DNA from: Spiribacter curvatus
GTDB lineage: Bacteria; Pseudomonadota; Gammaproteobacteria; Nitrococcales; Nitrococcaceae
Direction of reading: 5' to 3'
Assembly: GCF_000485905.1 (NCBI RefSeq)
Contig: NC_022664.1
Span: forward strand, 1,178,001 to 1,242,000
Length of the DNA: 64,000 nucleotides
The notes below the pieces were generated by a model. That model was not told where the DNA came from and did no database searches. It saw only the letters and a list, made by a program, of their open reading frames with translations. The translations under genes and the position numbers were made by a program. This document shows, piece after piece, positions 1 through 64,000 of this stretch (positions are counted from its first letter, which is position 1; every line of letters begins with the position of its first letter).

Positions 1-36
1 TGGCTGCGCTCGACGCTGGAGATCCACCATGCCTGA
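1..36 (+). CDS. possible 3' end of an upstream gene
   Basis: Frame 1 is open from the window edge to a TGA at 34-36, which would overlap the start of the next gene by eight bases. Only eleven codons are visible, so no product can be named. Such short overlaps are common elsewhere in this window, but this may equally be non-coding leader. Confidence 0.3.
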   Translation, partial: WLRSTLEIHHA

Positions 37-742
37 GCTTTCCGTCATCATTCCCGCCTGGAATGAGGCCGACTATCTGCCAGCAACACTCGCCTCGCTG
101 CAGGCATCGTTGCAGACGCAATCGCTGAGCGCTGAGCTCATCGTTGTCGATAATGACTCCACCGATGCCACCGCTGACATTGCGGCGGACGCCGGTGCCC
201 GCGTGGTGCACGAGCCGGAGCACCGGATCGCCCGGGTCCGCAATGCGGGCGCTGAGATAGCCTGTGGTGACTGGCTGCTGTTCGTCGATGCCGACACCCG
301 CATCGAGCCTGCGCATCTTGAATGCCTGCTCGCCGCAACCGATCGATCGTGTGCTGGGGGCGGTGCAGCCATCGGATTCGATCGGCTGCAGTCGTTGCCG
401 CAGCGCATCGGGCTCGCGGCCTGGAATAGCCTATCGCGTCGATGCCGGCTGGCGGCCGGCTGCTTTGTCTTCGCCCGCGCCGACCTGCATGCAGCGATCG
501 GCGGGTTCAGCGAACAGCTCTACGCCGGCGATGAGATCGGCTACTCGCGTCAGCTGGATCGAGCCGGGCGACGGCAGGGCCGACGTTTCGTGATCCTTGA
601 TGCACCGCCAGTGATCAGCTCGGCGCGCAAGATGGACTGGTTCCGACCCTGGCAGCATGCCCTGGTACTCGCCACGTTCGTCGTATTTCCCTGGGCCGGA
701 CGTTTCAAGCGATTGAGCTGGTTCTGGTACCGACGCCCCTGA
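29..742 (+). CDS. family 2 glycosyltransferase
   Basis: A 237-residue GT-A fold glycosyltransferase that should transfer a sugar from an activated donor; the acceptor is unknown. The N-terminus reads LSVIIPAWNEADYL, the usual GT2 opening, followed by VVDNDST and the metal-binding FVDADT motif near residue 90. There is no convincing long transmembrane segment apart from a hydrophobic stretch near the C-terminus (LVLATFVVFPWAG), so it probably sits at the inner face of the membrane. A GGAG element lies about eight bases before the ATG. It converges on the DadA-like gene with only six bases between stop codons. It resembles the short TIGR04283-type GT2 proteins; that subfamily call is inference. 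Confidence 0.85.
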   Translation: MPELSVIIPAWNEADYLPATLASLQASLQTQSLSAELIVVDNDSTDATADIAADAGARVVHEPEHRIARVRNAGAEIACGDWLLFVDADTRIEPAHLECLLAATDRSCAGGGAAIGFDRLQSLPQRIGLAAWNSLSRRCRLAAGCFVFARADLHAAIGGFSEQLYAGDEIGYSRQLDRAGRRQGRRFVILDAPPVISSARKMDWFRPWQHALVLATFVVFPWAGRFKRLSWFWYRRP

Positions 743-748
743 GACGAC

Positions 749-1984
749 CTAGCGCGCAGGACTCGCCTGCCAGGATCGGGTGGATGCAACCTCGACCGTC
801 TCTGCGATCTGCTCGGCGGTGACCGCGGACAGGGTCCAGCCCAGATGACCGTGACCGGTGTTATAGAACACGCCCGGCCGGCGGCCCTCGCCGACGCGCG
901 GCATCATATCGGGCATCATTGGCCGCAGACCGGCCCAGGGTACCGCATGACGGGTACTGACCGCCGGAAAGCAGTCCTTGACCCAGTCGAGCAACGGCTC
1001 GATCCGGTCATGACGGATGTTGCGGTTATAACCGTTGAATTCGGCGGTGCCGGCGACCCGGAAACGCCCCTCCCCCAGCCGGCTCGAAACCAGCTTGGTC
1101 TCGTCATCCAGCAGGCTCATCCACGGGGCGGCGTTGCGCGACGCCTCGTCATGCAGATCCACGGTGATGGAGTAGCCCTTGACCGGATAGACATTCACGC
1201 GATCCCCCAGCCGCGCCGCCAGCGGACGACTGGCAACGCCCGCGCAGACAACAATGCCATCGAACGCTTCACGATCCCCGGCGGTCTGCACCCAGGCGCC
1301 ATCATCGGCGGCACCGACATCCTCAACGGCGCAGTCGTAGCGCATCGTCGCACCGCGCCGTTCGACCGCCTGGGCCAGCCCATGCGTGAACTTGTGGATA
1401 TCGCCGGTGGAGTCGCTCTCGGTATAGAAGCCCGCATAATAATCGCCGGCAAGATTCGGCTCGATCGCCCGCATCTCCTCGGGCGACACAGCGCGTCGCT
1501 CCAGTCCGCCAGCGGCCAGCAAACGGGTGACTTCGGTGGCGTGATCGAAGCCCGCCTTGTTGCGGTAGATGTGAAGAATCCCGCGGCGCTCGAGGTCAAA
1601 GTCGATGCCCTCGCGCTGTCCCCAATCGAACAGGTAATCCCGGGCGGCGATGGCGAGTCTGGCCGTCTCTGTCGTGTTGTGTGCGTACTGCCGGGTGGCG
1701 GCGACGAACGATGCGAACCAGCTCAGCTTATGCCAGGAGGGTTTGGGATTGACCAGCAGCGGCGCATCCGCGCGCAGCATCCAGCGTAGTCCCTTGACGA
1801 TGGTGGGCCAGTGGTTCCATACCTCGGCGTTTGAGGCCGACAGCTGGCCGCCATTGGCGAACGACGTCTCCATGGCCGCGTAGCGATGTCGCTCAAAGAC
1901 CGTCACGTCGAAGCCGCGATTGATCAGCGCGTAGGCTGTGGTAATGCCGGTGATTCCGCCGCCGATGACTGCGATATGCTTCAT
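749..1984 (-). CDS. dadA: D-amino acid dehydrogenase / glycine-oxidase-like FAD oxidoreductase
   Basis: A 411-residue DAO-family flavoprotein. The start at 1984 begins MKHIAVIGGGITGI, the Rossmann GxGxxG FAD site; an open frame extends 72 codons further upstream, but that stretch is the riboswitch leader and is not coding. Next come a DadA-like segment (TSFANGGQLSASNAEVWN) and, near the C-terminus, WAGLRPMMPDMMPRVG and a GHGHLGWTLS FAD-contact motif. DadA oxidises D-amino acids to keto acids and ammonia and passes electrons to the quinone pool. The length matches DadA (about 410-430). The glycine-sensing leader suggests that glycine or a related small amino acid is substrate or product here. 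Close alternatives are glycine or sarcosine oxidase-like enzymes. Confidence 0.85.
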   Translation of the reverse strand: MKHIAVIGGGITGITTAYALINRGFDVTVFERHRYAAMETSFANGGQLSASNAEVWNHWPTIVKGLRWMLRADAPLLVNPKPSWHKLSWFASFVAATRQYAHNTTETARLAIAARDYLFDWGQREGIDFDLERRGILHIYRNKAGFDHATEVTRLLAAGGLERRAVSPEEMRAIEPNLAGDYYAGFYTESDSTGDIHKFTHGLAQAVERRGATMRYDCAVEDVGAADDGAWVQTAGDREAFDGIVVCAGVASRPLAARLGDRVNVYPVKGYSITVDLHDEASRNAAPWMSLLDDETKLVSSRLGEGRFRVAGTAEFNGYNRNIRHDRIEPLLDWVKDCFPAVSTRHAVPWAGLRPMMPDMMPRVGEGRRPGVFYNTGHGHLGWTLSAVTAEQIAETVEVASTRSWQASPAR

Positions 1985-2047
1985 CGATCTACTCCCAGTC
2001 AGGTTGTGTGCACCCGTCGCGCGTTCGCGACCCGTGCCCCTTCCGTC

Positions 2048-2219
2048 CTGGTGCCTGAGAGATTCACGGAACGCAGTGAGCGCTCCGCTTGCTCCTTCGG
2101 CGAGTCGACCCTGCGGCCGGCTGCTTTTCGGAATGATCACCACGCAGACGGTCCGTTGGCCTGAGAGATTCCGGGGCGGTTGCTCCTTCGGCGCCGGCAT
2201 CGAATGCCGGACTCTCCCA
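2048..2219 (-). promoter_or_regulatory. tandem glycine riboswitch
   Basis: Reading the minus strand, the leader of the DadA-like gene contains two copies of the conserved glycine-aptamer core GCCGAAGGAGCAA (about 2179-2192 and 2089-2102). Each is followed by the closing element TCTCTCAGGC (about 2158-2168 and 2054-2064). The 5' aptamer begins with GGGAGAG near 2218. Two aptamers in series, ending about 65 bases before the start codon, is the classic architecture. Whether it switches transcription or translation cannot be decided by eye; no obvious terminator with a U-tract was seen. Confidence 0.9.
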
Positions 2220-2279
2220 CCTGCGCTAGAATTGAAGTGTCCCGGTTTTCAGAAACGAATGCAATCGTCAGAGAGATCC

Positions 2280-2873
2280 ATGATCACGCTCAATTATCTC
2301 CACGGCTTTAATTCCGCCGCGCTCGATTCCGACGGCAAGGTCAATGAGCTGCGCACGCGCTTTAAGGTCAACCTGATTAACTACAACAGCTTCGCTTCCC
2401 ACGACGCCATCATCCAGGCCATTGATGCCCAGCGCGTGCGCACTCCGCCCACTGCCTTCATCGGCACCTCGCTGGGTGGATATTTCGCTGCGGTGATGGG
2501 TCGGCGCCTCGGACTACCGTCGATCATGGTTAACCCGAGCTGCGATCCGCACTGGGCCCTGGCACACTATCGAGACGTCACCCTGGAGAACTACAAGCTC
2601 CCCGAGGAGCCGCCTCGGACATTGACAGCGGCAACCATCGATACCTACGCCGGCACAGCGCTGTCTGCCGATCCAGCGGATTACACGATCCCCCCGCTGC
2701 TGATCGTCGACAGCGGCGACGAGCTGCTCGATGCCGAGGCGACCTGCGAAACCTATGCCGGACTGGGCGGGGCAATGGTGTTCCCCGGCGGCTCACACCG
2801 GTTCGAGCACATGACCGACGCCCTCGATGGCATCGAGGCCTATATCAACCGCCAGGGCCAGTCACCGTTGTGA
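2280..2873 (+). CDS. YqiA/YcfP-family alpha/beta-hydrolase esterase
   Basis: A 197-residue single-domain alpha/beta hydrolase. The ATG at 2280 gives MITLNYLHGFNSA, where LHGF is the oxyanion-hole signature of the YqiA/YcfP (UPF0227) family; an in-frame ATG at 2260 would add seven residues without homology. The nucleophile elbow is GTSLGGYFA (Ser in GxSxG), the acid is probably in LLIVDSGDELLDAE, and the catalytic His is in GGSHRFEH near the C-terminus. These proteins are small soluble esterases with unknown natural substrates. The 3' end overlaps the convergent copD gene by 29 bases. The gene starts about 60 bases from the divergent riboswitch, so it probably has its own promoter there. Confidence 0.85.
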   Translation: MITLNYLHGFNSAALDSDGKVNELRTRFKVNLINYNSFASHDAIIQAIDAQRVRTPPTAFIGTSLGGYFAAVMGRRLGLPSIMVNPSCDPHWALAHYRDVTLENYKLPEEPPRTLTAATIDTYAGTALSADPADYTIPPLLIVDSGDELLDAEATCETYAGLGGAMVFPGGSHRFEHMTDALDGIEAYINRQGQSPL

Positions 2874-3726
2874 ATGTGGCGCTGATCACAATGATCAGGC
2901 CAATCGCCGCCGCCTCAACAGCCAGCGAGCGGCGCATGGCCCGCCCCGCCTCCGGCCGGTGATCGACTAATGCCGGCGTCAGGGCGCGCTTGTTAATGGC
3001 AGCGAGCCCAAGCACCGCGGCAAACACGCCAAGCTTGGCGGCGAAGAGCTGCCCGTAGGCAGTCTGGAGCGCGGCGAGGAGCCCGCCGGTCAGACTGTTG
3101 AGGGTAATCAAGCCGGCGACCACCAGCACGGCCACAACGCCGATGGCCTTGCGACCGAAGTCCTCCGCTACAACGGCGGCGGCGTCACCGGGCTGACCGC
3201 TCAGCCGGTAGAGGGGGACAAAAATCCCCACCCAGAAACTCAGACACAGCATGTGTACCACAAGCAGCGCGCCGTCCAGCCATCCAGCGGTCGCCGTCAC
3301 ATGCCCGCTGAGCGGAAACGACACGGCGATCACAATCACGCCAATCAGTGACAGGGCCTTGCCCGCCCAGCTACCGACCAGCCCGGCAGCGATCAGGATC
3401 AGCCCGGTGGCCTGAAGCGCCAGGGTCTGCCCCAGCGCACCGCTCCCCACCAGAGAGAGCAGGCCGACATCGACGGCGGCGCCCCAGTCGTTCCCGGCAA
3501 GGAAGACCGCCTCGAGCATCAGCCGCGCCCCGATCAGCGCCAGGGCAACCGGCGCGATCGCTGCCGCCAGCCGTTGCTGGAAGCGTCGTTCCTGCAGCGG
3601 CATACCCGCCACCGCCAATCGGCAGAGAACGGATCCAGAAGCGATCAGCAGCAGCGCATAGCCTGCCGCCTTGACCGCGATGCCGAGGCCGTCAGAGCCA
3701 TTGATCCCGGCAATGACCTCGAGCAT
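2845..3726 (-). CDS. copD: CopD-family copper resistance membrane protein
   Basis: A 293-residue polytopic inner-membrane protein with about eight hydrophobic segments, matching CopD/PcoD length and pattern. Recognisable pieces are the central LLVVHMLCLSFWVGIFVPLY segment with its membrane His, and a C-terminal LTLNSLTGG-type helix. CopD is thought to work with periplasmic CopC to move copper across the inner membrane; the detailed mechanism is unsettled. Its start codon abuts the stop of copC directly, so the two are co-transcribed and probably coupled. Its 3' end overlaps the esterase gene on the opposite strand. Confidence 0.88.
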   Translation of the reverse strand: MLEVIAGINGSDGLGIAVKAAGYALLLIASGSVLCRLAVAGMPLQERRFQQRLAAAIAPVALALIGARLMLEAVFLAGNDWGAAVDVGLLSLVGSGALGQTLALQATGLILIAAGLVGSWAGKALSLIGVIVIAVSFPLSGHVTATAGWLDGALLVVHMLCLSFWVGIFVPLYRLSGQPGDAAAVVAEDFGRKAIGVVAVLVVAGLITLNSLTGGLLAALQTAYGQLFAAKLGVFAAVLGLAAINKRALTPALVDHRPEAGRAMRRSLAVEAAAIGLIIVISATFTTVTGPGG

Positions 3727-4089
3727 TCAATCGCCGCTGACCGTGAACGCTATCGCATCGGAGAGCGTATGACCGTCTTCAGACAGCCCCCGCCACTCCA
3801 GTTCATAACGCCCGGCTGGCAACGACGGCGGCTCGACGGTGAGTGTCTCAGCGGCGGAGCGACCTGCCAGCGGGCTGACCGCATAGCTCTGCCCCGCCTC
3901 GTCGGTCAGCGTTGCACTGACGATTCGCAGCGGCGCATCAAACGAGACACTCACGCGGTCGGGTGTTGCCGCCACTGTGGCCCCGTCAGCGGGCTCGCTG
4001 GAGCTGATCATGGAATGAGCGGCCGCGTCACCGCCCATCAGCACCAGTGCGAGCATCACTGAATGGATCAGGATCCGGATCGGATGCAT
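3727..4089 (-). CDS. copC: CopC-domain periplasmic copper-binding protein
   Basis: A 120-residue secreted CopC-fold protein. The start at 4089 (MHPIRILIHSV) gives a clean signal peptide with cleavage after DAAA or AAA, leaving a mature N-terminus AHSMISSSEPADGA. CopC proteins bind Cu(II) through the N-terminal His plus an Asp/His pair; the C-terminal SEDGHTLSDA segment supplies the expected DGH motif. A longer open frame to 4164 lacks a signal-peptide rationale. It is the first gene of a copC-copD operon and hands copper to CopD. About 100 bases separate it from the divergent DUF2237 gene. Confidence 0.88.
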   Translation of the reverse strand: MHPIRILIHSVMLALVLMGGDAAAHSMISSSEPADGATVAATPDRVSVSFDAPLRIVSATLTDEAGQSYAVSPLAGRSAAETLTVEPPSLPAGRYELEWRGLSEDGHTLSDAIAFTVSGD

Positions 4090-4193
4090 TGAAATCCCTC
4101 TATCATCTATCAATCGCCCTATGCGTTGATGAATAAAGATAGGCGTTGGTTCCTCCATAGGCAATCCATCCGTGGCGCGCGTAGAATTGAACC

Positions 4194-4580
4194 ATGGAAA
4201 AATTCAACAGCACCAATGTTTTTGGCGATACCCTCAACGCCTGTGGACAGGAACCACTGACTGGCTTCTTCCGCGATGGCTGCTGCAACACCAGTCATGC
4301 CGACGGTGGCATGCACACGGTCTGCGCTATTGTCACCGAAGCCTTCCTTTCGTTCTCGCGCAGCCGCGGCAACGATCTGACTGCGCCGGTGCCATTCGCC
4401 GATTTCCCGGGGCTCAAGCCCGGCGATCGATGGTGTCTCTGCGCCGGACGCTGGCTTGAAGCGCAGCGCGCAGGCGTTGCTCCACCGGTGGACCTGACGG
4501 CCACCCATGAAGAAACGCTGGCGGTGATCGACTTCGAGACACTCTCTGCCTATGCCGCATCCGGTGACAGTGGCGGATAG
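4194..4580 (+). CDS. DUF2237 family protein
   Basis: A 128-residue soluble protein matching DUF2237 along its whole length. Conserved pieces are NVFGDTLNACG, PLTGFFRDGCCNTS, HTVCAIVTEAFL, FPGLKPGDRWCLCAGRW and VAPPVDLTATHEE. It has five conserved-looking cysteines, including CC and CLC, suggesting metal or redox chemistry, but no function is established for the family. It lies 15 bases before the BCCT transporter gene on the same strand, so the two are probably co-transcribed; a role linked to betaine uptake is only a guess. Confidence 0.85.
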   Translation: MEKFNSTNVFGDTLNACGQEPLTGFFRDGCCNTSHADGGMHTVCAIVTEAFLSFSRSRGNDLTAPVPFADFPGLKPGDRWCLCAGRWLEAQRAGVAPPVDLTATHEETLAVIDFETLSAYAASGDSGG

Positions 4581-4595
4581 TCGGGCGGACGACTG

Positions 4596-6140
<1,545 letters not shown>

Positions 6141-6151
6141 GGAACAACACC

Positions 6152-7231
6152 ATGACAGAAACATCACTGGCGATTATCGGTGCCGGTCTGGCCGGCGTTA
6201 CTGCGGCGCGTGTCGCCAAAGCCCATGGCGTCACGCCGTTGCTCCTCGAGGCCAGCGATCGGATCGGCGGGCGTATTGACGGACTTCGAACGGACGATGA
6301 CCGACTGATCGGTGATCTTGGGCCCTCCTGGGTCTGGCCGCCCTTCCAGCCTGGCGTCCAGCGCTGGCTGGATCGGCTGGAGACACCGATCTTTGATCAA
6401 TACGAGCAGGGAGATGCGGTACTGGACGGATTCGCGGCGCAGCCATTCCGTCACCAACTCCCCGGGCAGCACGGTATGGCACGGATCGTCGGCGGACCAA
6501 GCCGACTGGTGGAGGTCATGGCAGCGCCGCTGGCCAACGACGCTATTCATTATCATCAGAGTGTTCGGTCGATCACGGCACGCACGGACGGACGCCTGCA
6601 GATTGACACCGAGGCCGGTGCGATAGTGACGGCCGAGCAAGTCCTGGTCGCAGCACCGCCAAGGCTTGTCGCCGAGCGGATCACGCTGCCGACGGGCATC
6701 GACCACTCAGTGGTTCAGGCACTGGCGGGTCTGCCCACCTGGATGGCCGCACAGGCCAAGGCGGTCATCCGCTATCCGACACCATTCTGGCGCGAGCAAG
6801 GGCTCTCGGGTCGGATTGCCAGTCGGATCGGGCCGCTGTTCGAGTCGCATGACCATACCAGCGCCGATGGTGATGCGGCACTGTTCGGCTTCATATCAAC
6901 TCCGCCGGAGCACCGCGATCCAGAACCCCTGCACCAGGCCATCATCGACCAGCTCACGCGCTGTCTCGGTCCGCAAGCGGCCCAGCCGGACGCCGTGGCC
7001 CTGCGGGACTGGGCGCTGGATACAGCGATCTGTTCAACGGCCGATCGCCATGAGCCGCCTGCCCATCCCTCAGTGGGACCATCGATCCTTCGATCGTCCC
7101 ACCTCGACGGCCGTCTCTGGTTTTGCGGGGCCGAGACCGCTGATCAGAGCCCAGGCCTGATCGAAGGCGCCCTGCTGGCCGGCGAGAACGCGGCTAACGC
7201 GGCACTCGCGCAGCGCTCAAACGCCGCATGA
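6152..7231 (+). CDS. flavin-containing amine oxidase family protein
   Basis: A 359-residue FAD-dependent amine oxidoreductase. The ATG at 6152 gives MTETSLAIIGAGLAGVTAAR, a canonical dinucleotide-binding site, followed by LLEASDRIGGRI, the second FAD-binding motif. Near the C-terminus LWFCGAETADQSPGLIEGAL is the usual FAD-closing motif. It is shorter than monoamine oxidases (about 450-500) and lacks an obvious covalent-flavin cysteine motif. It lies 11 bases after the BCCT gene and shares an ATGA overlap with the next gene, so the three form an operon. Oxidation of an imported or derived amine is a reasonable inference, but the substrate is unknown. Confidence 0.8.
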   Translation: MTETSLAIIGAGLAGVTAARVAKAHGVTPLLLEASDRIGGRIDGLRTDDDRLIGDLGPSWVWPPFQPGVQRWLDRLETPIFDQYEQGDAVLDGFAAQPFRHQLPGQHGMARIVGGPSRLVEVMAAPLANDAIHYHQSVRSITARTDGRLQIDTEAGAIVTAEQVLVAAPPRLVAERITLPTGIDHSVVQALAGLPTWMAAQAKAVIRYPTPFWREQGLSGRIASRIGPLFESHDHTSADGDAALFGFISTPPEHRDPEPLHQAIIDQLTRCLGPQAAQPDAVALRDWALDTAICSTADRHEPPAHPSVGPSILRSSHLDGRLWFCGAETADQSPGLIEGALLAGENAANAALAQRSNAA

Positions 7232-8025
7232 ATCACGATGATCCGCAGTTCGACGCCTACATCGGCATCGACTATTCCGGGGCGGCGACGCCTGACCGGG
7301 GGCTGACCGGGCTGCGGGTCTATCAGGCACAGGGGGCGCAGCCCGCCCGGGAGGTCAGGATGGACCCGGCGGGCCGACGTCACTGGAGCCGCCGCGCCAT
7401 CGCTGAGTGGCTCATCACCCGGCTATCAGGTACTGATCGCGTGCTGGTCGGCATCGACCATGGATTTGCCTTTCCCCTGGCCTGGTTCGAGCAGTATGGA
7501 CAGGCCGCCGACTGGGATGCGTTTCTCGCCGACTTTCGCGTCCACTGGCCCACCGACCAGACGGACTGTACTGTCGAACAGGTCCGCCGTGGTCTGATCG
7601 GCGATGGTAAAGCGCGGGCCGGGAATGCCCGCTGGCGGCGTTTGACCGAGCGGCCGGTCGGCGCAAAGTCGGTCTTTCACTTCGATGTCCCCGGATCGGT
7701 GGCCAAATCCACTCATGCCGGTCTGCCCTGGCTCGACCACCTGCGACGACGGCTGGGGCAACGCCTGCACGCCTGGCCGTTCGATGGCTGGACGATCCCG
7801 CCCGGCCATTCGGCGATCGCCGAGATCTATCCATCGATCTGGGCCGGCGACTTTCCACGCGGCGAGCGGACAGCCGATCAGCAGGATGCCTATGGCGTCG
7901 CCCGGGCGCTCCAGCAGACCGATCGAGACGGCGCACTGGCAGGCTATCTGCAGCCCGCCCTGGATGCCTCAACCCGGGCGGTGGCCGCCTATGAGGGATG
8001 GATCCTCGGCGTCACCCGCGGCTAG
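7228..8025 (+). CDS. DUF429-like protein, predicted RNase H fold
   Basis: A 265-residue protein that starts inside the stop codon of the amine oxidase gene (ATGA). The N-terminal YIGIDYSGAATPDRG and the later VLVGIDHGFAFPL resemble the paired acidic strands of the RNase H-like DUF429 family; AIAEIYPSIW and DQQDAYGVARAL add the matching C-terminal pieces (acidic residue plus DxxDA-like helix). No function is established. Translational coupling to the amine oxidase is clear in the sequence; a functional link is not. The 3' end overlaps the convergent MBL gene by four bases (CTAG). Confidence 0.6.
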   Translation: MNHDDPQFDAYIGIDYSGAATPDRGLTGLRVYQAQGAQPAREVRMDPAGRRHWSRRAIAEWLITRLSGTDRVLVGIDHGFAFPLAWFEQYGQAADWDAFLADFRVHWPTDQTDCTVEQVRRGLIGDGKARAGNARWRRLTERPVGAKSVFHFDVPGSVAKSTHAGLPWLDHLRRRLGQRLHAWPFDGWTIPPGHSAIAEIYPSIWAGDFPRGERTADQQDAYGVARALQQTDRDGALAGYLQPALDASTRAVAAYEGWILGVTRG

Positions 8026-8975
8026 CGCGCGGCCTGCCGTTGCTGTTTCCGCCGCCAGTGCCATAAGCCCTCGGCGGTGAGCCATAGGTCCAGATCGAAG
8101 TCCCGCTCAAACGCCCGCTGCTCGCAGTCGGCCGGCAGCCATTGCGCCCAGCCTTCGACCAACCACTGCTGCAGCTCGTCGGGGGTTTGTGCGTCTGCGC
8201 TCCACTCGACGGCCGCCTCGAGCATGGCCTGAAGCCGGTCCGCGGCGGCCAGTGGCGCATCGATGATGGGGAAGTGCGCCGGCGCCACACGGCGTGGCTG
8301 CAGCGTGCGGATCCGTGCCAGGGTAGCGCGGTAGGCATCGGGATCGAATTGCGGTGGCGGCACGACAGGCACTAAAAACGGTCTATCACCCTCGCCATAG
8401 CCGGGGTAGCTGGCGCCGAACGCATCACCCGCAATGAGCACCGATGATGCCTCGTCAAAGAGGCTCAGCTGGTGCCAGGCATGCCCGGGGGTGTGGATGA
8501 CCTGAAGCCGTCGCCCGCCCAGCACCACCGTTTCGCCATCATCGAGTGCGGTGATGCGCGTCGGCGGCACCGGCGTCAGCGGCGCATACTCCCGATCAAA
8601 GAAGGCATCGCCATAGAGCGCCCGCACCCCGGACTCCAGCCGCGTCGGATCAACCATATGCGGCTCACCGGAGGGGTGCACTCCGAGACGGGCATTGGGG
8701 AGTGCCGCCATCAGCCCGCCTGCGCCGCCGGCATGATCGAGATGGACATGACTGGGGATTACCCAGTCGACAGCGCCACGATCGATGCCATTTCCGGCAA
8801 GACACGACAGAATCCGCGGCACGCTGTGCCCGACACCGGTATCGATGATCGCCGCATGGCCGTCCTCGATCACCAGATAGGCCGCCGTGTGCGCCGCGCG
8901 GAGATACCCGGTATCGATCTGGATCAACCCCGGCGCAATGGTCTCGCCGGTCGTCTCCATCGCCACTGCCGACAT
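8022..8975 (-). CDS. MBL-fold metallo-hydrolase
   Basis: A 317-residue metallo-beta-lactamase-fold hydrolase. The zinc ligands are visible in order: IPSHVHLDHAGG (HxHxDH), VIHTPGHAWHQ, IAGDAFG and VAPAHFPI. The start at 8975 gives MSAVAMETTGE; a further upstream TTG lies inside bioY and is unlikely, while the ATG five codons later is an alternative. The C-terminal 80 residues are helical, as in long glyoxalase-II-like or lactonase-like members of the SoxH/YcbL type. It follows bioY by 11 bases on the same strand and is probably co-transcribed. The substrate cannot be told from sequence. Confidence 0.85.
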   Translation of the reverse strand: MSAVAMETTGETIAPGLIQIDTGYLRAAHTAAYLVIEDGHAAIIDTGVGHSVPRILSCLAGNGIDRGAVDWVIPSHVHLDHAGGAGGLMAALPNARLGVHPSGEPHMVDPTRLESGVRALYGDAFFDREYAPLTPVPPTRITALDDGETVVLGGRRLQVIHTPGHAWHQLSLFDEASSVLIAGDAFGASYPGYGEGDRPFLVPVVPPPQFDPDAYRATLARIRTLQPRRVAPAHFPIIDAPLAAADRLQAMLEAAVEWSADAQTPDELQQWLVEGWAQWLPADCEQRAFERDFDLDLWLTAEGLWHWRRKQQRQAAR

Positions 8976-8986
8976 CGGCTTAGTCC

Positions 8987-9550
8987 CTAGCGGCGGCGCG
9001 TGATGTGCGCCATGCCCCAAGCGACGAGCCCGGCACCGATCACTTTCAGGATCGCACCCGGAATGAAAGGCACCAATCCAGCAACGATGGCCTGCTCGAC
9101 ACCGCCAACCCAGACGGCCAGCCAGGGAAGCCCCACTAGATAGACCGGCAGATTACCGATTGCCGCGGCGGCGATCGCTGTCAGCGGGTGCCGCGCCCAA
9201 CCGTGGAGCGCCAGATAACCAGCCACCCAGGCCGCGGCGACCATCCCCAGGAGATATCCGCCGGTGGGACCGGCCAGATACGCAGGGCCGCCACCGCCAA
9301 CGAACACCGGCAGCCCGACCAGTCCCTCAGCAAGATAGGCGAGGACCGTCGCGGCGCCCAGCGTTGGCCCGTAGACCATACCCAGCGCCAGCACGACAAA
9401 GGTCTGCATACTGAAAGGCACGGGCCAGAACGGGATTTCAACCCGGGCCGACAGTGCCAGCAGGACGGTGCCTGCCAGCACCGAGACGACCTGGCGCGAG
9501 CGATTGCCACGTGCCCAGTCGGACACCATTGACGGTGTGTATGTCGTCAT
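8987..9550 (-). CDS. bioY: BioY biotin transporter substrate-binding (S) component
   Basis: A 187-residue integral membrane protein of the BioY family. The segments VEIPFWPVPFSMQTF, GAATVLAYLAEGLVGLPVF and GPTGGYLLGM are the classic BioY signatures. BioY captures biotin as the S component of an ECF transporter and may work alone; no bioM/bioN (EcfA/EcfT) genes are nearby. The ATG at 9550 has a GGAG element upstream; the longer frame to 9634 adds only non-membrane sequence. The gene heads a two-gene unit with the MBL hydrolase and is divergent from the TRAP binding-protein gene across about 115 bases. Confidence 0.93.
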   Translation of the reverse strand: MTTYTPSMVSDWARGNRSRQVVSVLAGTVLLALSARVEIPFWPVPFSMQTFVVLALGMVYGPTLGAATVLAYLAEGLVGLPVFVGGGGPAYLAGPTGGYLLGMVAAAWVAGYLALHGWARHPLTAIAAAAIGNLPVYLVGLPWLAVWVGGVEQAIVAGLVPFIPGAILKVIGAGLVAWGMAHITRRR

Positions 9551-9666
9551 CACGGACTCCCTGTAATATCTGATGGGAACGGTAGCAAACCCGGGACCCG
9601 CCGTCAGCCATTGCGGGCGACGGAGGGCCCGCATTAACCTGCGCTTTTAACCGGAGGAGTGGGATC

Positions 9667-10749
9667 ATGGACCGACGTGGATTTATCAAAGGCGCGGGTA
9701 CCGGACTGGTGGCGGCGGGCAGTGTGAATGCGCCGGCCGTTATCGCACAGCCGCAGCGCTTTCGCCTGAACCTCCTCACCTCATGGCCGGCGTCACTGGA
9801 TAATCTCTACGGGACGGCGGAGTATTTCGCCCGTCGCATCGAGGCGATGACCGATGGTGCTGTCCGCGCCCGGACCTCTCCGGGTGGCGCCGAGGTTGGT
9901 CCGGTCGAGGTCTATGATGCCGTTTCCAGCGGTGCGTTTGAGGCCTGCCATACCGCCCCTTATTACTTCATTGGCAAGAACCCTGCCCACGGCTTTTTCA
10001 CGTCCCTGCCCTTCGGCATGACCCTGGAGCAGCAGAATGCCTGGATGACCGCCGGTAACGGACAGGCCCTCTGGGACGAGCTCAACGCCAAGGACAATCT
10101 CATCGCCTTTCCCGGCGGTAATACCAGTGCCCAGTGCGGCGGCTGGTTCAACGTCGAGATCAATTCACCCGAGGACCTTCAGGGCCTAAGGATGCGCTTT
10201 CCCGGGCACGGTGGTCGGGCGATGGCCAAGGCCGGCGTTAATATCCAGCAGCTGCCCGGCGGCGAGGTCTTCACCGCGATGGAGCGCGGCGCCCTTGATG
10301 CCGCCGAATGGGTCGGCCCTTATGATGACCAGATCCTTGGCATGCAGGACGTTGCCCAGTATTACTACCTGCCAAGCTGGGCGGAGCCCAGCGCCATGCT
10401 CGGCTTCTACTTCAACCTCGATGTCTGGAATCGCTTCCCGGCGGATATCCAGGCGCAGATCCGCGCCTGCTGTGCCGAGGCGAATAACTGGATGGCCGCC
10501 CAGTATCTGGCGAAAAACCCGATCGCCCTGCAGGAGCTCCAGGCCGATGGCGTGAGTGTCCGCGACTTCCCCGATCCGGTCCTCGCCGCCTTCCGCGAGG
10601 GTGCCGACGAGGTGCATGCCGAGGACATGGAGAACGCCGACTACGCCCGTATCCACGCCGACTGGTCGGCGTTCCGGGATCGGCTGCGGGGTTGGGATGA
10701 GGTGAACAGCTACCGCTACCGTGAGTTCATCTATCGCGACAGCGAGTGA
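9667..10749 (+). CDS. TRAP transporter solute-binding protein, TakP-like (alpha-keto acid)
   Basis: A 360-residue periplasmic DctP-family protein with a Tat signal (DRRGFIKG at residues 2-9, hydrophobic core, cleavage near VIAQ). The body resembles TakP, the alpha-keto acid receptor: TSWPASLDNLYG, CHTAPYYFIGKNP, FPGGNTSAQCGGWF, and GALDAAEWVGPYDDQ, the last carrying the TakP-type substrate/metal-site residues. GGAG lies just upstream of the ATG. The membrane subunits are encoded convergently with only four bases between stop codons, instead of the usual co-directional dctP-Q-M operon. Pyruvate or other 2-oxoacids are the likely ligands by family resemblance. Confidence 0.88.
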   Translation: MDRRGFIKGAGTGLVAAGSVNAPAVIAQPQRFRLNLLTSWPASLDNLYGTAEYFARRIEAMTDGAVRARTSPGGAEVGPVEVYDAVSSGAFEACHTAPYYFIGKNPAHGFFTSLPFGMTLEQQNAWMTAGNGQALWDELNAKDNLIAFPGGNTSAQCGGWFNVEINSPEDLQGLRMRFPGHGGRAMAKAGVNIQQLPGGEVFTAMERGALDAAEWVGPYDDQILGMQDVAQYYYLPSWAEPSAMLGFYFNLDVWNRFPADIQAQIRACCAEANNWMAAQYLAKNPIALQELQADGVSVRDFPDPVLAAFREGADEVHAEDMENADYARIHADWSAFRDRLRGWDEVNSYRYREFIYRDSE

Positions 10750-10753
10750 AGGC

Positions 10754-12127
10754 TCAGTCGGCAAGCCCCGGCAACCAGGTCACGAGGCCAGGGAAGGCGA
10801 CAATGACCAGTAGCATCATGAGCTGAATGGCGATATAAGGCAGGATGCCCGCATAAATCGCCCGCGTCGGCACCGCCTCGGGTGTTACTCCGCGCAGGTA
10901 AAAAAGCGAGAACCCGAACGGTGGAGTCAGGAAAGAGGCCTGCAGATTCATTGCGATCAGCACGGCAAACCACAGCGGACTGAGTCCGAAGCTCTCGGCG
11001 ATGGGGCTGATCAGCGGCACCACAATGAACGTGATCTCGATGAAATCGAGGAAGAAGCCGAGCACAAAGATGGTCAGCATCACAAAGAGGATGAAGCTCA
11101 GTTCGCCGCCGGGGAGCGCGAGCAGGAAGTCCTCCACCAGCCACTTGCCGCCCATGGCACTGAAAACCGTGGCGAAGACCGTCGCCCCCACCAGGATCGT
11201 GAATACCATTGCGGTCAGCCGTACAGTGGTATCAGAGACCGAAAACAGGTTATTCCACGACAGCTTGCCGTAGGCGAGTGCCAGCAGCAGGGCCCCGAAG
11301 GCACCCATCGCACCGGCCTCGGTGGGCGTGGCGATACCAAAGAAGATCGTCCCCAGCACCGCCCCCACCAGTGCCAATGGCGGCACCAGACAGCGCAGGA
11401 CCGCGATCCACAGCGCACCCGCCGCACCCCGGTCATCCGCCCCGTCCGGCAGTGCCGGTGCCGCAAGGGGACGGCGCCAGGCCACCAGGGCAATCCAGAC
11501 TATATAGGCCGCTCCGAGCAACAGCCCGGGGATGAGGGCGCCGACAAACAGGTCACCGACGTTGACGCCCATCTGATCACCCAGGATGATCAGCACGATC
11601 GACGGCGGAATGATCTGACCCAGCGTGCCACTCGCGGCAATGGTCCCGGTCGCGAGCCGTTGGTCATAGCCGTACTTGAGCATCACCGGCAGCGCCAGCA
11701 CGCCCATGGTCACCACTGAGGCACCGACCACACCGGTGGCGGCGGCGAGCAGCATACCGACCAGTACCACCGAGATGGCCAGGCCACCGCGCAGCCGGCC
11801 GAAAAGTCGCCCCATGGTCTGCAGCAGATCCTCAGCGAGGCCGGATCGCTCCAGCATACTGCCCATAAAAATGAAAAACGGCACGGCCACCAGGGTGTAG
11901 TTATCCATCACCGAGCCATAGACCCGCTGCGGCAGGATATTCAATCGCGCGACTCGGAACAGCGGCTCCCAGGGCAGGCTGATGCCCAGACCCGGCAACC
12001 AGTCGCTACCGATCAGCGTGAATAGCAGTCCCGTCCCGGCGAGTGCGAACGCCACCGGATAGCCGGTCAGCAATAGCATGAGGAGGACGGGGAACATCGC
12101 CAGGGGCAACAGCTCTATCAGCATCAT
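10754..12127 (-). CDS. dctM: TRAP transporter large permease subunit (DctM)
   Basis: A 457-residue DctM-family integral membrane protein with about twelve segments; it carries the sodium-coupled transport path. Typical motifs are VPFFIFMGSMLERSGLAEDL, GATGVVGASVVTMGVLALPVML, GTLGQIIPPSIVLIILGD, FFGIATPTEAGAMGA and MNLQASFLTPPFGFSLFYLRG. Length is normal for the larger TakM-like subgroup. It follows dctQ with an ATGA overlap. Its natural partner is the binding protein encoded convergently at its 3' end, and no other TRAP receptor is in the window. Confidence 0.93.
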   Translation of the reverse strand: MMLIELLPLAMFPVLLMLLLTGYPVAFALAGTGLLFTLIGSDWLPGLGISLPWEPLFRVARLNILPQRVYGSVMDNYTLVAVPFFIFMGSMLERSGLAEDLLQTMGRLFGRLRGGLAISVVLVGMLLAAATGVVGASVVTMGVLALPVMLKYGYDQRLATGTIAASGTLGQIIPPSIVLIILGDQMGVNVGDLFVGALIPGLLLGAAYIVWIALVAWRRPLAAPALPDGADDRGAAGALWIAVLRCLVPPLALVGAVLGTIFFGIATPTEAGAMGAFGALLLALAYGKLSWNNLFSVSDTTVRLTAMVFTILVGATVFATVFSAMGGKWLVEDFLLALPGGELSFILFVMLTIFVLGFFLDFIEITFIVVPLISPIAESFGLSPLWFAVLIAMNLQASFLTPPFGFSLFYLRGVTPEAVPTRAIYAGILPYIAIQLMMLLVIVAFPGLVTWLPGLAD

Positions 12128-12648
12128 GACCCGTGCTCACGTAGCGTCGCAGCCGCCTTGATGGCCTGGCTGACCCCCTGCAGCAGCAGCAGCGTAAAGC
12201 CGATCAGGAGCACCGTTTTGATCGGGTAGAGCGGAAGCCCACCGGGATTGGGACTGACCTCAAGGCGTGACCAGGCCAGAGCGACGTAGTCGATGCCATA
12301 CGCGATCATGACCCCACAGAACGGAACGAGGGCCAGTAGCGTACCGAGCAGGTCCACCCAGGCGCGTAATCGGCGACTGAACCGAGTCTGCAGGATGTCG
12401 ACCCGGATATGCCCATCGTGGCGCAGCAGATAGGCACTGCCGAGCAGGAAGATGATCGCAAAGGCCTGGATCTGGCCTTCCAGCAGAGCGTTGGATGAGA
12501 GCTGCATTCCCAGTCGGGCACCGAGGTAACGTCCAACGACATTAATCACTCCAAGCGCGATCAGCAGCAGCGCCACGCCCCGCAGGACGATGCCGACCCG
12601 ATCGTTCAGGGCGTCGATGGCCCGAGACAAACGCAGCAATACTCGCAT
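12124..12648 (-). CDS. dctQ: TRAP transporter small permease subunit (DctQ)
   Basis: A 174-residue DctQ-family protein with four predicted membrane helices. It has the typical first helix (VALLLIALGVINVVGRYL), an acidic NALLEGQIQAFAIIFLLGSAYLLRHDGHIRVD segment that is diagnostic of DctQ, and a long C-terminal helix. It forms the membrane complex with DctM, whose start codon overlaps this stop (ATGA). It lies 46 bases after the iron alcohol dehydrogenase gene on the same strand, so all three may be one operon. Confidence 0.9.
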   Translation of the reverse strand: MRVLLRLSRAIDALNDRVGIVLRGVALLLIALGVINVVGRYLGARLGMQLSSNALLEGQIQAFAIIFLLGSAYLLRHDGHIRVDILQTRFSRRLRAWVDLLGTLLALVPFCGVMIAYGIDYVALAWSRLEVSPNPGGLPLYPIKTVLLIGFTLLLLQGVSQAIKAAATLREHGS

Positions 12649-12694
12649 CAGGCTGCGAAGTATGGCGAAGCGCTATTGCGCCGACAAGCGCGGA

Positions 12695-13837
12695 TCACCA
12701 CGCCTGTTCCATCACTTCCACCAGTCGTTCTGCAGGCAGCACCACGGGATTGCCCTGCATCGACGAGGACCGCGCCGCCGCCTCAGCGATGACCGGCAGT
12801 TCCGCCGGATCCAGGCCCGCATCACCCAACCCGGGCAGACCCTGCGCCCGCGCCCAGACCGCCAGATGATCGATCGCGCTGTGGACCTCGCAGCCAAGTG
12901 CCTTGGCGATCCAGTGCTCGACCTCCCCGATCCGGTCGGCCGTTCGCCCGTCGGTCGCCGCTCGATTCGCCCGCAACACGGCCGGCAGTAACGCCCCGGC
13001 AATCGCGCCATGGGGCATGTCGGTCATTCCCCCGAGCGGTCCGGCCAGGCCATGCACGGCGCCTAGTTTCGCATTGGCAAGGGCCAGTCCGCCGGATAGG
13101 CTCACCCACGCCATGGTATCGCGCGCGGCGGAATCCTCCTGCGCCATGAGCGTGCGCAACGCATCAATCCCGAGCGGGATGGCATCGCGACACAGGGCAT
13201 CGGTGAAGCGATTGGCGCGGCAACTGATGAACGGTTCGATCACCTGCGTGATGGCATCCAGACCGCTCGGGAGTGTGACCGCTGCGGGGGTGTGGTCGGT
13301 GAGCGCGGGATCAACGATCGCCACAGCGGGCAAAAGTCGGGGGTCGCGCAGCGAAACCTTGCGGCGCGCGCTGGGGACGTCAATAACGGCGTTGCGGGTC
13401 GCCTCGGTGCCGGTACCGGCCGTGGTCGGCAGTGCGATAAAGGGCAGCAACGCGGCATCCAATGCGGCCCCCTTCCCCACCACTTCCAGGTAGTCCACTG
13501 CCTCGCCGGTGGCGGGGATCAGTCCCGCGACAGCCTTGGCGGTGTCGATGACCGAGCCCCCACCCAGGCCGACCACGACATCCACACCGCTGCGACGTCC
13601 GGTGGCGACCGCCGCCTCGATGAGCGCGACATCCGGCTCGTGCGGGCAGGCAAAGGTGATCGGCGGACAACCGGCGGCAGTCAGCGCGTCGACGAGCCAT
13701 TGCGATCGTCGAGGGTTCGCACCATGAATAAGCAATGGTCGTTGACCCCTGGTACCCACCGTCTCCGCGCCACTGGCGGCGGCGTCGCGGCCGAAGCGGA
13801 TATGGCGGGGCAGATGCAGATCGAAGGCCAGCTCCAT
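12695..13837 (-). CDS. iron-containing (type III) alcohol dehydrogenase
   Basis: A 380-residue Fe-ADH family enzyme. The start at 13837 gives MELAFDLHLPRHIRFG; a longer frame to 13906 has no homology. It shows the NAD-binding VVGLGGGSVIDTAKAVAG motif, then PTTAGTGTEATRNAVI, and the metal-binding half with GAVHGLAGPLGG and DMPHGAIAGALLP providing His ligands. These enzymes interconvert alcohols and aldehydes or ketones with NAD(P)H. It is the first gene of a minus-strand unit with dctQ and dctM, suggesting that its substrate or product is related to the imported organic acid; this link is inference. Confidence 0.88.
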   Translation of the reverse strand: MELAFDLHLPRHIRFGRDAAASGAETVGTRGQRPLLIHGANPRRSQWLVDALTAAGCPPITFACPHEPDVALIEAAVATGRRSGVDVVVGLGGGSVIDTAKAVAGLIPATGEAVDYLEVVGKGAALDAALLPFIALPTTAGTGTEATRNAVIDVPSARRKVSLRDPRLLPAVAIVDPALTDHTPAAVTLPSGLDAITQVIEPFISCRANRFTDALCRDAIPLGIDALRTLMAQEDSAARDTMAWVSLSGGLALANAKLGAVHGLAGPLGGMTDMPHGAIAGALLPAVLRANRAATDGRTADRIGEVEHWIAKALGCEVHSAIDHLAVWARAQGLPGLGDAGLDPAELPVIAEAAARSSSMQGNPVVLPAERLVEVMEQAW

Positions 13838-14016
13838 GGGCGCTCTCGCAAAAGAAATGAGCGTATATGCTCGCAGGCCGTCGAGGCAGCGTCCACGCCG
13901 CTGCAACGCGCCTTATCGGTGCAGTGGCTGATAGCCTTGTCCAGGATGGTGCATCCATGACATAAAGGTGATCGGCACACCCGGCTGAGGGTGCCTGAGG
14001 AGGAGAAACGGCACGC

Positions 14017-14034
14017 TTGGCATGGACTTTGCGT
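14017..14034 (+). promoter_or_regulatory. sigma-54 (RpoN) promoter for the aap operon
   Basis: The sequence TTGGCATGGACTTTGCGT contains GG (14019-14020) and GC (14031-14032) separated by exactly ten bases, matching the -24/-12 consensus TGGCAY-N5-TTGC. It lies about 60 bases before the aapJ start codon. RpoN control of an amino acid transporter would fit nitrogen limitation; an NtrC-type enhancer site was not identified by eye. Confidence 0.65.
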
Positions 14035-14092
14035 CCTTAATGAGTGCCGTACTGGCTTTGCACACCCTCGTTGAAAAGAGAGGAAAGCAGGA

Positions 14093-15112
14093 ATGAAAAA
14101 GACAATCATGACCATGGGGCTCGCAGCCACCGGGCTACTGGCCTTCGCAGGCTCAGCGCAGGCTGCCACGCTGGAGGAAGTCCGTGATGCGGGCGAAATG
14201 CGCTGCGGCGTCAGCAATGGGCTTCCCGGGTTCTCGCAACCCGACAGCAGCGGTAACTGGAGCGGTATTGACGTCGACACCTGTCGCGCCGTCGCCGCGG
14301 CAGTCCTTGGTGATGCCGATGCGGTGGAATTCATCCCACTCACGGCCGCCGAGCGATTCACCGCGTTGCAGTCGGGCGAGATCGACATGCTGTCGCGCAA
14401 CACCACCTGGACCACCACCCGCGACGCATCGCTGGGGCTCAACTTTACCGGGACGAACTACTACGACGGCCAGGGCTTTCTGATCAAGACGGCGCTCGGC
14501 GTCGACAGTGCCTATGACCTCGATGGCGCAGCCGTGTGTACCCAGGCCGGCACCACGACCGAGCTCAACCTGGCCGACTTCTTCCGGGCCAATGACATGG
14601 AATACGACGCGATCGTCTTCGATACGTCCGAGGCCAGTGCGCAGGGCTTCGACAATAACCGCTGTGACGTCCTCACCTCGGACACCTCGCAGCTGGCGGC
14701 CCTGAAAACGCAGCTGTCCGATCCGGAATCCGCGGAGATCCTGCCCGAGATCATTTCCAAGGAGCCGCTGGGCCCAGTCGTCCGTCAGGGCGATGACGAG
14801 TGGTTCAACGTGGTCAAGTGGGTCCTGTTCGGTCAGATCAATGCCGAGGAGTACGGCATTACCGCGGATAACGTCGACGAGATGATGGACTCCGACAATC
14901 CCAGCGTTCAGCGCATCCTCGGCGAGTCCAGCAACATGGGCGAAATCCTCGGCCTTGATGACGACTTCATGGTCGAAGTCATCACGCAGGTGGGCAACTA
15001 CGGCGAGATGTTTGAGCGTAACGTCGGACCGGATACGCCGCTCGGCCTCAACCGGGGCAACAACGAGCTTTGGACGGAGGGCGGCATCCTCTACGCACCC
15101 CCATTCCGGTAA
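14093..15112 (+). CDS. aapJ: general L-amino acid ABC transporter substrate-binding protein
   Basis: A 339-residue periplasmic receptor of the AapJ/BztA type. The signal peptide (MKKTIMTMGL ... GSAQA) is clear, with GAGG before the ATG. Family motifs include RDAGEMRCGVSNGLPGFS, WSGIDVDTCRAVAAAVLGD, LTAAERFTALQSGEIDMLSRNTTWT and the C-terminal RGNNELWTEGGILYAPPFR. AapJ binds a wide range of L-amino acids for the AapQMP membrane complex encoded directly downstream. It is preceded by a sigma-54 type promoter and followed by a strong palindrome, consistent with higher expression of the receptor than of the membrane genes. Confidence 0.95.
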   Translation: MKKTIMTMGLAATGLLAFAGSAQAATLEEVRDAGEMRCGVSNGLPGFSQPDSSGNWSGIDVDTCRAVAAAVLGDADAVEFIPLTAAERFTALQSGEIDMLSRNTTWTTTRDASLGLNFTGTNYYDGQGFLIKTALGVDSAYDLDGAAVCTQAGTTTELNLADFFRANDMEYDAIVFDTSEASAQGFDNNRCDVLTSDTSQLAALKTQLSDPESAEILPEIISKEPLGPVVRQGDDEWFNVVKWVLFGQINAEEYGITADNVDEMMDSDNPSVQRILGESSNMGEILGLDDDFMVEVITQVGNYGEMFERNVGPDTPLGLNRGNNELWTEGGILYAPPFR

Positions 15113-15132
15113 TTGCACCGGTTCGCATGAAC

Positions 15133-15165
15133 GATACCGGGGATCGATCATCGATCCCCGGTATC
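15133..15165. repeat. perfect 16-bp inverted repeat between aapJ and aapQ
   Basis: GATACCGGGGATCGAT at 15133-15148 is followed after one base by its exact reverse complement at 15150-15165. In RNA this makes a very stable hairpin just after the aapJ stop. There is no U-tract, so it is better read as an mRNA 3'-end stabiliser (as in malE-malF) than as a terminator. Confidence 0.85.
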
Positions 15166-15202
15166 TCCCAGACTACCGAATAACGGGAACAGGCCGGCAT
15201 CA

Positions 15203-16390
15203 ATGAGCAGTGATCAGGGGCCGCTTAGGCCGGGAAACCCCAAGCCCTGGAACGACCCGCGGGTCCGCTCCCTGGTATTCCAGATCATCGCGATGGCCGC
15301 CGTCGCCTGGGTCGGCTATACGCTCTTCCAGAACACAATCACCAACATGGAAAGCCGGGGTATCAAGACGGGTTTCGGGTTCCTCAACGAAACCGCGGGC
15401 TTCGGCATCATCATGAGTCTCATCGAATACAACGAGACCATGACCTACAGCCGCACCTTTCTGGTGGGACTGACGAACACGCTCCTGGTGTCCGGACTGG
15501 GCATCCTCTTCGCGACGATTGTCGGCTTTATTGTCGGTATCGCGCGGCTCTCGACCAACTGGCTGGTCGCCAAACTGGCGCTCGCCTACATTGAAATCTT
15601 CCGTAACGTACCGCTGCTGCTGCAGATTTTCTTCTGGTACTTCGCTGTGCTTGGCAACCTGCCCGGACCACGGCAGGCGACCGAGGTCGCTGGAGTCGCT
15701 TTTCTGAGCAACCGCGGCATTATTATTCCCAAGCCCGTCTTTGAATCCGGTGCGGGCTGGATGGGCATGACGCTTGTGATCGCGCTGATCGTGTCCACAA
15801 CGCTCGTCATCTGGGCACGACGCCGCCAGGCCGCCACGGGTCGGATTTTCCCCGCTTTCCCGGTCTCATTGGCGCTGATTCTGGGGCTGCCGACGCTGGT
15901 CTACTTCCTCACCGGTCAGCCCATCGGGTGGGATATCCCCACATTTGGTACGTTCCGGTTTACCGGCGGCATCACAGCGATCCCGGAGCTGGGCGCCCTG
16001 CTCGTCGCACTCACGATCTATACCGCCACATTCATCGCGGAGATCGTACGCTCGGGCATTACCTCTGTGAGCAGCGGACAGACCGAGGCGGCGCTGGCGC
16101 TGGGTCTGCCACCACGGCGTGTGCTGCGACTGGTGGTTGTTCCCCAGGCGCTGCGCGTCATCATTCCACCGCTGACCAGCCAGTATCTCAACCTGACCAA
16201 AAACTCGTCGCTGGCGGTCGCGATCGGCTATCCCGATCTCGTGAACGTATTCATGGGCACCTCGCTCAACCAGACCGGCCAGGCCGTGGAGATCGTCGCG
16301 ATGACGATGGCGGTCTATCTGACGATCAGTCTCAGCATCTCGCTGCTGATGAATATCTATAATCGCGCGGTCGCGCTCGAGGAGCGGTAG
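15203..16390 (+). CDS. aapQ: general L-amino acid ABC transporter permease AapQ
   Basis: A 395-residue HisM-type inner-membrane permease with about eight segments, normal for AapQ. Diagnostic stretches are the N-terminal NDPRVRSLVFQI, NTLLVSGLGILFATIVG, EIFRNVPLLLQIFFWYF, and the EAA loop around residues 300-330 (GQTEAALALGLPPRRVLRLVVVPQALR), which docks on the ATPase. It pairs with AapM, whose gene follows after four bases. The large periplasmic insertion between the first and second conserved membrane blocks is typical of this family. Confidence 0.95.
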   Translation: MSSDQGPLRPGNPKPWNDPRVRSLVFQIIAMAAVAWVGYTLFQNTITNMESRGIKTGFGFLNETAGFGIIMSLIEYNETMTYSRTFLVGLTNTLLVSGLGILFATIVGFIVGIARLSTNWLVAKLALAYIEIFRNVPLLLQIFFWYFAVLGNLPGPRQATEVAGVAFLSNRGIIIPKPVFESGAGWMGMTLVIALIVSTTLVIWARRRQAATGRIFPAFPVSLALILGLPTLVYFLTGQPIGWDIPTFGTFRFTGGITAIPELGALLVALTIYTATFIAEIVRSGITSVSSGQTEAALALGLPPRRVLRLVVVPQALRVIIPPLTSQYLNLTKNSSLAVAIGYPDLVNVFMGTSLNQTGQAVEIVAMTMAVYLTISLSISLLMNIYNRAVALEER

Positions 16391-16394
16391 AGAC

Positions 16395-17495
16395 ATGGCC
16401 ACCCATCAGCCACTCCCCAGCCAGTCAGCACCGGTGGTCCAGCGCGGCATTGTCCGTTGGTTACGCGAGAATCTGTTCTCCAGCTGGCTTAATAGCATCG
16501 TGACGCTCGTGGTGGGCTACTACCTGCTGACAACCCTGGTGCCCCTGATCGACTGGGCATTCTTCAGCGCGGTGTTCACCGGCGCGGGGGTCGAGGCCTG
16601 CAATCCCAACAGTGCCTGCTGGATCTTCATCCAGGAGCGTTTCGGCTTTTTCATGTATGGCTTCTATCCGGAGGCATTGCGCTGGCGGCCCACACTGGCC
16701 TTCGTGCTCTTTGCCCTCGCCGTTGTGCCCCCCTTTCTCCCACTGCCCTCGCGAGTGGGTCGCTGGGCCGGCATCTTTGGCATCACCGGCCTGCCGGTCG
16801 CGGGCTACATCCTCATATCCGGCGGTCTGTTCGGGCTGGAATCAGTGAATACGTCCCAGTGGGGCGGGCTGATGCTGACCCTGATCCTCGCCTACGTCGG
16901 CATCATCGCGGCGCTGCCGATCGGTGTCGCACTGGCGCTCGGCCGACGCTCAGAGATGCCCATCATCCGTGGCATCTGCGTGGTCTTCATCGAGTTCTGG
17001 CGGGCTGTACCACTGATCACCATTCTGTTCATGGCATCGGTGATGCTCCCACTCTTCCTCCCCGACGGCGTGAGCTTCGACAAGCTCCTGCGCGCGCTCG
17101 TCGGCATCACCTTATTCCAGGCCGCCTATATGGCCGAGGTGGTCCGTGGCGGGTTACAGGCAATCCCGCGGGGACAGTATGAAGCGGCAGAAGCACTGGG
17201 GTTGGGCTACTGGCGCCGGATGCGGCTGATCATCCTGCCGCAGGCACTGAAAATCGTGGTCCCGGGCATCGCCAACACGGTCATATCGCTTTTCAAAGAC
17301 ACGACGCTGGTTCTGATCATCGGGCTCTTCGATCTGCTGGGCGCGGTGAAATCCACGCTCAGTGATCCGGCATGGAACAATGTCATGGCGGAGGGCTATC
17401 TGTTCGTCGCCTTCTGTTTCTGGGTCTTCTGCTTTGGCATGTCCCGTTACAGCCATCGCATTGAGAAACAGCTCGATACCGATCACCGCCAGTAA
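16395..17495 (+). CDS. aapM: general L-amino acid ABC transporter permease AapM
   Basis: A 366-residue HisM-type permease that forms a heterodimer with AapQ. It has the expected [14 protein letters not shown]-terminus, the [10 protein letters not shown] periplasmic cysteine segment characteristic of Aap[25 protein letters not shown], and the EAA loop [27 protein letters not shown]. The C-terminal [17 protein letters not shown] tail is also typical. It sits between aapQ (four-base gap) and aapP (17 bases to the chosen start) in the operon. Confidence 0.95.
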
Positions 17496-17512
17496 ACAAA
17501 AGGATGCAAGGC

Positions 17513-18316
17513 ATGGCAGACGATGGCGCGACACTCGAGGCCGATGTGATCGGGGCGCCGGTCGCCTCGGCGGCAAGCGATGAGAACATCATCCAGGTCA
17601 CCGATCTGAACAAGTGGTTCGGCGAGTTCCACGTCCTCAACGCGGTCAATCTCAATGTCCAGAAGGGGGAGCGGATCGTGGTCTGCGGGCCGTCGGGATC
17701 AGGCAAATCGACGCTGATCCGCTGCCTCAATCACCTCGAGGCCCACCAGCGCGGCGAGATCGTCATTGATGGGGTCGAGCTCAATGAGGACGTCAAGAAA
17801 ATCGAGGCCATCCGCTGCGAGGTCGGCATGGTCTTCCAGCAGTTCAATCTCTTTCCCCACCTCAGTGTGCTCGAAAACTGCCTGCTTGCGCCCATCTGGG
17901 TCCGCAAGACCCCGCGCTCCGAAGCGATCGACATGGCCATGCACTATCTCGAGCGCGTCCGCATTCCAGAGCAGGCCGACAAGTATCCGGGGCAGCTATC
18001 CGGCGGCCAGCAGCAGCGGGTCGCTATCGCCCGTGCGCTGTGCATGCAGCCCAAGATCATGCTGTTCGACGAACCGACCTCGGCACTCGACCCGGAGATG
18101 ATCAAGGAAGTGCTCGATGTCATGATCGAGCTCGCTGGCAGTGGTATGACGATGATCTGCGTCACTCACGAGATGGGCTTCGCGAAGACGGTTGCCGATC
18201 GGGTCATCTTCATGGATGGTGGCCAGATCGTTGAGGCGGCCCCACCCCGCCAGTTCTTCACGAATCCAGAACAGCCGCGCACGCGCGAATTTCTCGAGCA
18301 GATTCTCCAGCACTGA
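17513..18316 (+). CDS. aapP: general L-amino acid ABC transporter ATP-binding protein AapP
   Basis: A 267-residue ABC ATPase that powers amino acid uptake. Walker A is GPSGSGKST, the Q-loop [10 protein letters not shown], the ABC signature [15 protein letters not shown], Walker B IMLFDEP, and the switch His is in CVTHEMGFA. The ATG at 17513 is preferred because AAGGA lies eight bases upstream, whereas the ATG at 17504 directly abuts that element. The N-terminal 25 residues before the ABC domain are acidic and variable. The response-regulator gene follows after 16 bases. Confidence 0.95.
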
Positions 18317-18332
18317 GGAAACGGGTTATTGC

Positions 18333-19007
18333 ATGAAGCGGGCTCTGATCATTGACCCGGATGGAAGTGAGCAGCGCCGCATCAGCCATATCCTGTACAC
18401 GCTGTGGCCGCAGATTGATCTGGTCTCCACATCAGGCATCAAGGCGGCGTATCGGCACTTCGGTCGCTCGATGCCGGGACTGCTGATCACAGACTTCTAC
18501 CTGCCCGATGGCTCGGGCCTGGAGCTGATCGAGCAGATGCGCATGCTCTACCCCGATTCCCCCCGGGTGCTTCTGACCCGTCACGACGATGACCCTCACC
18601 TCCTGGCGGCACTGCGACAGGGCGTGAGCGGTTACATTCTCAAGGATCAGGGGAGTGAGGGGGTCGCTGCGCTGATTGCGGCCATTGGCAAGGGTGAGCC
18701 TGGACTGTCACCGGAAATCACGCGGCGGATGATGCAGCAGTTCGAACACCCTCTCGTCGACCCTGAGGGCGGTCACCCGTCAATGCCGTCCAGTGCCGGG
18801 TCGGCAGGCCTGACCCAACGCGAGATCGAAGTCCTCTCTCTCCTCTCCCAGGGCTGGGATCGGCATCGGGTGGGCGACGCCCTGGTGATTCGTCCCTCGA
18901 CCGTCGCCGGACACATCAAGTCGATCTATCTCAAACTGAATGTGTCCACCCGCGCCGAGGCAGCACTCGCAGCGGTCAAGCTCGGCCTCGTCGATCTCGA
19001 ACCCTGA
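18333..19007 (+). CDS. NarL/FixJ-family response regulator, orphan
   Basis: A 224-residue two-domain regulator. The receiver domain (residues 1-120) has the acidic pair D8/D10, the likely phospho-acceptor D54 in LLITDFYLPDG, the conserved Thr in LLTRHD and the Lys in GYILKD. The C-terminal LuxR-type helix-turn-helix (GLTQREIEVLSLLSQGW ... RPSTVAGHIKSIYLKL) binds DNA. No histidine kinase is nearby. The gene lies 16 bases after aapP on the same strand and so is probably part of the aap operon, suggesting a regulator made with the transporter. Its targets are unknown. Confidence 0.88.
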   Translation: MKRALIIDPDGSEQRRISHILYTLWPQIDLVSTSGIKAAYRHFGRSMPGLLITDFYLPDGSGLELIEQMRMLYPDSPRVLLTRHDDDPHLLAALRQGVSGYILKDQGSEGVAALIAAIGKGEPGLSPEITRRMMQQFEHPLVDPEGGHPSMPSSAGSAGLTQREIEVLSLLSQGWDRHRVGDALVIRPSTVAGHIKSIYLKLNVSTRAEAALAAVKLGLVDLEP

Positions 19008-19012
19008 TCCGA

Positions 19013-19435
19013 TTATCCGCTGGCGGCGATGAGGGCCGGATCGGCGGCGAGATCAGCGAGCGTGATCCCACCCAGGAAGGCCTCGATCTGATCGGAGAGT
19101 TCGGCCCACAGATCGTGGGTGATACAGCGATTGCCCTCGGCGCAGTTCTCGTCACCGCCGCAGGCCGTGGTGTCCACGCGCTGCTCCACAGCAAGGATAA
19201 CGGCCGCGATGCTGATGCGATCGGCCGCCATTGCCAGCTGGTAGCCGCCGCCGGGCCCCCGTACCCCATGGACCAACCCGTGCCGACGCAGCTGAGCGAA
19301 AAGCTGCTCGAGATACGACAGCGACAGGTCCTGGCGCTGGGAGATATCGGCGAGTGTCACCGGCCCATTCCCCTGGTGCAGGGCCAGATCCATGATGGTG
19401 GTGACCGCGTAGCGCCCCTTCGTGGACAGACGCAT
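19013..19435 (-). CDS. iscR: IscR, Rrf2-family iron-sulfur cluster regulator
   Basis: A 140-residue Rrf2 winged-helix regulator starting [20 protein letters not shown]. Cysteines are at 92, 98 and 104 with His at 107, exactly the [2Fe-2S] ligand spacing of E. coli IscR, within [22 protein letters not shown]. IscR senses cluster status and controls Fe-S assembly genes. The recognition helix region [18 protein letters not shown] is canonical. No iscSUA genes are in the window: the upstream neighbour is a DUF1249 gene 12 bases away and the downstream neighbour converges. The protein is slightly shorter than E. coli IscR (162). Confidence 0.87.
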
Positions 19436-19447
19436 CAGCCGTGCCCC

Positions 19448-19921
19448 TCAGACCGACCAGCGACGTGCCGCTGGCCGCAGGATGACCGCATCCCCCTCGG
19501 TCGTGGGAAACCCATGCCCCTCGCCCAGACAATACAGCAGCCAGCGATTGAGGAAGCGATTGGCCGCCCAGCGCCACGCCAGCACTCCCCGCGCCGAAAC
19601 CTCGGCGTCGGTCTTCATCACCTCAGCCACCCGGGCGTCGTGATAGATGCGGACTTGCAGATCGGGCAACGACTCGTCGCCCTCCGCCCGGGGAAAGCGG
19701 TGGGTCAGCATCAGCGTGGTCGTATATGGGCAGCGCTCGATCACTTCGAGGTGCAGATCAGGCCCGCGGTCAACACTCGAGACCTGCGCATCGCGCCGGC
19801 CGTCGAGCTGAGGGACGAGTCGGCGCAGATAGATATAGTTGCTTTCGTAGAGCTCCATCAGCGCCGCGAAACTGCCGTGTGGCGGCCGTTCCGCAACGAT
19901 ATTGCCGGTCTGCATCATCAT
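19448..19921 (-). CDS. DUF1249 family protein (YqiB-like)
   Basis: A 157-residue soluble protein of the DUF1249 family, seen in ELYESNYIYLRRLVPQL, TLMLTHRFP, DLQVRIYHDARVAEVM and the tail KWAANRFLNRWL-like segment (WRWAANRFLNRWLLYCLGEGHGF). In enterobacteria the homologue yqiB sits next to cpdA/parE, and the function is unknown. Here it is followed by iscR at 12 bases on the same strand. The start is uncertain between two adjacent ATGs and one two codons downstream. Confidence 0.8.
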   Translation of the reverse strand: MMMQTGNIVAERPPHGSFAALMELYESNYIYLRRLVPQLDGRRDAQVSSVDRGPDLHLEVIERCPYTTTLMLTHRFPRAEGDESLPDLQVRIYHDARVAEVMKTDAEVSARGVLAWRWAANRFLNRWLLYCLGEGHGFPTTEGDAVILRPAARRWSV

Positions 19922-19983
19922 GCGCGAATCGTAGCACAGGCACTGACCGGGCGACGCCCCCGACTGGCAATGCGACCGCGAAT

Positions 19984-20805
19984 TTAATACAGTCGCCGCG
20001 GTAATTGGCGGGACTGAATGATCATGGCGGCGATCTCCTCGATGGACATGGTCGTTGTGTTCGAAAAAGGCAGTTTCTCTTGGTGAAAGAGCCCCTCGGC
20101 GCGGACGGTCTCATACTGGCACTGGCGCAGCGATGCGTAGCGGGTGTTGGCGCGCCGCTCGGCCCGGATCTGGGCCAGTCGCTCGGGCCGGATCGTGAGC
20201 GCATACACCCGCTGGCGATACGGCCGCAGCACCTCCGGCAACCGACCACTCAACAGGTCATCATCGGTCAGCGGGTAGTTGGCGGCATAGATCCCGTACT
20301 GCAGCGCCATGTAGATACAGGTCGGCGTCTTGCCGCAGCGCGACACACCCACCAGAATCACGTCTGCCTGTTCATAATGGCGCACAGCCGCGCCATCGTC
20401 AGCGGAGAGGGCGTAGTTCATGGCATCAATGCGTAGCTTGTACGCCCCGGGGTCAGCAATGCCATGGCTGCGGCCGATGGTATGGCTCGACTCCATACCC
20501 AGTTCACTTTCCAGCGGTCCGATGAAGGTGTCAAAGAAGTCCAGCACGACGGCGTTTACCCGGCGCAGGCGATTACGCAGACCCGCGTCGATGATCGTGC
20601 TGAACACAATCGGCCGCGACTGGTTGCGTCGCCCCGCCGCCTCGATCCGCTCGATCGCGGCATCAACCGCCTCGGGGCTGTCGGTGAACGGCATGCTGAC
20701 CGGTGAGCAGTCGAGCGCAAATTGGGTCAACAGACTCTGGCCGAGCGTCTCGGCGGTGATGCCGGTGCGATCGGAGATAAAGAAAACGCTACGCGGGTCA
20801 GACAT
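19984..20805 (-). CDS. ppsR: PEP synthase regulatory protein (bifunctional kinase/pyrophosphorylase)
   Basis: A 273-residue DUF299-family protein that inactivates PEP synthase by ADP-dependent threonine phosphorylation and reactivates it with Pi. The start at 20805 gives MSDPRSVFFISDRTGITAETLG, the family N-terminus; a TTG further upstream is unlikely. The nucleotide-binding loop is GVSRCGKTPTCIYMALQYG, followed by AANYPLTDDDL. It is divergently arranged from ppsA, its target, across 77 bases, a standard gammaproteobacterial layout that confirms both assignments. Confidence 0.95.
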   Translation of the reverse strand: MSDPRSVFFISDRTGITAETLGQSLLTQFALDCSPVSMPFTDSPEAVDAAIERIEAAGRRNQSRPIVFSTIIDAGLRNRLRRVNAVVLDFFDTFIGPLESELGMESSHTIGRSHGIADPGAYKLRIDAMNYALSADDGAAVRHYEQADVILVGVSRCGKTPTCIYMALQYGIYAANYPLTDDDLLSGRLPEVLRPYRQRVYALTIRPERLAQIRAERRANTRYASLRQCQYETVRAEGLFHQEKLPFSNTTTMSIEEIAAMIIQSRQLPRRLY

Positions 20806-20882
20806 GGCAGGACTCAGCTTGATGGACCACAATCGGCGGTCAGTGTACCGGTGTGGAAAAAACTTTTAACGGGAGAGCGGTA

Positions 20883-23258
20883 GTGAGCGAATACGTAGTC
20901 TGGTTCGAGTCGCTGGGCATGAATGATGTCGAGCGCGTTGGCGGCAAGAATGCCTCCCTCGGGGAGATGATCAGCAATCTATCCGATGCCGGCGTGCAGG
21001 TACCGGGCGGATTCGCGACGACCGCACAGGCTTACTGGGATTTCCTTGACGAGAGCGGCCTGAGACCGCGGATTGAGGCCGCCCTCGAGGGGCTTGATAT
21101 CGACGATGTCCAGGAACTCGCCCGGGTGGGCGCGAGGATCCGTGAGATGATTATCGAGACGCCCTTCCCCGCCCCGCTGCATGATGCAATCACCACCGCG
21201 TGGCATCAGCTCGTCGAACGGGCACGAAAAACCGATCTATCGGTGGCGGTACGCTCCTCAGCGACGGCCGAGGACCTGCCAGACGCCTCCTTTGCCGGGC
21301 AGCAGGAGACCTTCCTCAATGTCCGCGGTCTTGATGATGTGATGCGCACCATCCGCGACGTCTTCGCCTCATTGTTCAACGATCGGGCGATTTCCTACCG
21401 CGTCCACCACAACTTCGCGCATGCCAAGGTGGCACTGTCCGCTGGCATCCAGGAGATGGCGCGCACCGATATCGGCGCCTCGGGAGTGATGTTCACCATG
21501 GACACCGAGTCGGGTTTCCGCGATGTGGTGTTCGTGACCGCCTCCAACGGCCTGGGCGAGACGGTTGTTCAGGGGTCGGTCAACCCGGACGAATTCTACG
21601 TCCATAAGGCCACCCTCGCCGCCGGTCGCCCGGCGGTCCTGCGGCGGATGCTGGGCGAAAAGGCCATCAAGATGGTCTATGACGATGACCCCAGCAGCGA
21701 TGAAACCGTGCAGATCATCGAGAACCCCGAAGCCGACCGGATGCGATTCTGTCTGACCGATGAGGAGGTGGAGTCCCTCGGCCGGCAGGCCATGACCATC
21801 GAGGCCCATTATGGCCGCCCGATGGATATTGAGTGGGGCAAGGACGGCGAGACCGGACGCCTCTATATCCTCCAGGCCCGCCCAGAGACGGTCAAAAGCC
21901 GTGACGGCGGTCAGAGCCTCCAGCGCTATCAGCTCCATGAGCGTGGCCAGGTGATGGTCGAGGGACGTGCTATCGGGCAGCGTATCGGCGCGGGGCGTGC
22001 CCGTGTGGTGGACGACCTTAACGACATGCACACCGTTGAGGCGGGGGATGTACTGGTCACTGACATGACGGATCCCGACTGGGAGCCGATCATGAAGCGT
22101 GCCTCGGCGATCGTCACCAATCGCGGTGGGCGTACCTGCCACGCGGCGATCATCGCCCGTGAGCTGGGCATTCCGGCAGTGGTGGGGACCGGGAATGGCA
22201 CCGACCGCCTGCACGACGGCACCGAGGTGACGGTGTCCAGCGCCGAGGGCGATACGGGCTACATCTACCGCGGCATCCAGGATTTCGAGATACGCAACAT
22301 CGAGCTCGGCAATATGCCGGAGCTGCCATTCAAGATCATGATGAACGTGGGCAACCCCGACCGGGCCTTCGATTTCGCTCAGCTGCCGAATGCCGGCGTT
22401 GGCCTGGCGCGGCTCGAGTTCATCATCAACCGGATGATCGGTATCCACCCGCGCGCACTGCTCGAATATGACCAGCAGTCCGATGACCTCAAAGCGGTGA
22501 TCGACAACCAGATCGCTGGCTATGATGATCCGGTCGGCTTCTATGTCGATAAGCTCGCCGAGGGCATCAGCACCCTCGCGGCAAGCTTCGCCGATCAGCC
22601 AGTGATCGTGCGGATGTCAGACTTCAAGTCCAACGAATACGCCAACCTCATCGGCGGCGAGGCCTACGAACCCGAGGAGGAAAACCCGATGATCGGGTTT
22701 CGCGGGGCCTCACGCTACATATCCGATGATTTCCGCCCATGCTTCGAACTCGAGTGCCGCGCATTGCGCAAGGTCCGTGAGGAAATGGGGCTGACCAATG
22801 TCTGGATCATGATTCCGTTCGTGCGCACACCCGAGGAGGGACGTCAGGTCGTGGATCTGCTCGCGCAGAATGGCCTCGAGAAAGGCAAGGATGGGCTGAA
22901 GGTCATCATGATGTGCGAGCTGCCGTCTAATGCGGTACTTGCCGATGAGTTCCTGGAGATCTTTGACGGCTATTCCATCGGCTCCAACGACCTCACTCAG
23001 CTGACGCTGGGACTGGACCGCGACTCGGGTCTGATCGCACATCTGTTTGAAGAGCGTGATCCCGCCGTCAAGGCGTTGCTGCATATGGCCATTCAGGCGG
23101 CTAATCGCGCGGGCAAGTACGTCGGCATCTGTGGCCAGGGACCGTCCGATCATCCCGACCTCGCGCGCTGGCTGATGGAGGAAGGTATCGACAGCATTTC
23201 CCTTAATCCGGACAGCGTGGTCGAGACCTGGCTGTACCTCGGCGGTGAGACGACTTGA
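20883..23258 (+). CDS. ppsA: phosphoenolpyruvate synthase
   Basis: A 791-residue PEP synthase that makes PEP, AMP and Pi from pyruvate and ATP for gluconeogenesis. The GTG at 20883 is chosen because GGGAGA lies six bases upstream and it gives the family's usual length (792 in E. coli); an earlier GTG at 20853 lacks a site. N-terminal ATP-grasp motifs include [31 protein letters not shown] and EWGKDG. The swivelling domain has [16 protein letters not shown] with the catalytic His. The C-terminal TIM barrel has GFRGASRYI and [18 protein letters not shown] plus the GICGQGPSD catalytic-Cys loop. The regulator ppsR is adjacent. Confidence 0.97.
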
Positions 23259-24094
23259 TGGCCGAAATCATGCCACCGGTGATCACCCCGGAGCACCTCG
23301 TCGCGCACCTCGGTAACAGCGACCTGCAAGTGGTTTTCGTCGGAGACGGAGCGGTCTACACCCAGGGCCATATCGAGGGCGCGACCTGCATCCGCTATAG
23401 CGATCTCGTCACTCGCCGGCCACCGGCCAGTGGCGCCCTGCCAGACGCATCAGACCTGGCCGTTGTGCTGGGAGAGGCGGGCATCACGCCATCAACGCAT
23501 GTCATCGCGTATGATGCCAGCGGCGGCGGCGCCGCCTCGCGTCTGCTCTGGACGCTCGACTGTCTAGGCCACTGGCACTGGTCACTGCTCGATGGCGGGT
23601 TAGGCGCCTGGCAGGCTGAAGGGCGGGCGCTGGTCAGTGGCCCGCCAGAGACAGACACTGGCACGGCACCTTACCCGGCGGCGTTGGACCATGGCTTTGC
23701 GCGCGCGGATGCGGACTATATCCAGGCCCACCTGGACGACCCCGATGTCATGATCGTGGATGCGCGATCGCCAGCGGAATACCGTGGTGAGGTTGTGCGT
23801 GCACAGCGCAATGGCCATATCCCCGGTGCCGTCAACCTCGAGTGGACCGACAATGTCGATCCTGACCGCGATGGCCGCCTGCGCCCCGCAGCCGCCTTAA
23901 TGCAGGATTACGCCGACCTCGGCGTCACGCCTGACCATGAGATCGTCACCCACTGCCAGACTCACCATCGATCGGCGTTGACCTATGTCGTCCTGCGATC
24001 CCTGGGCTTTAAGAGGGTGCGCGGCTATGACGGCTCGTGGTCGGAATGGGGCAACGATCCAAGCCGACCGGTCAGCACAGCGACAGACGACTGA
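23258..24094 (+). CDS. sulfurtransferase (tandem rhodanese)
   Basis: A 278-residue two-rhodanese-domain sulfurtransferase. The ATG overlaps the last base of the ppsA stop (TGATG), so translation is probably coupled. The inactive N-terminal rhodanese copy spans about residues 1-125 (GHIEGATCIRYSDL) and the active C-terminal copy about 145-275 (VDARSPAEYRG, GHIPGAVNLEW). The active-site loop reads THCQTHHRS, giving Cys followed five residues later by Arg; this is not the CG[ST]GV[ST] loop of 3-mercaptopyruvate sulfurtransferase nor the CRYGHR of classic thiosulfate:cyanide enzymes. It therefore probably uses thiosulfate or another sulfane donor; the acceptor is unknown. Confidence 0.85.
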   Translation: MAEIMPPVITPEHLVAHLGNSDLQVVFVGDGAVYTQGHIEGATCIRYSDLVTRRPPASGALPDASDLAVVLGEAGITPSTHVIAYDASGGGAASRLLWTLDCLGHWHWSLLDGGLGAWQAEGRALVSGPPETDTGTAPYPAALDHGFARADADYIQAHLDDPDVMIVDARSPAEYRGEVVRAQRNGHIPGAVNLEWTDNVDPDRDGRLRPAAALMQDYADLGVTPDHEIVTHCQTHHRSALTYVVLRSLGFKRVRGYDGSWSEWGNDPSRPVSTATDD

Positions 24095-24107
24095 TACCGC
24101 CTGCGGA

Positions 24108-24668
24108 TCATCGGCCGCGAGCGGCCTCGCAGAGGAACTGTGACCGGTAGTGACGCAGCTCGTTGATTGAGTCGCGGATATCATCCAGCGCCAGGTGGGT
24201 GGCGTTTTTCTGGCTACTGTCGACCGCTGCAGGCATCCAGCGCCGCGCGAGCTCCTTGAGGGTGCTCACATCGATATGGCGGTAGTGGAAGTAGCGCATG
24301 AGCTCGGGCATTACTCGGTGGAGGAAACGACGATCCTGACAGATGCTGTTACCACACATCGGCGACACGCCCGCCGGCACCCATTGCTCGAGAAAACGCA
24401 GTGTCTGGCGCTCGGCCTCCGACTCATCGACGCGACTCTGGCGGACCCGCTCAATCAGACCCGAACCGCCATGCTGGCTTTGATTCCACTGATCCATTCC
24501 GTCAAGGACCGGCTCGGGCTGGTGGATCGCCAGCACCGGTCCCTCAGCGAGGATATTAAGCTCGGCATCGGTGACGATCGTGGCGATCTCGATGACCTGG
24601 TCGTTGTCGACGTCAAGACCGGTCATTTCCAGATCGATCCAGATGAGGTTATTCGCCGAATAGAGCAT
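24108..24668 (-). CDS. orn: oligoribonuclease
   Basis: A 186-residue DEDDh 3'-5' exonuclease that degrades di- to short oligoribonucleotides, including pGpG. The start at 24668 gives [19 protein letters not shown], with the first acidic pair D/E; then [16 protein letters not shown]-like ([14 protein letters not shown]), [12 protein letters not shown], and the [14 protein letters not shown] motif with the final His and Asp. Length matches Orn (about 181). It is divergent from rsgA across 73 bases, an arrangement common in gammaproteobacteria. Confidence 0.95.
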
Positions 24669-24741
24669 GTAAACGGGTCCCGGTTGAGTGACTGGAACCG
24701 CCAGTCTATCAAAGCCCTCCACCAACAGAATGATGACACCA

Positions 24742-25629
24742 ATGAATGAATCGACGGCCCGCGTCGTGATGGGCAGCGGCGACCACTGTCTGGTTGCCGA
24801 CCCCGACGGCAGCCTGCATCGCTGCCGGCCCCGCCGTCGCCGTGATCCGCGACCGGTCTGTGGTGACCGGGTGGAGTGGAGCGCCGATTCCCCCGACGGC
24901 TGGATCGACGTGATCCAGCCCCGTCGTAATCTGATCGAGCGCGGTGATTTTCGCGGGCGGCCGCGGGGGTTGGCCGCGAACATCGACCGGATTGTTCTGG
25001 TCGTCGCCCCCGAGCCGGTCCCCGATGCCCTGCTGGTGGATCGATATATCGTCCTCAGTGAGGCCCTCGATATCCCGTTAATGCTCTGGTGTCACAAACA
25101 GGATCTGGCTTCGAGCGCTCAATCAATGCCAATGCGAGCGATCCAGCGACGCTTTGAAGCCATGGGCATTCCGATGATGACCGGCAGTACACACGATCCC
25201 GAGGCCCTGAACCGATTGAGGACCGCCACCCGTGGCGAGACCCTGATTCTTGTGGGCCAGTCCGGTGTCGGTAAGTCATCCATCACGCAGGCCCTGGTCC
25301 CGACAGCAAGCTTGAGAATCGGACAGATATCGGCCAGCAGCGGTCAGGGCCGGCATACCACCAGCGAGACAACGCTATTCGATCGCCCCGACGGGGGTGC
25401 CCTGATCGACTCACCAGGCGTGCGCACGTTGCGTCTTGATCATCTGCAGCCAGGTGCCGTCGACGCCGCCTATCCAGTGATCGCTGAGGCGACCCGACGC
25501 TGCCGGTTCAATGACTGCCGCCACGGCAGCGAACCGGACTGCGGTATCCGCGCGGGTCTTGCAGCTGGCCATATCGACCCAGAGGCCCTGCAACGCTGGC
25601 AGCGGCTGCGTCAGGAAACCCGCGGATGA
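24742..25629 (+). CDS. rsgA: small ribosomal subunit biogenesis GTPase RsgA
   Basis: A 295-residue circularly permuted GTPase that helps 30S maturation. An OB-fold occupies roughly residues 1-75 ([16 protein letters not shown]). In the permuted GTPase, G4 appears as WCHKQDL in place of the usual NKxDL, G1 is [10 protein letters not shown] and G3 is DSPGVRTL. The C-terminal zinc site shows [16 protein letters not shown] with Cys and His ligands. The OB-fold is preceded by only a short N-terminus. The ATG at 24742 is preferred over ATGs at 24730 and 24733, though without a strong ribosome site. The altered G4 (HKQD for NKxD) is unusual but seen in some homologues. Confidence 0.93.
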
Positions 25630-26120
25630 CGATCTTCTTTGTGCTACTTGCCGTTGTCGCCGGGGCGGTGCTGAGCAATCGGCATGGGTTCGATGCCGTG
25701 ATCGGGGCGGTGCTCTCGGCCGGTGAGCTGATGGCATTGGTGCTGCCGCTGGTCATCATCGCCATTGTCATGGCCGCCTACGCGCAGGCGCTTTTACCAC
25801 GCGCCGTCGTCGAGCGATGGTTGGGACGCGATGCTGGGTGGCGCGGGCTTTTCATTGCGATGGCCGCCGGTGCGATCACCCCCGGCGGCCCGTTCATGGC
25901 TTTCCCGCTCGTGGTTGGGCTGCGGGCGATCGGGGCATCATTCCCCGTATGCATCACCTATCTCACCGCGTGGTCTGTGCTCGGCATTCAGCGCATCCTG
26001 ATCTGGGAGCTGCCCTTTTTTGGCACCGACTTCGTCATCCTGCGTCTCATCGTTTCGCTCCCCCTGCCACTGATTGCCGGCATGGCCAGCCAATGGCTTG
26101 GCGATCCAGCGCGCCACTGA
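25626..26120 (+). CDS. half-size membrane permease-like protein, first copy
   Basis: A 164-residue protein with about four membrane segments whose ATG overlaps the rsgA stop (ATGA). The motif AAGAITPGGPFMAFPLVVGL, then an acidic-free AWSVLGIQRILIWELPFFG, is repeated in the next gene (PGGP ... AFPL ... TGWS ... HRTLAFELPTLG). This PGGP/AFPL pattern resembles the repeated half of the UPF0718/DUF318 permease family (ArsP-like), in which both halves are normally in one polypeptide. The substrate is unknown, and the family link is by motif only. Confidence 0.6.
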   Translation: MTIFFVLLAVVAGAVLSNRHGFDAVIGAVLSAGELMALVLPLVIIAIVMAAYAQALLPRAVVERWLGRDAGWRGLFIAMAAGAITPGGPFMAFPLVVGLRAIGASFPVCITYLTAWSVLGIQRILIWELPFFGTDFVILRLIVSLPLPLIAGMASQWLGDPARH

Positions 26121-26606
26121 ATGCTCTACGCCTACCTCAGTGTGCTTGCCCTCACCCTCGCGCTGGGCGTGCTTGGCCACCGGCATGAGCATGTGCGGCA
26201 TCGCGCGGTGCTGCAGGGTGCATGGCAACAGCTCGCGCCGTTGTTGATCCGCCTACCCATTGCCCTGATCGCGGCCAGTTTTCTGGGTGAGCTCATTCCT
26301 CAGGCCCTGTTCGGTCGCTGGCTTGGCGAGAACTCGGGATTCATCGGGATCCTCATCGCCTCAGTGCTGGGCGGCGTTCTCCCCGGCGGGCCCGTCGTCG
26401 CCTTCCCGCTGATTCTCGTCTTTGAGCGTGCCGGTGTCGGCGTGCCGCAACTGATTGCGCTGCTCACGGGCTGGTCATGCGTTGCCCTGCATCGCACGCT
26501 CGCCTTTGAACTGCCCACCCTGGGCTGGCCGTTTGTCTGGCGGCGCTGGCTCGTGAGTATGATCCTCGTGCCTATGGCCGGTCTGATTGCCCTTGCCTGG
26601 CTCTGA
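26121..26606 (+). CDS. half-size membrane permease-like protein, second copy
   Basis: A 161-residue protein with about four membrane segments. Its ATG begins at the base right after the stop of the previous gene, so the two are certainly co-transcribed and probably translated by re-initiation. It shares with its neighbour the block GGVLPGGPVVAFPLIL, an LLTGWSCVALHRTLAFELPTLGWPF segment and a WLGE near residue 65. The two proteins probably pair as pseudo-symmetric halves of one transporter. The next gene is over 200 bases downstream. Confidence 0.6.
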   Translation: MLYAYLSVLALTLALGVLGHRHEHVRHRAVLQGAWQQLAPLLIRLPIALIAASFLGELIPQALFGRWLGENSGFIGILIASVLGGVLPGGPVVAFPLILVFERAGVGVPQLIALLTGWSCVALHRTLAFELPTLGWPFVWRRWLVSMILVPMAGLIALAWL

Positions 26607-26619
26607 TCCACTACAGGGT

Positions 26620-26649
26620 TTGCAGTTATCAGAAAAGTTGATCTATAGT
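26620..26649 (+). promoter_or_regulatory. candidate promoter of the betaine ABC operon
   Basis: TTGCAG (26620-26625) and TATAGT (26644-26649) are separated by 18 bases in a locally AT-rich stretch, followed by a leader of roughly 190 bases to the binding-protein start. The leader has several short inverted repeats but no riboswitch that I recognise. The call rests on consensus match and position only. Confidence 0.35.
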
Positions 26650-26845
26650 TAAGACACACTGGATACGGAGACCGGGTTATTCATTACCCGATTAACCGCC
26701 TGACATTCGACCGCACGCTGGGTGCGGCAGACTCTCCCTTTACCATCGCAACGGTGTGTGCGGAATGCGTCACCCCCGGGGACGACTGTGCTCGTACCGA
26801 ATGATGGCGAATCCTTTAGTTGAAACGTAGATAATGGAGCTAACC

Positions 26846-27808
26846 ATGAGTAAGCGTCCCCTTTACGCCCTGGCCCTCGCCGGTGCAATGGTGCCGATGG
26901 CGGCCAATGCCGAGTGCGGCGAGGTATCCGTGGCGGAGATGAACTGGACTTCCGGCGGCATTATGACCGGCGTCACCGAGTTCCTGCTCGAGCAGGGTTA
27001 TGGTTGTGATGTCACCGTCGTGCCGTCAGCCACCACGACCGCCATCACATCGCTGGCGGAGAACAACGAGCCGGACATCGTCCCCGAGATGTGGGTCAAC
27101 TCCGCGCCGCTGTACTTTGAGCTCGCCGAGGAAGGCAAGGTCATGAAGGCCTCCGATGCCTTCAGCAAGGGCGGTACCGAGCACTGGCTCGTCCCGAGCT
27201 ATCTGGTCGAGGAGCATCCTGAACTGGCGACGATCGAGGGTGTCCTGAACAACCCGGAACTGGTCGGTGCCCGCTTCCACAACTGCCCCGATGGCTGGGG
27301 CTGCCGGATCGTCAACGACTCGCTGAAGGAGGCCTTCGAGCTGGAGGACAACGGCATCGAGGTGTTCAACCACGGCTCGGGTGAGACCCTGCAGGCCGCG
27401 ATGGCATCGGCCTACGAGGCGGAAGAGCCCTACTTCGGCTACTACTGGGGCCCCACCGCCCCGCTCGGCAAGTATGACTTCGTCAGCATCGATCTGGGTC
27501 CCTACAACTCGGATGTGCATGACTGCAACCAGAACCCTGAGTGCGACGAAGTGGGTGTTTCCTCCTTCCCCTCCGCCAGCGTGTTCAATGTAGTCACCGC
27601 TGACCTCGCCGAGCGCGAGCCGGAAGCCTATCAGCTGATGCAGAACGTCACATTCGACAATGACGTGATGAATGGCATGCTTGCATGGCATTCCGACAAC
27701 GAGGCAAGCGTTGATGAGGCTGTCGTCTACTACCTGCAGAACAATCAGGATGAGTGGATGAGCTGGCTCAGTGAGGACGCCCGCGCCAATGTCGCCGGCA
27801 TGTTCTAG
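26846..27808 (+). CDS. glycine betaine/proline-type ABC transporter substrate-binding protein
   Basis: A 320-residue periplasmic receptor of the OpuAC/ProX family. The start at 26846 (MSKRPLYALALAGAM) has GGAGC upstream and gives a signal peptide ending AANA; the in-frame ATG at 26834 is an alternative. Aromatic residues suited to a quaternary-ammonium cage appear in EMNWTSGG, VPEMWVNSAP, EHWLVPSYL and YFGYYWGPTAP. Paired cysteines (AECGE, YGCD, NCPDGWGC, HDCNQNPECD) suggest disulfides in the mature protein. It is the first gene of a binding protein-permease-ATPase operon. Betaine, proline betaine or choline are the likely ligands. Confidence 0.9.
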   Translation: MSKRPLYALALAGAMVPMAANAECGEVSVAEMNWTSGGIMTGVTEFLLEQGYGCDVTVVPSATTTAITSLAENNEPDIVPEMWVNSAPLYFELAEEGKVMKASDAFSKGGTEHWLVPSYLVEEHPELATIEGVLNNPELVGARFHNCPDGWGCRIVNDSLKEAFELEDNGIEVFNHGSGETLQAAMASAYEAEEPYFGYYWGPTAPLGKYDFVSIDLGPYNSDVHDCNQNPECDEVGVSSFPSASVFNVVTADLAEREPEAYQLMQNVTFDNDVMNGMLAWHSDNEASVDEAVVYYLQNNQDEWMSWLSEDARANVAGMF

Positions 27809-27831
27809 ATAGCGGTCCCCCAGGGAGCGCG

Positions 27832-27862
27832 GGCGTCGGGGATTTATTCCCCGGCGCCTTTT
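27832..27862 (+). terminator. intercistronic hairpin with U-tract (attenuating terminator)
   Basis: GGCGTCGGGGA (27832-27842) pairs with TCCCCGGCGCC (27848-27858) around a five-base loop with one G-U pair, followed by TTTTC. It lies between the stop of the betaine receptor gene and the permease start 25 bases later, so it probably causes partial termination and makes more receptor than membrane subunits. Confidence 0.75.
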
Positions 27863-27887
27863 CTTATTCCATAAGAGGAACCCGCCG

Positions 27888-28907
27888 ATGGCGACCTACG
27901 ATTTTATCTTTAACGGACTCGGACTCCGAGAGTGGTGCGGCGAGCGCGGCGGTGGGTCCATGAGCATGGACGAGCTGCTGGCAAGCCAGGACACCACCGC
28001 ACCGTCACTCTGGGAACTGCCCTTCCCGTCTCTCGACAACCTCAACGACGCCTGCCCGGCCATTGCCCAGACCCGAGACCTTACCAGTGGTCTGGAGAGT
28101 GGCTTTCTGGCGGTCAAGGACAGCCTCAAGTTCATACTCGATCCGGTGACACAGCCACTGAGCTGGTTTTTGAACGGCGCGCTGAACATGTTCCAGACCG
28201 TGCCGTGGTTCATCATGATTCCACTCATGCTGATCGTGGTGCTGATCGCCTCCAAGTCAATGCGACTGGTGGGTATGGTCGCGGCGATGCTGGGATTCCT
28301 TGCGTTCATCGACCATTACGACTACGCAATGCAGACGCTCGCGATCATCTTCGTCTGCTCGCTGATCTGCGTATTACTGGGCGTACCCATCGGGATCGCC
28401 ATGTCGCGCAGTGACAATCTCCAACGAGGGATCACGCCGGTCCTGGATATGCTCCAGACGCTTCCGCCGTTCGTGTACCTGATTCCGCTGATTTTCCTGT
28501 TCTCCGTCACCGAGCCAAAGCTCTACGGGATTGCGATCATCCTCTACGCGATCGTGCCGGTCATCCGTCTCACCAACCTGGGTATCCGGCTGGTGGACAA
28601 GGATGTGATCGAGGCCGCGGATGCCTATGGCATGACCGATCGCCAGAAGCTCTACGGCGTACAGATTCCGCTGGCACTGCCGAACATCATGGCGGGTGTG
28701 AACCAGACCATCATGATGAGCCTCGCCATGGTCGTCATCGCCTCGCTGGTCTCGGCGCCCGGGTTGGGTGTGCTGGTGCTGCGCGGCATCCGCAACCTCG
28801 AGCTGGGTGTCGGACTGGTCTCCGGGCTTGGCATCGTCCTCCTCGCCGTCATCCTCGACCGTGTGACAAAGGCCGCTCTGGCCCGCGTCAACACGTCGCA
28901 GCAGTAA
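27888..28907 (+). CDS. glycine betaine/proline ABC transporter permease (ProW-like)
   Basis: A 339-residue inner-membrane permease. The first 85 residues are hydrophilic and acidic with a cysteine (REWCGERGGG), then PLSWFLNGALNMFQTVPWFIMIP begins the membrane domain. The ProW/OpuAB core follows: GVPIGIAMSRSDNLQRGITPVLDMLQTLPPFVYLIPLIFLF, the EAA loop (DVIEAADAYGMTDRQKLYGVQIPLALPNIMAGVNQ), and SLVSAPGLGVLVLRGI. AGAGGA lies upstream of the ATG. The extended N-terminal region is like that of ProW in length; its role is unknown. It lies downstream of an attenuator and 18 bases before the ATPase gene. Confidence 0.93.
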   Translation: MATYDFIFNGLGLREWCGERGGGSMSMDELLASQDTTAPSLWELPFPSLDNLNDACPAIAQTRDLTSGLESGFLAVKDSLKFILDPVTQPLSWFLNGALNMFQTVPWFIMIPLMLIVVLIASKSMRLVGMVAAMLGFLAFIDHYDYAMQTLAIIFVCSLICVLLGVPIGIAMSRSDNLQRGITPVLDMLQTLPPFVYLIPLIFLFSVTEPKLYGIAIILYAIVPVIRLTNLGIRLVDKDVIEAADAYGMTDRQKLYGVQIPLALPNIMAGVNQTIMMSLAMVVIASLVSAPGLGVLVLRGIRNLELGVGLVSGLGIVLLAVILDRVTKAALARVNTSQQ

Positions 28908-28925
28908 TCACAGGAGGTCGATTCA

Positions 28926-29987
28926 ATGAGCGATCAGATAAAGATCTCGATCCAGCATCTGTACAAGATCTTCGGTGACGACCCGGAGACGGCGCTGGAG
29001 CATGTCAAGGCGGGCGTCAACAAAACCGACCTGCTGGAACAGTACGGTCATGTGCTCGGTCTGCAGGACATCAACGTTGACATCGCCGATGGTCAGATCA
29101 CGGTGATCATGGGGCTGTCCGGCTCCGGGAAATCAACGTTGATCCGCCATCTCAACCGACTCATCGAGCCGACGGCCGGCGACGTGCTGGTCGATGGCAA
29201 CAATGTGATCGGCTATGACGAGGATGCGCTCCGCCGGTTACGACGCGAGAACATGTCGATGGTGTTCCAGAAGTTCGCCCTTCTCCCCCATCGCACCATC
29301 GCCGAGAACGCCGCAATGCCTCTGGTTGTGCGGGGTGAGGACAAGTCCACTGCTCTGACCGAAGCCAGCAAGTGGCTGGCACGCGTTGGCCTTCAGGGCA
29401 ACGACAATCAGCATCCGCACCAGCTCTCAGGCGGTATGCAACAGCGGGTGGGTATCGCACGGGCACTCACCTCCAACTCAGACATCATGCTGATGGATGA
29501 GGCATTCTCCGCACTCGACCCGCTCATCCGAACGGACATGCAGGATCTGCTCCTCGAGCTTCAGCAAGAGCTGCACAAGACGATCGTGTTCATCACGCAT
29601 GACCTCGACGAGGCGCTCAAGCTCGCGGACCACCTGGTGATCCTCAAGGATGGCTATACCGTGCAGCAGGGCGAGCCGCAGGAGATACTGCTGCGCCCGA
29701 ACGATCCGTACATCATTGACTTCATCAGTGACATCAACCGTGCCCGCGTGCTTCGCGTCCGCTCGGTGATGAAGCACACGCGTGAGGCGATCGATGGGCC
29801 TGTCGCCGGAGACGTCGACGAGGATACTAATCTTGAATCCGTGATCGCCGCCTCTGACGGTGACACGGACCTCGTCTATCGGGTCGTCCGGGATGGCGAG
29901 CAGATCGGTGTGATCAGTATGCGGACACTGGTCAAGGCATTGGTGCCGACCAGTGCAGCTGAGGGTGGCGTCCGCGGTAATTACTGA
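28926..29987 (+). CDS. glycine betaine/proline ABC transporter ATP-binding protein (ProV-like)
   Basis: A 353-residue ABC ATPase of the ProV/OpuAA family with a strong AGGAGG site. The N-terminal QHLYKIFGDDPETALEHVKAG extension is typical of ProV. Walker A is GLSGSGKST, the Q-loop VFQKFALLPH, the signature LSGGMQQRVGIARAL, Walker B IMLMDEA and the switch FITHDLDEAL. After residue 280 only a short CBS-like segment remains (VYRVVRDGEQIGVISMRTLVKAL), about half of the tandem CBS module that senses ionic strength in OpuA and length-wise less than ProV (400). Regulation of activity by salt may therefore differ. Confidence 0.93.
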   Translation: MSDQIKISIQHLYKIFGDDPETALEHVKAGVNKTDLLEQYGHVLGLQDINVDIADGQITVIMGLSGSGKSTLIRHLNRLIEPTAGDVLVDGNNVIGYDEDALRRLRRENMSMVFQKFALLPHRTIAENAAMPLVVRGEDKSTALTEASKWLARVGLQGNDNQHPHQLSGGMQQRVGIARALTSNSDIMLMDEAFSALDPLIRTDMQDLLLELQQELHKTIVFITHDLDEALKLADHLVILKDGYTVQQGEPQEILLRPNDPYIIDFISDINRARVLRVRSVMKHTREAIDGPVAGDVDEDTNLESVIAASDGDTDLVYRVVRDGEQIGVISMRTLVKALVPTSAAEGGVRGNY

Positions 29988-30010
29988 CCGCCCCCGTCCC
30001 GCATCTCTAT

Positions 30011-30054
30011 AAAAAAACCCCGCTGCGACGCAGAGGCCGCAGCGGGGTTTTTCA
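30011..30054. terminator. bidirectional rho-independent terminator
   Basis: CCCCGCTGCG (30018-30027) pairs with CGCAGCGGGG (30038-30047) around a ten-base loop. It is flanked by A7 on the left and T5 on the right, so it has a U-tract in either direction. It separates the converging betaine transporter operon and katG. Confidence 0.93.
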
Positions 30055-30068
30055 GTCGAGGCAGTCGA

Positions 30069-32249
<2,181 letters not shown>

Positions 32250-32372
32250 TCATGATCTCCGCTCTTTGGCTTTGTGACTGTCCTATTTATAACAGACACA
32301 GAGTGAAAGGGAATTTGTTACGGCCGATAGAATGGATAGGCGGAGTATATGAGTAAGCATTCAGCTATTTGC

Positions 32373-32515
32373 TCGCTGCGCCGGCGTCCCAATCGCTCAC
32401 GCGATTGGTCGAACCCATTATCTGCCTGTACCGAGGGTTCGAACCCCCGGGCACTGTCAGACATAAAAAAGGGGCCTGCAGCCCCTGTTTTATGTCTGGC
32501 GGAGAGGGAGGGATT
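32373..32515 (-). repeat. tRNA-3'-end-derived repeat beside tRNA-Ser, copy A
   Basis: On the minus strand, downstream of tRNA-Ser, come a terminator-like hairpin (AGGGGC/GCCCCT with T6, about 32463-32488), a T-arm-like GGGGGTTCGAACCC segment (about 32434-32449), and a hairpin CCAATCGC/GCGATTGG (32389-32408). The same series occurs at 43568-43708 near the other tRNA-Ser, with the stem changed but still paired. Confidence 0.75.
32463..32488 (-). terminator. terminator downstream of the 32.5 kb tRNA-Ser
   Basis: On the minus strand, AGGGGC-TGCA-GCCCCT is followed by six Ts (plus-strand A6 at 32465-32470). It begins nine bases after the encoded CCA end of the tRNA-Ser and should end its transcript. 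Confidence 0.85.
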
Positions 32516-32579
32516 GACCCGGCGGGTACCGTACACGCGCTTTCCAGGCGCGCTCCTTCGACCGCTCGGACACCTCTCC
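32497..32579 (-). tRNA. tRNA-Ser (GGA), with atypical variable and T arms
   Basis: On the minus strand the acceptor stem GGAGAGG pairs with CCTCTCC followed by G and encoded CCA. The D-arm TCCGAGCGGTCGAAGGA and the anticodon arm GCGCC-TGGAAA-GCGCG give anticodon GGA, as in E. coli tRNA-Ser(GGA). However, the variable and T arms read GTACGGTACCCGCCGGGTCAATCCC: the TTCGA of the T loop is missing, and total length is 83 instead of about 88-90. It may be a degenerate copy or a genuinely unusual tRNA. Compare the canonical tRNA-Ser(CGA) at 43690. Confidence 0.6.
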
Positions 32580-32615
32580 AATAAGCGATCAGGATAATTC
32601 ACGACGGACTACGGA

Positions 32616-32948
32616 TCAATCGGTGCCACGCCCGGGACCATAGACGGACGTCGGGAATGGTGTGACGTTGCCGTCGGCGTCGGAGATCTTGGGAGCGCCT
32701 TCCTTCTCGACTTCGTCCACACGGACAATCGAGTGCATTGGCACATAGGTGCGCTTGACGCCTTCGAACTCGTTCTTGAGTTTCTCTTCGGCCGGATCGA
32801 CCACCACCTGAGTGCGCTCACCAAAGGTGAGTTCCTCAACCTCGACGAAGCCGAGCAGGCCGCCATCAGAGATGTTGCGGGCATAGATCTCGTAGATCTT
32901 GCTCTGATTGTGAAAGATCACACGGTAAATGCGCTCGGAAGACGCCAT
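32616..32948 (-). CDS. DUF1820 family protein
   Basis: A 110-residue soluble protein of the DUF1820 family, common in gammaproteobacteria. Conserved stretches are IYRVIFHNQSKIYEIYAR, GFVEVEELTFGERTQVVVDP, EEKLKNEFEGVKRTYVPMHSIVRVDEVEKEG. The start at 32948 gives MASSERIYRVIF; an upstream in-frame codon would add nine residues. Family function is unknown; it probably folds as a small beta barrel. It stands alone between the tRNA-Ser and the peroxiredoxin gene, in the same direction as both. Confidence 0.88.
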   Translation of the reverse strand: MASSERIYRVIFHNQSKIYEIYARNISDGGLLGFVEVEELTFGERTQVVVDPAEEKLKNEFEGVKRTYVPMHSIVRVDEVEKEGAPKISDADGNVTPFPTSVYGPGRGTD

Positions 32949-33090
32949 GGCAGACCTGCCGGTATTCGCTATCAAAGGCTCTAGAGGTTAACACGGCATC
33001 GGGCCTGGACGGCGCAGCACCGGAACGGTGTGCAAAGCGCGAGGTGTAGGGTCAGGCCGGAGCGATGGCATCGCCCCGGCCATCAACGAT

Positions 33091-33753
33091 TCAGTCGGCG
33101 GGCTGGCGGGCGACACGGAGGTAGGGCTTGAGTGTGTCCCAACCCTCCGGAAATTTCTCCCGTGCCTGCTCGTCACTGACCGCCGGCGGGATGATGATGT
33201 CATCGCCATCACGCCAATTGACGGGCGTCGCCACCGTGTGTCGCGCATTCAGCTGCAGGGAGTCGAGCAGACGCAGGATTTCGTTGAAATCCCGGCCGCT
33301 GGTCATCGGGTAGATCAGCATCGCCTTGATACGCTTGTCGGGACCGATGACGTAAACGGCCCGGACGGTGGCGTTATCCTTCGCGGTCCGTCCCTCGCAG
33401 TTCTCACCCTCATCCTCGGGCAGCATGTCGTAGAGTTTGGAGATGGTCAGGTCGGTGTCCCCGATCATCGGATAGTTCGGCGCCGTTCCCTGCGTCTCCT
33501 CGATGTCCCTCGACCAGGTGGCATGGTTTTCCACAGGGTCGACCGACAGTCCGATGACCTTCGTCCCACGCTTGTCGAAGTCGGGCTTGAGCTGTGCCAT
33601 GTAGCCAAGCTCAGTCGTGCAGACCGGGGTGAAATCCTTCGGGTGAGAGAACAGGATTGCCCAATCGTCGCCGATCCAGTCATGAAAGCGGATCTCGCCT
33701 TCAGTGGTCTTGGCGGTAAAATCCGGCGCGATACTTCCAATACGCAGTCCCAT
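33091..33753 (-). CDS. 1-Cys peroxiredoxin (Prx6-type)
   Basis: A 220-residue thiol peroxidase of the Prx6 subfamily, which reduces hydrogen and organic peroxides. The peroxidatic Cys is C45 in HPKDFTPVCTTELG, with the supporting Thr and a downstream Arg in the ALLIYPMTSGR-like segment (MLIYPMTSGRDFNEILRLLDSLQ). The long C-terminal dimerisation domain with VNWRDGDDIIIPPAVSDEQA is diagnostic of Prx6. No clear resolving Cys is present, so an external thiol is needed. It lies about 110 bases from a divergent gene of unknown function. Together with katG it gives this region a peroxide-defence theme. Confidence 0.95.
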   Translation of the reverse strand: MGLRIGSIAPDFTAKTTEGEIRFHDWIGDDWAILFSHPKDFTPVCTTELGYMAQLKPDFDKRGTKVIGLSVDPVENHATWSRDIEETQGTAPNYPMIGDTDLTISKLYDMLPEDEGENCEGRTAKDNATVRAVYVIGPDKRIKAMLIYPMTSGRDFNEILRLLDSLQLNARHTVATPVNWRDGDDIIIPPAVSDEQAREKFPEGWDTLKPYLRVARQPAD

Positions 33754-33862
33754 CGAAACGCTCCATCGGCTACTGTTCCATTACAATGTTGCGCATATTA
33801 AGACCGGCGCGGTCTTATTGAAAAGAATTGTTACTTATTCTCATATATCTGGATGGAATATA

Positions 33863-34333
33863 ATGCACGCTTGGGAAGGCCAGAGCTTCAGCGACATCCG
33901 TCTAATCACCCAGCGCCGAGACCCGCGTCGCTTCCAATTAGGCTGCGCCACGAGTGACGGCACGCATACCGCGCTCCAGTGGTTCCGCAATATGCCCGAG
34001 ATCTCACAGTGGCTTCGACGGATGGAACCCCAGCGCTGGGCCATCCGCGGTTCTGCGCTCATCGCCATCAAGGCAGAGCTCGAGCCTATCCTCACGCGTG
34101 TCGATGTCTACGGGCTTGAAGAGGAAAGCCGGGTTGCTCACAACGCCGTGACCGCGGGGCACTATCAGATCCTCTGGTGGGGTGATTTCAGCACTTTTGC
34201 GGCGGCCGGAGACCACTGGTCGGACACGTTCCTCAGTCGCGAAGGGCTGACACCGGTCAATGCCGCGGACAATGAACAGGCAAAGGCACTGGCGGAAAGC
34301 CTGCGGGCTCGGGTCGACGCTCTAACCGAGTGA
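33863..34333 (+). CDS. hypothetical protein
   Basis: A 156-residue soluble protein that I do not recognise. The ATG at 33863 follows an AT-rich promoter-like stretch; the frame is open further upstream into the peroxiredoxin gene, but that part lacks coding character. It has no signal peptide, no membrane segment, one cysteine and several tryptophans (ALQWFRNMPEISQWLRRM, HYQILWWGDFST). The second half (VTAGHYQILWWGDF ... SDTFLSREGLTPVN) looks globular. It is 47 bases before the HIT gene on the same strand. Confidence 0.65.
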   Translation: MHAWEGQSFSDIRLITQRRDPRRFQLGCATSDGTHTALQWFRNMPEISQWLRRMEPQRWAIRGSALIAIKAELEPILTRVDVYGLEEESRVAHNAVTAGHYQILWWGDFSTFAAAGDHWSDTFLSREGLTPVNAADNEQAKALAESLRARVDALTE

Positions 34334-34380
34334 CGTCGCGGCGGTTGCGTTGCGCGGGAATTCCGCCTTAGTCTCACCCT

Positions 34381-34737
34381 ATGAACAAACCATGTATCTT
34401 CTGTGAGATCGCTGCGGGCCGCATGGATGCTGAAGTCATCCATCAGGATGAGCAGGTTGTCGCCTTCCGGGACATACACCCGCAGGCACCCACTCATGTG
34501 CTGGTCATCCCGCGCCGGCACATTGAAAGCATGACTGAAATCGAGGCGGCAGACGCCGAACTCATCGGACATATGCACCTGACCGCCAAGCGCCTGGCGA
34601 ATGAGTTGGGTATTGCCGAGTCGGGTTTTCGCAGCATTTTCAACTTCGGACGTGATGCCGGACAGACGGTCTGGCATATCCATCTGCACTTAATGGGCGG
34701 GCGAAGCATGGGCTGGCCCCCCTGGCCCGGGAACTGA
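34381..34737 (+). CDS. HIT family protein (HinT-like nucleotide hydrolase)
   Basis: A 118-residue histidine-triad protein. The HxHxHxx motif is HIHLHLMGG near the C-terminus; [35 protein letters not shown] is the typical N-terminal half with a CxxC, a possible zinc site in HinT relatives. HinT hydrolyses adenosine phosphoramidates, including aminoacyl-AMP. The tail is short (GWPPWPGN). Two plus-strand genes, this and the transaldolase, are separated by five bases and are probably co-transcribed. Confidence 0.93.
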
Positions 34738-34742
34738 AGCGA

Positions 34743-35393
34743 ATGAAATTCTTTGTTGATACGGCCCAGGCCGACGATATCCGCGAGCTCAACGATTACG
34801 GACTGCTGGATGGCGTAACAACGAATCCGTCGCTGATCGCGAAATCCGGTCGTGACTTCAAGACGGTGGTTGGCGAGATCTGCGCAATCGTCGATGGGCC
34901 GGTATCGGCGGAAGTCGCGGCGCTCGACTTCGATAGTATGCTGCGTGAAGCGCACACACTTGCGGCGATCGCTGACAATGTCGTCGTCAAGCTGCCACTG
35001 ACACTCGATGGCCTCAAGGCCTGCCGGCGCTTGAGTGGTGCTGGGATCAATACCAATGTCACGCTCTGCTTTTCGGCGAATCAGGCACTCCTGGCGGCCA
35101 AGGCCGGAGCGACCTATGTCTCACCGTTCATCGGCCGACTTGATGACATCAACCTCGATGGCATGGCGCTGATCAACGAGATGCGGGCGATCTACGACAA
35201 CTACGACTTCTCCACCCAAATCCTCGCGGCGTCGATCCGTAACGCCAATCACGTCAAGGATGCCGCCCTCGCCGGCGCCGATGTGGCCACAATCCCGCCG
35301 GCCGTGATTCGTGGACTCGTCAGCCATATCCTCACGGATAAAGGGCTTGATCAGTTCATCCGCGATTGGCAGGCAACCGGACAGTCCATCTGA
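34743..35393 (+). CDS. tal: transaldolase (small TalC/FSA-type)
   Basis: A 216-residue member of the short transaldolase/fructose-6-phosphate aldolase family. The Schiff-base lysine is K83 in [12 protein letters not shown]; other conserved parts are [59 protein letters not shown] and [12 protein letters not shown]. It is probably a transaldolase of the non-oxidative pentose phosphate pathway, but some relatives are fructose-6-phosphate aldolases, and sequence alone does not exclude that. It follows the HIT gene by five bases. Confidence 0.93.
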
Positions 35394-35445
35394 ACGGCCT
35401 GATCGGGAAACCTGGCTGGCTAGCAATCAACGACGGCCGGAAACG

Positions 35446-36330
35446 CTACCGGATTGACTCGCGGTGACTGATAATTGTCAGCGCCGTCACCGACGAGAGA
35501 ATAATGATCATCCCAAGGACCTCGGCAAGCGATAACGCCTGGCCGAGCCCGATGACACCGTAGAGCGTTGCGGTCACTGGCTCGATCATGGCGACCACCG
35601 CTGCCATGGTGGGCAGCACGCCGCGCAGGCCGATGAAATAGCAGAGAAACGAAAGCCCCGCCCCGATAATCCCGAAAAGCAGGAACAGCGGCGCATCAGG
35701 CGACAGGGGGACGCTCACGGCCTGTCCGGGGTCAACCAGAAAGACCAGCGCGAAGACGGCCGCGAGAAACGCCACGGTCAGGGATACCGGCGTACTGCCG
35801 TGTGAGCCGGCGGACTTGAAAGCGAATATGAACACCGAGTAGGAGATGCCGGACAGCAGTCCGGCAATAACCCCCCAGAGGTTGATGGCGCCGGGCGTCG
35901 CACGGTAGAGCCCGGTCAACAGTATCACCCCCACCATAATCGCCCCGATAACGCCGAATTTGAGTAACGTCGGACGCTCTGTGCCGCGCGCGAATGACAC
36001 GAAGTACACCATCACCGGCGCGCTGTACATGAGCGTTACTGCGACCGCAACGCTGGCCTCGCTGATGCTGATGAAATAGAACGTGAGATTGCCGGTGACG
36101 CCGAGTCCCGCCAGCGCCGACCAGCCGATCAGCGGTTTGGTCAGATTCAGGGAACAACCCTGAACGCGGATGATGGCCACCCAGATCAGCATGCAGATAA
36201 GACCGACGAGAAGCCGCCAGAATGAGAGCAGCTCCGGTGCCCAACCCGCAGTCATGAGTTGCCCTGCCAACCCACCCGCAAGCCCCCATTGAAACGCGGC
36301 GGCCATGACAAGCGCGATCGGAAGCAACAT
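35446..36330 (-). CDS. EamA/DMT-family transporter
   Basis: A 294-residue drug/metabolite transporter with ten predicted helices in two EamA repeats. The first repeat includes FQWGLAGGLAGQLM, LGVTGNLTFYFISISEASVAVAVTLMYSAPVMVYF; the second includes GVIAGLLSGISYSVFIFAFK and PTMAAVVAMIEPVTATLYGVIGLGQALSLAEVLG. Such proteins export amino acids or other small metabolites; the substrate is unknown. It converges on the transaldolase gene. An ATG at 36330 begins MLLPIALVMAAAFQWG, fitting the first membrane helix. Confidence 0.9.
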   Translation of the reverse strand: MLLPIALVMAAAFQWGLAGGLAGQLMTAGWAPELLSFWRLLVGLICMLIWVAIIRVQGCSLNLTKPLIGWSALAGLGVTGNLTFYFISISEASVAVAVTLMYSAPVMVYFVSFARGTERPTLLKFGVIGAIMVGVILLTGLYRATPGAINLWGVIAGLLSGISYSVFIFAFKSAGSHGSTPVSLTVAFLAAVFALVFLVDPGQAVSVPLSPDAPLFLLFGIIGAGLSFLCYFIGLRGVLPTMAAVVAMIEPVTATLYGVIGLGQALSLAEVLGMIIILSSVTALTIISHRESIR

Positions 36331-36501
36331 AGGCGACGTCCCCGGTCACCTGCTGAAAGGGTAAAGCGTGCGGTGACTATGGAAAGACAAAAATGACAAC
36401 CCTACGTTCCACCATCAACAGGCGGGTCGACGATGAATAATGAGCAAGTCGGTCATTTTGGTTGAAGGCAGTGCTGACCGAGCGGGCACCCCGCCGCGCA
36501 T

Positions 36502-36526
36502 AAAAAAACCGGCACGTAGCCGGTTT
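36502..36526 (-). terminator. terminator downstream of tRNA-Arg
   Basis: On the minus strand the sequence after the tRNA CCA end is AAACCGGC-TACGT-GCCGG followed by seven Ts. Stem CCGGC/GCCGG (36509-36513 with 36519-36523) plus the U-tract is a standard rho-independent terminator. Confidence 0.85.
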
Positions 36527-36535
36527 CTCTTTGAA

Positions 36536-36612
36536 TGGTGCGCCCGGGAGGACTCGAACCCCCAACCTTCTGATTCGTAGTCAGATACTCTATCCAGTTG
36601 AGCTACAGGCGC
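36536..36612 (-). tRNA. tRNA-Arg (ACG)
   Basis: A 77-base canonical tRNA on the minus strand: acceptor GCGCCTG with CGGGCGC, then A and encoded CCA; D-arm GCTCAACTGGATAGAGT; anticodon stem TCTGA with loop CTACGAA giving anticodon ACG, read as ICG after A34 deamination; T-arm with GGTTCGAGTCC. The tRNA deaminase gene tadA lies in the same window (47167). Confidence 0.97.
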
Positions 36613-36746
36613 CTCAACAAAGCGAAATTATGGAGAAATCGACGGGGACCGTCAAGAAACCGACATCGAGGGAGCGAGGCGCTCAGTTGCAATGGGGCTG
36701 TCAAGGCCTGTAGGTTTTTGATTGACCATTCAATCAAAGGAACAAT

Positions 36747-37694
36747 ATGCACTCTGTCAATGTTTTTGCTTCAGGACGCGGGTACTTGACCCATGCCATC
36801 GCGGTGGCGGCGATTGGTTTCTCGGGGTACGCACTCGCCGATAATCTCGAGACACAGCTGGAGGCGCTGCAGGACTTCCAGGTGATTGCCCATCGTGGCG
36901 CCAGTGGCCACGCGCCTGAACACAGCATGGAGGCCCTTCAGATGGCCCATGACATGGGGGCCGATTACCTTGAGCTGGATATTCAGTTGTCCGCTGACGG
37001 CGTGCTGGTCGCCATTCACGACGAAACCGTCGATCGCACAACAGATGGAGAAGGCGCCGTCCAGGATTTCGACCTCGCCGGGCTGAAGGCGCTCGATGCC
37101 GGCAGCTGGTTCAATGATGCCAATCCGGATCGCGCCCGGCAGGATTTCGTCGGCACCGAAGTGGTCACCCTCGATGAGGTCATCGATCGTTTCGGCACCC
37201 AGACCCGCTACTACCTTGAGACCAAATCGGCAGAGCGCGATCCAACCCTTGAGGCGGCGATGATGGAAAAACTCAGTGACCGCGGCCTGATCGAAGCCGG
37301 CGCCGTTGTGATTCAGTCTTTCTCACAGGAAAGCCTCCAGAAGGTACAGGCCATCAATCCGGACGTGCCACTCATTCAGCTCGTGTGGTATTACCCGGAA
37401 TCCGATGACAGCGACGCACTCGTTGAATGGACGGGCGTCACGCCTGGGCCCGAGTCAATCAGTGACGCGGATTTCCAGAGCGTACGCGAGTATGCCGTCG
37501 GCATTGGCAGTAACCTCGCCTATCAGGGTAATCAGGTCATCGATGACGACTTCGTCCGACAGGCGCAGACCAACGACCTGCTGGTCCATATCTACACGAT
37601 CAATGCGGTCCCGGAGATGGAGCAGTTAATGCGTTGGGGCGTTGATGGAGTCTTCACCAACTTCCCGGCGCGCCTCATCCGCCTGGTCGATTGA
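36747..37694 (+). CDS. periplasmic glycerophosphodiester phosphodiesterase
   Basis: A 315-residue GDPD-family enzyme that hydrolyses glycerophosphodiesters to glycerol-3-phosphate and an alcohol. A signal peptide ends near GYALADN. Catalytic elements are VIAHRGASGHAPEHS (His and Glu), YLELDIQLSADGVLVAIHDETVDRTT (metal ligands and second His) and YLETKS. The C-terminal VHIYTINAVPEMEQLMRWGVDGVFTNFPARL is also diagnostic. It is close in layout to periplasmic GlpQ but shorter. With choline glycerophosphodiesters as substrate it could feed the betaine pathway; that is inference. It stands between tRNA-Arg and the NCS2 permease gene. Confidence 0.93.
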   Translation: MHSVNVFASGRGYLTHAIAVAAIGFSGYALADNLETQLEALQDFQVIAHRGASGHAPEHSMEALQMAHDMGADYLELDIQLSADGVLVAIHDETVDRTTDGEGAVQDFDLAGLKALDAGSWFNDANPDRARQDFVGTEVVTLDEVIDRFGTQTRYYLETKSAERDPTLEAAMMEKLSDRGLIEAGAVVIQSFSQESLQKVQAINPDVPLIQLVWYYPESDDSDALVEWTGVTPGPESISDADFQSVREYAVGIGSNLAYQGNQVIDDDFVRQAQTNDLLVHIYTINAVPEMEQLMRWGVDGVFTNFPARLIRLVD

Positions 37695-37797
37695 GGGTAT
37701 GGTCATAGCGCGTTGAATGAAGCAAGCGCTCCAATAACATGGCAGATAATCGCTCGCTGGGTATAATCGCGTTTTGCGTATCCTGGGAGTATCCACC

Positions 37798-39087
37798 ATG
37801 CTGGAGCGTTTCTTCGACTTGGCCGAGAACGGCACGGATGTCCGTCGCGAGCTGCTTGCCGGCCTGACGACCTTTCTCACCATGGCCTACATTGTTGTGG
37901 TCAACCCGAGCATCCTCTCGGAAACCGGTATGAACTGGGGCGCCGTGTTTGTCGCCACCTGTCTGGCCGCGGCACTCGGCAGCCTGATCATGGGCCTCTA
38001 CGCGAACTATCCCTTCGGCCTGGCCCCGGGCATGGGTCTCAACGCCTATTTCACCTACGGCGTCGTTCTGGGGATGGGCATCGCCTGGCAGGCCGCCCTC
38101 GGTGCGGTTTTCCTGTCGGGCATCCTGTTCTTGATCATCTCTGTGCTACCTATCCGCGAGTGGCTGATCAACGCTATCCCGATGTCACTCAAAATGGCGA
38201 TTTCAGCCGGTATCGGTTTCTTTCTGGCGATTATCGCGCTGCAGAACGCCGCCATCGTTGTCAATAGCGATGCCACGCTGGTGACGCTGGGTGACCTGAC
38301 CGCGATTCCGACGCTGCTGGCCATGCTCGGCTTCGTGATCATGGTGGCATTGAGCTACCGCGAGATCCCGGGCGCGGTACTGATCGGTATTCTTGTCGTG
38401 AGTCTGATCGGCGTGCCACTGGGCGTCGCGGAATTCGATGGTGTGATATCGATGCCGCCGGATCCGAGCCCCACCTTCCTGCAGATGGATATCGCTGGCG
38501 CGCTGGAGCTGGGCCTGGTGTCAGTCGTGCTGGTGTTCCTGTTCGTCGACCTTTTTGACAGCACAGGCACACTCATCGGCCTGTCCCACCGGGCCGGTCT
38601 GCTCGATCGCGATGGTCGGCTTGGGCGACTGCGAAGCGCCCTGGTCGCCGATTCAGGGGCGAGCATCGGTGGCGCAGTGTTCGGCACCTCCACAACAACG
38701 ACTTATATCGAGAGCGCATCCGGCATCAACGCGGGGGGCCGCACCGGTCTGACCGCTGTTGTCATCGCCGTTCTGTTCCTGCTGTCACTCTTCTTCCTGC
38801 CCGTCGTCAGCGCTATCCCCGGTTACGCGACCGCGCCAGCGCTGCTTTTTGTCGCTTGCATGATGGTTCGCGGCCTCGCCGAGTTGGACTGGGATGACAT
38901 CACGGATACGGCACCTGCCGTTGTTACCGCCATTGCAATGCCGCTGACCTATTCCATCGCTGATGGCATGGGCCTTGGATTCATCACTTACGTGTTTGGC
39001 AAGACGCTGGCCGGCAGACCCATGCAGGTCCATCCGGCGGTATGGCTGATTGCCACCCTGTTCGTGCTGCGGTTTGTGTTCATCTAA
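37798..39087 (+). CDS. NCS2-family purine permease (AzgA-like)
   Basis: A 429-residue transporter of the AzgA/PbuG branch (adenine, guanine or hypoxanthine). The ATG at 37798 (MLERFFDLAENGTDVRRE) has GGGAG upstream; a TATAAT lies at 37762-37767. Family hallmarks are AGLTTFLTMAYIVVVNPSIL, NYPFGLAPGMGLNAYFTY, DLFDSTGTLIGLS, and ASIGGAVFGTSTTTTYIESASGINAGGRTGLTAVV. About twelve to fourteen membrane segments are expected. It probably imports purine bases for salvage. It converges with the DsrE gene. Confidence 0.95.
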   Translation: MLERFFDLAENGTDVRRELLAGLTTFLTMAYIVVVNPSILSETGMNWGAVFVATCLAAALGSLIMGLYANYPFGLAPGMGLNAYFTYGVVLGMGIAWQAALGAVFLSGILFLIISVLPIREWLINAIPMSLKMAISAGIGFFLAIIALQNAAIVVNSDATLVTLGDLTAIPTLLAMLGFVIMVALSYREIPGAVLIGILVVSLIGVPLGVAEFDGVISMPPDPSPTFLQMDIAGALELGLVSVVLVFLFVDLFDSTGTLIGLSHRAGLLDRDGRLGRLRSALVADSGASIGGAVFGTSTTTTYIESASGINAGGRTGLTAVVIAVLFLLSLFFLPVVSAIPGYATAPALLFVACMMVRGLAELDWDDITDTAPAVVTAIAMPLTYSIADGMGLGFITYVFGKTLAGRPMQVHPAVWLIATLFVLRFVFI

Positions 39088-39145
39088 AGCCGTCAGGGGG
39101 GCGCATGGCCGAGGGACCCCCGGACCATGGCAGACGGTGCTGTCT

Positions 39146-39484
39146 TTATAGGGTAATGACCTGATCGGGCATATTGCCAGCCAGTGCACCGTAGAGGTCG
39201 GGGAAACAGCCAATGGGTACGCCGGTCATCAAACGATCGGCGATCTCCCGCTCATAGCAGCACTGATCACAGCCCATCAGAAGGATATTCTGCTCCTCGG
39301 CCACTTTGCGCAGACGCTCGCCAATGACATCGCCATCGACCAGCACGTAATTGTTGTCCTCGAAAAAGAACATACCGACCACCTCAACGCCATGACGCTT
39401 TTCCTCAAGCTGCGGCAGTATCATGCGCGCCAGCACGTAGGAAATGTTGTGCCGCTGGGTGGCGAATATATAGGCAACTTTCAT
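39146..39484 (-). CDS. DsrE-family protein, SaoD-like
   Basis: A 112-residue DsrE-fold protein (MKVAYIFATQRHNISYVLARMIL; GMFFFEDNNYVL; ERLRKVAEEQNILLMGCDQCCYERE). Cysteines C72, C75 and C76 form a CxxCC cluster, with C93 in IGCFPDLYGAL; DsrE-fold proteins often carry persulfide or other thiol-bound groups. It resembles the family I know as SaoD, reported with ABC transporters in a proposed selenocysteine-assisted organometal system; that match is from memory and needs a profile search. It is the last gene of a five-gene coupled operon and starts inside the stop codon of the preceding gene (ATGA). Confidence 0.75.
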   Translation of the reverse strand: MKVAYIFATQRHNISYVLARMILPQLEEKRHGVEVVGMFFFEDNNYVLVDGDVIGERLRKVAEEQNILLMGCDQCCYEREIADRLMTGVPIGCFPDLYGALAGNMPDQVITL

Positions 39485-39891
39485 TCAACCTCCTGTTTCT
39501 CGGATGAAATGGTTGTTATCAGGGCGCGGTAGGCCCCAAGCGCGATCGCTGCCCGATCCTGCATCGTTGCGGGAACGCCCCGCACGCACGCGACGAGTTC
39601 GTCGAGAGCCGGCACCGCGGACATACCGGCAACTTCACCCTCCAGCAGGTCAACAACCCCCTGGCAATACGCCACCAGTGTGACGCAGGTGCTGCATTCA
39701 AACCGCAGTGCCTGCATACGGTGGCGACGAACGTCGGCACTGAAACTCGCCTCCAGTCCGCTGGCGGCACGTATCGCCCGGCCTCGCAGGGGCATGGCGG
39801 GGCGCCGCCGCGTTTCCATGCCGCGTTCAAGGCAGTCATGGAACCGCAGGTCACGCGTCGGCGGCCCGACAGGATCACGCGTGGTGATCAC
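39481..39891 (-). CDS. small cysteine-rich protein of unknown function
   Basis: A protein of about 136 residues that I do not recognise. The chosen GTG at 39891 overlaps the permease stop (GTGA), copying the coupling seen elsewhere in the operon; a GTG at 39903 would add four residues. Cysteines are at 20, 66, 69, 76 and 102, including CxxC-x6-C (ECSTCVTLVAYC) in a helical region, which suits metal, persulfide or organometal binding. No signal peptide or membrane segment is evident, so it is cytoplasmic. By position it may hand the imported ligand to the DsrE-like protein; this is inference. Confidence 0.65.
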   Translation of the reverse strand: MITTRDPVGPPTRDLRFHDCLERGMETRRRPAMPLRGRAIRAASGLEASFSADVRRHRMQALRFECSTCVTLVAYCQGVVDLLEGEVAGMSAVPALDELVACVRGVPATMQDRAAIALGAYRALITTISSEKQEVE

Positions 39892-40649
39892 CGGTATTTC
39901 CACCGGAGCAGGTGCCGCTCGAGCATCCCGGCCAGCGTGAACAGGATCATCACGAACACCAGGACGAGGAAGATCAGGCCGAAGGTCAGGGACGCGTTAT
40001 AGGTACTCTGCGCAAAAGCCAGAAGGTAACCAAGGCCTCGGCTCGAGGCCACAAACTCGCCGACAATGGCACCGGTGAAGGCAAAGCCAACCGCGACCTT
40101 GAGATTGCCCATTACCCAGGCAACCACGGAGGGTACGTAGACCTCGCGCAGGAGTACCCATTGACCGCCACCGAGCGTCTTGACCCGCTCGACGAGGCGC
40201 TGATCGACATCGCGAATACCGTTATAAACCGAGAAGAAAGTCAGAACGACCACAAGGATGAACGAAAGCGCCACCTTTGAGGCGAGCCCTATGCCGAGCC
40301 AGATGATGAACAGCGGCGCCAGGATCACCCGCGGGATGGCGTTGAGCATGGCCATCACCGGTTCGAGCAGCTCGGCAACCGGCCGCAACAGCGCCGCAAT
40401 GAACCCGAGCACCGCCCCGCCGACCAGTCCCAGCCCCAGTCCCAGCAGGGCGGCGCTGAAAGTCGCTTCGAGGTGCTTATAGATCTCGCCGTCCGCAAAC
40501 AGATCGCCGACCGCACTGGCAATAGCGGTCGGTGGCGGTCCATAGAAGGGATCGAGCCACCCCATCCAGACCACGAATTCCCACAGGGCAGCAATCAGCG
40601 CGAGTGCAGCCGTCCTTCTTATATAGAGGCCATATTTCTGCCAGATCAC
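39888..40649 (-). CDS. NitT/TauT-type ABC transporter permease
   Basis: A 253-residue BPD-type inner-membrane permease with about six segments, like SsuC/TauC. Signatures are FVVWMGWLDPFYGPPPTAIASAVGDL near the N-terminus, AMLNAIPRVILAPLFIIWLGIG, the EAA loop (ERVKTLGGGQWVLLREVYVPSVVAWVMGNLKVAVGFAFTGAIVGEFVAS) and RGLGYLLAFA. Its start overlaps the stop of the ATPase gene (ATGA). It works with the downstream-encoded ATPase partner and the Tat-exported receptor. The substrate is unknown, since the neighbours do not look like taurine, nitrate or thiamine genes. Confidence 0.92.
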   Translation of the reverse strand: MIWQKYGLYIRRTAALALIAALWEFVVWMGWLDPFYGPPPTAIASAVGDLFADGEIYKHLEATFSAALLGLGLGLVGGAVLGFIAALLRPVAELLEPVMAMLNAIPRVILAPLFIIWLGIGLASKVALSFILVVVLTFFSVYNGIRDVDQRLVERVKTLGGGQWVLLREVYVPSVVAWVMGNLKVAVGFAFTGAIVGEFVASSRGLGYLLAFAQSTYNASLTFGLIFLVLVFVMILFTLAGMLERHLLRWKYR

Positions 40650-41425
40650 TGATTCACTACCTTCAACTCAGGCTCTGTTCGAACCCCGGGCGTACGGACT
40701 TGCGTTGACAGATCGTTCCAGAGCCGCGTGGCAATACTGGCAAACTCGCGATTTTCCTTGACCTTCAATAAGTCTCTCGGTCGTGGCAGATTGACCTCGT
40801 AGCGTCCCTTGATCTGAGCGCGCGGGCCGCTGCCAAGCAGGATCACCCGATCCGATAGCGCGACCGCTTCTTCCAGATCATGGGTGACGAGCAGAACGGT
40901 GAGCTGGTCACGTTCCACCCACCGTAGGAGATCATCGGTCAGGTAATGACGGACAATCGCGTCCAGCGATGCGAATGGCTCGTCCATCAATAGAAAACGC
41001 GGTCGAAGTGCGAGCACCTGAGCAATCGCGACACGCTTACGCTGGCCACCTGATAACTCTCGCGGATAACGGTCCTCTAAGCCCTTCAACCCAACCGATG
41101 CCAGCCACTCGTTCGCCTGTTCAGTGGCGCTGGCTTTCGACGCACCGTGGTTTCGCAGGCCGAGCGCAACATTCTGTCGGGCCGTGCGCCAGGGCAGCAG
41201 CGCATCGTCCTGAAACAGAAAGCCGACTTCGCCCCGGTCAACGGCAAGCTCGACGCGACCTGCAGAGGGTGTCTGCAGGCCCATGACCGCTCTCAGCAGC
41301 GTGCTCTTACCGCATCCGGAGGCACCGATCAGACTGACGAACTCACCGGCGCTCACCGACAGGTCAACGCCCTCGACCACCGGCTCGGCCCCATAACTGA
41401 TTTGGACATCGGAGAGTTCCAGCAT
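40646..41425 (-). CDS. NitT/TauT-type ABC transporter ATP-binding protein
   Basis: A 259-residue ABC ATPase. Walker A GASGCGKST, Q-loop FLFQDDALLPWRTARQNV, signature LSGGQRKRVAIAQVL, Walker B FLLMDEPFASLD, and switch LLVTHDLEEAV place it in the SsuB/TauB/NrtD group. The C-terminal portion (ALSDRVILLGSGPRAQIKGRYEV) is standard. It follows the receptor gene by three bases and overlaps the permease start by four. No paralogous system of this type is in the window. Confidence 0.93.
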   Translation of the reverse strand: MLELSDVQISYGAEPVVEGVDLSVSAGEFVSLIGASGCGKSTLLRAVMGLQTPSAGRVELAVDRGEVGFLFQDDALLPWRTARQNVALGLRNHGASKASATEQANEWLASVGLKGLEDRYPRELSGGQRKRVAIAQVLALRPRFLLMDEPFASLDAIVRHYLTDDLLRWVERDQLTVLLVTHDLEEAVALSDRVILLGSGPRAQIKGRYEVNLPRPRDLLKVKENREFASIATRLWNDLSTQVRTPGVRTEPELKVVNQ

Positions 41426-41428
41426 GGA

Positions 41429-42496
41429 TCAGCCGACCACTTCCGGCGCGACGATACGGTCAAGATCAACATTGCCGCCGCGCCCGCCAGCAGCGCGGTT
41501 AACGTCGATCACACGCTGCATGGCGTCCAGATTCATATCAACCGCGGTCGGATAGAGCGACTCACGATAGCGCTCGAGCGTGTTGGCAAGCCGATCGCGG
41601 TCGCCACCCGTAATGATCTCGGAGGGCAGCGACTCCACAAGCCGCTCCGGGGTCGTCGACTGGACAAACCGAAGCCCCTTGCCGAGCGCTCGGGCAAGGG
41701 CCTGCATCTCGTCATTGCGCTCCTCGAGCTCGCCTCGGCGCGTCGCAACACCCATGAACTCGTAGGCACCACCGAGGTACTCGTTCGCATCGTCGATATC
41801 CATGCCGTTGACCAGCACGCGCGAGCCTCGCTCCTGGAGCAGCGTCAGGGCGGGCTCCTGAACCATGCCGGCATCCAGCTGACCCAAGCGGATGGCGTCA
41901 TAGAGGTTGGTACCCACGGTCGCGAACTCCACCGAGTCCGGATCGACGCCGGCACGCTCGAGCAGGTAGAGCATGAAGGCATGGTCGGCATTGCCAAGTG
42001 CAGAGACACCAATCGTGCGCCCCTCGAGCGCCTCGACGCCCTTGATCTCGTCCGCGAGATCGGGACTCGTTGCCAGTGCGAACAGGGGGAGACGGCCGGT
42101 GGATGCGAAGCGAACGATATCGGCGCCGTTTGAAAACGCATTCAGGGCCGCGTCAAAGGACGTCGCCGCATAATCGACCGCACCGCCGTTGAGCGCCTGC
42201 AGGGCAGCACTTCCGCCGCGCGTATAGACCAGTTCCACGTCCAGCCCCTCTTCGGCAAAGAACCCGGCCGCACGTGTTGCCTCATACGGCACCACGCAGA
42301 GAAGCTGACTGCAGAAGGCGAGTCGAACGCGCTTTTGCTGGCCCCAGACCGGACTGACCAATCCGCCGATCGCTGTCAGGCCGGCGGCACCGGCCGCGCC
42401 GCGAAGGAAATCCCGCCTCGAAACGCCCCGGCTGACGTGCAGGACATCGACTTCCTCGCGCCCAAGCGGGCCAAGATCATTGCAGCAATCGGACAT
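41429..42496 (-). CDS. Tat-exported NitT/TauT-like ABC substrate-binding protein with paired cysteines
   Basis: A 355-residue receptor of the SsuA/THI5 (NMT1) fold. A Tat signal is clear: SRRDFLRG at residues 26-33 then a hydrophobic stretch, cleavage probably near VWGQ. Unusually the pre-signal stretch begins MSDCCNDLG, and the first strand of the mature domain carries C62 and C67 (AFCSQLLCVVPYEA), where relatives normally have no cysteines; this is the ligand-cleft edge in the fold. The segments FFAEEGLDVELVYTRGGSAALQAL and MVQEPALTLL are otherwise typical. Tat export suggests it folds, perhaps with a bound cofactor or metal, before export. GGAGG precedes the ATG. First gene of the operon. 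Confidence 0.88.
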   Translation of the reverse strand: MSDCCNDLGPLGREEVDVLHVSRGVSRRDFLRGAAGAAGLTAIGGLVSPVWGQQKRVRLAFCSQLLCVVPYEATRAAGFFAEEGLDVELVYTRGGSAALQALNGGAVDYAATSFDAALNAFSNGADIVRFASTGRLPLFALATSPDLADEIKGVEALEGRTIGVSALGNADHAFMLYLLERAGVDPDSVEFATVGTNLYDAIRLGQLDAGMVQEPALTLLQERGSRVLVNGMDIDDANEYLGGAYEFMGVATRRGELEERNDEMQALARALGKGLRFVQSTTPERLVESLPSEIITGGDRDRLANTLERYRESLYPTAVDMNLDAMQRVIDVNRAAGGRGGNVDLDRIVAPEVVG

Positions 42497-42727
42497 CGTT
42501 CCTCCAAGGGATCTGTATAGGCCTCATAGGGTACTGAGTACGTTGATGCAGGCAAAGAATAAAACGTTATACCTATATAATATCCAGAAATGCCGCCGAC
42601 CAACGCTTGAGGATCAGAGCCATTGACGGGTGAATCCTCCAGGTGAGCGAATGAAGGGGCTGGATCATTTGGAATTCACTAGACGAAGCGGACACCCGTA
42701 TCCATGTTTCATCAACAAGGAGCTACC

Positions 42728-42808
42728 ATGAAGCGCCTGGCACTCATCGCGACGACACTCGTACTGCTGACCGGCTGCAGTGGGGTGCCGTTAGTCCCCG
42801 GTATATAG
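42728..42808 (+). CDS. 26-residue lipoprotein
   Basis: A very short gene with AAGGAG seven bases before ATG. The product MKRLALIATTLVLLTGCSG followed by VPLVPGI has a complete lipoprotein signal with the lipobox LTGC (Cys at residue 17), so the mature lipopeptide would have about ten residues. Similar tiny lipoproteins ending in PGI occur in other gammaproteobacteria as far as I recall, but their function is unknown. The stop is followed by a short stem (CTGGCTC/GAGCCAG) without a U-tract. Confidence 0.7.
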   Translation: MKRLALIATTLVLLTGCSGVPLVPGI

Positions 42809-42958
42809 CTGGCTCCCTACCCCGAGCCAGCGCATTGAGCGGGGCCTGCAAAGCTGGGGGCCACCCTACGACTGCGGCGCCATCACCCTCGTGCGCTGGC
42901 CCGCGTCGTGCGACTGACAGGTTGGAGCGTGCCCACTTGATAACGGCTACGGAGTCCC

Positions 42959-43486
42959 GTGGACGAAGGCTATAGCACGTTAGCCGGTCAGTTTTTTGGT
43001 CTGGCGTCACTGATCCTCTGCGTCCTGGCATTTTCCAACAAGCAGGACGATCGGCTCTTGCTGCTGCTGATCTCAGCGAACGTGGCCTTCGTCCTACAGT
43101 TCTTGTTTTTTGAGAGCTGGACGGCGGCGGCGTTGTCACTGCTGGTCATTGTGCGCATTGCACTTGCGAGGCGCTTTCCGCGCAGTCTGAAAGCAATGAC
43201 GATGGTTCTGGCAGCAAGCGCCGTCGCTTCGGTGCTCACCTGGCAGAGCTGGGCAGACTTGCCCGCCATGGTCGCGATGGTGCTGGGTACGGTGGGTATG
43301 TTTCTGCTCAGGGGAATCCCGATGCGGGTCTTTCTGGGAATGGCAGCTTTAGCGTGGACGGTCAGTCATGTCCTGGCTGGCTCGGTGGGAGGGACACTGG
43401 CCGAAGTGCTTGTATTCTCGACTAACGCGATCACGATTTATCGCCTCTATCAGGCGACACAGCGCCACCCGGAGGTCACTGATTAG
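42959..43486 (+). CDS. YgjV-family inner membrane protein
   Basis: A 175-residue protein with about six short membrane helices, matching the YgjV (bacterial inner membrane protein) family: GQFFGLASLILCVLAFSNKQDDRL, ALSLLVIVRIALA, GTVGMFLLRGIPMRVFLGMAALAWTVSHVLAGSVGGTLAEVL. Start GTG at 42959 follows GGAG closely. The function is unknown. It ends just before the tRNA-Ser repeat region on the opposite strand. Confidence 0.8.
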   Translation: MDEGYSTLAGQFFGLASLILCVLAFSNKQDDRLLLLLISANVAFVLQFLFFESWTAAALSLLVIVRIALARRFPRSLKAMTMVLAASAVASVLTWQSWADLPAMVAMVLGTVGMFLLRGIPMRVFLGMAALAWTVSHVLAGSVGGTLAEVLVFSTNAITIYRLYQATQRHPEVTD

Positions 43487-43498
43487 CGCCGGCCCGAA

Positions 43499-43533
43499 GC
43501 CCCTGTTCTGTGTCTGGCGGAGAGGGAGGGATT
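43499..43533 (-). repeat. extra copy of a tRNA-Ser 3' end with its flank
   Basis: The 35 bases at 43499-43533 match 43674-43708 exactly (offset 175). They comprise the 3' acceptor and T-stem strand of tRNA-Ser with CCA (43515 onward) and the start of its terminator. The 5' part of a tRNA is absent, so this is not a gene. Copies of the related unit also sit at 32481-32515. Confidence 0.85.
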
Positions 43534-43567
43534 GATTCGGCCCTCCGGGCCTCACCCTTCGGGCGCA

Positions 43568-43708
43568 TCGCTGCGCGACGCGTCCCAATCGCCAGCCGGC
43601 GATTGGTCGAACCCCATCTATCTGGCTCCGGGGGTTCGAACCCCGTCAGTCAGACACAAAAAAGGGGCCTACGGCCCCTGTTCTGTGTCTGGCGGAGAGG
43701 GAGGGATT
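43568..43708 (-). repeat. tRNA-3'-end-derived repeat beside tRNA-Ser, copy B
   Basis: This is homologous to copy A at 32373-32515. In minus-strand order it has the tRNA-Ser 3' end, a terminator hairpin, a T-arm-like GGGGTTCGAACCCC palindrome (about 43630-43643), and the hairpin CCAATCGCC/GGCGATTGG (43584-43605). The stem is one base pair longer than in copy A and still perfectly paired. Confidence 0.75.
43657..43681 (-). terminator. terminator downstream of tRNA-Ser (CGA)
   Basis: On the minus strand AGGGGC-CGTA-GGCCCCT pairs and is followed by T6-7 (plus-strand A-run at 43658-43663). It begins nine bases after the encoded CCA of the tRNA. Confidence 0.85.
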
Positions 43709-43779
43709 CGAACCCCCGGAGCCCTCTCGGACTCACCGCATTTCGAGTGCGGCGCTTTCGACCACTCAGCCACCTCTCC
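43690..43779 (-). tRNA. tRNA-Ser (CGA)
   Basis: A 90-base type II tRNA on the minus strand: acceptor GGAGAGG/CCTCTCC with G and encoded CCA, D-arm GGCTGAGTGGTCGAAAGC, anticodon arm CCGCA-CTCGAAA-TGCGG giving CGA, a long variable arm (TGAGTCCGAGAGGGCTC), and a normal T-arm GGGGGTTCGAATCCCTC. This is the canonical comparison for the odd tRNA-Ser at 32497. Confidence 0.95.
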
Positions 43780-43821
43780 AACATTGCGGATTGTACAACA
43801 TCTGTTGCTTTGGGCGAAAAC

Positions 43822-44016
43822 ATGGCCAATGCCGCATTAGCGGCCATAGCCAGCACCAAGTACATGCTCGTCGGTGCGGGTGGCATCGGTCTGAAGCTGC
43901 AGGGTTCACTCAACACCCTTGCCTGGGGACAGGTGAGCGTCATCCTGGTCCTTATCCTGGTCACGGTTATCGTAAGCGAATGGGTCTCCGCGAAAATGCG
44001 CCACGCGGTGATCTGA
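43822..44016 (+). pseudogene. remnant of a phosphonate ABC permease (PhnE C-terminus)
   Basis: About 64 codons encode a fragment whose LVGAGGIGLKLQGSLNTLAW and LVTVIVSEWVSAKMRHAVI match the end of PhnE-type permeases, including the last membrane helix and the SAKxR tail. The EAA loop and all N-terminal helices are missing, there is no ribosome-binding site, and no phnC or phnD is nearby. It sits 42 bases beyond the 5' end of tRNA-Ser(CGA), suggesting a deletion or exchange next to the tRNA. Confidence 0.65.
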
Positions 44017-44088
44017 CGGGCATGTCCGCCCGACATTCATGCGGACGCGCTATAATTCGCGATTGAGATTGCGCGTAACAGGATACCC

Positions 44089-45012
44089 ATGAATCAAGAC
44101 TCTCCCTCCCCTCAATCGGCCATCCCGCTTGGCTTTAGCGCCTACGAGGCCATTCGCCATCGGCTCCCCAGTTCCAACCGACGCGGCGGCTGCGGCCAGG
44201 CTGTGCATCTCGGCGAGATTGCCGATGGCTTCGATACCGTGCTTGTGGACGCGTTCGGTGTGCTCAACCGAGGGCGGGCCCCAATCCCCGGCGTTCCGGA
44301 GCGCATTCGTGATCTGCAGGCGTCGGGCAAGCGCGTAATGGTGGTGTCCAATGCGGCCGGATTTTCGCATGCGACTCTCATGGCGCGGTATCAAAGCCTC
44401 GGTTATCACTTTGACACGGACGATGTCGTGACCAGTCGTAAAACGCTGGTCCGCCAGCTCGAGGCGGAGCCAGCCCGTCACTGGGGGATAATCGCCGGCC
44501 AGCAGTTCGGGCCCGAAGAGTTTCCGCCCCTTGACTACCGGCTGCTCGGCGACGACATCCGCGACTACGACGCGGTGGATGGCTTCCTGTTTGTTGGCGC
44601 ATCGGAGTGGTCGGCGGCCCGGCAGAGGCACCTGATCAAGAGCCTGACAGCGAATCCGCGTCGACTCCTGGTGGCCAATCCAGACCTTCTGGCGCCTCAG
44701 GAGGGAGGCAACTCCATCGAACCGGGCACCCATGCCCACCAGATCCAGGATGAAACCGGCGTTGAGCCGGCCTTCTACGGCAAACCCTTCGCGAATATCT
44801 TTGAGTTGGCCCTGGAGCGCCTCGGCCCCGATATCGATCGTGACCGCACGCTGATGGTGGGGGATACGCTCCATACTGATGTGTTGGGTGGGCTGACGGC
44901 AGGGATCCAGACCGCGCTGGTGACACGCACCGGTGTGCTTGCCGATATGGACATCAATGCAGCGATTGAGTCATCCGGTATCCGTCCGGACTGGATTCTC
45001 GATCAGGCCTGA
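44089..45012 (+). CDS. HAD-IIA family hydrolase (TIGR01459-like)
   Basis: A 307-residue class IIA HAD phosphatase, related to NagD. The nucleophile motif is present as VLVDAFGVLNRG (DxFG, with Asp first), motif II is VMVVSNAAGFS (Ser), and motif III/IV is TLMVGDTLHTDVLGGLTAGI. The C2 cap lies between. In TIGR01459 proteins the substrate is unknown; pyridoxal or sugar phosphates are hydrolysed by relatives. The first motif reads DAFG where most HADs have DxDG, so the general acid Asp at position +2 is replaced by Phe, a known trait of some IIA members, which lowers confidence in phosphatase activity. The 3' end overlaps the racemase gene by 42 bases. Confidence 0.83.
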   Translation: MNQDSPSPQSAIPLGFSAYEAIRHRLPSSNRRGGCGQAVHLGEIADGFDTVLVDAFGVLNRGRAPIPGVPERIRDLQASGKRVMVVSNAAGFSHATLMARYQSLGYHFDTDDVVTSRKTLVRQLEAEPARHWGIIAGQQFGPEEFPPLDYRLLGDDIRDYDAVDGFLFVGASEWSAARQRHLIKSLTANPRRLLVANPDLLAPQEGGNSIEPGTHAHQIQDETGVEPAFYGKPFANIFELALERLGPDIDRDRTLMVGDTLHTDVLGGLTAGIQTALVTRTGVLADMDINAAIESSGIRPDWILDQA

Positions 45013-46056
45013 CAGCCCGCCGAACAACCAGGCCAGATGCCGATGGGCGATCAGTGGGCTGTCGGGGGACAGGCGCAGACGGCATTCCCCCACCACTCGG
45101 GGTTCGCCGCTGACCTGGGAGCGGATGCTCGGATAACCCCCAACATCGCCGGTGCCGCGTACCCGTGCCTCGAATGTTGTGCCCGCCGGACTCGTATTGC
45201 GCAGCGTGGCTTCCGGATCCAACCGCCCCTGCTGCAGGCGTCGGGCGAGTCGGGCGATGGTGCCGGTCCCCGTGGGGCAGTCCCAGAGCACACCCGGATG
45301 ACCGTATGTCCCCCCAGTTGCCGCCAGGCAGCCGGGCGCCGTCTCCATCTCAGGCCACATCCAGTGCAGAAACCGGGGGCGGCCAACATCGCCGAGGCGG
45401 GGGTGGTGCTCATCGAAGTCACCCTGAACCGCCTCGATGATGCGCCCCGCCAGCGCAAGTGCCTTCGCACCAGCCGCGGCCTCGGGCGATAGCGCCACCT
45501 GCTCGGCGTCCACCATGACGTAATACCCGCCACTCCAGGCAATGTCGTAGGTGAGCGGGCCGATCCCGGGCAGTTCAATGCGGGCGTCAGCCCGCTGGAC
45601 GAAGGCCTCGTCGCCTTCGACACTCACGGCGATGACCCGACCTGCGGCAAGCTGGACATGGGCATCCACCCGCCCACCGGGGGTCTCAAGGCGCAGGCAC
45701 TGTGAGCCATCCGGTGTATCAACCGGCACCCGTCCGCTCTCGATCAGCGCACAGGCGGTCGCCATGGTGTTCGAGCCAGAGAAGAACGGATAGCCCATCA
45801 CTTCCATGATGATGAACGCGGCATCGGCGTCCTCCGCTTCCGGGGGCGTCAGCAGATCGACACAGAAACTGGGTTGCCCATAGGGCGGTTCAATCAGCAG
45901 TTGCCGTAATCCGTCGCCTGACTCACTGAGCCATTCCATTCGCTCGCGAACACTCAGCCTGGTATCCGTTGGCACACCGGCGAAGACTACGCGATGGATA
46001 TCGCCTCCAACGCCGACGTCCATCCACTCCAGCGCGACCTGATCAGTCGTGGACAT
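44971..46056 (-). CDS. proline racemase superfamily protein with Ser/Thr active-site pair
   Basis: A 361-residue member of the proline racemase/hydroxyproline epimerase superfamily. The start at 46056 (MSTTDQVALEWMDVGVGG) is inside the end of the preceding gene; the open frame upstream is a shadow. The two catalytic positions, both Cys in proline racemase, are Ser93 (PFFSGSNTMAT) and Thr262 (CPTGTGTIARLA). Known members pair Cys/Cys or Ser/Cys (epimerases) or Cys/Thr (trans-3-hydroxyproline dehydratase), so Ser/Thr leaves the reaction open. It overlaps the MDR gene upstream by 14 bases and the HAD gene downstream by 42. Confidence 0.85.
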   Translation of the reverse strand: MSTTDQVALEWMDVGVGGDIHRVVFAGVPTDTRLSVRERMEWLSESGDGLRQLLIEPPYGQPSFCVDLLTPPEAEDADAAFIIMEVMGYPFFSGSNTMATACALIESGRVPVDTPDGSQCLRLETPGGRVDAHVQLAAGRVIAVSVEGDEAFVQRADARIELPGIGPLTYDIAWSGGYYVMVDAEQVALSPEAAAGAKALALAGRIIEAVQGDFDEHHPRLGDVGRPRFLHWMWPEMETAPGCLAATGGTYGHPGVLWDCPTGTGTIARLARRLQQGRLDPEATLRNTSPAGTTFEARVRGTGDVGGYPSIRSQVSGEPRVVGECRLRLSPDSPLIAHRHLAWLFGGLSGLIENPVRTDTG

Positions 46057-47158
46057 GCGGTGCACCAACCGTGTCCCAGTGCCGGTCGGGCACCACCACA
46101 AGCTTGCCCACGTAGTCCTTGTCCATAAACGCCGTCTGCGCGGCGTGGAAGTCCGACAATCGCCAGGTATCATGCAGGAGCGGCTGGATCCGACCCGCGA
46201 CAATATGGCCGAGCAGCCGCCTGAAGTCGCTGCGGCGACCCTGGGATGAGCCGTGCAGCTGCAGGTGCTTGAGATACATCGTTCTGAGATCCAGATTGAC
46301 CACGGGCCCGGCAATGGCGCCGGCGGTCGTATACCGCCCTTCCGGACGCAGGATGCGCAGCAGATCGTTGAAGTGCTCGCCCGCCACCAGATCGGCGACC
46401 ACATCAACGGGCTGACCACCGGTGGCCGTCTCCACGGCGGCCACCCAATCCGATGCCGACCGATCGATGACCGCCTCCGCACCGATCGCCTGCAGCGCTT
46501 CGGCCTTGTCAGCGCGGGTGATTGCGTAGGGGATCGCACCGCGGGCCCGACAGAGCTGAACAATGCCAGAACCCACGCCCCCCGAGGCGCCCGTCACCAG
46601 CACTCGCTCGCCCGCCGCCACGCCCGCCCGCTCGAGCATGTGTTCACCCGTGAGATAAGCGCAGCAGAAGGTCGCCAGTTCGGCGTCGGTCAGCGTCGTG
46701 TCAACGGCATGAGCGTTATCGGCGGGTACGCACTGGTATTCGGCATAACCACCATCGCGGCCGTGGCCGATGTAGTCGATATCGGCCAGGCTGTCATCGT
46801 CGCGGTTATAAAGGCTGAAATCGACGATCACTCGCTCCCCGACCCGCGACGTTGCGACGTCCGGCCCCACCGCCACCACGCGGCCGACGCTGTCGGTGCC
46901 CTGGATACGCGGGAAGGTCAGTGTCGAGCGCCCACGGCGCCAGGTAGAGACCGCGTCGGGATCGGTATCACTGCCGTAAGCACCCTGTCGCACCCAGACA
47001 TCGGTGTTGTTCATCCCACAGGCGGTCACTTCGATGAGCACCTCGCCGGCAGCCGGCCATGGAACCGGGACGTCATCCCGATAGGTAAGGGCATCCAACC
47101 CGCCGTGGCGAGTCAGCTGGACAGCCGACATGGTGGAGGGGAGCTCGGTCGACGTCAT
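46043..47158 (-). CDS. zinc-type alcohol dehydrogenase / quinone oxidoreductase (MDR) family
   Basis: A 371-residue medium-chain dehydrogenase/reductase. The N-terminal GroES-like domain has ACGMNNTDVWVRQGAYG (Cys then Asn in place of the zinc-ligand pattern) and IQGTDSVGRVVAVGPDV; the NAD(P) site is VLVTGASGGVGSGIVQLCRARG. The structural-zinc Cys cluster is absent, so it is more like quinone reductases (QOR) than classical ADH. GAGGGA precedes the ATG at 47158. It is upstream of and overlaps the racemase-like gene by 14 bases; joint catabolism of a hydroxyproline-like compound is a guess. Confidence 0.87.
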   Translation of the reverse strand: MTSTELPSTMSAVQLTRHGGLDALTYRDDVPVPWPAAGEVLIEVTACGMNNTDVWVRQGAYGSDTDPDAVSTWRRGRSTLTFPRIQGTDSVGRVVAVGPDVATSRVGERVIVDFSLYNRDDDSLADIDYIGHGRDGGYAEYQCVPADNAHAVDTTLTDAELATFCCAYLTGEHMLERAGVAAGERVLVTGASGGVGSGIVQLCRARGAIPYAITRADKAEALQAIGAEAVIDRSASDWVAAVETATGGQPVDVVADLVAGEHFNDLLRILRPEGRYTTAGAIAGPVVNLDLRTMYLKHLQLHGSSQGRRSDFRRLLGHIVAGRIQPLLHDTWRLSDFHAAQTAFMDKDYVGKLVVVPDRHWDTVGAPHVHD

Positions 47159-47166
47159 ATTGTCCC

Positions 47167-47625
47167 TCAGCGCTCGCGGCGCGCCCGAAAGAAGGTTCTC
47201 AGTATTGTCGCGGCAGGCTCGGCCATGACCCCGCCGGTCACCGACAGCTGGTGGTTGTGGCTGGGATCATCATGCTGCCGGGTCGCTCCGCCGCAGGCCC
47301 CGGTCTTTGGATCGGCTGCCCCATAGATAATCCGCTCCACCCGGGCATGGATCAAGGCGCCGACACACATCGGGCAGGGCTCCAGGGTGACGTAGAGCGT
47401 GGTACCGGGGAAGCGGTAGGTCCCGAGGCGTGCGCCAGCGTCGCGCAATGCGACGATCTCCGCGTGAGCACTGGGATCATTACGCTCGATTGGTGCATTG
47501 GCGCCCTCGCCCACGATCGCTGCCTGCCTGACGAGCACGGCACCAACCGGGACCTCGCCCGCCTCAGCAGCCTGCTGCGCCAGGCGGAGGGCCCTTTCCA
47601 TCAATACCGTATCGTTCACTCCCAC
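47167..47625 (-). CDS. tadA: tRNA-specific adenosine deaminase TadA
   Basis: A 152-residue zinc-dependent deaminase that converts A34 to inosine in tRNA-Arg(ACG), whose gene is in this window. The catalytic motif is DPSAHAEIVALRDAG (His and Glu) and the zinc Cys pair is EPCPMCVGALIHARV. The N-terminus is MERALRLAQQAAEAGEVPVGAVLV. The start is uncertain: GTG at 47625, GTG at 47619 or ATG at 47601 are all in frame; 47625 is reported. It ends eight bases before the MDR gene on the same strand. Confidence 0.93.
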   Translation of the reverse strand: MGVNDTVLMERALRLAQQAAEAGEVPVGAVLVRQAAIVGEGANAPIERNDPSAHAEIVALRDAGARLGTYRFPGTTLYVTLEPCPMCVGALIHARVERIIYGAADPKTGACGGATRQHDDPSHNHQLSVTGGVMAEPAATILRTFFRARRER

Positions 47626-47654
47626 ACCATCGCCGACATGGTCACGCCGGCCGT

Positions 47655-48581
47655 TCAGTCCACAGGGCGGATCTGATAGCCCGCGACAGGGAAATGGACC
47701 GCGACGTCGCCGACATCCGTGTCGTCATGATCGATCGATATCCGATCGGAGGTCAGCGCACGCAGCCGCCCGAACACCTCAGGGTCGGAGGACTGCACAT
47801 ACGGGCGAATGCCGACAGACTGGCCGACTGCCAGGTCACTCCGGCGCTGGATACCGGTCGGTGCCTGTGGGACCGCCTGCGCGGCGATGGCCAGCGCCCT
47901 CTCGGCGGCAATCTGTTGCGCTGGCTGCTGGCCCAAGCCCTCGAGCGCTGACTCCACCTCGCAGAGATAGGGATGGTTCTCGAGCACCTCGCCACCGCGG
48001 CTCCAGCGCCCTCGCAGGAACCAGGCGATAAAGGCTGCGGCCACGTCACCATAGGAGAGCGCTCGGCAGTCGCAACGCCCGAGCCCGGCCAGCCAGGACT
48101 CAAGGCGGCCGAGCGCCGCCTCAAGCTGAAGGATCACGCCGGGCGCGTCTGAACGCAGCCCCTCCGGCGTCCAGCCTGGACCGAAATACAGGTCTCCCCG
48201 ATCCTGGATGAAGTCCGGCGGAGCCGTATCCAGCGCTTCGGCCATCACCACCCGAATCGCGAGCGGAAAGAGCGTTTGATCCACCCACTCGGCGAGCACC
48301 AGCGCTGCACCACGGGACGGCCCGGGAAAGAGGCGCTCGCCGGCCTGCGGCGCCGCGTCCCCCAGCACCTGGGCGATGTTGTGTGTGTCACAGTAAACAT
48401 CCGCGCCCACCTGCAGCACGGGTGTTCGCCGATAACCGGCGGTCAACGGCAGCAAGAGCGGTTTAGGCGGGACTCTCGGGATTTCTACGGACGTCCATGG
48501 CAGGCCGGCCAGGCCCATCGCCATACGGGTCTTGTGCGCGAACGGCGATGGCCAGTAGTGGTGCAGGATCAGATCGGTCAT
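47655..48581 (-). CDS. glutathione S-transferase family protein with C-terminal extension
   Basis: A 308-residue GST-like protein. The thioredoxin-like N-terminal domain (LILHHYWPSPFAHKTRMAMG, PVLQVGADVYCDTHNIAQVL) is followed by an all-helical domain from about residue 90. Compared with typical GSTs (about 200-220) it is longer by roughly 80 residues, with an unusual C-terminal part (DLAVGQSVGIRPYVQSSDPEVFGRL ... VAVHFPVAGYQIRPV). The catalytic position holds Ser or Pro (WPSPFAHK). It lies three bases after guaA and before tadA on the same strand. The substrate is unknown. Confidence 0.83.
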   Translation of the reverse strand: MTDLILHHYWPSPFAHKTRMAMGLAGLPWTSVEIPRVPPKPLLLPLTAGYRRTPVLQVGADVYCDTHNIAQVLGDAAPQAGERLFPGPSRGAALVLAEWVDQTLFPLAIRVVMAEALDTAPPDFIQDRGDLYFGPGWTPEGLRSDAPGVILQLEAALGRLESWLAGLGRCDCRALSYGDVAAAFIAWFLRGRWSRGGEVLENHPYLCEVESALEGLGQQPAQQIAAERALAIAAQAVPQAPTGIQRRSDLAVGQSVGIRPYVQSSDPEVFGRLRALTSDRISIDHDDTDVGDVAVHFPVAGYQIRPVD

Positions 48582-48584
48582 GTC

Positions 48585-50168
48585 TCACTCCCACTCGATC
48601 GTGGCGGGCGGCTTGCCAGAGATGTCGTAGACCACTCGCGAGATGCCGTCGATCTCGTTGATGATCCGGCGCGATACATGGTCAAGGAAGTCGTAGGGCA
48701 GATGGGCCCAGCGCGCGGTCATGAAATCGATGGTCTCGACGGCGCGAAGCGCGATCACCCATTCATAGCGCCGACCGTCACCGGTGACGCCCACCGAGCG
48801 CACCGGCAGGAAAACCGCAAAGGCCTGACTGGTCTTTTCATACCAGCCACTGGCCCGCAGTTCTTCAATGAAGATGGCGTCGGCTTCGCGCAGGCAGTCG
48901 GCGTAGGTTTTATGGATCTCGCCGAGGATGCGCACGCCGAGACCCGGTCCGGGGAACGGATGCCGGTGGATCATTTCCGCGGGCAGGCCGAGTTCCAGGC
49001 CGATCCGCCGGACTTCATCCTTGAATAGCTCGCGTAGCGGCTCGAGCAGCTTGAGATTCATGCGCTCTGGCAGCCCACCGACGTTGTGGTGCGACTTGAT
49101 GACATGGGCCTTGCCGGTGCTGGCCCCGGCGGATTCGATGACATCCGGGTAAATCGTGCCCTGCGCCAGCCACTGGATGTTGTCGAGCTTACCCGCCTCT
49201 TCGTCGAACACCTCAATGAAGGTGCGGCCGATGATCTTGCGCTTGAGTTCGGGATCGGCCTCGCCGGCCAGTGCGTCAAGGAATCGGCTCTCGGCGTCCA
49301 CCCGGATCACGCGAATGCCCATGTGGCGGGCAAAGGTGCGCATGACCTCGTCGCCCTCACCCAGTCTGAGGAGCCCATTGTCGACGAATACACAGGTGAG
49401 CTGATCGCCGATGGCCTTGTGCAGCAGCGCCGCCACGACCGAGGAATCCACGCCGCCAGAGAGCCCGAGGAGGACGTTATCGTCGCCCACCGTTGTGCGC
49501 ACCCGGCCAACCAAGTCATCGATGATATTGCCCGCGGTCCACTCGCCGCTACAGCCGCAGATTTCACGCGTAAAGCGCTCGAGAATGCGTTTTCCCTGCG
49601 CCGTGTGCGTAACCTCCGGGTGGAACTGCAGCCCATAGAGGCCGCGCGCATCATCGCCGATGCCTGCGATCGGCGCCGAGGGCGTACTGGCGATGACCTT
49701 GAACCCCGCTGGCAGCGTCGCGACCCGATCACCGTGGCTCATCCAGACATCGAGCAGCCCATGTCCCTCGGCATTGGTGCGGTCTTCAATATCACGCAGC
49801 AGCGTGGAGTGGCCGCGGGCGCGGACCTCGGCATAGCCGAACTCCTTGGTGGAGGACGCCTCGACGCCGCCGCCCAGCTCATGAGCGAGCGTCTGCATGC
49901 CATAACAGATCCCCAGAATCGGAACACCCAGCTCGAGGACCACCGCGGCCATCCGCGGGGTCTGCTCGCCATCCTCGTGCACCGACTCAGGGCCACCCGA
50001 GAGGATCACGCCCCGCGGCGCAAAGTCACGGATGCGGTCAGGATCGACGTCCCAGGGGCGGATCTCGCAATAGACACCGGCCTCGCGGATCCGGCGCGCG
50101 ATGAGCTGGGTGTACTGCGAGCCGAAATCGAGGATCAGGATCCGCTCGGCATGGATATCGCCGGTCAT
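48585..50168 (-). CDS. guaA: GMP synthase (glutamine-hydrolysing)
   Basis: A 527-residue enzyme that converts XMP to GMP with glutamine and ATP. The class I glutamine amidotransferase domain (residues 1-200) has [38 protein letters not shown] with the nucleophile Cys, and a His-x-Glu motif [10 protein letters not shown]. The ATP-pyrophosphatase domain has [21 protein letters not shown], and the dimerisation domain ends [31 protein letters not shown], the invariant GuaA tail. It follows guaB by four bases, the usual guaBA operon. Confidence 0.98.
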
Positions 50169-50172
50169 GGCG

Positions 50173-51639
50173 TCAGTCGCTCCGGTAGTTGGGCGCTTCC
50201 TTGGTGATGCTCACATCGTGGACATGCCCCTCGCGCACCCCTGAGTTGGTGATGCGCGCAAAGGTCGCCCGCTCGCGGAACGACTCGATGTCGGCACAGC
50301 CGCAATAGCCCATGCTGGCCCGCAGACCGCCCAGAAGCTGGTGAATGATGACGTTCATCGGGCCCTTATAGGGCACCCGCCCTTCGATGCCCTCGGGCAC
50401 GAGCTTGTCGGCATCGCGGGCGTTTTCCTGGAAGTAGCGATCCGAGGAACCCTGCTTGCCCGACATCGCACCGATGGATCCCATCCCGCGATAGGACTTG
50501 TAGCTGCGGCCCTGGTAGAGCTCGACTTCGCCGGGGGCCTCATCGGTCCCCGCGAACATGCTGCCCATCATCACGCAATGGGCGCCGGCCGCCATGGCCT
50601 TCGCCATATCGCCGGAAAACCGAATGCCACCGTCGGCAATCACCGGGATATCGGTCTGTGCCAGCGCGCTCGCGACATTATCGACGGCGGTGACCTGTGG
50701 CACGCCCACGCCGGCGATGACCCGCGTTGTACAGATCGATCCCGGTCCGATACCGACCTTGACCGCATCGGCGCCCGCATCCGCCAGCGCACGCGCCGCA
50801 TCACCGGTGGCGATATTGCCGCCAATCACCTGAACCGCGGGGAAGCGTTGTTTGATCCAACCGACCCGGTCGATCACTCCCTTGCTGTGGCCATGCGCGG
50901 TATCGACGATCAGCAGATCCACGCCCGCTTCCGCCAGTGCCTCGACGCGCTCCGCCGTGCCCTCGCCGGTGGAGACCGCCGCACCGACGCGGAGCCGCCC
51001 GAATTCATCCTTACAGGCGTTGGGGAAATCCTCGGCCTTCTGAATGTCCTTGACCGTAATCATTCCACGCAGCTCAAAGCGTGAATTGACCACCAGAAGC
51101 TTTTCGATGCGGTGGCGATGGAGCAGTGTCAGGATCTCGCCGCGCTCGGCGCCCTCCTGCACGGTCACCAGTCGCTCCTTGGGCGTCATGGCATCGGTCA
51201 CCTTCATGTCGAGCCGGGTCTCGAAGCGCAGGTCACGACTGGTCACAATCCCCATGAGCTGGCGGCCCTCGACCACCGGCACACCGGAGATCCCGTACTG
51301 CCCCATCAAGGCGATGACCTCGCGGATCGTGGCCTCCGGGGTGACCGTGATCGGCTCTTTAATGACACCGCTCTCGAATTTCTTGACGATTCGGACCTCG
51401 CGGGCCTGATCCTCGATACTCATGCTCTTGTGCACAACGCCGATCCCGCCCTGCTCGGCGAGCCGGATCGCGAGGCGCGATTCAGTGACGGTGTCCATGG
51501 CCGCGGAGAGCAGCGGAATATTGAGTTGAATACCCCTTGTGACACGCGTCGTGAGGTCGACGGCCTTGGGCAGCACATCGGAGTAATCCGGCAGCAGGAG
51601 GACGTCGTCGAAGGTCAGGGCTTCCTGGGCGATTTGCAT
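50173..51639 (-). CDS. guaB: IMP dehydrogenase
   Basis: A 488-residue enzyme catalysing IMP to XMP with NAD+. The (beta/alpha)8 domain starts [29 protein letters not shown]; two CBS domains lie at about residues 95-205 ([31 protein letters not shown]); the catalytic loop is [20 protein letters not shown] with the active-site Cys; and the mobile flap carries [13 protein letters not shown] and [15 protein letters not shown]. Start ATG at 51639. It is first of the guaBA pair and has a promoter-like TATAAT upstream. Confidence 0.98.
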
Positions 51640-51675
51640 GATGACGTCCTCTTCTGGCGCGATAGTTAACCGTCA

Positions 51676-51705
51676 ATTATAGGCCGAATCGGACCTGAAC
51701 GCCAA
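51676..51705 (-). promoter_or_regulatory. candidate guaBA promoter
   Basis: On the minus strand TTGGCG (51705-51700) and TATAAT (51681-51676) are spaced by 18 bases, with the guaB ATG about 37 bases beyond the -10 box. No obvious PurR operator was recognised. The divergent xseA start lies about 50 bases on the other side. Confidence 0.45.
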
Positions 51706-51755
51706 TGTCAATCACCGCGTCTGGCATTTGTATATGCAGCTGCTAGGCTCTCGCC

Positions 51756-53108
51756 ATGGATACCCCGACTGCGGATAACGTCTACACCGTCTCGCGGCTC
51801 AATCAGACCGTGCGCGCTCTGCTTGAGCAGGCGCTGCCGCTGGTGTGGGTAGAGGGTGAAATCTCCAATCTGGCCCGCCCCCGCTCCGGGCATATCTATT
51901 TCACGCTCAAGGACGCCGACTCGCAGGTTCGCTGCGCGCTTTTCCGCAATCGCGCCCTACGGCTGCGAACCACTCCCGAGAATGGCGATCAAGTCCGCAT
52001 TCGGGCACGCATCGGCCTCTACGCCCCGCGCGGCGAATATCAGCTCATCGCAGAGCATCTGGAACCGGCCGGGGACGGCGCCCTGCAACGCGCATTCGCG
52101 GCGTTGAAGGCTCAGCTCGACACGGAGGGCCTCTTCGATCCTGCTCACAAACAATCCATCCCCACGCTGCCGCGGCGCATTGGCGTCATCACCTCACCAA
52201 CTGGGGCGGCGATCCGCGATATCGTGAGTGTGTTGAAACGGCGCTTCCCGGCCCTGCCCATCCTGATCTATCCAGTGCCGGTACAGGGCACGGGTGCGGC
52301 GGCGGAGGTCATCGAGGCCATCCAACGCGCCGATCGCCGGCAGGAGGTGGACGCTTTGATCGTTGGTCGCGGCGGCGGCTCGCTGGAGGATCTGCAGGCC
52401 TTCAATGACGAGCATGTGGCCCGAGCCATCCACGCCTGCACGCTCCCGGTGATCAGCGCGGTGGGGCACGAGGTGGATATCACCATTGCCGACCTGGTCG
52501 CTGATGAGCGAGCCGCCACCCCGTCAGCCGCGGCGGAGCGCCTGTCCCCCGATGGCGAAGCGCTGGCCCGCGCGATCCAGCAGGGCTATGCGCGGTTACG
52601 CCAGGGGCTTGCACGGACCCTCGGCGAACGTCGTGAACGGATCACTCGACTGGAGCGGCGACTGAGCGCGCAACATCCAGGTCGCCGGCTCCGCGATCGC
52701 GCCCAGCGACTCGACGAGCTCGACCAGCGCCTCGGCAGGGCAATGACGGGCCACCTCGAGACCCGCGCACAACAGATAGGGCGTCTCGAGCGACGGGTAC
52801 AGACGCAGAATCCGGGGGTCCGCATCCGGCGGCTGTCTGATTCAACCGTCCAGATGAATCAACGGCTTGAGCGCGGCCTGCGCGAGCGAATCCGCCGTGA
52901 GCGGGCCCGACTGGAAGCGAGCGCGCGAACGCTCGAGAGCCTGAGTCCGCTTGGAACGCTTGCGCGGGGCTATGCCATCGTCCAGCCAGCCGACAGTGGT
53001 GCGGTGATACACCGGGCGGCGGATGTGGCCGTGGGCGATCCAATCCGGGCGCGGCTCAGCGAGGGCGCGCTGATCGCCCGCGTCGAGGGCTACGACGAGA
53101 CGACTTAA
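51756..53108 (+). CDS. xseA: exodeoxyribonuclease VII large subunit
   Basis: A 450-residue XseA, subunit of the nuclease that degrades single-stranded DNA from both ends. The N-terminal OB-fold (YTVSRLNQTVRALLEQALPLVWVEGEISNLARPRSGHIYFTLKD) is followed by the catalytic domain (RRIGVITSPTGAAIRDIVSVLKRRFP, GRGGGSLEDLQAFN, ISAVGHEVDITIADLVADERAATPSAAAE). The long coiled-coil region (about 270-400) and the small C-terminal domain (LARGYAIVQPADSGAVIHRAADVAVGDPI) are complete. Length is the family norm. It is divergent from guaB across 116 bases; xseB is not in the window. Confidence 0.97.
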   Translation: MDTPTADNVYTVSRLNQTVRALLEQALPLVWVEGEISNLARPRSGHIYFTLKDADSQVRCALFRNRALRLRTTPENGDQVRIRARIGLYAPRGEYQLIAEHLEPAGDGALQRAFAALKAQLDTEGLFDPAHKQSIPTLPRRIGVITSPTGAAIRDIVSVLKRRFPALPILIYPVPVQGTGAAAEVIEAIQRADRRQEVDALIVGRGGGSLEDLQAFNDEHVARAIHACTLPVISAVGHEVDITIADLVADERAATPSAAAERLSPDGEALARAIQQGYARLRQGLARTLGERRERITRLERRLSAQHPGRRLRDRAQRLDELDQRLGRAMTGHLETRAQQIGRLERRVQTQNPGVRIRRLSDSTVQMNQRLERGLRERIRRERARLEASARTLESLSPLGTLARGYAIVQPADSGAVIHRAADVAVGDPIRARLSEGALIARVEGYDETT

Positions 53109-53188
53109 ACCCCATTTCGGCTGGCTTGTTGCGCTGCGCTGTCCGGCGCATGATGCGTTCGTCATCCACCCTCATCCGTTGGAAATGT

Positions 53189-56100
53189 ATGGATCTTGAT
53201 CTCAGCCTCGGCCAGTACGGCCTTGATTTTCACACCCTGCAGACGACCGCCGGCCTCGGCCGCGTCGATGCGGCGTTTCTCGATGAGCTGAAAACCGCGG
53301 CGCCGCAGCTGGCTGCGCGCCTCGAGGACTATCGCGGTCGCGATACGGATCTACCTGGCACCCAGAACAGTGAACTGCTGATCGAACTCGGCCCCTATGT
53401 CGAGGCGTTTATCGGCCGGCTGTTTGGCATCGAGTCAGAGCTCGACGCCCTGCGGCGCTCGATCCTGGCGAACGATGTAGTCATGCAGTTCAAGCAGGCT
53501 TTTGTGCAACGCCGGGTCAAGCGCCACCGCCGGCCGGTCGAGCAGTCATTCGAAGCACTTGATGCGACACTACGGGCCGGTCTGGGTGACAAAGCCGGCG
53601 ATGATGAGGAACGCGCCATCGCCGAGTTTGGCATGGCCCTGCTCGAGGACGAGGCCGCCAACGCCGAGGCCATCGAGACCCTGACTGCCTGGTGCAAACT
53701 CGCCCGCCAGACCACCGACGGGCAAGCGCGCGTGCGCGGATGGGCGAGCTTCAAACTGCCCGAACGGGTCGATCACTTTGACCGCGTCCCTGCCGAGCGG
53801 GTGGAGATTGACGGCGTCGAGCGTCTGCAGGCCGAACCCGATCGACGCCGCACCCGGGACGGCTTCTCGCTGACCGACCACCGTATGGACGCCCGTCACG
53901 TCCAGAGCGAGATTCACTATTGCATCTACTGTCATGACCACGAGGGTGATTTCTGCTCGCGCGGATTCCCCGAGAAAAAGGCCCAGCCCGAGCTTGGCTA
54001 CAAGGCCGATCCCCTGGGCGTCACGCTGACCGGCTGCCCGCTCGAGGAGAAGATCTCCGAGATGCATGTGCTGCGCCGTGACGGCTACAACCTCGCGGCG
54101 CTGGCGATGATCATGGTCGATAACCCCATGGTGCCCGCCACCGGTCATCGAATCTGTAACGACTGTATGAAGGGCTGCATCTATCAGAAGCAGGATCCGG
54201 TGGATATCCCCCAGATCGAGACCCGAGTGCTTGGCGACAGCCTGGATCTGAGCTGGGGCGTCGAGCTCTATCACTTGCTGACGCGCTGGAATCCGCTGCG
54301 CCGTGAACAGTTCATTCAGCAGCCGGATAACAACCGCCGCGTTCTGATCGCCGGGATGGGACCGGCTGGCTTTACCATGGCCCATCACCTGACCATGAAT
54401 GGCACCGCGGTTGTCGGTGTGGATGGCCTTAAGATCGAACCGCTGCCGGCGTCTTTGCTTGAGGCACCGGTAGAGCGCTGGGCGGACCTGCAGGAAGACC
54501 TCGACGAGCGCATCCTCATGGGCTTCGGCGGCGTCGCTGAGTACGGCATCACCGTGCGCTGGGACAAGAACTTTCTCAAGCTCATCTACCTGACCCTGGC
54601 GCGGCGGCATAACTTCCGCGTGTTCGGGGGCGCCCGCCTCGGCGGCACGGTCACCCTCGAGGATGCCTGGGCACTCGGCTTCGACCATGTCGTCAACGCC
54701 ACCGGCGCCGGTCTGCCGCGCGTGGTGCACATGGGCAATAGCCTCGCCCGCGGCATGCGTCAGGCGAGCGATTTTCTGATGGCGCTGCAGCTCACCGGTG
54801 CCGCCAAGGCGTCCAGCCTGGCGAGCCTGCAGGTGCGACTGCCTGCGGTGGTGGTTGGCGGCGGACTGACCGGCGTTGATACCGCCACCGAGGTCCAGGC
54901 CTATTACGTCAAGCAGGTCGAAAAGATCCTCGAGCGCTATGAGCGACTGTCCGAGCGGCTGGGTGAGAGCGCAGTCACTGCCGGTATGAATGACGAGGAC
55001 CAGGCCACGCTCACGGAATTCCTCGAGCATGGCCGAGCGATTCGTACAGAGCGTGCAGCGGCCGCCGCGGCCGAGCGCGAACCGGATTTCAACCCACTCG
55101 TGCGCGCCTGGGGCGGTGTGACCGTCGCCTATCGCAAAGGTATGACCGATTCGCCCGCCTATGTGCGCAATCACGAGGAGGTGATCAAGGCCACCGAGGA
55201 AGGGCTCTATTACGCCCAGGGGCTGGAGCCACTGCATGCCGAGGTCGATCAGTACGAGCATGTCAGCGCGCTGGTGTGCCGTGAACTGGAGCGCCATGAT
55301 GGCCGCTGGGCACCTACTGGTGCCGAGCGCCGGCTACCGGCGCGGGCGATCTTCATCGCCGCCGGCACGGTACCCAATACGATCTACGAGCGCGAATACC
55401 CGAACACCTTCCGTCTCGAGGGCAACCACTTCCTGCCCCACAACGCCACCGATCAGGGTCTGGAACCGGTCGATGACGCCGATCACTGCAAGTCCCGGGT
55501 GTTCGGACCGTTTACGTCCTACAACGAGGGCGGGCGCCGGGTCACATTCATCGGCGATACGCATCCGGCCTTCCACGGCAGCGTGGTTAACGCGATTGCC
55601 TCGGGCATGCGGACCTACCCCTATGTCATGGCCGCGATGGCGCATGACGTCCCCGGTAGTGACGAGCCCCATACCGACTTCCTGATGCGCATGGATGATC
55701 TGCTCACGGCGCGCGTGGTCGAGGTGCGTAACGATAATCCGGCGATGGTCGAGGTCTGGGTCAAGGCGCCGATGGCCGCCCGTAACTTCCGGGCCGGTCA
55801 GTTCTACCGGTTGCAGACCTTCGAGTCACTCTCGCCGGTGGTCGACAATACCCGGCTACAAATCCCGCTGATCACAGTCTCCGGGACCGGGGTGAAGAAC
55901 GACTGCATCCGCCTGATGGTGCTCCAGTGGGGCGCCGGGCCACGACTGGTCGGCCGGCTTCGCCCGGGTGATCCGTTGGTGCTCATGGGGCCCACCGGTG
56001 CACCCACCGATATGCCGACCGGACGCACCATCATGGTGGTCGCCGGTCGCTGGGGCGCGGCGGTGATGCTGGATATCGGGGCGGCGCTCCGTGCCGCCGG

Positions 56101-56677
56101 CAACCGTGTGCTCTATGTCGCCGCCTTTGGCGCGGCCGGTGATGTGGATCACCAGGACGAGCTGGAAGCCGGTGCCGATCAGATCATCTGGTGCACGGCG
56201 AAGGATGAGCGTATCGAGGCACGCCGGCCGCAGGATGTCAGCATCCAGGCAACTGACATGATCGATGTGGTCAAGCGTTATGACGAGGGTGATATCGGCC
56301 CGAGCGAGGGCGGAATACCACTCTCGGATGTCGACCGGATTATGGTCATGGGAGGCACAGGGCTGCTCAAGGGCTTTCAGACGGCCGTGCGTGGCGAGCT
56401 CGCGGAGCGGGTGGCCGAGGGCTGTGACGCCTTCGGCACTGTAGGCAGTCCCATGCAATGCATGATGCAAGGCGTCTGCGCGCAGTGTCTGCAGTGGCAG
56501 GTCGATCCGGAGACCGGTGAGCGGACCCGGCCGGTTTTCTCCTGCGCTGGCCAGGATCAGCCCCTGACCTGGATTGATCTCGACAATCTCTCGGCCCGCC
56601 AGCAGCAGAACCGGCTGAGCGACCGCCTCAACTCGCAGTGGCTCGAGCAGGTCCTGCCCGAGGCCGAACCACGCTAG
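53189..56677 (+). CDS. giant iron-sulfur flavoprotein, GltD/NfnB-like fused to NfnA/PyrK-like reductase
   Basis: A 1162-residue multidomain oxidoreductase. Residues 1-235 are a helical domain that I do not recognise. C245, C248, C256, C283 (GCPLEEKI) and C323, C326, C330 (GHRICNDCMKGC) make the N-terminal iron-sulfur pattern of GltD/Nfn large subunits. A GltD-type FAD/NAD(P) module follows from about residue 385 (RVLIAGMGPAGF; VVVGGGLTGVDTATE) to 830. A ferredoxin-NADP-reductase-like domain runs about 845-1060, and C1091, C1097, C1100 and C1119 form a PyrK/NfnA-type [2Fe-2S] site. It starts 80 bases after xseA. The start at 53189 lacks a strong ribosome-binding site. Confidence 0.85.
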   Translation: MDLDLSLGQYGLDFHTLQTTAGLGRVDAAFLDELKTAAPQLAARLEDYRGRDTDLPGTQNSELLIELGPYVEAFIGRLFGIESELDALRRSILANDVVMQFKQAFVQRRVKRHRRPVEQSFEALDATLRAGLGDKAGDDEERAIAEFGMALLEDEAANAEAIETLTAWCKLARQTTDGQARVRGWASFKLPERVDHFDRVPAERVEIDGVERLQAEPDRRRTRDGFSLTDHRMDARHVQSEIHYCIYCHDHEGDFCSRGFPEKKAQPELGYKADPLGVTLTGCPLEEKISEMHVLRRDGYNLAALAMIMVDNPMVPATGHRICNDCMKGCIYQKQDPVDIPQIETRVLGDSLDLSWGVELYHLLTRWNPLRREQFIQQPDNNRRVLIAGMGPAGFTMAHHLTMNGTAVVGVDGLKIEPLPASLLEAPVERWADLQEDLDERILMGFGGVAEYGITVRWDKNFLKLIYLTLARRHNFRVFGGARLGGTVTLEDAWALGFDHVVNATGAGLPRVVHMGNSLARGMRQASDFLMALQLTGAAKASSLASLQVRLPAVVVGGGLTGVDTATEVQAYYVKQVEKILERYERLSERLGESAVTAGMNDEDQATLTEFLEHGRAIRTERAAAAAAEREPDFNPLVRAWGGVTVAYRKGMTDSPAYVRNHEEVIKATEEGLYYAQGLEPLHAEVDQYEHVSALVCRELERHDGRWAPTGAERRLPARAIFIAAGTVPNTIYEREYPNTFRLEGNHFLPHNATDQGLEPVDDADHCKSRVFGPFTSYNEGGRRVTFIGDTHPAFHGSVVNAIASGMRTYPYVMAAMAHDVPGSDEPHTDFLMRMDDLLTARVVEVRNDNPAMVEVWVKAPMAARNFRAGQFYRLQTFESLSPVVDNTRLQIPLITVSGTGVKNDCIRLMVLQWGAGPRLVGRLRPGDPLVLMGPTGAPTDMPTGRTIMVVAGRWGAAVMLDIGAALRAAGNRVLYVAAFGAAGDVDHQDELEAGADQIIWCTAKDERIEARRPQDVSIQATDMIDVVKRYDEGDIGPSEGGIPLSDVDRIMVMGGTGLLKGFQTAVRGELAERVAEGCDAFGTVGSPMQCMMQGVCAQCLQWQVDPETGERTRPVFSCAGQDQPLTWIDLDNLSARQQQNRLSDRLNSQWLEQVLPEAEPR

Positions 56678-57066
56678 CCCTCAAGTATCACAAAGGCGAG
56701 CGCCTGATCGCGCTCGTCACTGATACTCACATGGCTTCGCGCGACGCCAAGGTCGAGGGAACGACGCCGGGCCGCACCGGTGAATGTCAGCACCGGTGCC
56801 CCGACGGGGGTGTGCTCGATCTGCAGTTCCGGTAATCGGGCCTGCGCACCGATCCCGCAGCCAAGCGCCTTGGCGGCTGCTTCCTTGGCCGCGAAGCGGC
56901 GCGCCAGGAATGCCGCCGCCGGGCCGCTGCGATCGGCGAGCGATTGATAGACCGGCCGCTCGGCCGGGCCCAGCAGGCGATCCGCCAACCGATCGCCATA
57001 GCGCCGCTGGAGTTGCTCGAGCCGCTCGATACGGACGATATCCGTGCCGATACCGATGATGCTCAA
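56674..57066 (-). CDS. acpS: holo-[acyl-carrier-protein] synthase
   Basis: A 130-residue phosphopantetheinyl transferase that activates acyl carrier protein with coenzyme A. Magnesium-site motifs are [13 protein letters not shown] (Asp) and [17 protein letters not shown] (Glu), with [15 protein letters not shown] at the end. Last gene of the lepA-to-acpS block; its start overlaps the pdxJ stop (ATGA), and its stop overlaps the convergent flavoprotein stop by four bases (CTAG). Confidence 0.96.
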
Positions 57067-57812
57067 TGACGCGCCTCGCGGATCAGCCGCCGCATCTCTC
57101 TGACGGCGCCATCGAGGCCCGCGAAAAGGGCATGGGCAATGATCGAATGACCAATGTTGAGCTCTGTGATCTCGGGCAGGGCCGCAATGGGCGCGACGTT
57201 GTGATAGTGCAGGCCATGACCGGCATTGACCTGCAGCCCCAGCGAAGCGCCGAGGCCCGCCGCCTCGCGGATACGCTGGAACTGGGCGTGGATGTCGCTA
57301 TCGCTGCGGGCATCGGCGAATGCACCGGTGTGCAGCTCGACCACGGGCGCTCCGACCTCTACCGCGGCGTGCAATTGCGCCGGTTCGGGATCGATGAACA
57401 GAGACACCCGCGATCCGGCTTCCGTCAGGACCCGACAGGCATTGGCGCATCGCGACGGATCGCCCGCCACGTCCAGCCCGCCCTCAGTGGTCAGCTCCTC
57501 GCGGCGCTCCGGCACGAGACAGCAATCCGTTGCCTGGATACGTGCGCCAATGGCCAGCATCTCATCGGTGACCGCCATTTCAAGATTCATCCGGGTCTGC
57601 AGCGTCTGCGCGAGAATCTCGACATCACGGTCGGTCACATGGCGCCGATCCTCGCGAAGGTGGACGGTGATGGCGTCCGCCCCGGCCTGCTCGGCAACCT
57701 GCGCGGCATGGACCGGATCGGGGTAGCGCGTGCCGCGTTTGCGCCGCAGCGTTGCAACATGATCAACATTGACGCCGAGCAGCGGCTCAAGACTGCCTTG
57801 ATGATGGGCCAT
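57063..57812 (-). CDS. pdxJ: pyridoxine 5'-phosphate synthase
   Basis: A 249-residue TIM-barrel enzyme that joins 3-amino-2-oxopropyl phosphate and deoxyxylulose-5-phosphate into pyridoxine phosphate. The start at 57812 gives [33 protein letters not shown], with the family N-terminus from LLGVNVDH. Also visible are [16 protein letters not shown], the [18 protein letters not shown] stretch and [14 protein letters not shown]. It overlaps recO by 26 bases at its 5' end and acpS by four at its 3' end, so the genes are translationally coupled. Confidence 0.97.
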
Positions 57813-58542
57813 GATCGGGGTCTCCCCTGGCTGTATAGCGACCGTAGAGCTCGCGTGTTTTAAGTGGGCGGTGGCCAATATGCGGTTGCAGTGCCGCCCG
57901 CATCAGATCACGACTGGCCCGCGCGGTCGCCTCGGTGATCACGGGTTCGGCGAGACCGAGCAGGGTCTCACCCCGCACCACCGGGCCGGTCGTCTCCGGG
58001 CCCGCCACTGGCATCGCGCCACGCGTGGGATCGTAACGATACCATTGCGTCGGTACCAGTGGGTCGTCCTCCGTGTCACGAGCCAGCGCTAGACCATAGC
58101 CGAGCAGTCCCAGAAGATCCCGCTCAAATCCACGCAGGGCGACTGCCTCGGGAACGGTCTCGGCGAGGGCCTCGAGGAGATTGAGATAATGCTCGAAAAG
58201 CCCCGGATGCGGATCCTCGCGACCCAGCAGCCGCAGCAGAAGCTCGTTGGCGTAGAGCCCGCTCACCAGCCGCCGGCCTTTGAGCGTGAAGGGGCGACCG
58301 GCCGGCTCGACCTGTCTGAGCGCCCCCATCTCACCGCGACTACGCCAGGATAGCGCCAACGGCTGAAAGGGCTGGAGCAGCCCGGCCATCCTCGATTTCC
58401 GGCTGCGGGCACCGCGTGCCACCAGCCCTACCCGTCCGTGGCTGCGACTCAGCACCTCGAGCAATAGACTGGTGTCGCGATAGGCGCGCGTGTGCAGAAT
58501 GAACCCCGGCTCGAGACTGGCATCCCGCGGCTGGGTCGTCAT
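57787..58542 (-). CDS. recO: DNA repair protein RecO
   Basis: A 251-residue RecO that anneals DNA and loads RecA with RecR. The N-terminal OB-fold is [50 protein letters not shown]; the helical part includes [31 protein letters not shown] and [15 protein letters not shown]. No zinc Cys cluster is present, as in most gammaproteobacterial RecO. It starts within the era stop (ATGA) and its last 26 bases overlap pdxJ. Confidence 0.95.
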
Positions 58543-59459
58543 TGACCGGCGTGATAGCCCAACGATTTCAGCATCCGCGCATCATCCGACCAGCCCTCAC
58601 GCACCTTGACCCAGAGCTTGAGGTAGACGCGACCACCGAACAGGTGCTCCATCTGACGACGGGCCGCCGCGCCGATTCGCTTGGCCTGCTCGCCCCCCTC
58701 GCCAATGACGATGCGGCGCTGTCCGACCCGCTCGACCCAGACGATGACCGCAATCCGGCGCAGCTGGCCCTCCTGCTCGAAGGCCTCGATTTCAACCGTG
58801 CTGGCATAGGGCAGTTCATCACCGAGCATCAGGGTCAACTGCTCGCGCACCAGCTCTGTCGCCATGAAACGCTCATCGCGATCGGTGACCTGGTCGCGGG
58901 GAAACAGGGGCGGTCCAGCCGGCAATTGCTCGATGAGTGATCCCTCAAGCGCCTGCAGGTTATCGCTCTTGAGCGCCGAGACCGGGACAACAGCGGCGAA
59001 CCCGAAGCGCTTGGACATCAGCTCGATCTCGGGCAGCAGCTGATTCTTGTCCCGCAGCCGGTCGGCCTTGTTGATCACCGCAATCACTGGCGTATCGATC
59101 GCCTGCAGCCGCCTGAGCACCTGCTCATCAGCCTCGGTCCAGCGGCCGGCCTCAATCAGGAACACGACCACGTCGACATCGCTGAGCGCGCTGCCCGCCG
59201 CATCGTTCATGTAGCGGTTCATGGCGGTCTTACCGCCCTCATGGAGCCCCGGGGTGTCCACATAGACAATCTGGGCGTCGTCACGCTGATGGATGCCTAG
59301 AATCCGGTGACGGGTAGTCTGGGGCTTACGGGTGGCGATGCTGATCTTCTGACCGAGCAATGCGTTGAGCAATGTCGACTTGCCGACGTTGGGGCGCCCG
59401 ACCAGTGCCACGAACCCAGAGACGAAACCGTCATCCGGTGGGGTTTGTGAATCATTCAT
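58539..59459 (-). CDS. era: GTPase Era
   Basis: A 306-residue essential GTPase for 16S rRNA maturation. G1 is GRPNVGKST, G2 includes KPQTTRHRILGI, G3 DTPG, G4 NKAD, and G5 SALKSDN. The C-terminal KH domain is GEGGEQAKRIGAAARRQMEHLFGGRVYLKLWVKV. The start at 59459 (MNDSQTPPDDG) overlaps the rnc stop by eight bases; the longer open frame through rnc is a shadow. Coupling with rnc and recO is the standard arrangement. Confidence 0.97.
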   Translation of the reverse strand: MNDSQTPPDDGFVSGFVALVGRPNVGKSTLLNALLGQKISIATRKPQTTRHRILGIHQRDDAQIVYVDTPGLHEGGKTAMNRYMNDAAGSALSDVDVVVFLIEAGRWTEADEQVLRRLQAIDTPVIAVINKADRLRDKNQLLPEIELMSKRFGFAAVVPVSALKSDNLQALEGSLIEQLPAGPPLFPRDQVTDRDERFMATELVREQLTLMLGDELPYASTVEIEAFEQEGQLRRIAVIVWVERVGQRRIVIGEGGEQAKRIGAAARRQMEHLFGGRVYLKLWVKVREGWSDDARMLKSLGYHAGQ

Positions 59460-60147
59460 GTGTCTGTCCTGTGTCTGCGGCGGCGAGTTTCGCCAGTAAA
59501 TCGCCAGCCGCAGCCTGTTCCGCCTGACGTCGATTGCCGGCGCTACCTTCGCCGACGAGTTGCAGGGATTCGCAGCGGCAACCGACCCGGAAGGTCTGCT
59601 GGTGGGCACGACCGCTGACATGCTCGACATCATAACTCGGCAGCTCGAGATGGCGGGCCTGGAGATACTCCTGTAGCCGGGTCTTCGGATCCTTGAGCGC
59701 CTCCATATCCGGTAGACGCCCGAGGTGATCATCGAACAATCGCCGGACCAGCCCTCGGCCGGCTTCGTAGCCACCGTCCAGATAGACGGCACCGATGACC
59801 GCCTCGAGCCCGTCGGCAAGGATCGAATCACGACGGCTGCCGCCGGTCTTGAGCTCACCACTGCCGAGGACCATATGCGCGCCCAGATCGATACCGCGAG
59901 CGATCTCCGCAAGCGCGTTCTTATTGACCAGCGCAGCGCGCAGCCGGCTCAACTCGCCCTCATGCATCTCTGGACGGCGTTCGAAAACCTCCGAGGCGAT
60001 CACAAAGTTGAGGATGGCGTCGCCCAGGAATTCAAGGCGCTCGTTATTCGGCCCATCGGCGCTGCGGTGAGTCACCGCGCGATCGAGCAGGGACGGGTCA
60101 TTGAATGTCCAGTCGATCTGCTGGATAAGGCGATCACGGCCCTTCAT
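59452..60147 (-). CDS. rnc: ribonuclease III
   Basis: A 231-residue double-strand RNA endonuclease for rRNA and mRNA processing. The signature is NERLEFLGDAILNFVIA (catalytic Glu and Asp), followed by LADGLEAVIGAVYLDGGYEAGR with the second metal site, and a C-terminal dsRNA-binding domain (PKTRLQEYLQARHLELPSYDVEHVSGRAHQQTF ... AAGDLLAKL). Start ATG at 60147; an adjacent GTG at 60150 is alternative. It lies 19 bases after lepB and overlaps era by eight. Confidence 0.97.
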   Translation of the reverse strand: MKGRDRLIQQIDWTFNDPSLLDRAVTHRSADGPNNERLEFLGDAILNFVIASEVFERRPEMHEGELSRLRAALVNKNALAEIARGIDLGAHMVLGSGELKTGGSRRDSILADGLEAVIGAVYLDGGYEAGRGLVRRLFDDHLGRLPDMEALKDPKTRLQEYLQARHLELPSYDVEHVSGRAHQQTFRVGCRCESLQLVGEGSAGNRRQAEQAAAGDLLAKLAAADTGQTHE

Positions 60148-60166
60148 CACGTCATGTGCTCCGCCA

Positions 60167-60904
60167 TCACTCGATCACATCGGCCATTCGCGACCAATTG
60201 GGGCCTCCGTTCCAGCTCAGCCAGATGAAAAAGGCGCGTCCCACCAGATGGTCGCGCGGCACGGTTCCCCAGAAGCGGCTGTCACTACTACGGTCCCGGT
60301 TATCGCCCATCACGAAGTACTCGTCCTCGGGCACCGTAAAAGTGAACTGCCGATCATCCCGCGACTGGTGCACCATCATTTCGTGCCAGTCACCGCCGAG
60401 GCGCTCGCGCAGAAGGTTGAACGCGTCATCACCGCTCCACTCGCCGAGCCGTTCGATCTCGAGCGGCTCACCGTTGATGATCAGGCGCTTATCCCGATAG
60501 GTCAGGGTATCCCCGGGCACGCCGACGATTCGCTTGATGTAGTCCTGAGCGGGATCCTCGGGATAACGGAACACCGTCACATCGCCGCGCGAGGGATCGC
60601 CCACCGGCACGATCAACTGATGGATAACCGGCAACCGCAGGCCGTAGCTGAATTTGTCGACGAGAATGAAATCGCCCGCCGCGAGGGTCGGCAGCATCGA
60701 TCCGGATGGGATCCGGAATGGTTCGATGATGAATGAACGGATAACCAGAACCGCGAGGATCACCGGAAACAGGGACCGGCCGAGATCCACCCACCAAGAC
60801 ACCGCGGCATCCGGCGAGCGGCGTCTGCGCCGGAAGCGATCAAACACCCAGACCCCACCGCTCACCAGCGTGAGAAGGACCAGCAACTGTTCAAAATCAA
60901 GCAT
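60167..60904 (-). CDS. lepB: signal peptidase I
   Basis: A 245-residue signal peptidase that cleaves Sec signal peptides at the periplasmic face. The start at 60904 gives MLDFEQLLVLLTLVSGGVWV, a first membrane anchor, then a basic loop (RFRRRRRSPDAA), a second anchor, and the catalytic Ser69 in IPSGSMLPTL and Lys124 in DYIKRIVGVPGD. VMGDNRDRSSDSR is the conserved box E. It is shorter than E. coli LepB (324) but normal for this group. Between lepA (22 bases) and rnc (19 bases) in a conserved operon. Confidence 0.97.
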   Translation of the reverse strand: MLDFEQLLVLLTLVSGGVWVFDRFRRRRRSPDAAVSWWVDLGRSLFPVILAVLVIRSFIIEPFRIPSGSMLPTLAAGDFILVDKFSYGLRLPVIHQLIVPVGDPSRGDVTVFRYPEDPAQDYIKRIVGVPGDTLTYRDKRLIINGEPLEIERLGEWSGDDAFNLLRERLGGDWHEMMVHQSRDDRQFTFTVPEDEYFVMGDNRDRSSDSRFWGTVPRDHLVGRAFFIWLSWNGGPNWSRMADVIE

Positions 60905-60926
60905 TGCTATCGGCCCACACGCCGGC

Positions 60927-62723
60927 TCATTTGTCGTGATCGACCTGCAGGACCGCAAGGAATGCGTCCTGCGGGATCTCGACCCGACCGACCTGCTTCA
61001 TGCGGCGTTTGCCCTGTTTTTGTTTCTCCAAAAGCTTGCGCTTTCGGGTGATATCCCCGCCGTAGCATTTCGCCGTCACATTCTTACGCAGCGCCTTGAC
61101 GGTGGAGCGTGCGATGATCTTGGAACCAACCGCGGCCTGGATCGCCACCTCGAACATCTGTCGCGGAATGATTTCTTTGAGCTTCTCGGTGAGCTCTCGC
61201 CCACGAAACTCCGCCTGATCGCGATGGACGATCACCGACAGGGCGTCGACCTTGTCACCATTGACCCGGACATCCAGCTTGACGAGCCGTTCGGTCTGGA
61301 AGCGACGGAATTCGTAATCGAAGGAAGCATAGCCGCGGGATGCGGATTTAAGCCGGTCGAAGAAATCAAGCACCACCTCGCCCATGGGCATCTCGTATTC
61401 GAGCGACATCTGATTGCCGACGTACTGCATCCCCTTCTGTACGCCCCGTTTTTCCTCACAGAGTTTGATCACCGCCCCAATGTATTCCTGGGGCACTAGA
61501 ATACTCGCGTGGATGATGGGCTCGCGGATCTCTTCAACATCATTGATCGGCGGCAGTTCGGAGGGGTTATGGATCAAGAACGTCTCACCCTCCTTGTCGA
61601 CCACCTCGTGCACCACCGTCGGGGCCGTTGTGATCAGATCGAGGCCATACTCCCGCTCCAGCCGCTCCTGGATGATCTCCATGTGGAGCATCCCCAGAAA
61701 GCCGCAGCGGAAGCCGAACCCGAGCGCTTCGGAGTTCTCCGGCTCATAATGGAGCGCGGCATCGTTGAGACGCAGTTTGCCGAGGGCATCACGAAACGCC
61801 TCATACTCATCCGAGCTCGTGGGGAAGACGCCCGCGAAGACCCGGGGCTGGACGCGCTTGAAACCCGGCACCGGGTTTTCAGTCCGCTGCCTGGCGTGGG
61901 TGAGGGTGTCACCGACCGGTGCGCCATCGATGTCCTTGATGCCGGCGACCACAAAGCCAACCCGACCGGCCTCGAGCGTATCCCACGCCATCCGCTGGGG
62001 CGTAAAAATGCCGAGATTATCCGCCTGGAATTCCCGCCCCGTGGACATGACGCGAATCCGGTCTCCTTTACGCAACACACCGTCGAAAATCCGGACCAGA
62101 CAGACGACACCCAGATAATTGTCAAACCAGGAGTCGATGATCAGCGCTTTAAGCGGCCCGTCCGGATCGCCCTGCGGGGCCGGCACATGGGCGACCAGCG
62201 CCTCAAGCAGATCATCGATACCAACGCCGGTCTTGGCACTGATCGGCACGACCTCCGATCCATCCAGACCGATAATCTCCTCGATCTGCTGGATCACCTG
62301 CTCCGGCTCGGCGGAGGGCAGATCGATCTTGTTCAGCACCGGGATCACTTCAAGGTTCTGTTCGACCGCTGTGTAGCAGTTGGCAACGCTCTGAGCCTCC
62401 ACACCCTGCGAGGCATCAACGAGCAGGAGCGCCCCTTCGCAGGCATAGAGCGAACGGCTGACCTCGTAGGAGAAGTCCACATGCCCCGGGGTGTCGATGA
62501 AGTTGAGCTGGTAGGTCCGACCATCGGCGGCCGTGTAATCGAGCGACACACTCTGCGCCTTGATCGTGATACCCCGCTCACGCTCAAGATCCATGGAATC
62601 GAGCATCTGTTCGCTGGATTTCCGGGACTGGTAGTGCGCCGAACGCTCAATCAGCCGGTCCGCAAGCGTCGATTTGCCGTGATCGATGTGCGCGATGATG
62701 GAGAAATTTCTGATCTGGTCCAT
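60927..62723 (-). CDS. lepA: translation elongation factor 4 (LepA)
   Basis: A 598-residue EF4 GTPase that acts on stalled or mis-translocated ribosomes. The start at 62723 gives [27 protein letters not shown]3 is [14 protein letters not shown] and G4 [10 protein letters not shown]. Domains II, III and V follow, and the LepA-specific C-terminal domain ends AVLQVDHDK with [28 protein letters not shown]. Full family length. First gene of the lepA-lepB-rnc-era-recO-pdxJ-acpS block. Confidence 0.98.
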
Positions 62724-62834
62724 GAGGTCCTGATCCGGCGCTTGCCGGTTGCGGAAACAAATCAGCCGCGGTAGCCCGACGCCACCGCGGCCGTATCGGC
62801 GCAACGCCGATCCATTAGCCCTGTACGATACCCA

Positions 62835-64000
62835 TCACGGTATCCGCAGGGCAAGAAAGCGCTGGCTCTGATCACGCAGGACCAGCAGCGGCACACTCTG
62901 CCCCGATTCCAGACCGGCGATGATGTCGTTGAACGAATCAAGGCCATCGATCGGTTCGCGGTTGATCCGGGTGATGACATCACCCGCCTCGATACCCGCT
63001 TCTGCAGCAGGCCCGCCATCGACACCGGCCACGACCAGTCCCATCACATCCTCATCCAGCCCGAGAGCCCCACGACGCTCCGCGTCCAGCGGCTGGACCG
63101 CCATGCCGAGCTCCTCGAACACACCGGGCTGAGCACGGGACTGCTCACTGCTTTCCTCTCCCATGTCCTCAGGCAACTGGGCGAGGGTGACATCGAGCGT
63201 CTCGCGCTCGCCATCGCGCATCACGACCACGGGCACTGTCGATCCAACCGCCGCCTGACCGACCATCGGCGGCAGCGCGCCCGAAGTGGCGACATCATTC
63301 CCGTTGAACTCGACCACGACATCTCCGGGTTCAAGGCCAGCCGCGGCCGCTGGGCTATCCGGCAAAACCTGCGCGACAAGGGCGCCCTCGGGGCGATCCA
63401 TCCCGAACGACTCCGCGAGCTCGCGGGTGACGTCCTGAATGACCACGCCCAGCCAGGCACGACTCACCTCACCGCCGTCGCGAAGCTGATCGGCGACATC
63501 CATGGCGAGCTCAATCGGGATCGCGAAGGAAATGCCCTGAAACCCACCGGAACGGCTGTAAATGTGGGAGTTGACGCCGATCACCTCACCATCGAGGTTG
63601 AACAGCGGTCCGCCCGAATTGCCTGGATTGATGGCAACGTCGGTCTGGAGAAACGGGATGTAGTTCTCCATCGGCAGGCTACGCTGCTTGGCGCTGATGA
63701 TCCCGGCCGTCACTGAATACTCGAACCCGAATGGCGAACCAATCGCGAGCACCCACTCACCGACTTCAATTTCCGAGGATTCCCCGGTTTCGACCGTGGG
63801 CATGTCCTCGCCATCCACCTTGAGCAGCGCCAGGTCCGCACGATCATCCGCTCCCACAAGCTCGGCGGTCATCTGCCGACGGTCATTCAGGCGGACAATG
63901 ATCTCGTTGGCATCCTCAACGACATGATTGTTGGTCAGGATGTAACCATCTTCTGAGATGATGAACCCTGAACCCAATGACTGGGCATCGCGGCGTGGTG
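62835..64000 (-). CDS. DegP/DegQ-type periplasmic serine protease (5' end outside window)
   Basis: The frame is open to the window edge, so the signal peptide and first residues are missing; 388 codons plus stop are present. The trypsin-like domain shows the catalytic His in ILTNNHVVEDA, Asp in DDRADLALLKVD, and Ser in AINPGNSGGPLFN. Two PDZ domains follow: GVVIQDVTRELAESFGMDRPEGALV and the C-terminal GLVVAGVDGGPAAEAGIEAGDVITRIN. This is the Do/MucD protease and chaperone of the envelope stress response; a MucD role would fit a position next to lepA and, typically, rpoE-rse genes beyond the window, but those are not visible. Confidence 0.95.
   Translation of the reverse strand, partial: PRRDAQSLGSGFIISEDGYILTNNHVVEDANEIIVRLNDRRQMTAELVGADDRADLALLKVDGEDMPTVETGESSEIEVGEWVLAIGSPFGFEYSVTAGIISAKQRSLPMENYIPFLQTDVAINPGNSGGPLFNLDGEVIGVNSHIYSRSGGFQGISFAIPIELAMDVADQLRDGGEVSRAWLGVVIQDVTRELAESFGMDRPEGALVAQVLPDSPAAAAGLEPGDVVVEFNGNDVATSGALPPMVGQAAVGSTVPVVVMRDGERETLDVTLAQLPEDMGEESSEQSRAQPGVFEELGMAVQPLDAERRGALGLDEDVMGLVVAGVDGGPAAEAGIEAGDVITRINREPIDGLDSFNDIIAGLESGQSVPLLVLRDQSQRFLALRIP

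Follow-up and report, generated by a model that had tools for sequence, protein, structure and literature searches.

A five-gene operon linking a cysteine-bearing ABC importer to a degenerate IscU-type protein and a SaoD/DsrE family protein: a candidate thiol relay

Between positions 42496 and 39146 of the window (the whole 64,000-nucleotide stretch of DNA that was analysed), the minus strand carries five genes in the order receptor, ATPase, permease, small Cys gene, DsrE-like gene (Table 1). As the initial annotation had it, they are tightly coupled: 3 bases separate the receptor and ATPase genes, the ATPase and permease genes overlap by 4 bases, as do the small and DsrE-like genes, and the permease and small genes share a 4-base GTGA overlap provided that the small gene starts at GTG 39891 and not at 39903 (the longest reading). 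The cysteines of the small protein are C66xxC69-x6-C76 from the first of these starts, which reproduces the motif as first described, and C70/C73/C80 from the second. Searches of the open-licence literature listed no account of this operon; the sole related lead was PMC5328954.

Table 1. Features of the operon, with positions in the window
Feature	Position	Strand	Remarks
Tat-exported NitT/TauT-type substrate-binding protein (receptor), 355 aa	41429..42496	-	N-terminal C4-C5 + C62-S-Q-L-L-C67
ABC transporter ATP-binding protein, 259 aa	40646..41425	-	PF00005 112.9 bits
ABC transporter permease, 253 aa	39888..40649	-	PF00528 75.7 bits
Small Cys protein, predicted degenerate IscU/NifU_N fold	39481..39891	-	Profile, AF2, Foldseek; longest possible start 39903
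SaoD/DsrE family protein, 112 aa	39146..39484	-	NF040913; C72-x2-C75-C76 + C93
Receptor N-terminal region, Cys4-Cys5 to twin arginines R27-R28	42413..42487	-	Cys-Cys in 21/21 distinct receptors

The receptor has C4, C5, C62 and C67, already singled out in the initial annotation, as its only cysteines. The Tat signal proposed there is recognized by TIGR01409 (24.3, cut-off 16.7), and the Arg-Arg is found in 21/21 distinct receptors. Conservation of the receptor cysteines, on which the earlier reading depended, holds throughout the clade: the N-terminal Cys-Cys, C62 and C67 are kept in all 21 distinct receptors, one of them from a Thermus plasmid, and the Cys-Cys persists even though its distance from the Arg-Arg ranges from 2 to 23 residues. 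For comparison we used 28 other receptors from outside the clade, namely the 27 next-best matches in the Pseudomonadota genome search and one from a Thermus plasmid. C62 occurs in none of these and C67 in 12; in four an upstream Cys-Cys is present but, judged by eye, precedes the likely start Met. Positions 169-171 are Asn (18/21)-Ala-Asp in the clade and Ser-Ser-Thr in 28/28 others, and H172 is present in 20/21 clade receptors against 2/28. The E214 site is acidic outside the clade as well (24 Asp and 4 Glu of 28), which counts against a soft-metal ligand. The AF2 model (mean pLDDT 82.9; residues 1-51 below 50) has 3qsl as its top Foldseek match, followed by receptors of the ThiY/TauA/SsuA type, and the best-scoring named receptor family is TIGR01728 (SsuA sulfonate receptors), at 74.4 bits still below its cut-off of 163.5. 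The receptor thus has the fold and overall family of these periplasmic proteins, from which the N-terminal Cys-Cys, C62/C67 and the Asn-Ala-Asp in place of Ser-Ser-Thr set it apart. Small organics or oxyanions are the usual ligands of NitT/TauT receptors, and this also counts against a soft metal.

By profile comparison and structure prediction, the small Cys protein has the IscU/NifU_N fold. Its family profile matches a PDB NifU/IscU chain with an E of 7.6e-15, and in a Foldseek search with the AF2 model (pLDDT 90.6) ranks 1-41 are all IscU or SufU entries (TM-score 0.70 to 4eb5_C). The window copy itself has no match among Pfam or NCBIfam models. At E up to 1, PF01592 matches 31/33 aligned members, the window copy not being one of them; seven of eight relatives scanned singly score 26.2-38.5 against a Pfam NifU_N gathering score of 22, and the relative at locus L003, like the window protein, gives no match. 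How much of the IscU cluster site, three Cys with Asp and His, is left? The Cys63 position is Cys in 33/33 members and corresponds to the middle Cys of the window motif, the only invariant one. The Ser70 position is Cys in 28/33. The first Cys of the CxxC is found in only 12/33, so the CxxC motif proposed initially is not conserved. At the positions of Cys38, His106 and Cys107 (archaeal chain) the profile consensus has neither Cys nor His. The family therefore has in common with IscU, the NifU N-terminal domain and SufU the fold and the Cys at position 63, but its consensus has lost the first of the cluster cysteines as well as the His-Cys close to the end of the chain, leaving one of the three cluster cysteines. 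An N-terminal Cys-Cys was rejected as a defining feature of the small protein because it occurs in only 16/33 members and is absent from the window copy. A search for plasmid copies with the L021 version as query found none.

The last protein belongs to the SaoD/DsrE family (NF040913, 175 bits, cut-off 152). It contains C72, C75 and C76, the motif originally described, and additionally C93; C72, C75 and C93 are invariant in 27/27 aligned proteins. Homology to DsrE, TusD, YchN and DsrE3 (PF02635, DsrE/DsrF-like) is weak: at E up to 1 the model matches 16/27 members (best E 9e-5) and not the window protein, and the CxxC region aligns with its YchN counterpart at an E of 0.42. Unlike those proteins, the window protein falls in an NCBIfam family of its own and has the extra invariant C93, and its operon has no DsrF/H or TusA gene. 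The family turned up in haloarchaea and several bacterial phyla; literature searches found no described function for it.

Is the operon a form of the SAO system? SAO is reportedly the selenocysteine-assisted organometal system of Haft and Gwadz (2023). It has, to our knowledge, no counterpart of the IscU-like gene. Like the window operon, it combines an ABC transporter of the same broad family with a SaoD/DsrE family protein, and the initial annotation drew on this resemblance. That claim stands at the level of NF040913, but wider kinship is not supported: the window proteins fall below the cut-offs for the SaoD equivalog NF040732 (145.9 bits, 169), SaoX (receptor, 20.1 versus 300), SaoP (permease, 96 versus 295) and SaoA (ATPase, 173.7 versus 360), and the receptor is neither SaoX nor SaoB. 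The host genome gave no match to SaoB at E up to 0.1 (3/14 controls matched, none over the cut-off) or to SelA (TIGR00474; 12/14 controls matched, one over the cut-off). We accordingly reject membership, on SaoD, SaoX, SaoP, SaoA, SaoB and SelA, and since SelA is unmatched the operon appears to be selenium-free, as was first suggested. A MerB-like SaoL lyase was likewise unmatched in the host genome, the controls being equally silent; alkylmercury lyase PF03243 gave 14.8 bits at genome positions 873652-873849, below its cut-off of 27, again with silent controls. The SAO system is summarised in PMC13188914.

The DsrE family, the receptor clade and the small-protein family each occur in the same two of 398 Pseudomonadota genomes (G000 and G178, one of which is the window's own), and in that search the receptor clade is sharply delimited (E about 1e-179, next match 7.6e-43). 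Among 95 relatives the receptor is present in six, all within the seven that have DsrE. From at least 508 confirmed SaoD/DsrE candidates we kept 80 loci. Permease, small gene and DsrE are together in 17 of these (in 16 the contig also carries the receptor) and in the relatives' loci L003, L004 and L007 as well. This recurrence exceeds chance, and the expectation that the five genes co-occur across genomes was borne out, though DsrE is often found without this transporter: 63/80 kept loci have no such permease, so DsrE does not depend on it. At 17/80 the small gene and DsrE form a pair without the transporter's permease. Neither this pair nor the IscU/NifU_N fold figures in the initial annotation. 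Two DsrE lineages are paired with the transporter, a short type in Proteobacteria and, on a plasmid of Thermus brockianus, a long type; there transporter and DsrE lack the IscU-like gene and the receptor keeps all four cysteines. The divergence of the five proteins is correlated in 10/10 gene pairs (0/2000 permutations as high), a result that common descent alone would also give. In viral contigs, none of 23 pattern matches was confirmed.

Gene neighbourhoods give mixed indications of the ligand. In T. brockianus DsrE comes after, in order, beta-propeller, ZnuA and hypothetical genes and before one for a GTP-binding protein (in the SNM4-1 copies, Pfam identifies ZnuA and CobW), in T. oshimai it overlaps a gene annotated as a metal ABC receptor, and in Thermomicrobium the order is Fur, ZnuA, ATPase, permease, DsrE. 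Metal genes thus accompany the family in three thermophile species, which counts for a metal. In haloarchaea DsrE adjoins rhodaneses and YeeE/YedE in 2/2 records, with TusA too in one, a sulfur context that counts against a soft metal; in T. thermophilus it has neither kind of neighbour in the three records examined, and this too counts against. At 16 loci of the five-gene operon, with genes called as the longest ORF, a rule prone to error in GC-rich DNA, inspection by eye showed no adjacent metal gene, no adjacent sulfur gene and no outer neighbour common to the whole set; flanks are common only to close relatives (L019/L020/L021/L030, L014/L028 and L012/L013). For transporter-free DsrE, the scan covered 90 of the 120 ORFs listed, after 30, mostly short or antisense-looking, had been dropped by hand. 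Among the best 25 of 108 families in these 90 ORFs there was no common partner, the counts being response regulator 6, sigma-54 activator 5, AhpC/TSA 4 and SPOR 4. The sigma-54 activator matches are at least in part near-copies from Bryobacterales. As to riboswitches, only tRNAs exceeded the threshold in window positions 38500-44000 and in nine relatives.

We tentatively favour, at somewhat less than even probability, the reading that the operon encodes an ABC importer working by thiol relay, with a thiophilic ligand that is most probably a soft metal ion or a small complex of such a metal. The receptor would fold in the cytoplasm, leave it through Tat while its cysteines were still reduced, and use C62 and C67, along with D171 and H172, to capture the ligand in a cleft that these side chains are predicted to line. 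ATPase and permease would carry it inward, and the DsrE-like protein would accept it on the inner side through C72, C75 and C93, presumably by direct contact; in Proteobacteria the degenerate IscU-fold protein with its one invariant Cys may assist the hand-off. The invariant C62 that the 28 other receptors lack, the change to Asn-Ala-Asp and H172, the co-occurrence and the two paired DsrE lineages count for this importer. Against it count the missing IscU-like gene in the Thermus operon, the 63 DsrE loci without the permease, and the lack of both a neighbouring metal gene, as judged by eye, and a riboswitch. In an elaboration that we consider improbable, an uncleaved Tat signal would anchor the receptor, leaving the N-terminal Cys-Cys on the cytoplasmic face and C62/C67 outside, where they would hold a soft metal (or sulfane sulfur); inside, the cargo would be received by DsrE and an IscU scaffold put to a different use. 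If true, such an anchored-receptor relay would give the IscU fold a new role and establish a new import class with a dedicated acceptor. The SaoD/DsrE family gains two defined partners, a Cys-signature receptor and a protein of IscU fold whose window copy escapes the Pfam and NCBIfam models. The receptor ligand, once found, would make the function of the family directly testable, and would show the IscU fold in a role other than its usual three-Cys building of iron-sulfur clusters.

A sulfur compound is a close rival to the soft metal as ligand. A sulfane-sulfur or thio-compound importer is only slightly less probable: its receptor would bind a reduced sulfur compound covalently or via thiols, and DsrE and the IscU-like protein would receive its sulfur in persulfide or thiosulfonate form, after the pattern of YeeE-YeeD. 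The haloarchaeal neighbourhoods fit this, as does the finding that TusA and a characterised homologue of DsrE bear thiosulfate on a Cys residue (PMC4175335). In Thiobacillus, according to PMC5328954, a NitT/TauT transporter with DsrE/F-like and tusA-related genes adjoins thiocyanate hydrolase genes, a likeness drawn from the description of that locus. PMC11073785 proposes a cysteine relay for thiosulfate uptake by YeeE/YeeD (TsuA/TsuB), in which the import path carries conserved Cys and a cytoplasmic partner of the TusA family is needed; the window operon similarly has Cys on both sides, but instead of the YeeE channel and sulfurtransferase-type partner it encodes an ABC importer and its receptor, together with a DsrE-type partner and the IscU-like protein, and its relay is putative. 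Less easily reconciled with sulfur import are the replacement of Ser-Ser-Thr, the expected oxyanion holder, the IscU-like consensus that keeps the Cys63 position without the C-terminal cluster Cys, and the lack, on inspection by eye, of sulfur genes beside the operon.

Tat exports folded proteins, and the IscU-like/DsrE pair might therefore mature the receptor, loading C62/C67 or the N-terminal Cys-Cys with metal, cluster or sulfur before export, and not accept its ligand. The fold of IscU is that of a cofactor scaffold, and the Cys-Cys is invariably retained ahead of the twin arginines despite the variable spacing. We nevertheless think maturation unlikely, given that the Thermus receptor has all four cysteines in an operon without the IscU-like gene, that the pair also occurs apart from the transporter's permease, and that most IscU cluster residues are gone. 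In our judgement it is very unlikely that the operon encodes a conventional importer of the sulfonate or pyrimidine type, in which two of the genes are passengers and the cysteines have no particular function. The best solved relatives and the fold (3qsl and the SsuA, TauA and ThiY types) suit such an importer, as does TIGR01728 as top named family, albeit below its cut-off; but the four invariant cysteines are almost the sole ones in these receptors, the three families share the same two of 398 genomes, and two different DsrE lineages accompany the transporter.

All five operon genes lie on the minus strand, coupled through one gap of 3 bases and overlaps of 4 bases. Placing the start of the small gene at 39891 gives a GTGA overlap and the residue numbering of the initial annotation, and the nearest relative (locus L003) has a Met at the matching codon. 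A permease-like ORF, recognized by eye (37774-39087, plus strand), adjoins the operon and does so too in the same-genus genome G005 (L003:95-1426). DsrE had no match in 12 further genomes of the genus, some incomplete; the place beside this ORF looks like one site of patchy presence within the genus.

Operon genes and a tRNA in the window
Feature	Position	Strand	Basis
Receptor gene	42496-41429	minus	
ATPase gene	41425-40646	minus	
Permease gene	40649-39888	minus	
Small Cys protein gene	39891 (or 39903)-39481	minus	
DsrE-like gene	39484-39146	minus	
tRNA	43693-43779	minus	Rfam, 61.6 bits

No Pfam or NCBIfam model matches the window copy of the small Cys protein at E up to 1. An alignment of 33 of the 42 sequences found (duplicates and mis-started ORFs were left out) matches NifU/IscU chains in the PDB (E 7.6e-15). 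Of these 33 members, 31 match PF01592 at E 1 or better, the best at 5.3e-10, and 29 match the NifU model TIGR03419, while 7 of 8 relatives scanned singly pass the Pfam cut-off. When the AlphaFold model (mean pLDDT 90.6) was submitted to Foldseek, the first 41 hits all came from entries for IscU or SufU, with a best TM-score of 0.70. By profile and predicted structure, then, the small protein has an IscU fold. Unlike IscU, its profile consensus lacks both the first of the cluster Cys residues and the His-Cys close to the C-terminus, and 28/33 members have Cys at the Ser70 position. The C66xxC69 motif singled out initially holds in part: C69, at the IscU Cys63 position, is kept in 33/33, but C66 in just 12/33. 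The host genome carries a normal NifU_N gene as well (81.7 bits), so the small protein is an extra copy. A second NifU_N-like gene in this genome (L091:1309-1755, plus strand; contig C1, ~610886-611098) scores 24.3 bits against a cut-off of 22; its only two Cys precede the matched stretch, and by eye it lies between cysteine desulfurase-like and IscA/ErpA-type genes.

The only Cys residues of the window receptor are C4, C5, C62 and C67. Their conservation, on which the original proposal depended, is borne out: receptors from 21 distinct genomes all have the near-start Cys-Cys, then Arg-Arg, plus C62 and C67. This clade includes a Thermus brockianus receptor with 55 percent identity over residues 54-355. 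The distance from Cys-Cys to Arg-Arg varies from 2 to 23 residues, so the Cys-Cys lies outside the Tat motif proper. For comparison we took 28 other receptors (one from a Thermus plasmid and the 27 next-best places of the phylum receptor search). All 28 have Gly at position 62; at position 67, 13 have Tyr, 12 Cys, 2 Ile and 1 Val. At 169-171 the clade has Asn (18/21)-Ala-Asp whereas the others have Ser-Ser-Thr (28/28), and H172 occurs in 20/21 versus 2/28. By homology to SsuA-type receptors, the C62/C67 and 169-172 loops probably face the ligand; the AlphaFold model (mean pLDDT 82.9) is good outside residues 1-51. In twelve of the 28 (L105-L115 and L122, mostly from bacterial family f90) the sequence of this loop is Cys-Leu-Cys-Tyr-Leu-Pro, which makes them another cysteine-bearing group of NitT/TauT receptors.

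The DsrE-like protein belongs to a family already named by NCBIfam. Of the initial DsrE/SaoD-like assignment, membership in NF040913 stands (score 175, cut-off 152) but the stricter SaoD model rejects it (145.9, cut-off 169). C72, C75 and C93 are invariant in 27/27 aligned DsrE-like proteins, 16 of which match PF02635 weakly. In a tree of 90 rows short and long types separate with 100/99 support, although this tree has just 112 columns, unsettled bootstrap, some long branches and a midpoint root. The operon in Thermus consists of receptor, ATPase, permease and DsrE genes and has no IscU-like gene. Its DsrE falls in the long group next to the copy that stands alone in Thermus thermophilus, apart from proteobacterial operon copies; the receptor clade is thus coupled to two DsrE lineages. 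In Thermus thermophilus HB5018 a DsrE match (L100, ~5001-5397) is split in two and lies where no gene is annotated, as if broken.

Do these genes travel together? Searches scoring the best few candidates per genome found DsrE (NF040913) in 7/95 relatives, the window genome counted, and the receptor in 6, all among those seven; the seventh has a long-type DsrE, and its 3.4-kb locus lacks the transporter genes. Among 398 phylum genomes, scored in the same way, DsrE occurs in two, and the receptor profile has two matches near 1e-179 in the same genomes (next best only 7.6e-43). The small-protein profile also matches these two genomes, with none besides at E up to 1e-20. The association of small gene and DsrE with this transporter, predicted from the window, is thereby upheld; since the window itself comes from one of these two genomes, the independent phylum case is G178.

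When named genomes were scanned with DsrE alignment A1, at least 508 relatives were confirmed, and the best 80 loci, near-copies included (e.g. L077 and L083), were kept. Among these best 80 of at least 508, the small gene occurs in 34, the permease (>300 bits) in 17 and the receptor in 16. All 17 permease-bearing loci have the small gene, so in 17/80 the small gene and DsrE are present but this permease is not (loci from Acidobacteriota, Chloroflexota, Zixiibacteriota and others); 46/80 have neither, some contigs ending nearby. The five-gene unit is found in Alpha-, Beta- and Gammaproteobacteria, and no outer neighbour is common to the whole set, close relatives having flanks in common. Across 17 loci (window included) the five proteins show correlated pairwise divergence in 10/10 gene pairs (r 0.40-0.96; 0/2000 permutations as high), a pattern that common descent also gives. 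In the near-identical Acidobacteriaceae loci L077 and L083 the small-DsrE pair is followed, ~2-4.3 kb downstream of DsrE, by a distinct ABC transporter that comprises two permeases and one ATPase.

We propose that a thiophilic ligand would be passed thiol to thiol from the importer's receptor to the inner partners. A soft metal or metal complex is our tentative preference over a sulfur compound, because Ser-Ser-Thr is replaced by Asn-Ala-Asp beside two Cys and because DsrE has metal neighbours in three thermophile species. These context records are few and not a sample. Thermus brockianus pTB1 has the order beta-propeller, ZnuA, hypothetical, DsrE, GTP-binding protein (ZnuA and CobW were assigned by Pfam on the SNM4-1 copies); in T. 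oshimai the gene that DsrE overlaps is annotated as a metal ABC receptor; and Thermomicrobium has Fur, ZnuA, ATPase, permease, DsrE. A sulfur compound, only slightly less likely as the ligand, would suit two haloarchaeal plasmids where DsrE lies with rhodaneses and YeeE/YedE, and in one with TusA. Neither kind of neighbour is present in three Thermus thermophilus records inspected. The nearest worked DsrE chemistry found is thiosulfate carriage by DsrE3A and TusA (PMC4175335), and the nearest worked importer with an inner thiol partner is YeeE/YeeD (PMC11073785). Beside thiocyanate hydrolase, a NitT/TauT transporter adjoins genes related to DsrE/F and tusA (PMC5328954), an arrangement that is alike by description; at the Thiohalophilus thiocyanatoxydans locus L032, DsrE has neither small gene nor transporter. 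Searches of an open-licence library listed no account of the IscU-fold partner, the receptor Cys signature or the five-gene unit.

Beta-propeller genes lie near DsrE at L022:6386-7438, L132:4894-5931, L101:3909-4877 and L135:2284-3828, assigned above the YNCE cut-off in an acidobacterium, by annotation or sub-threshold Pfam matches in two haloarchaea and by annotation in Thermus brockianus. The Thermus gene adjoins ZnuA and may recall the zinc chaperone AztD.
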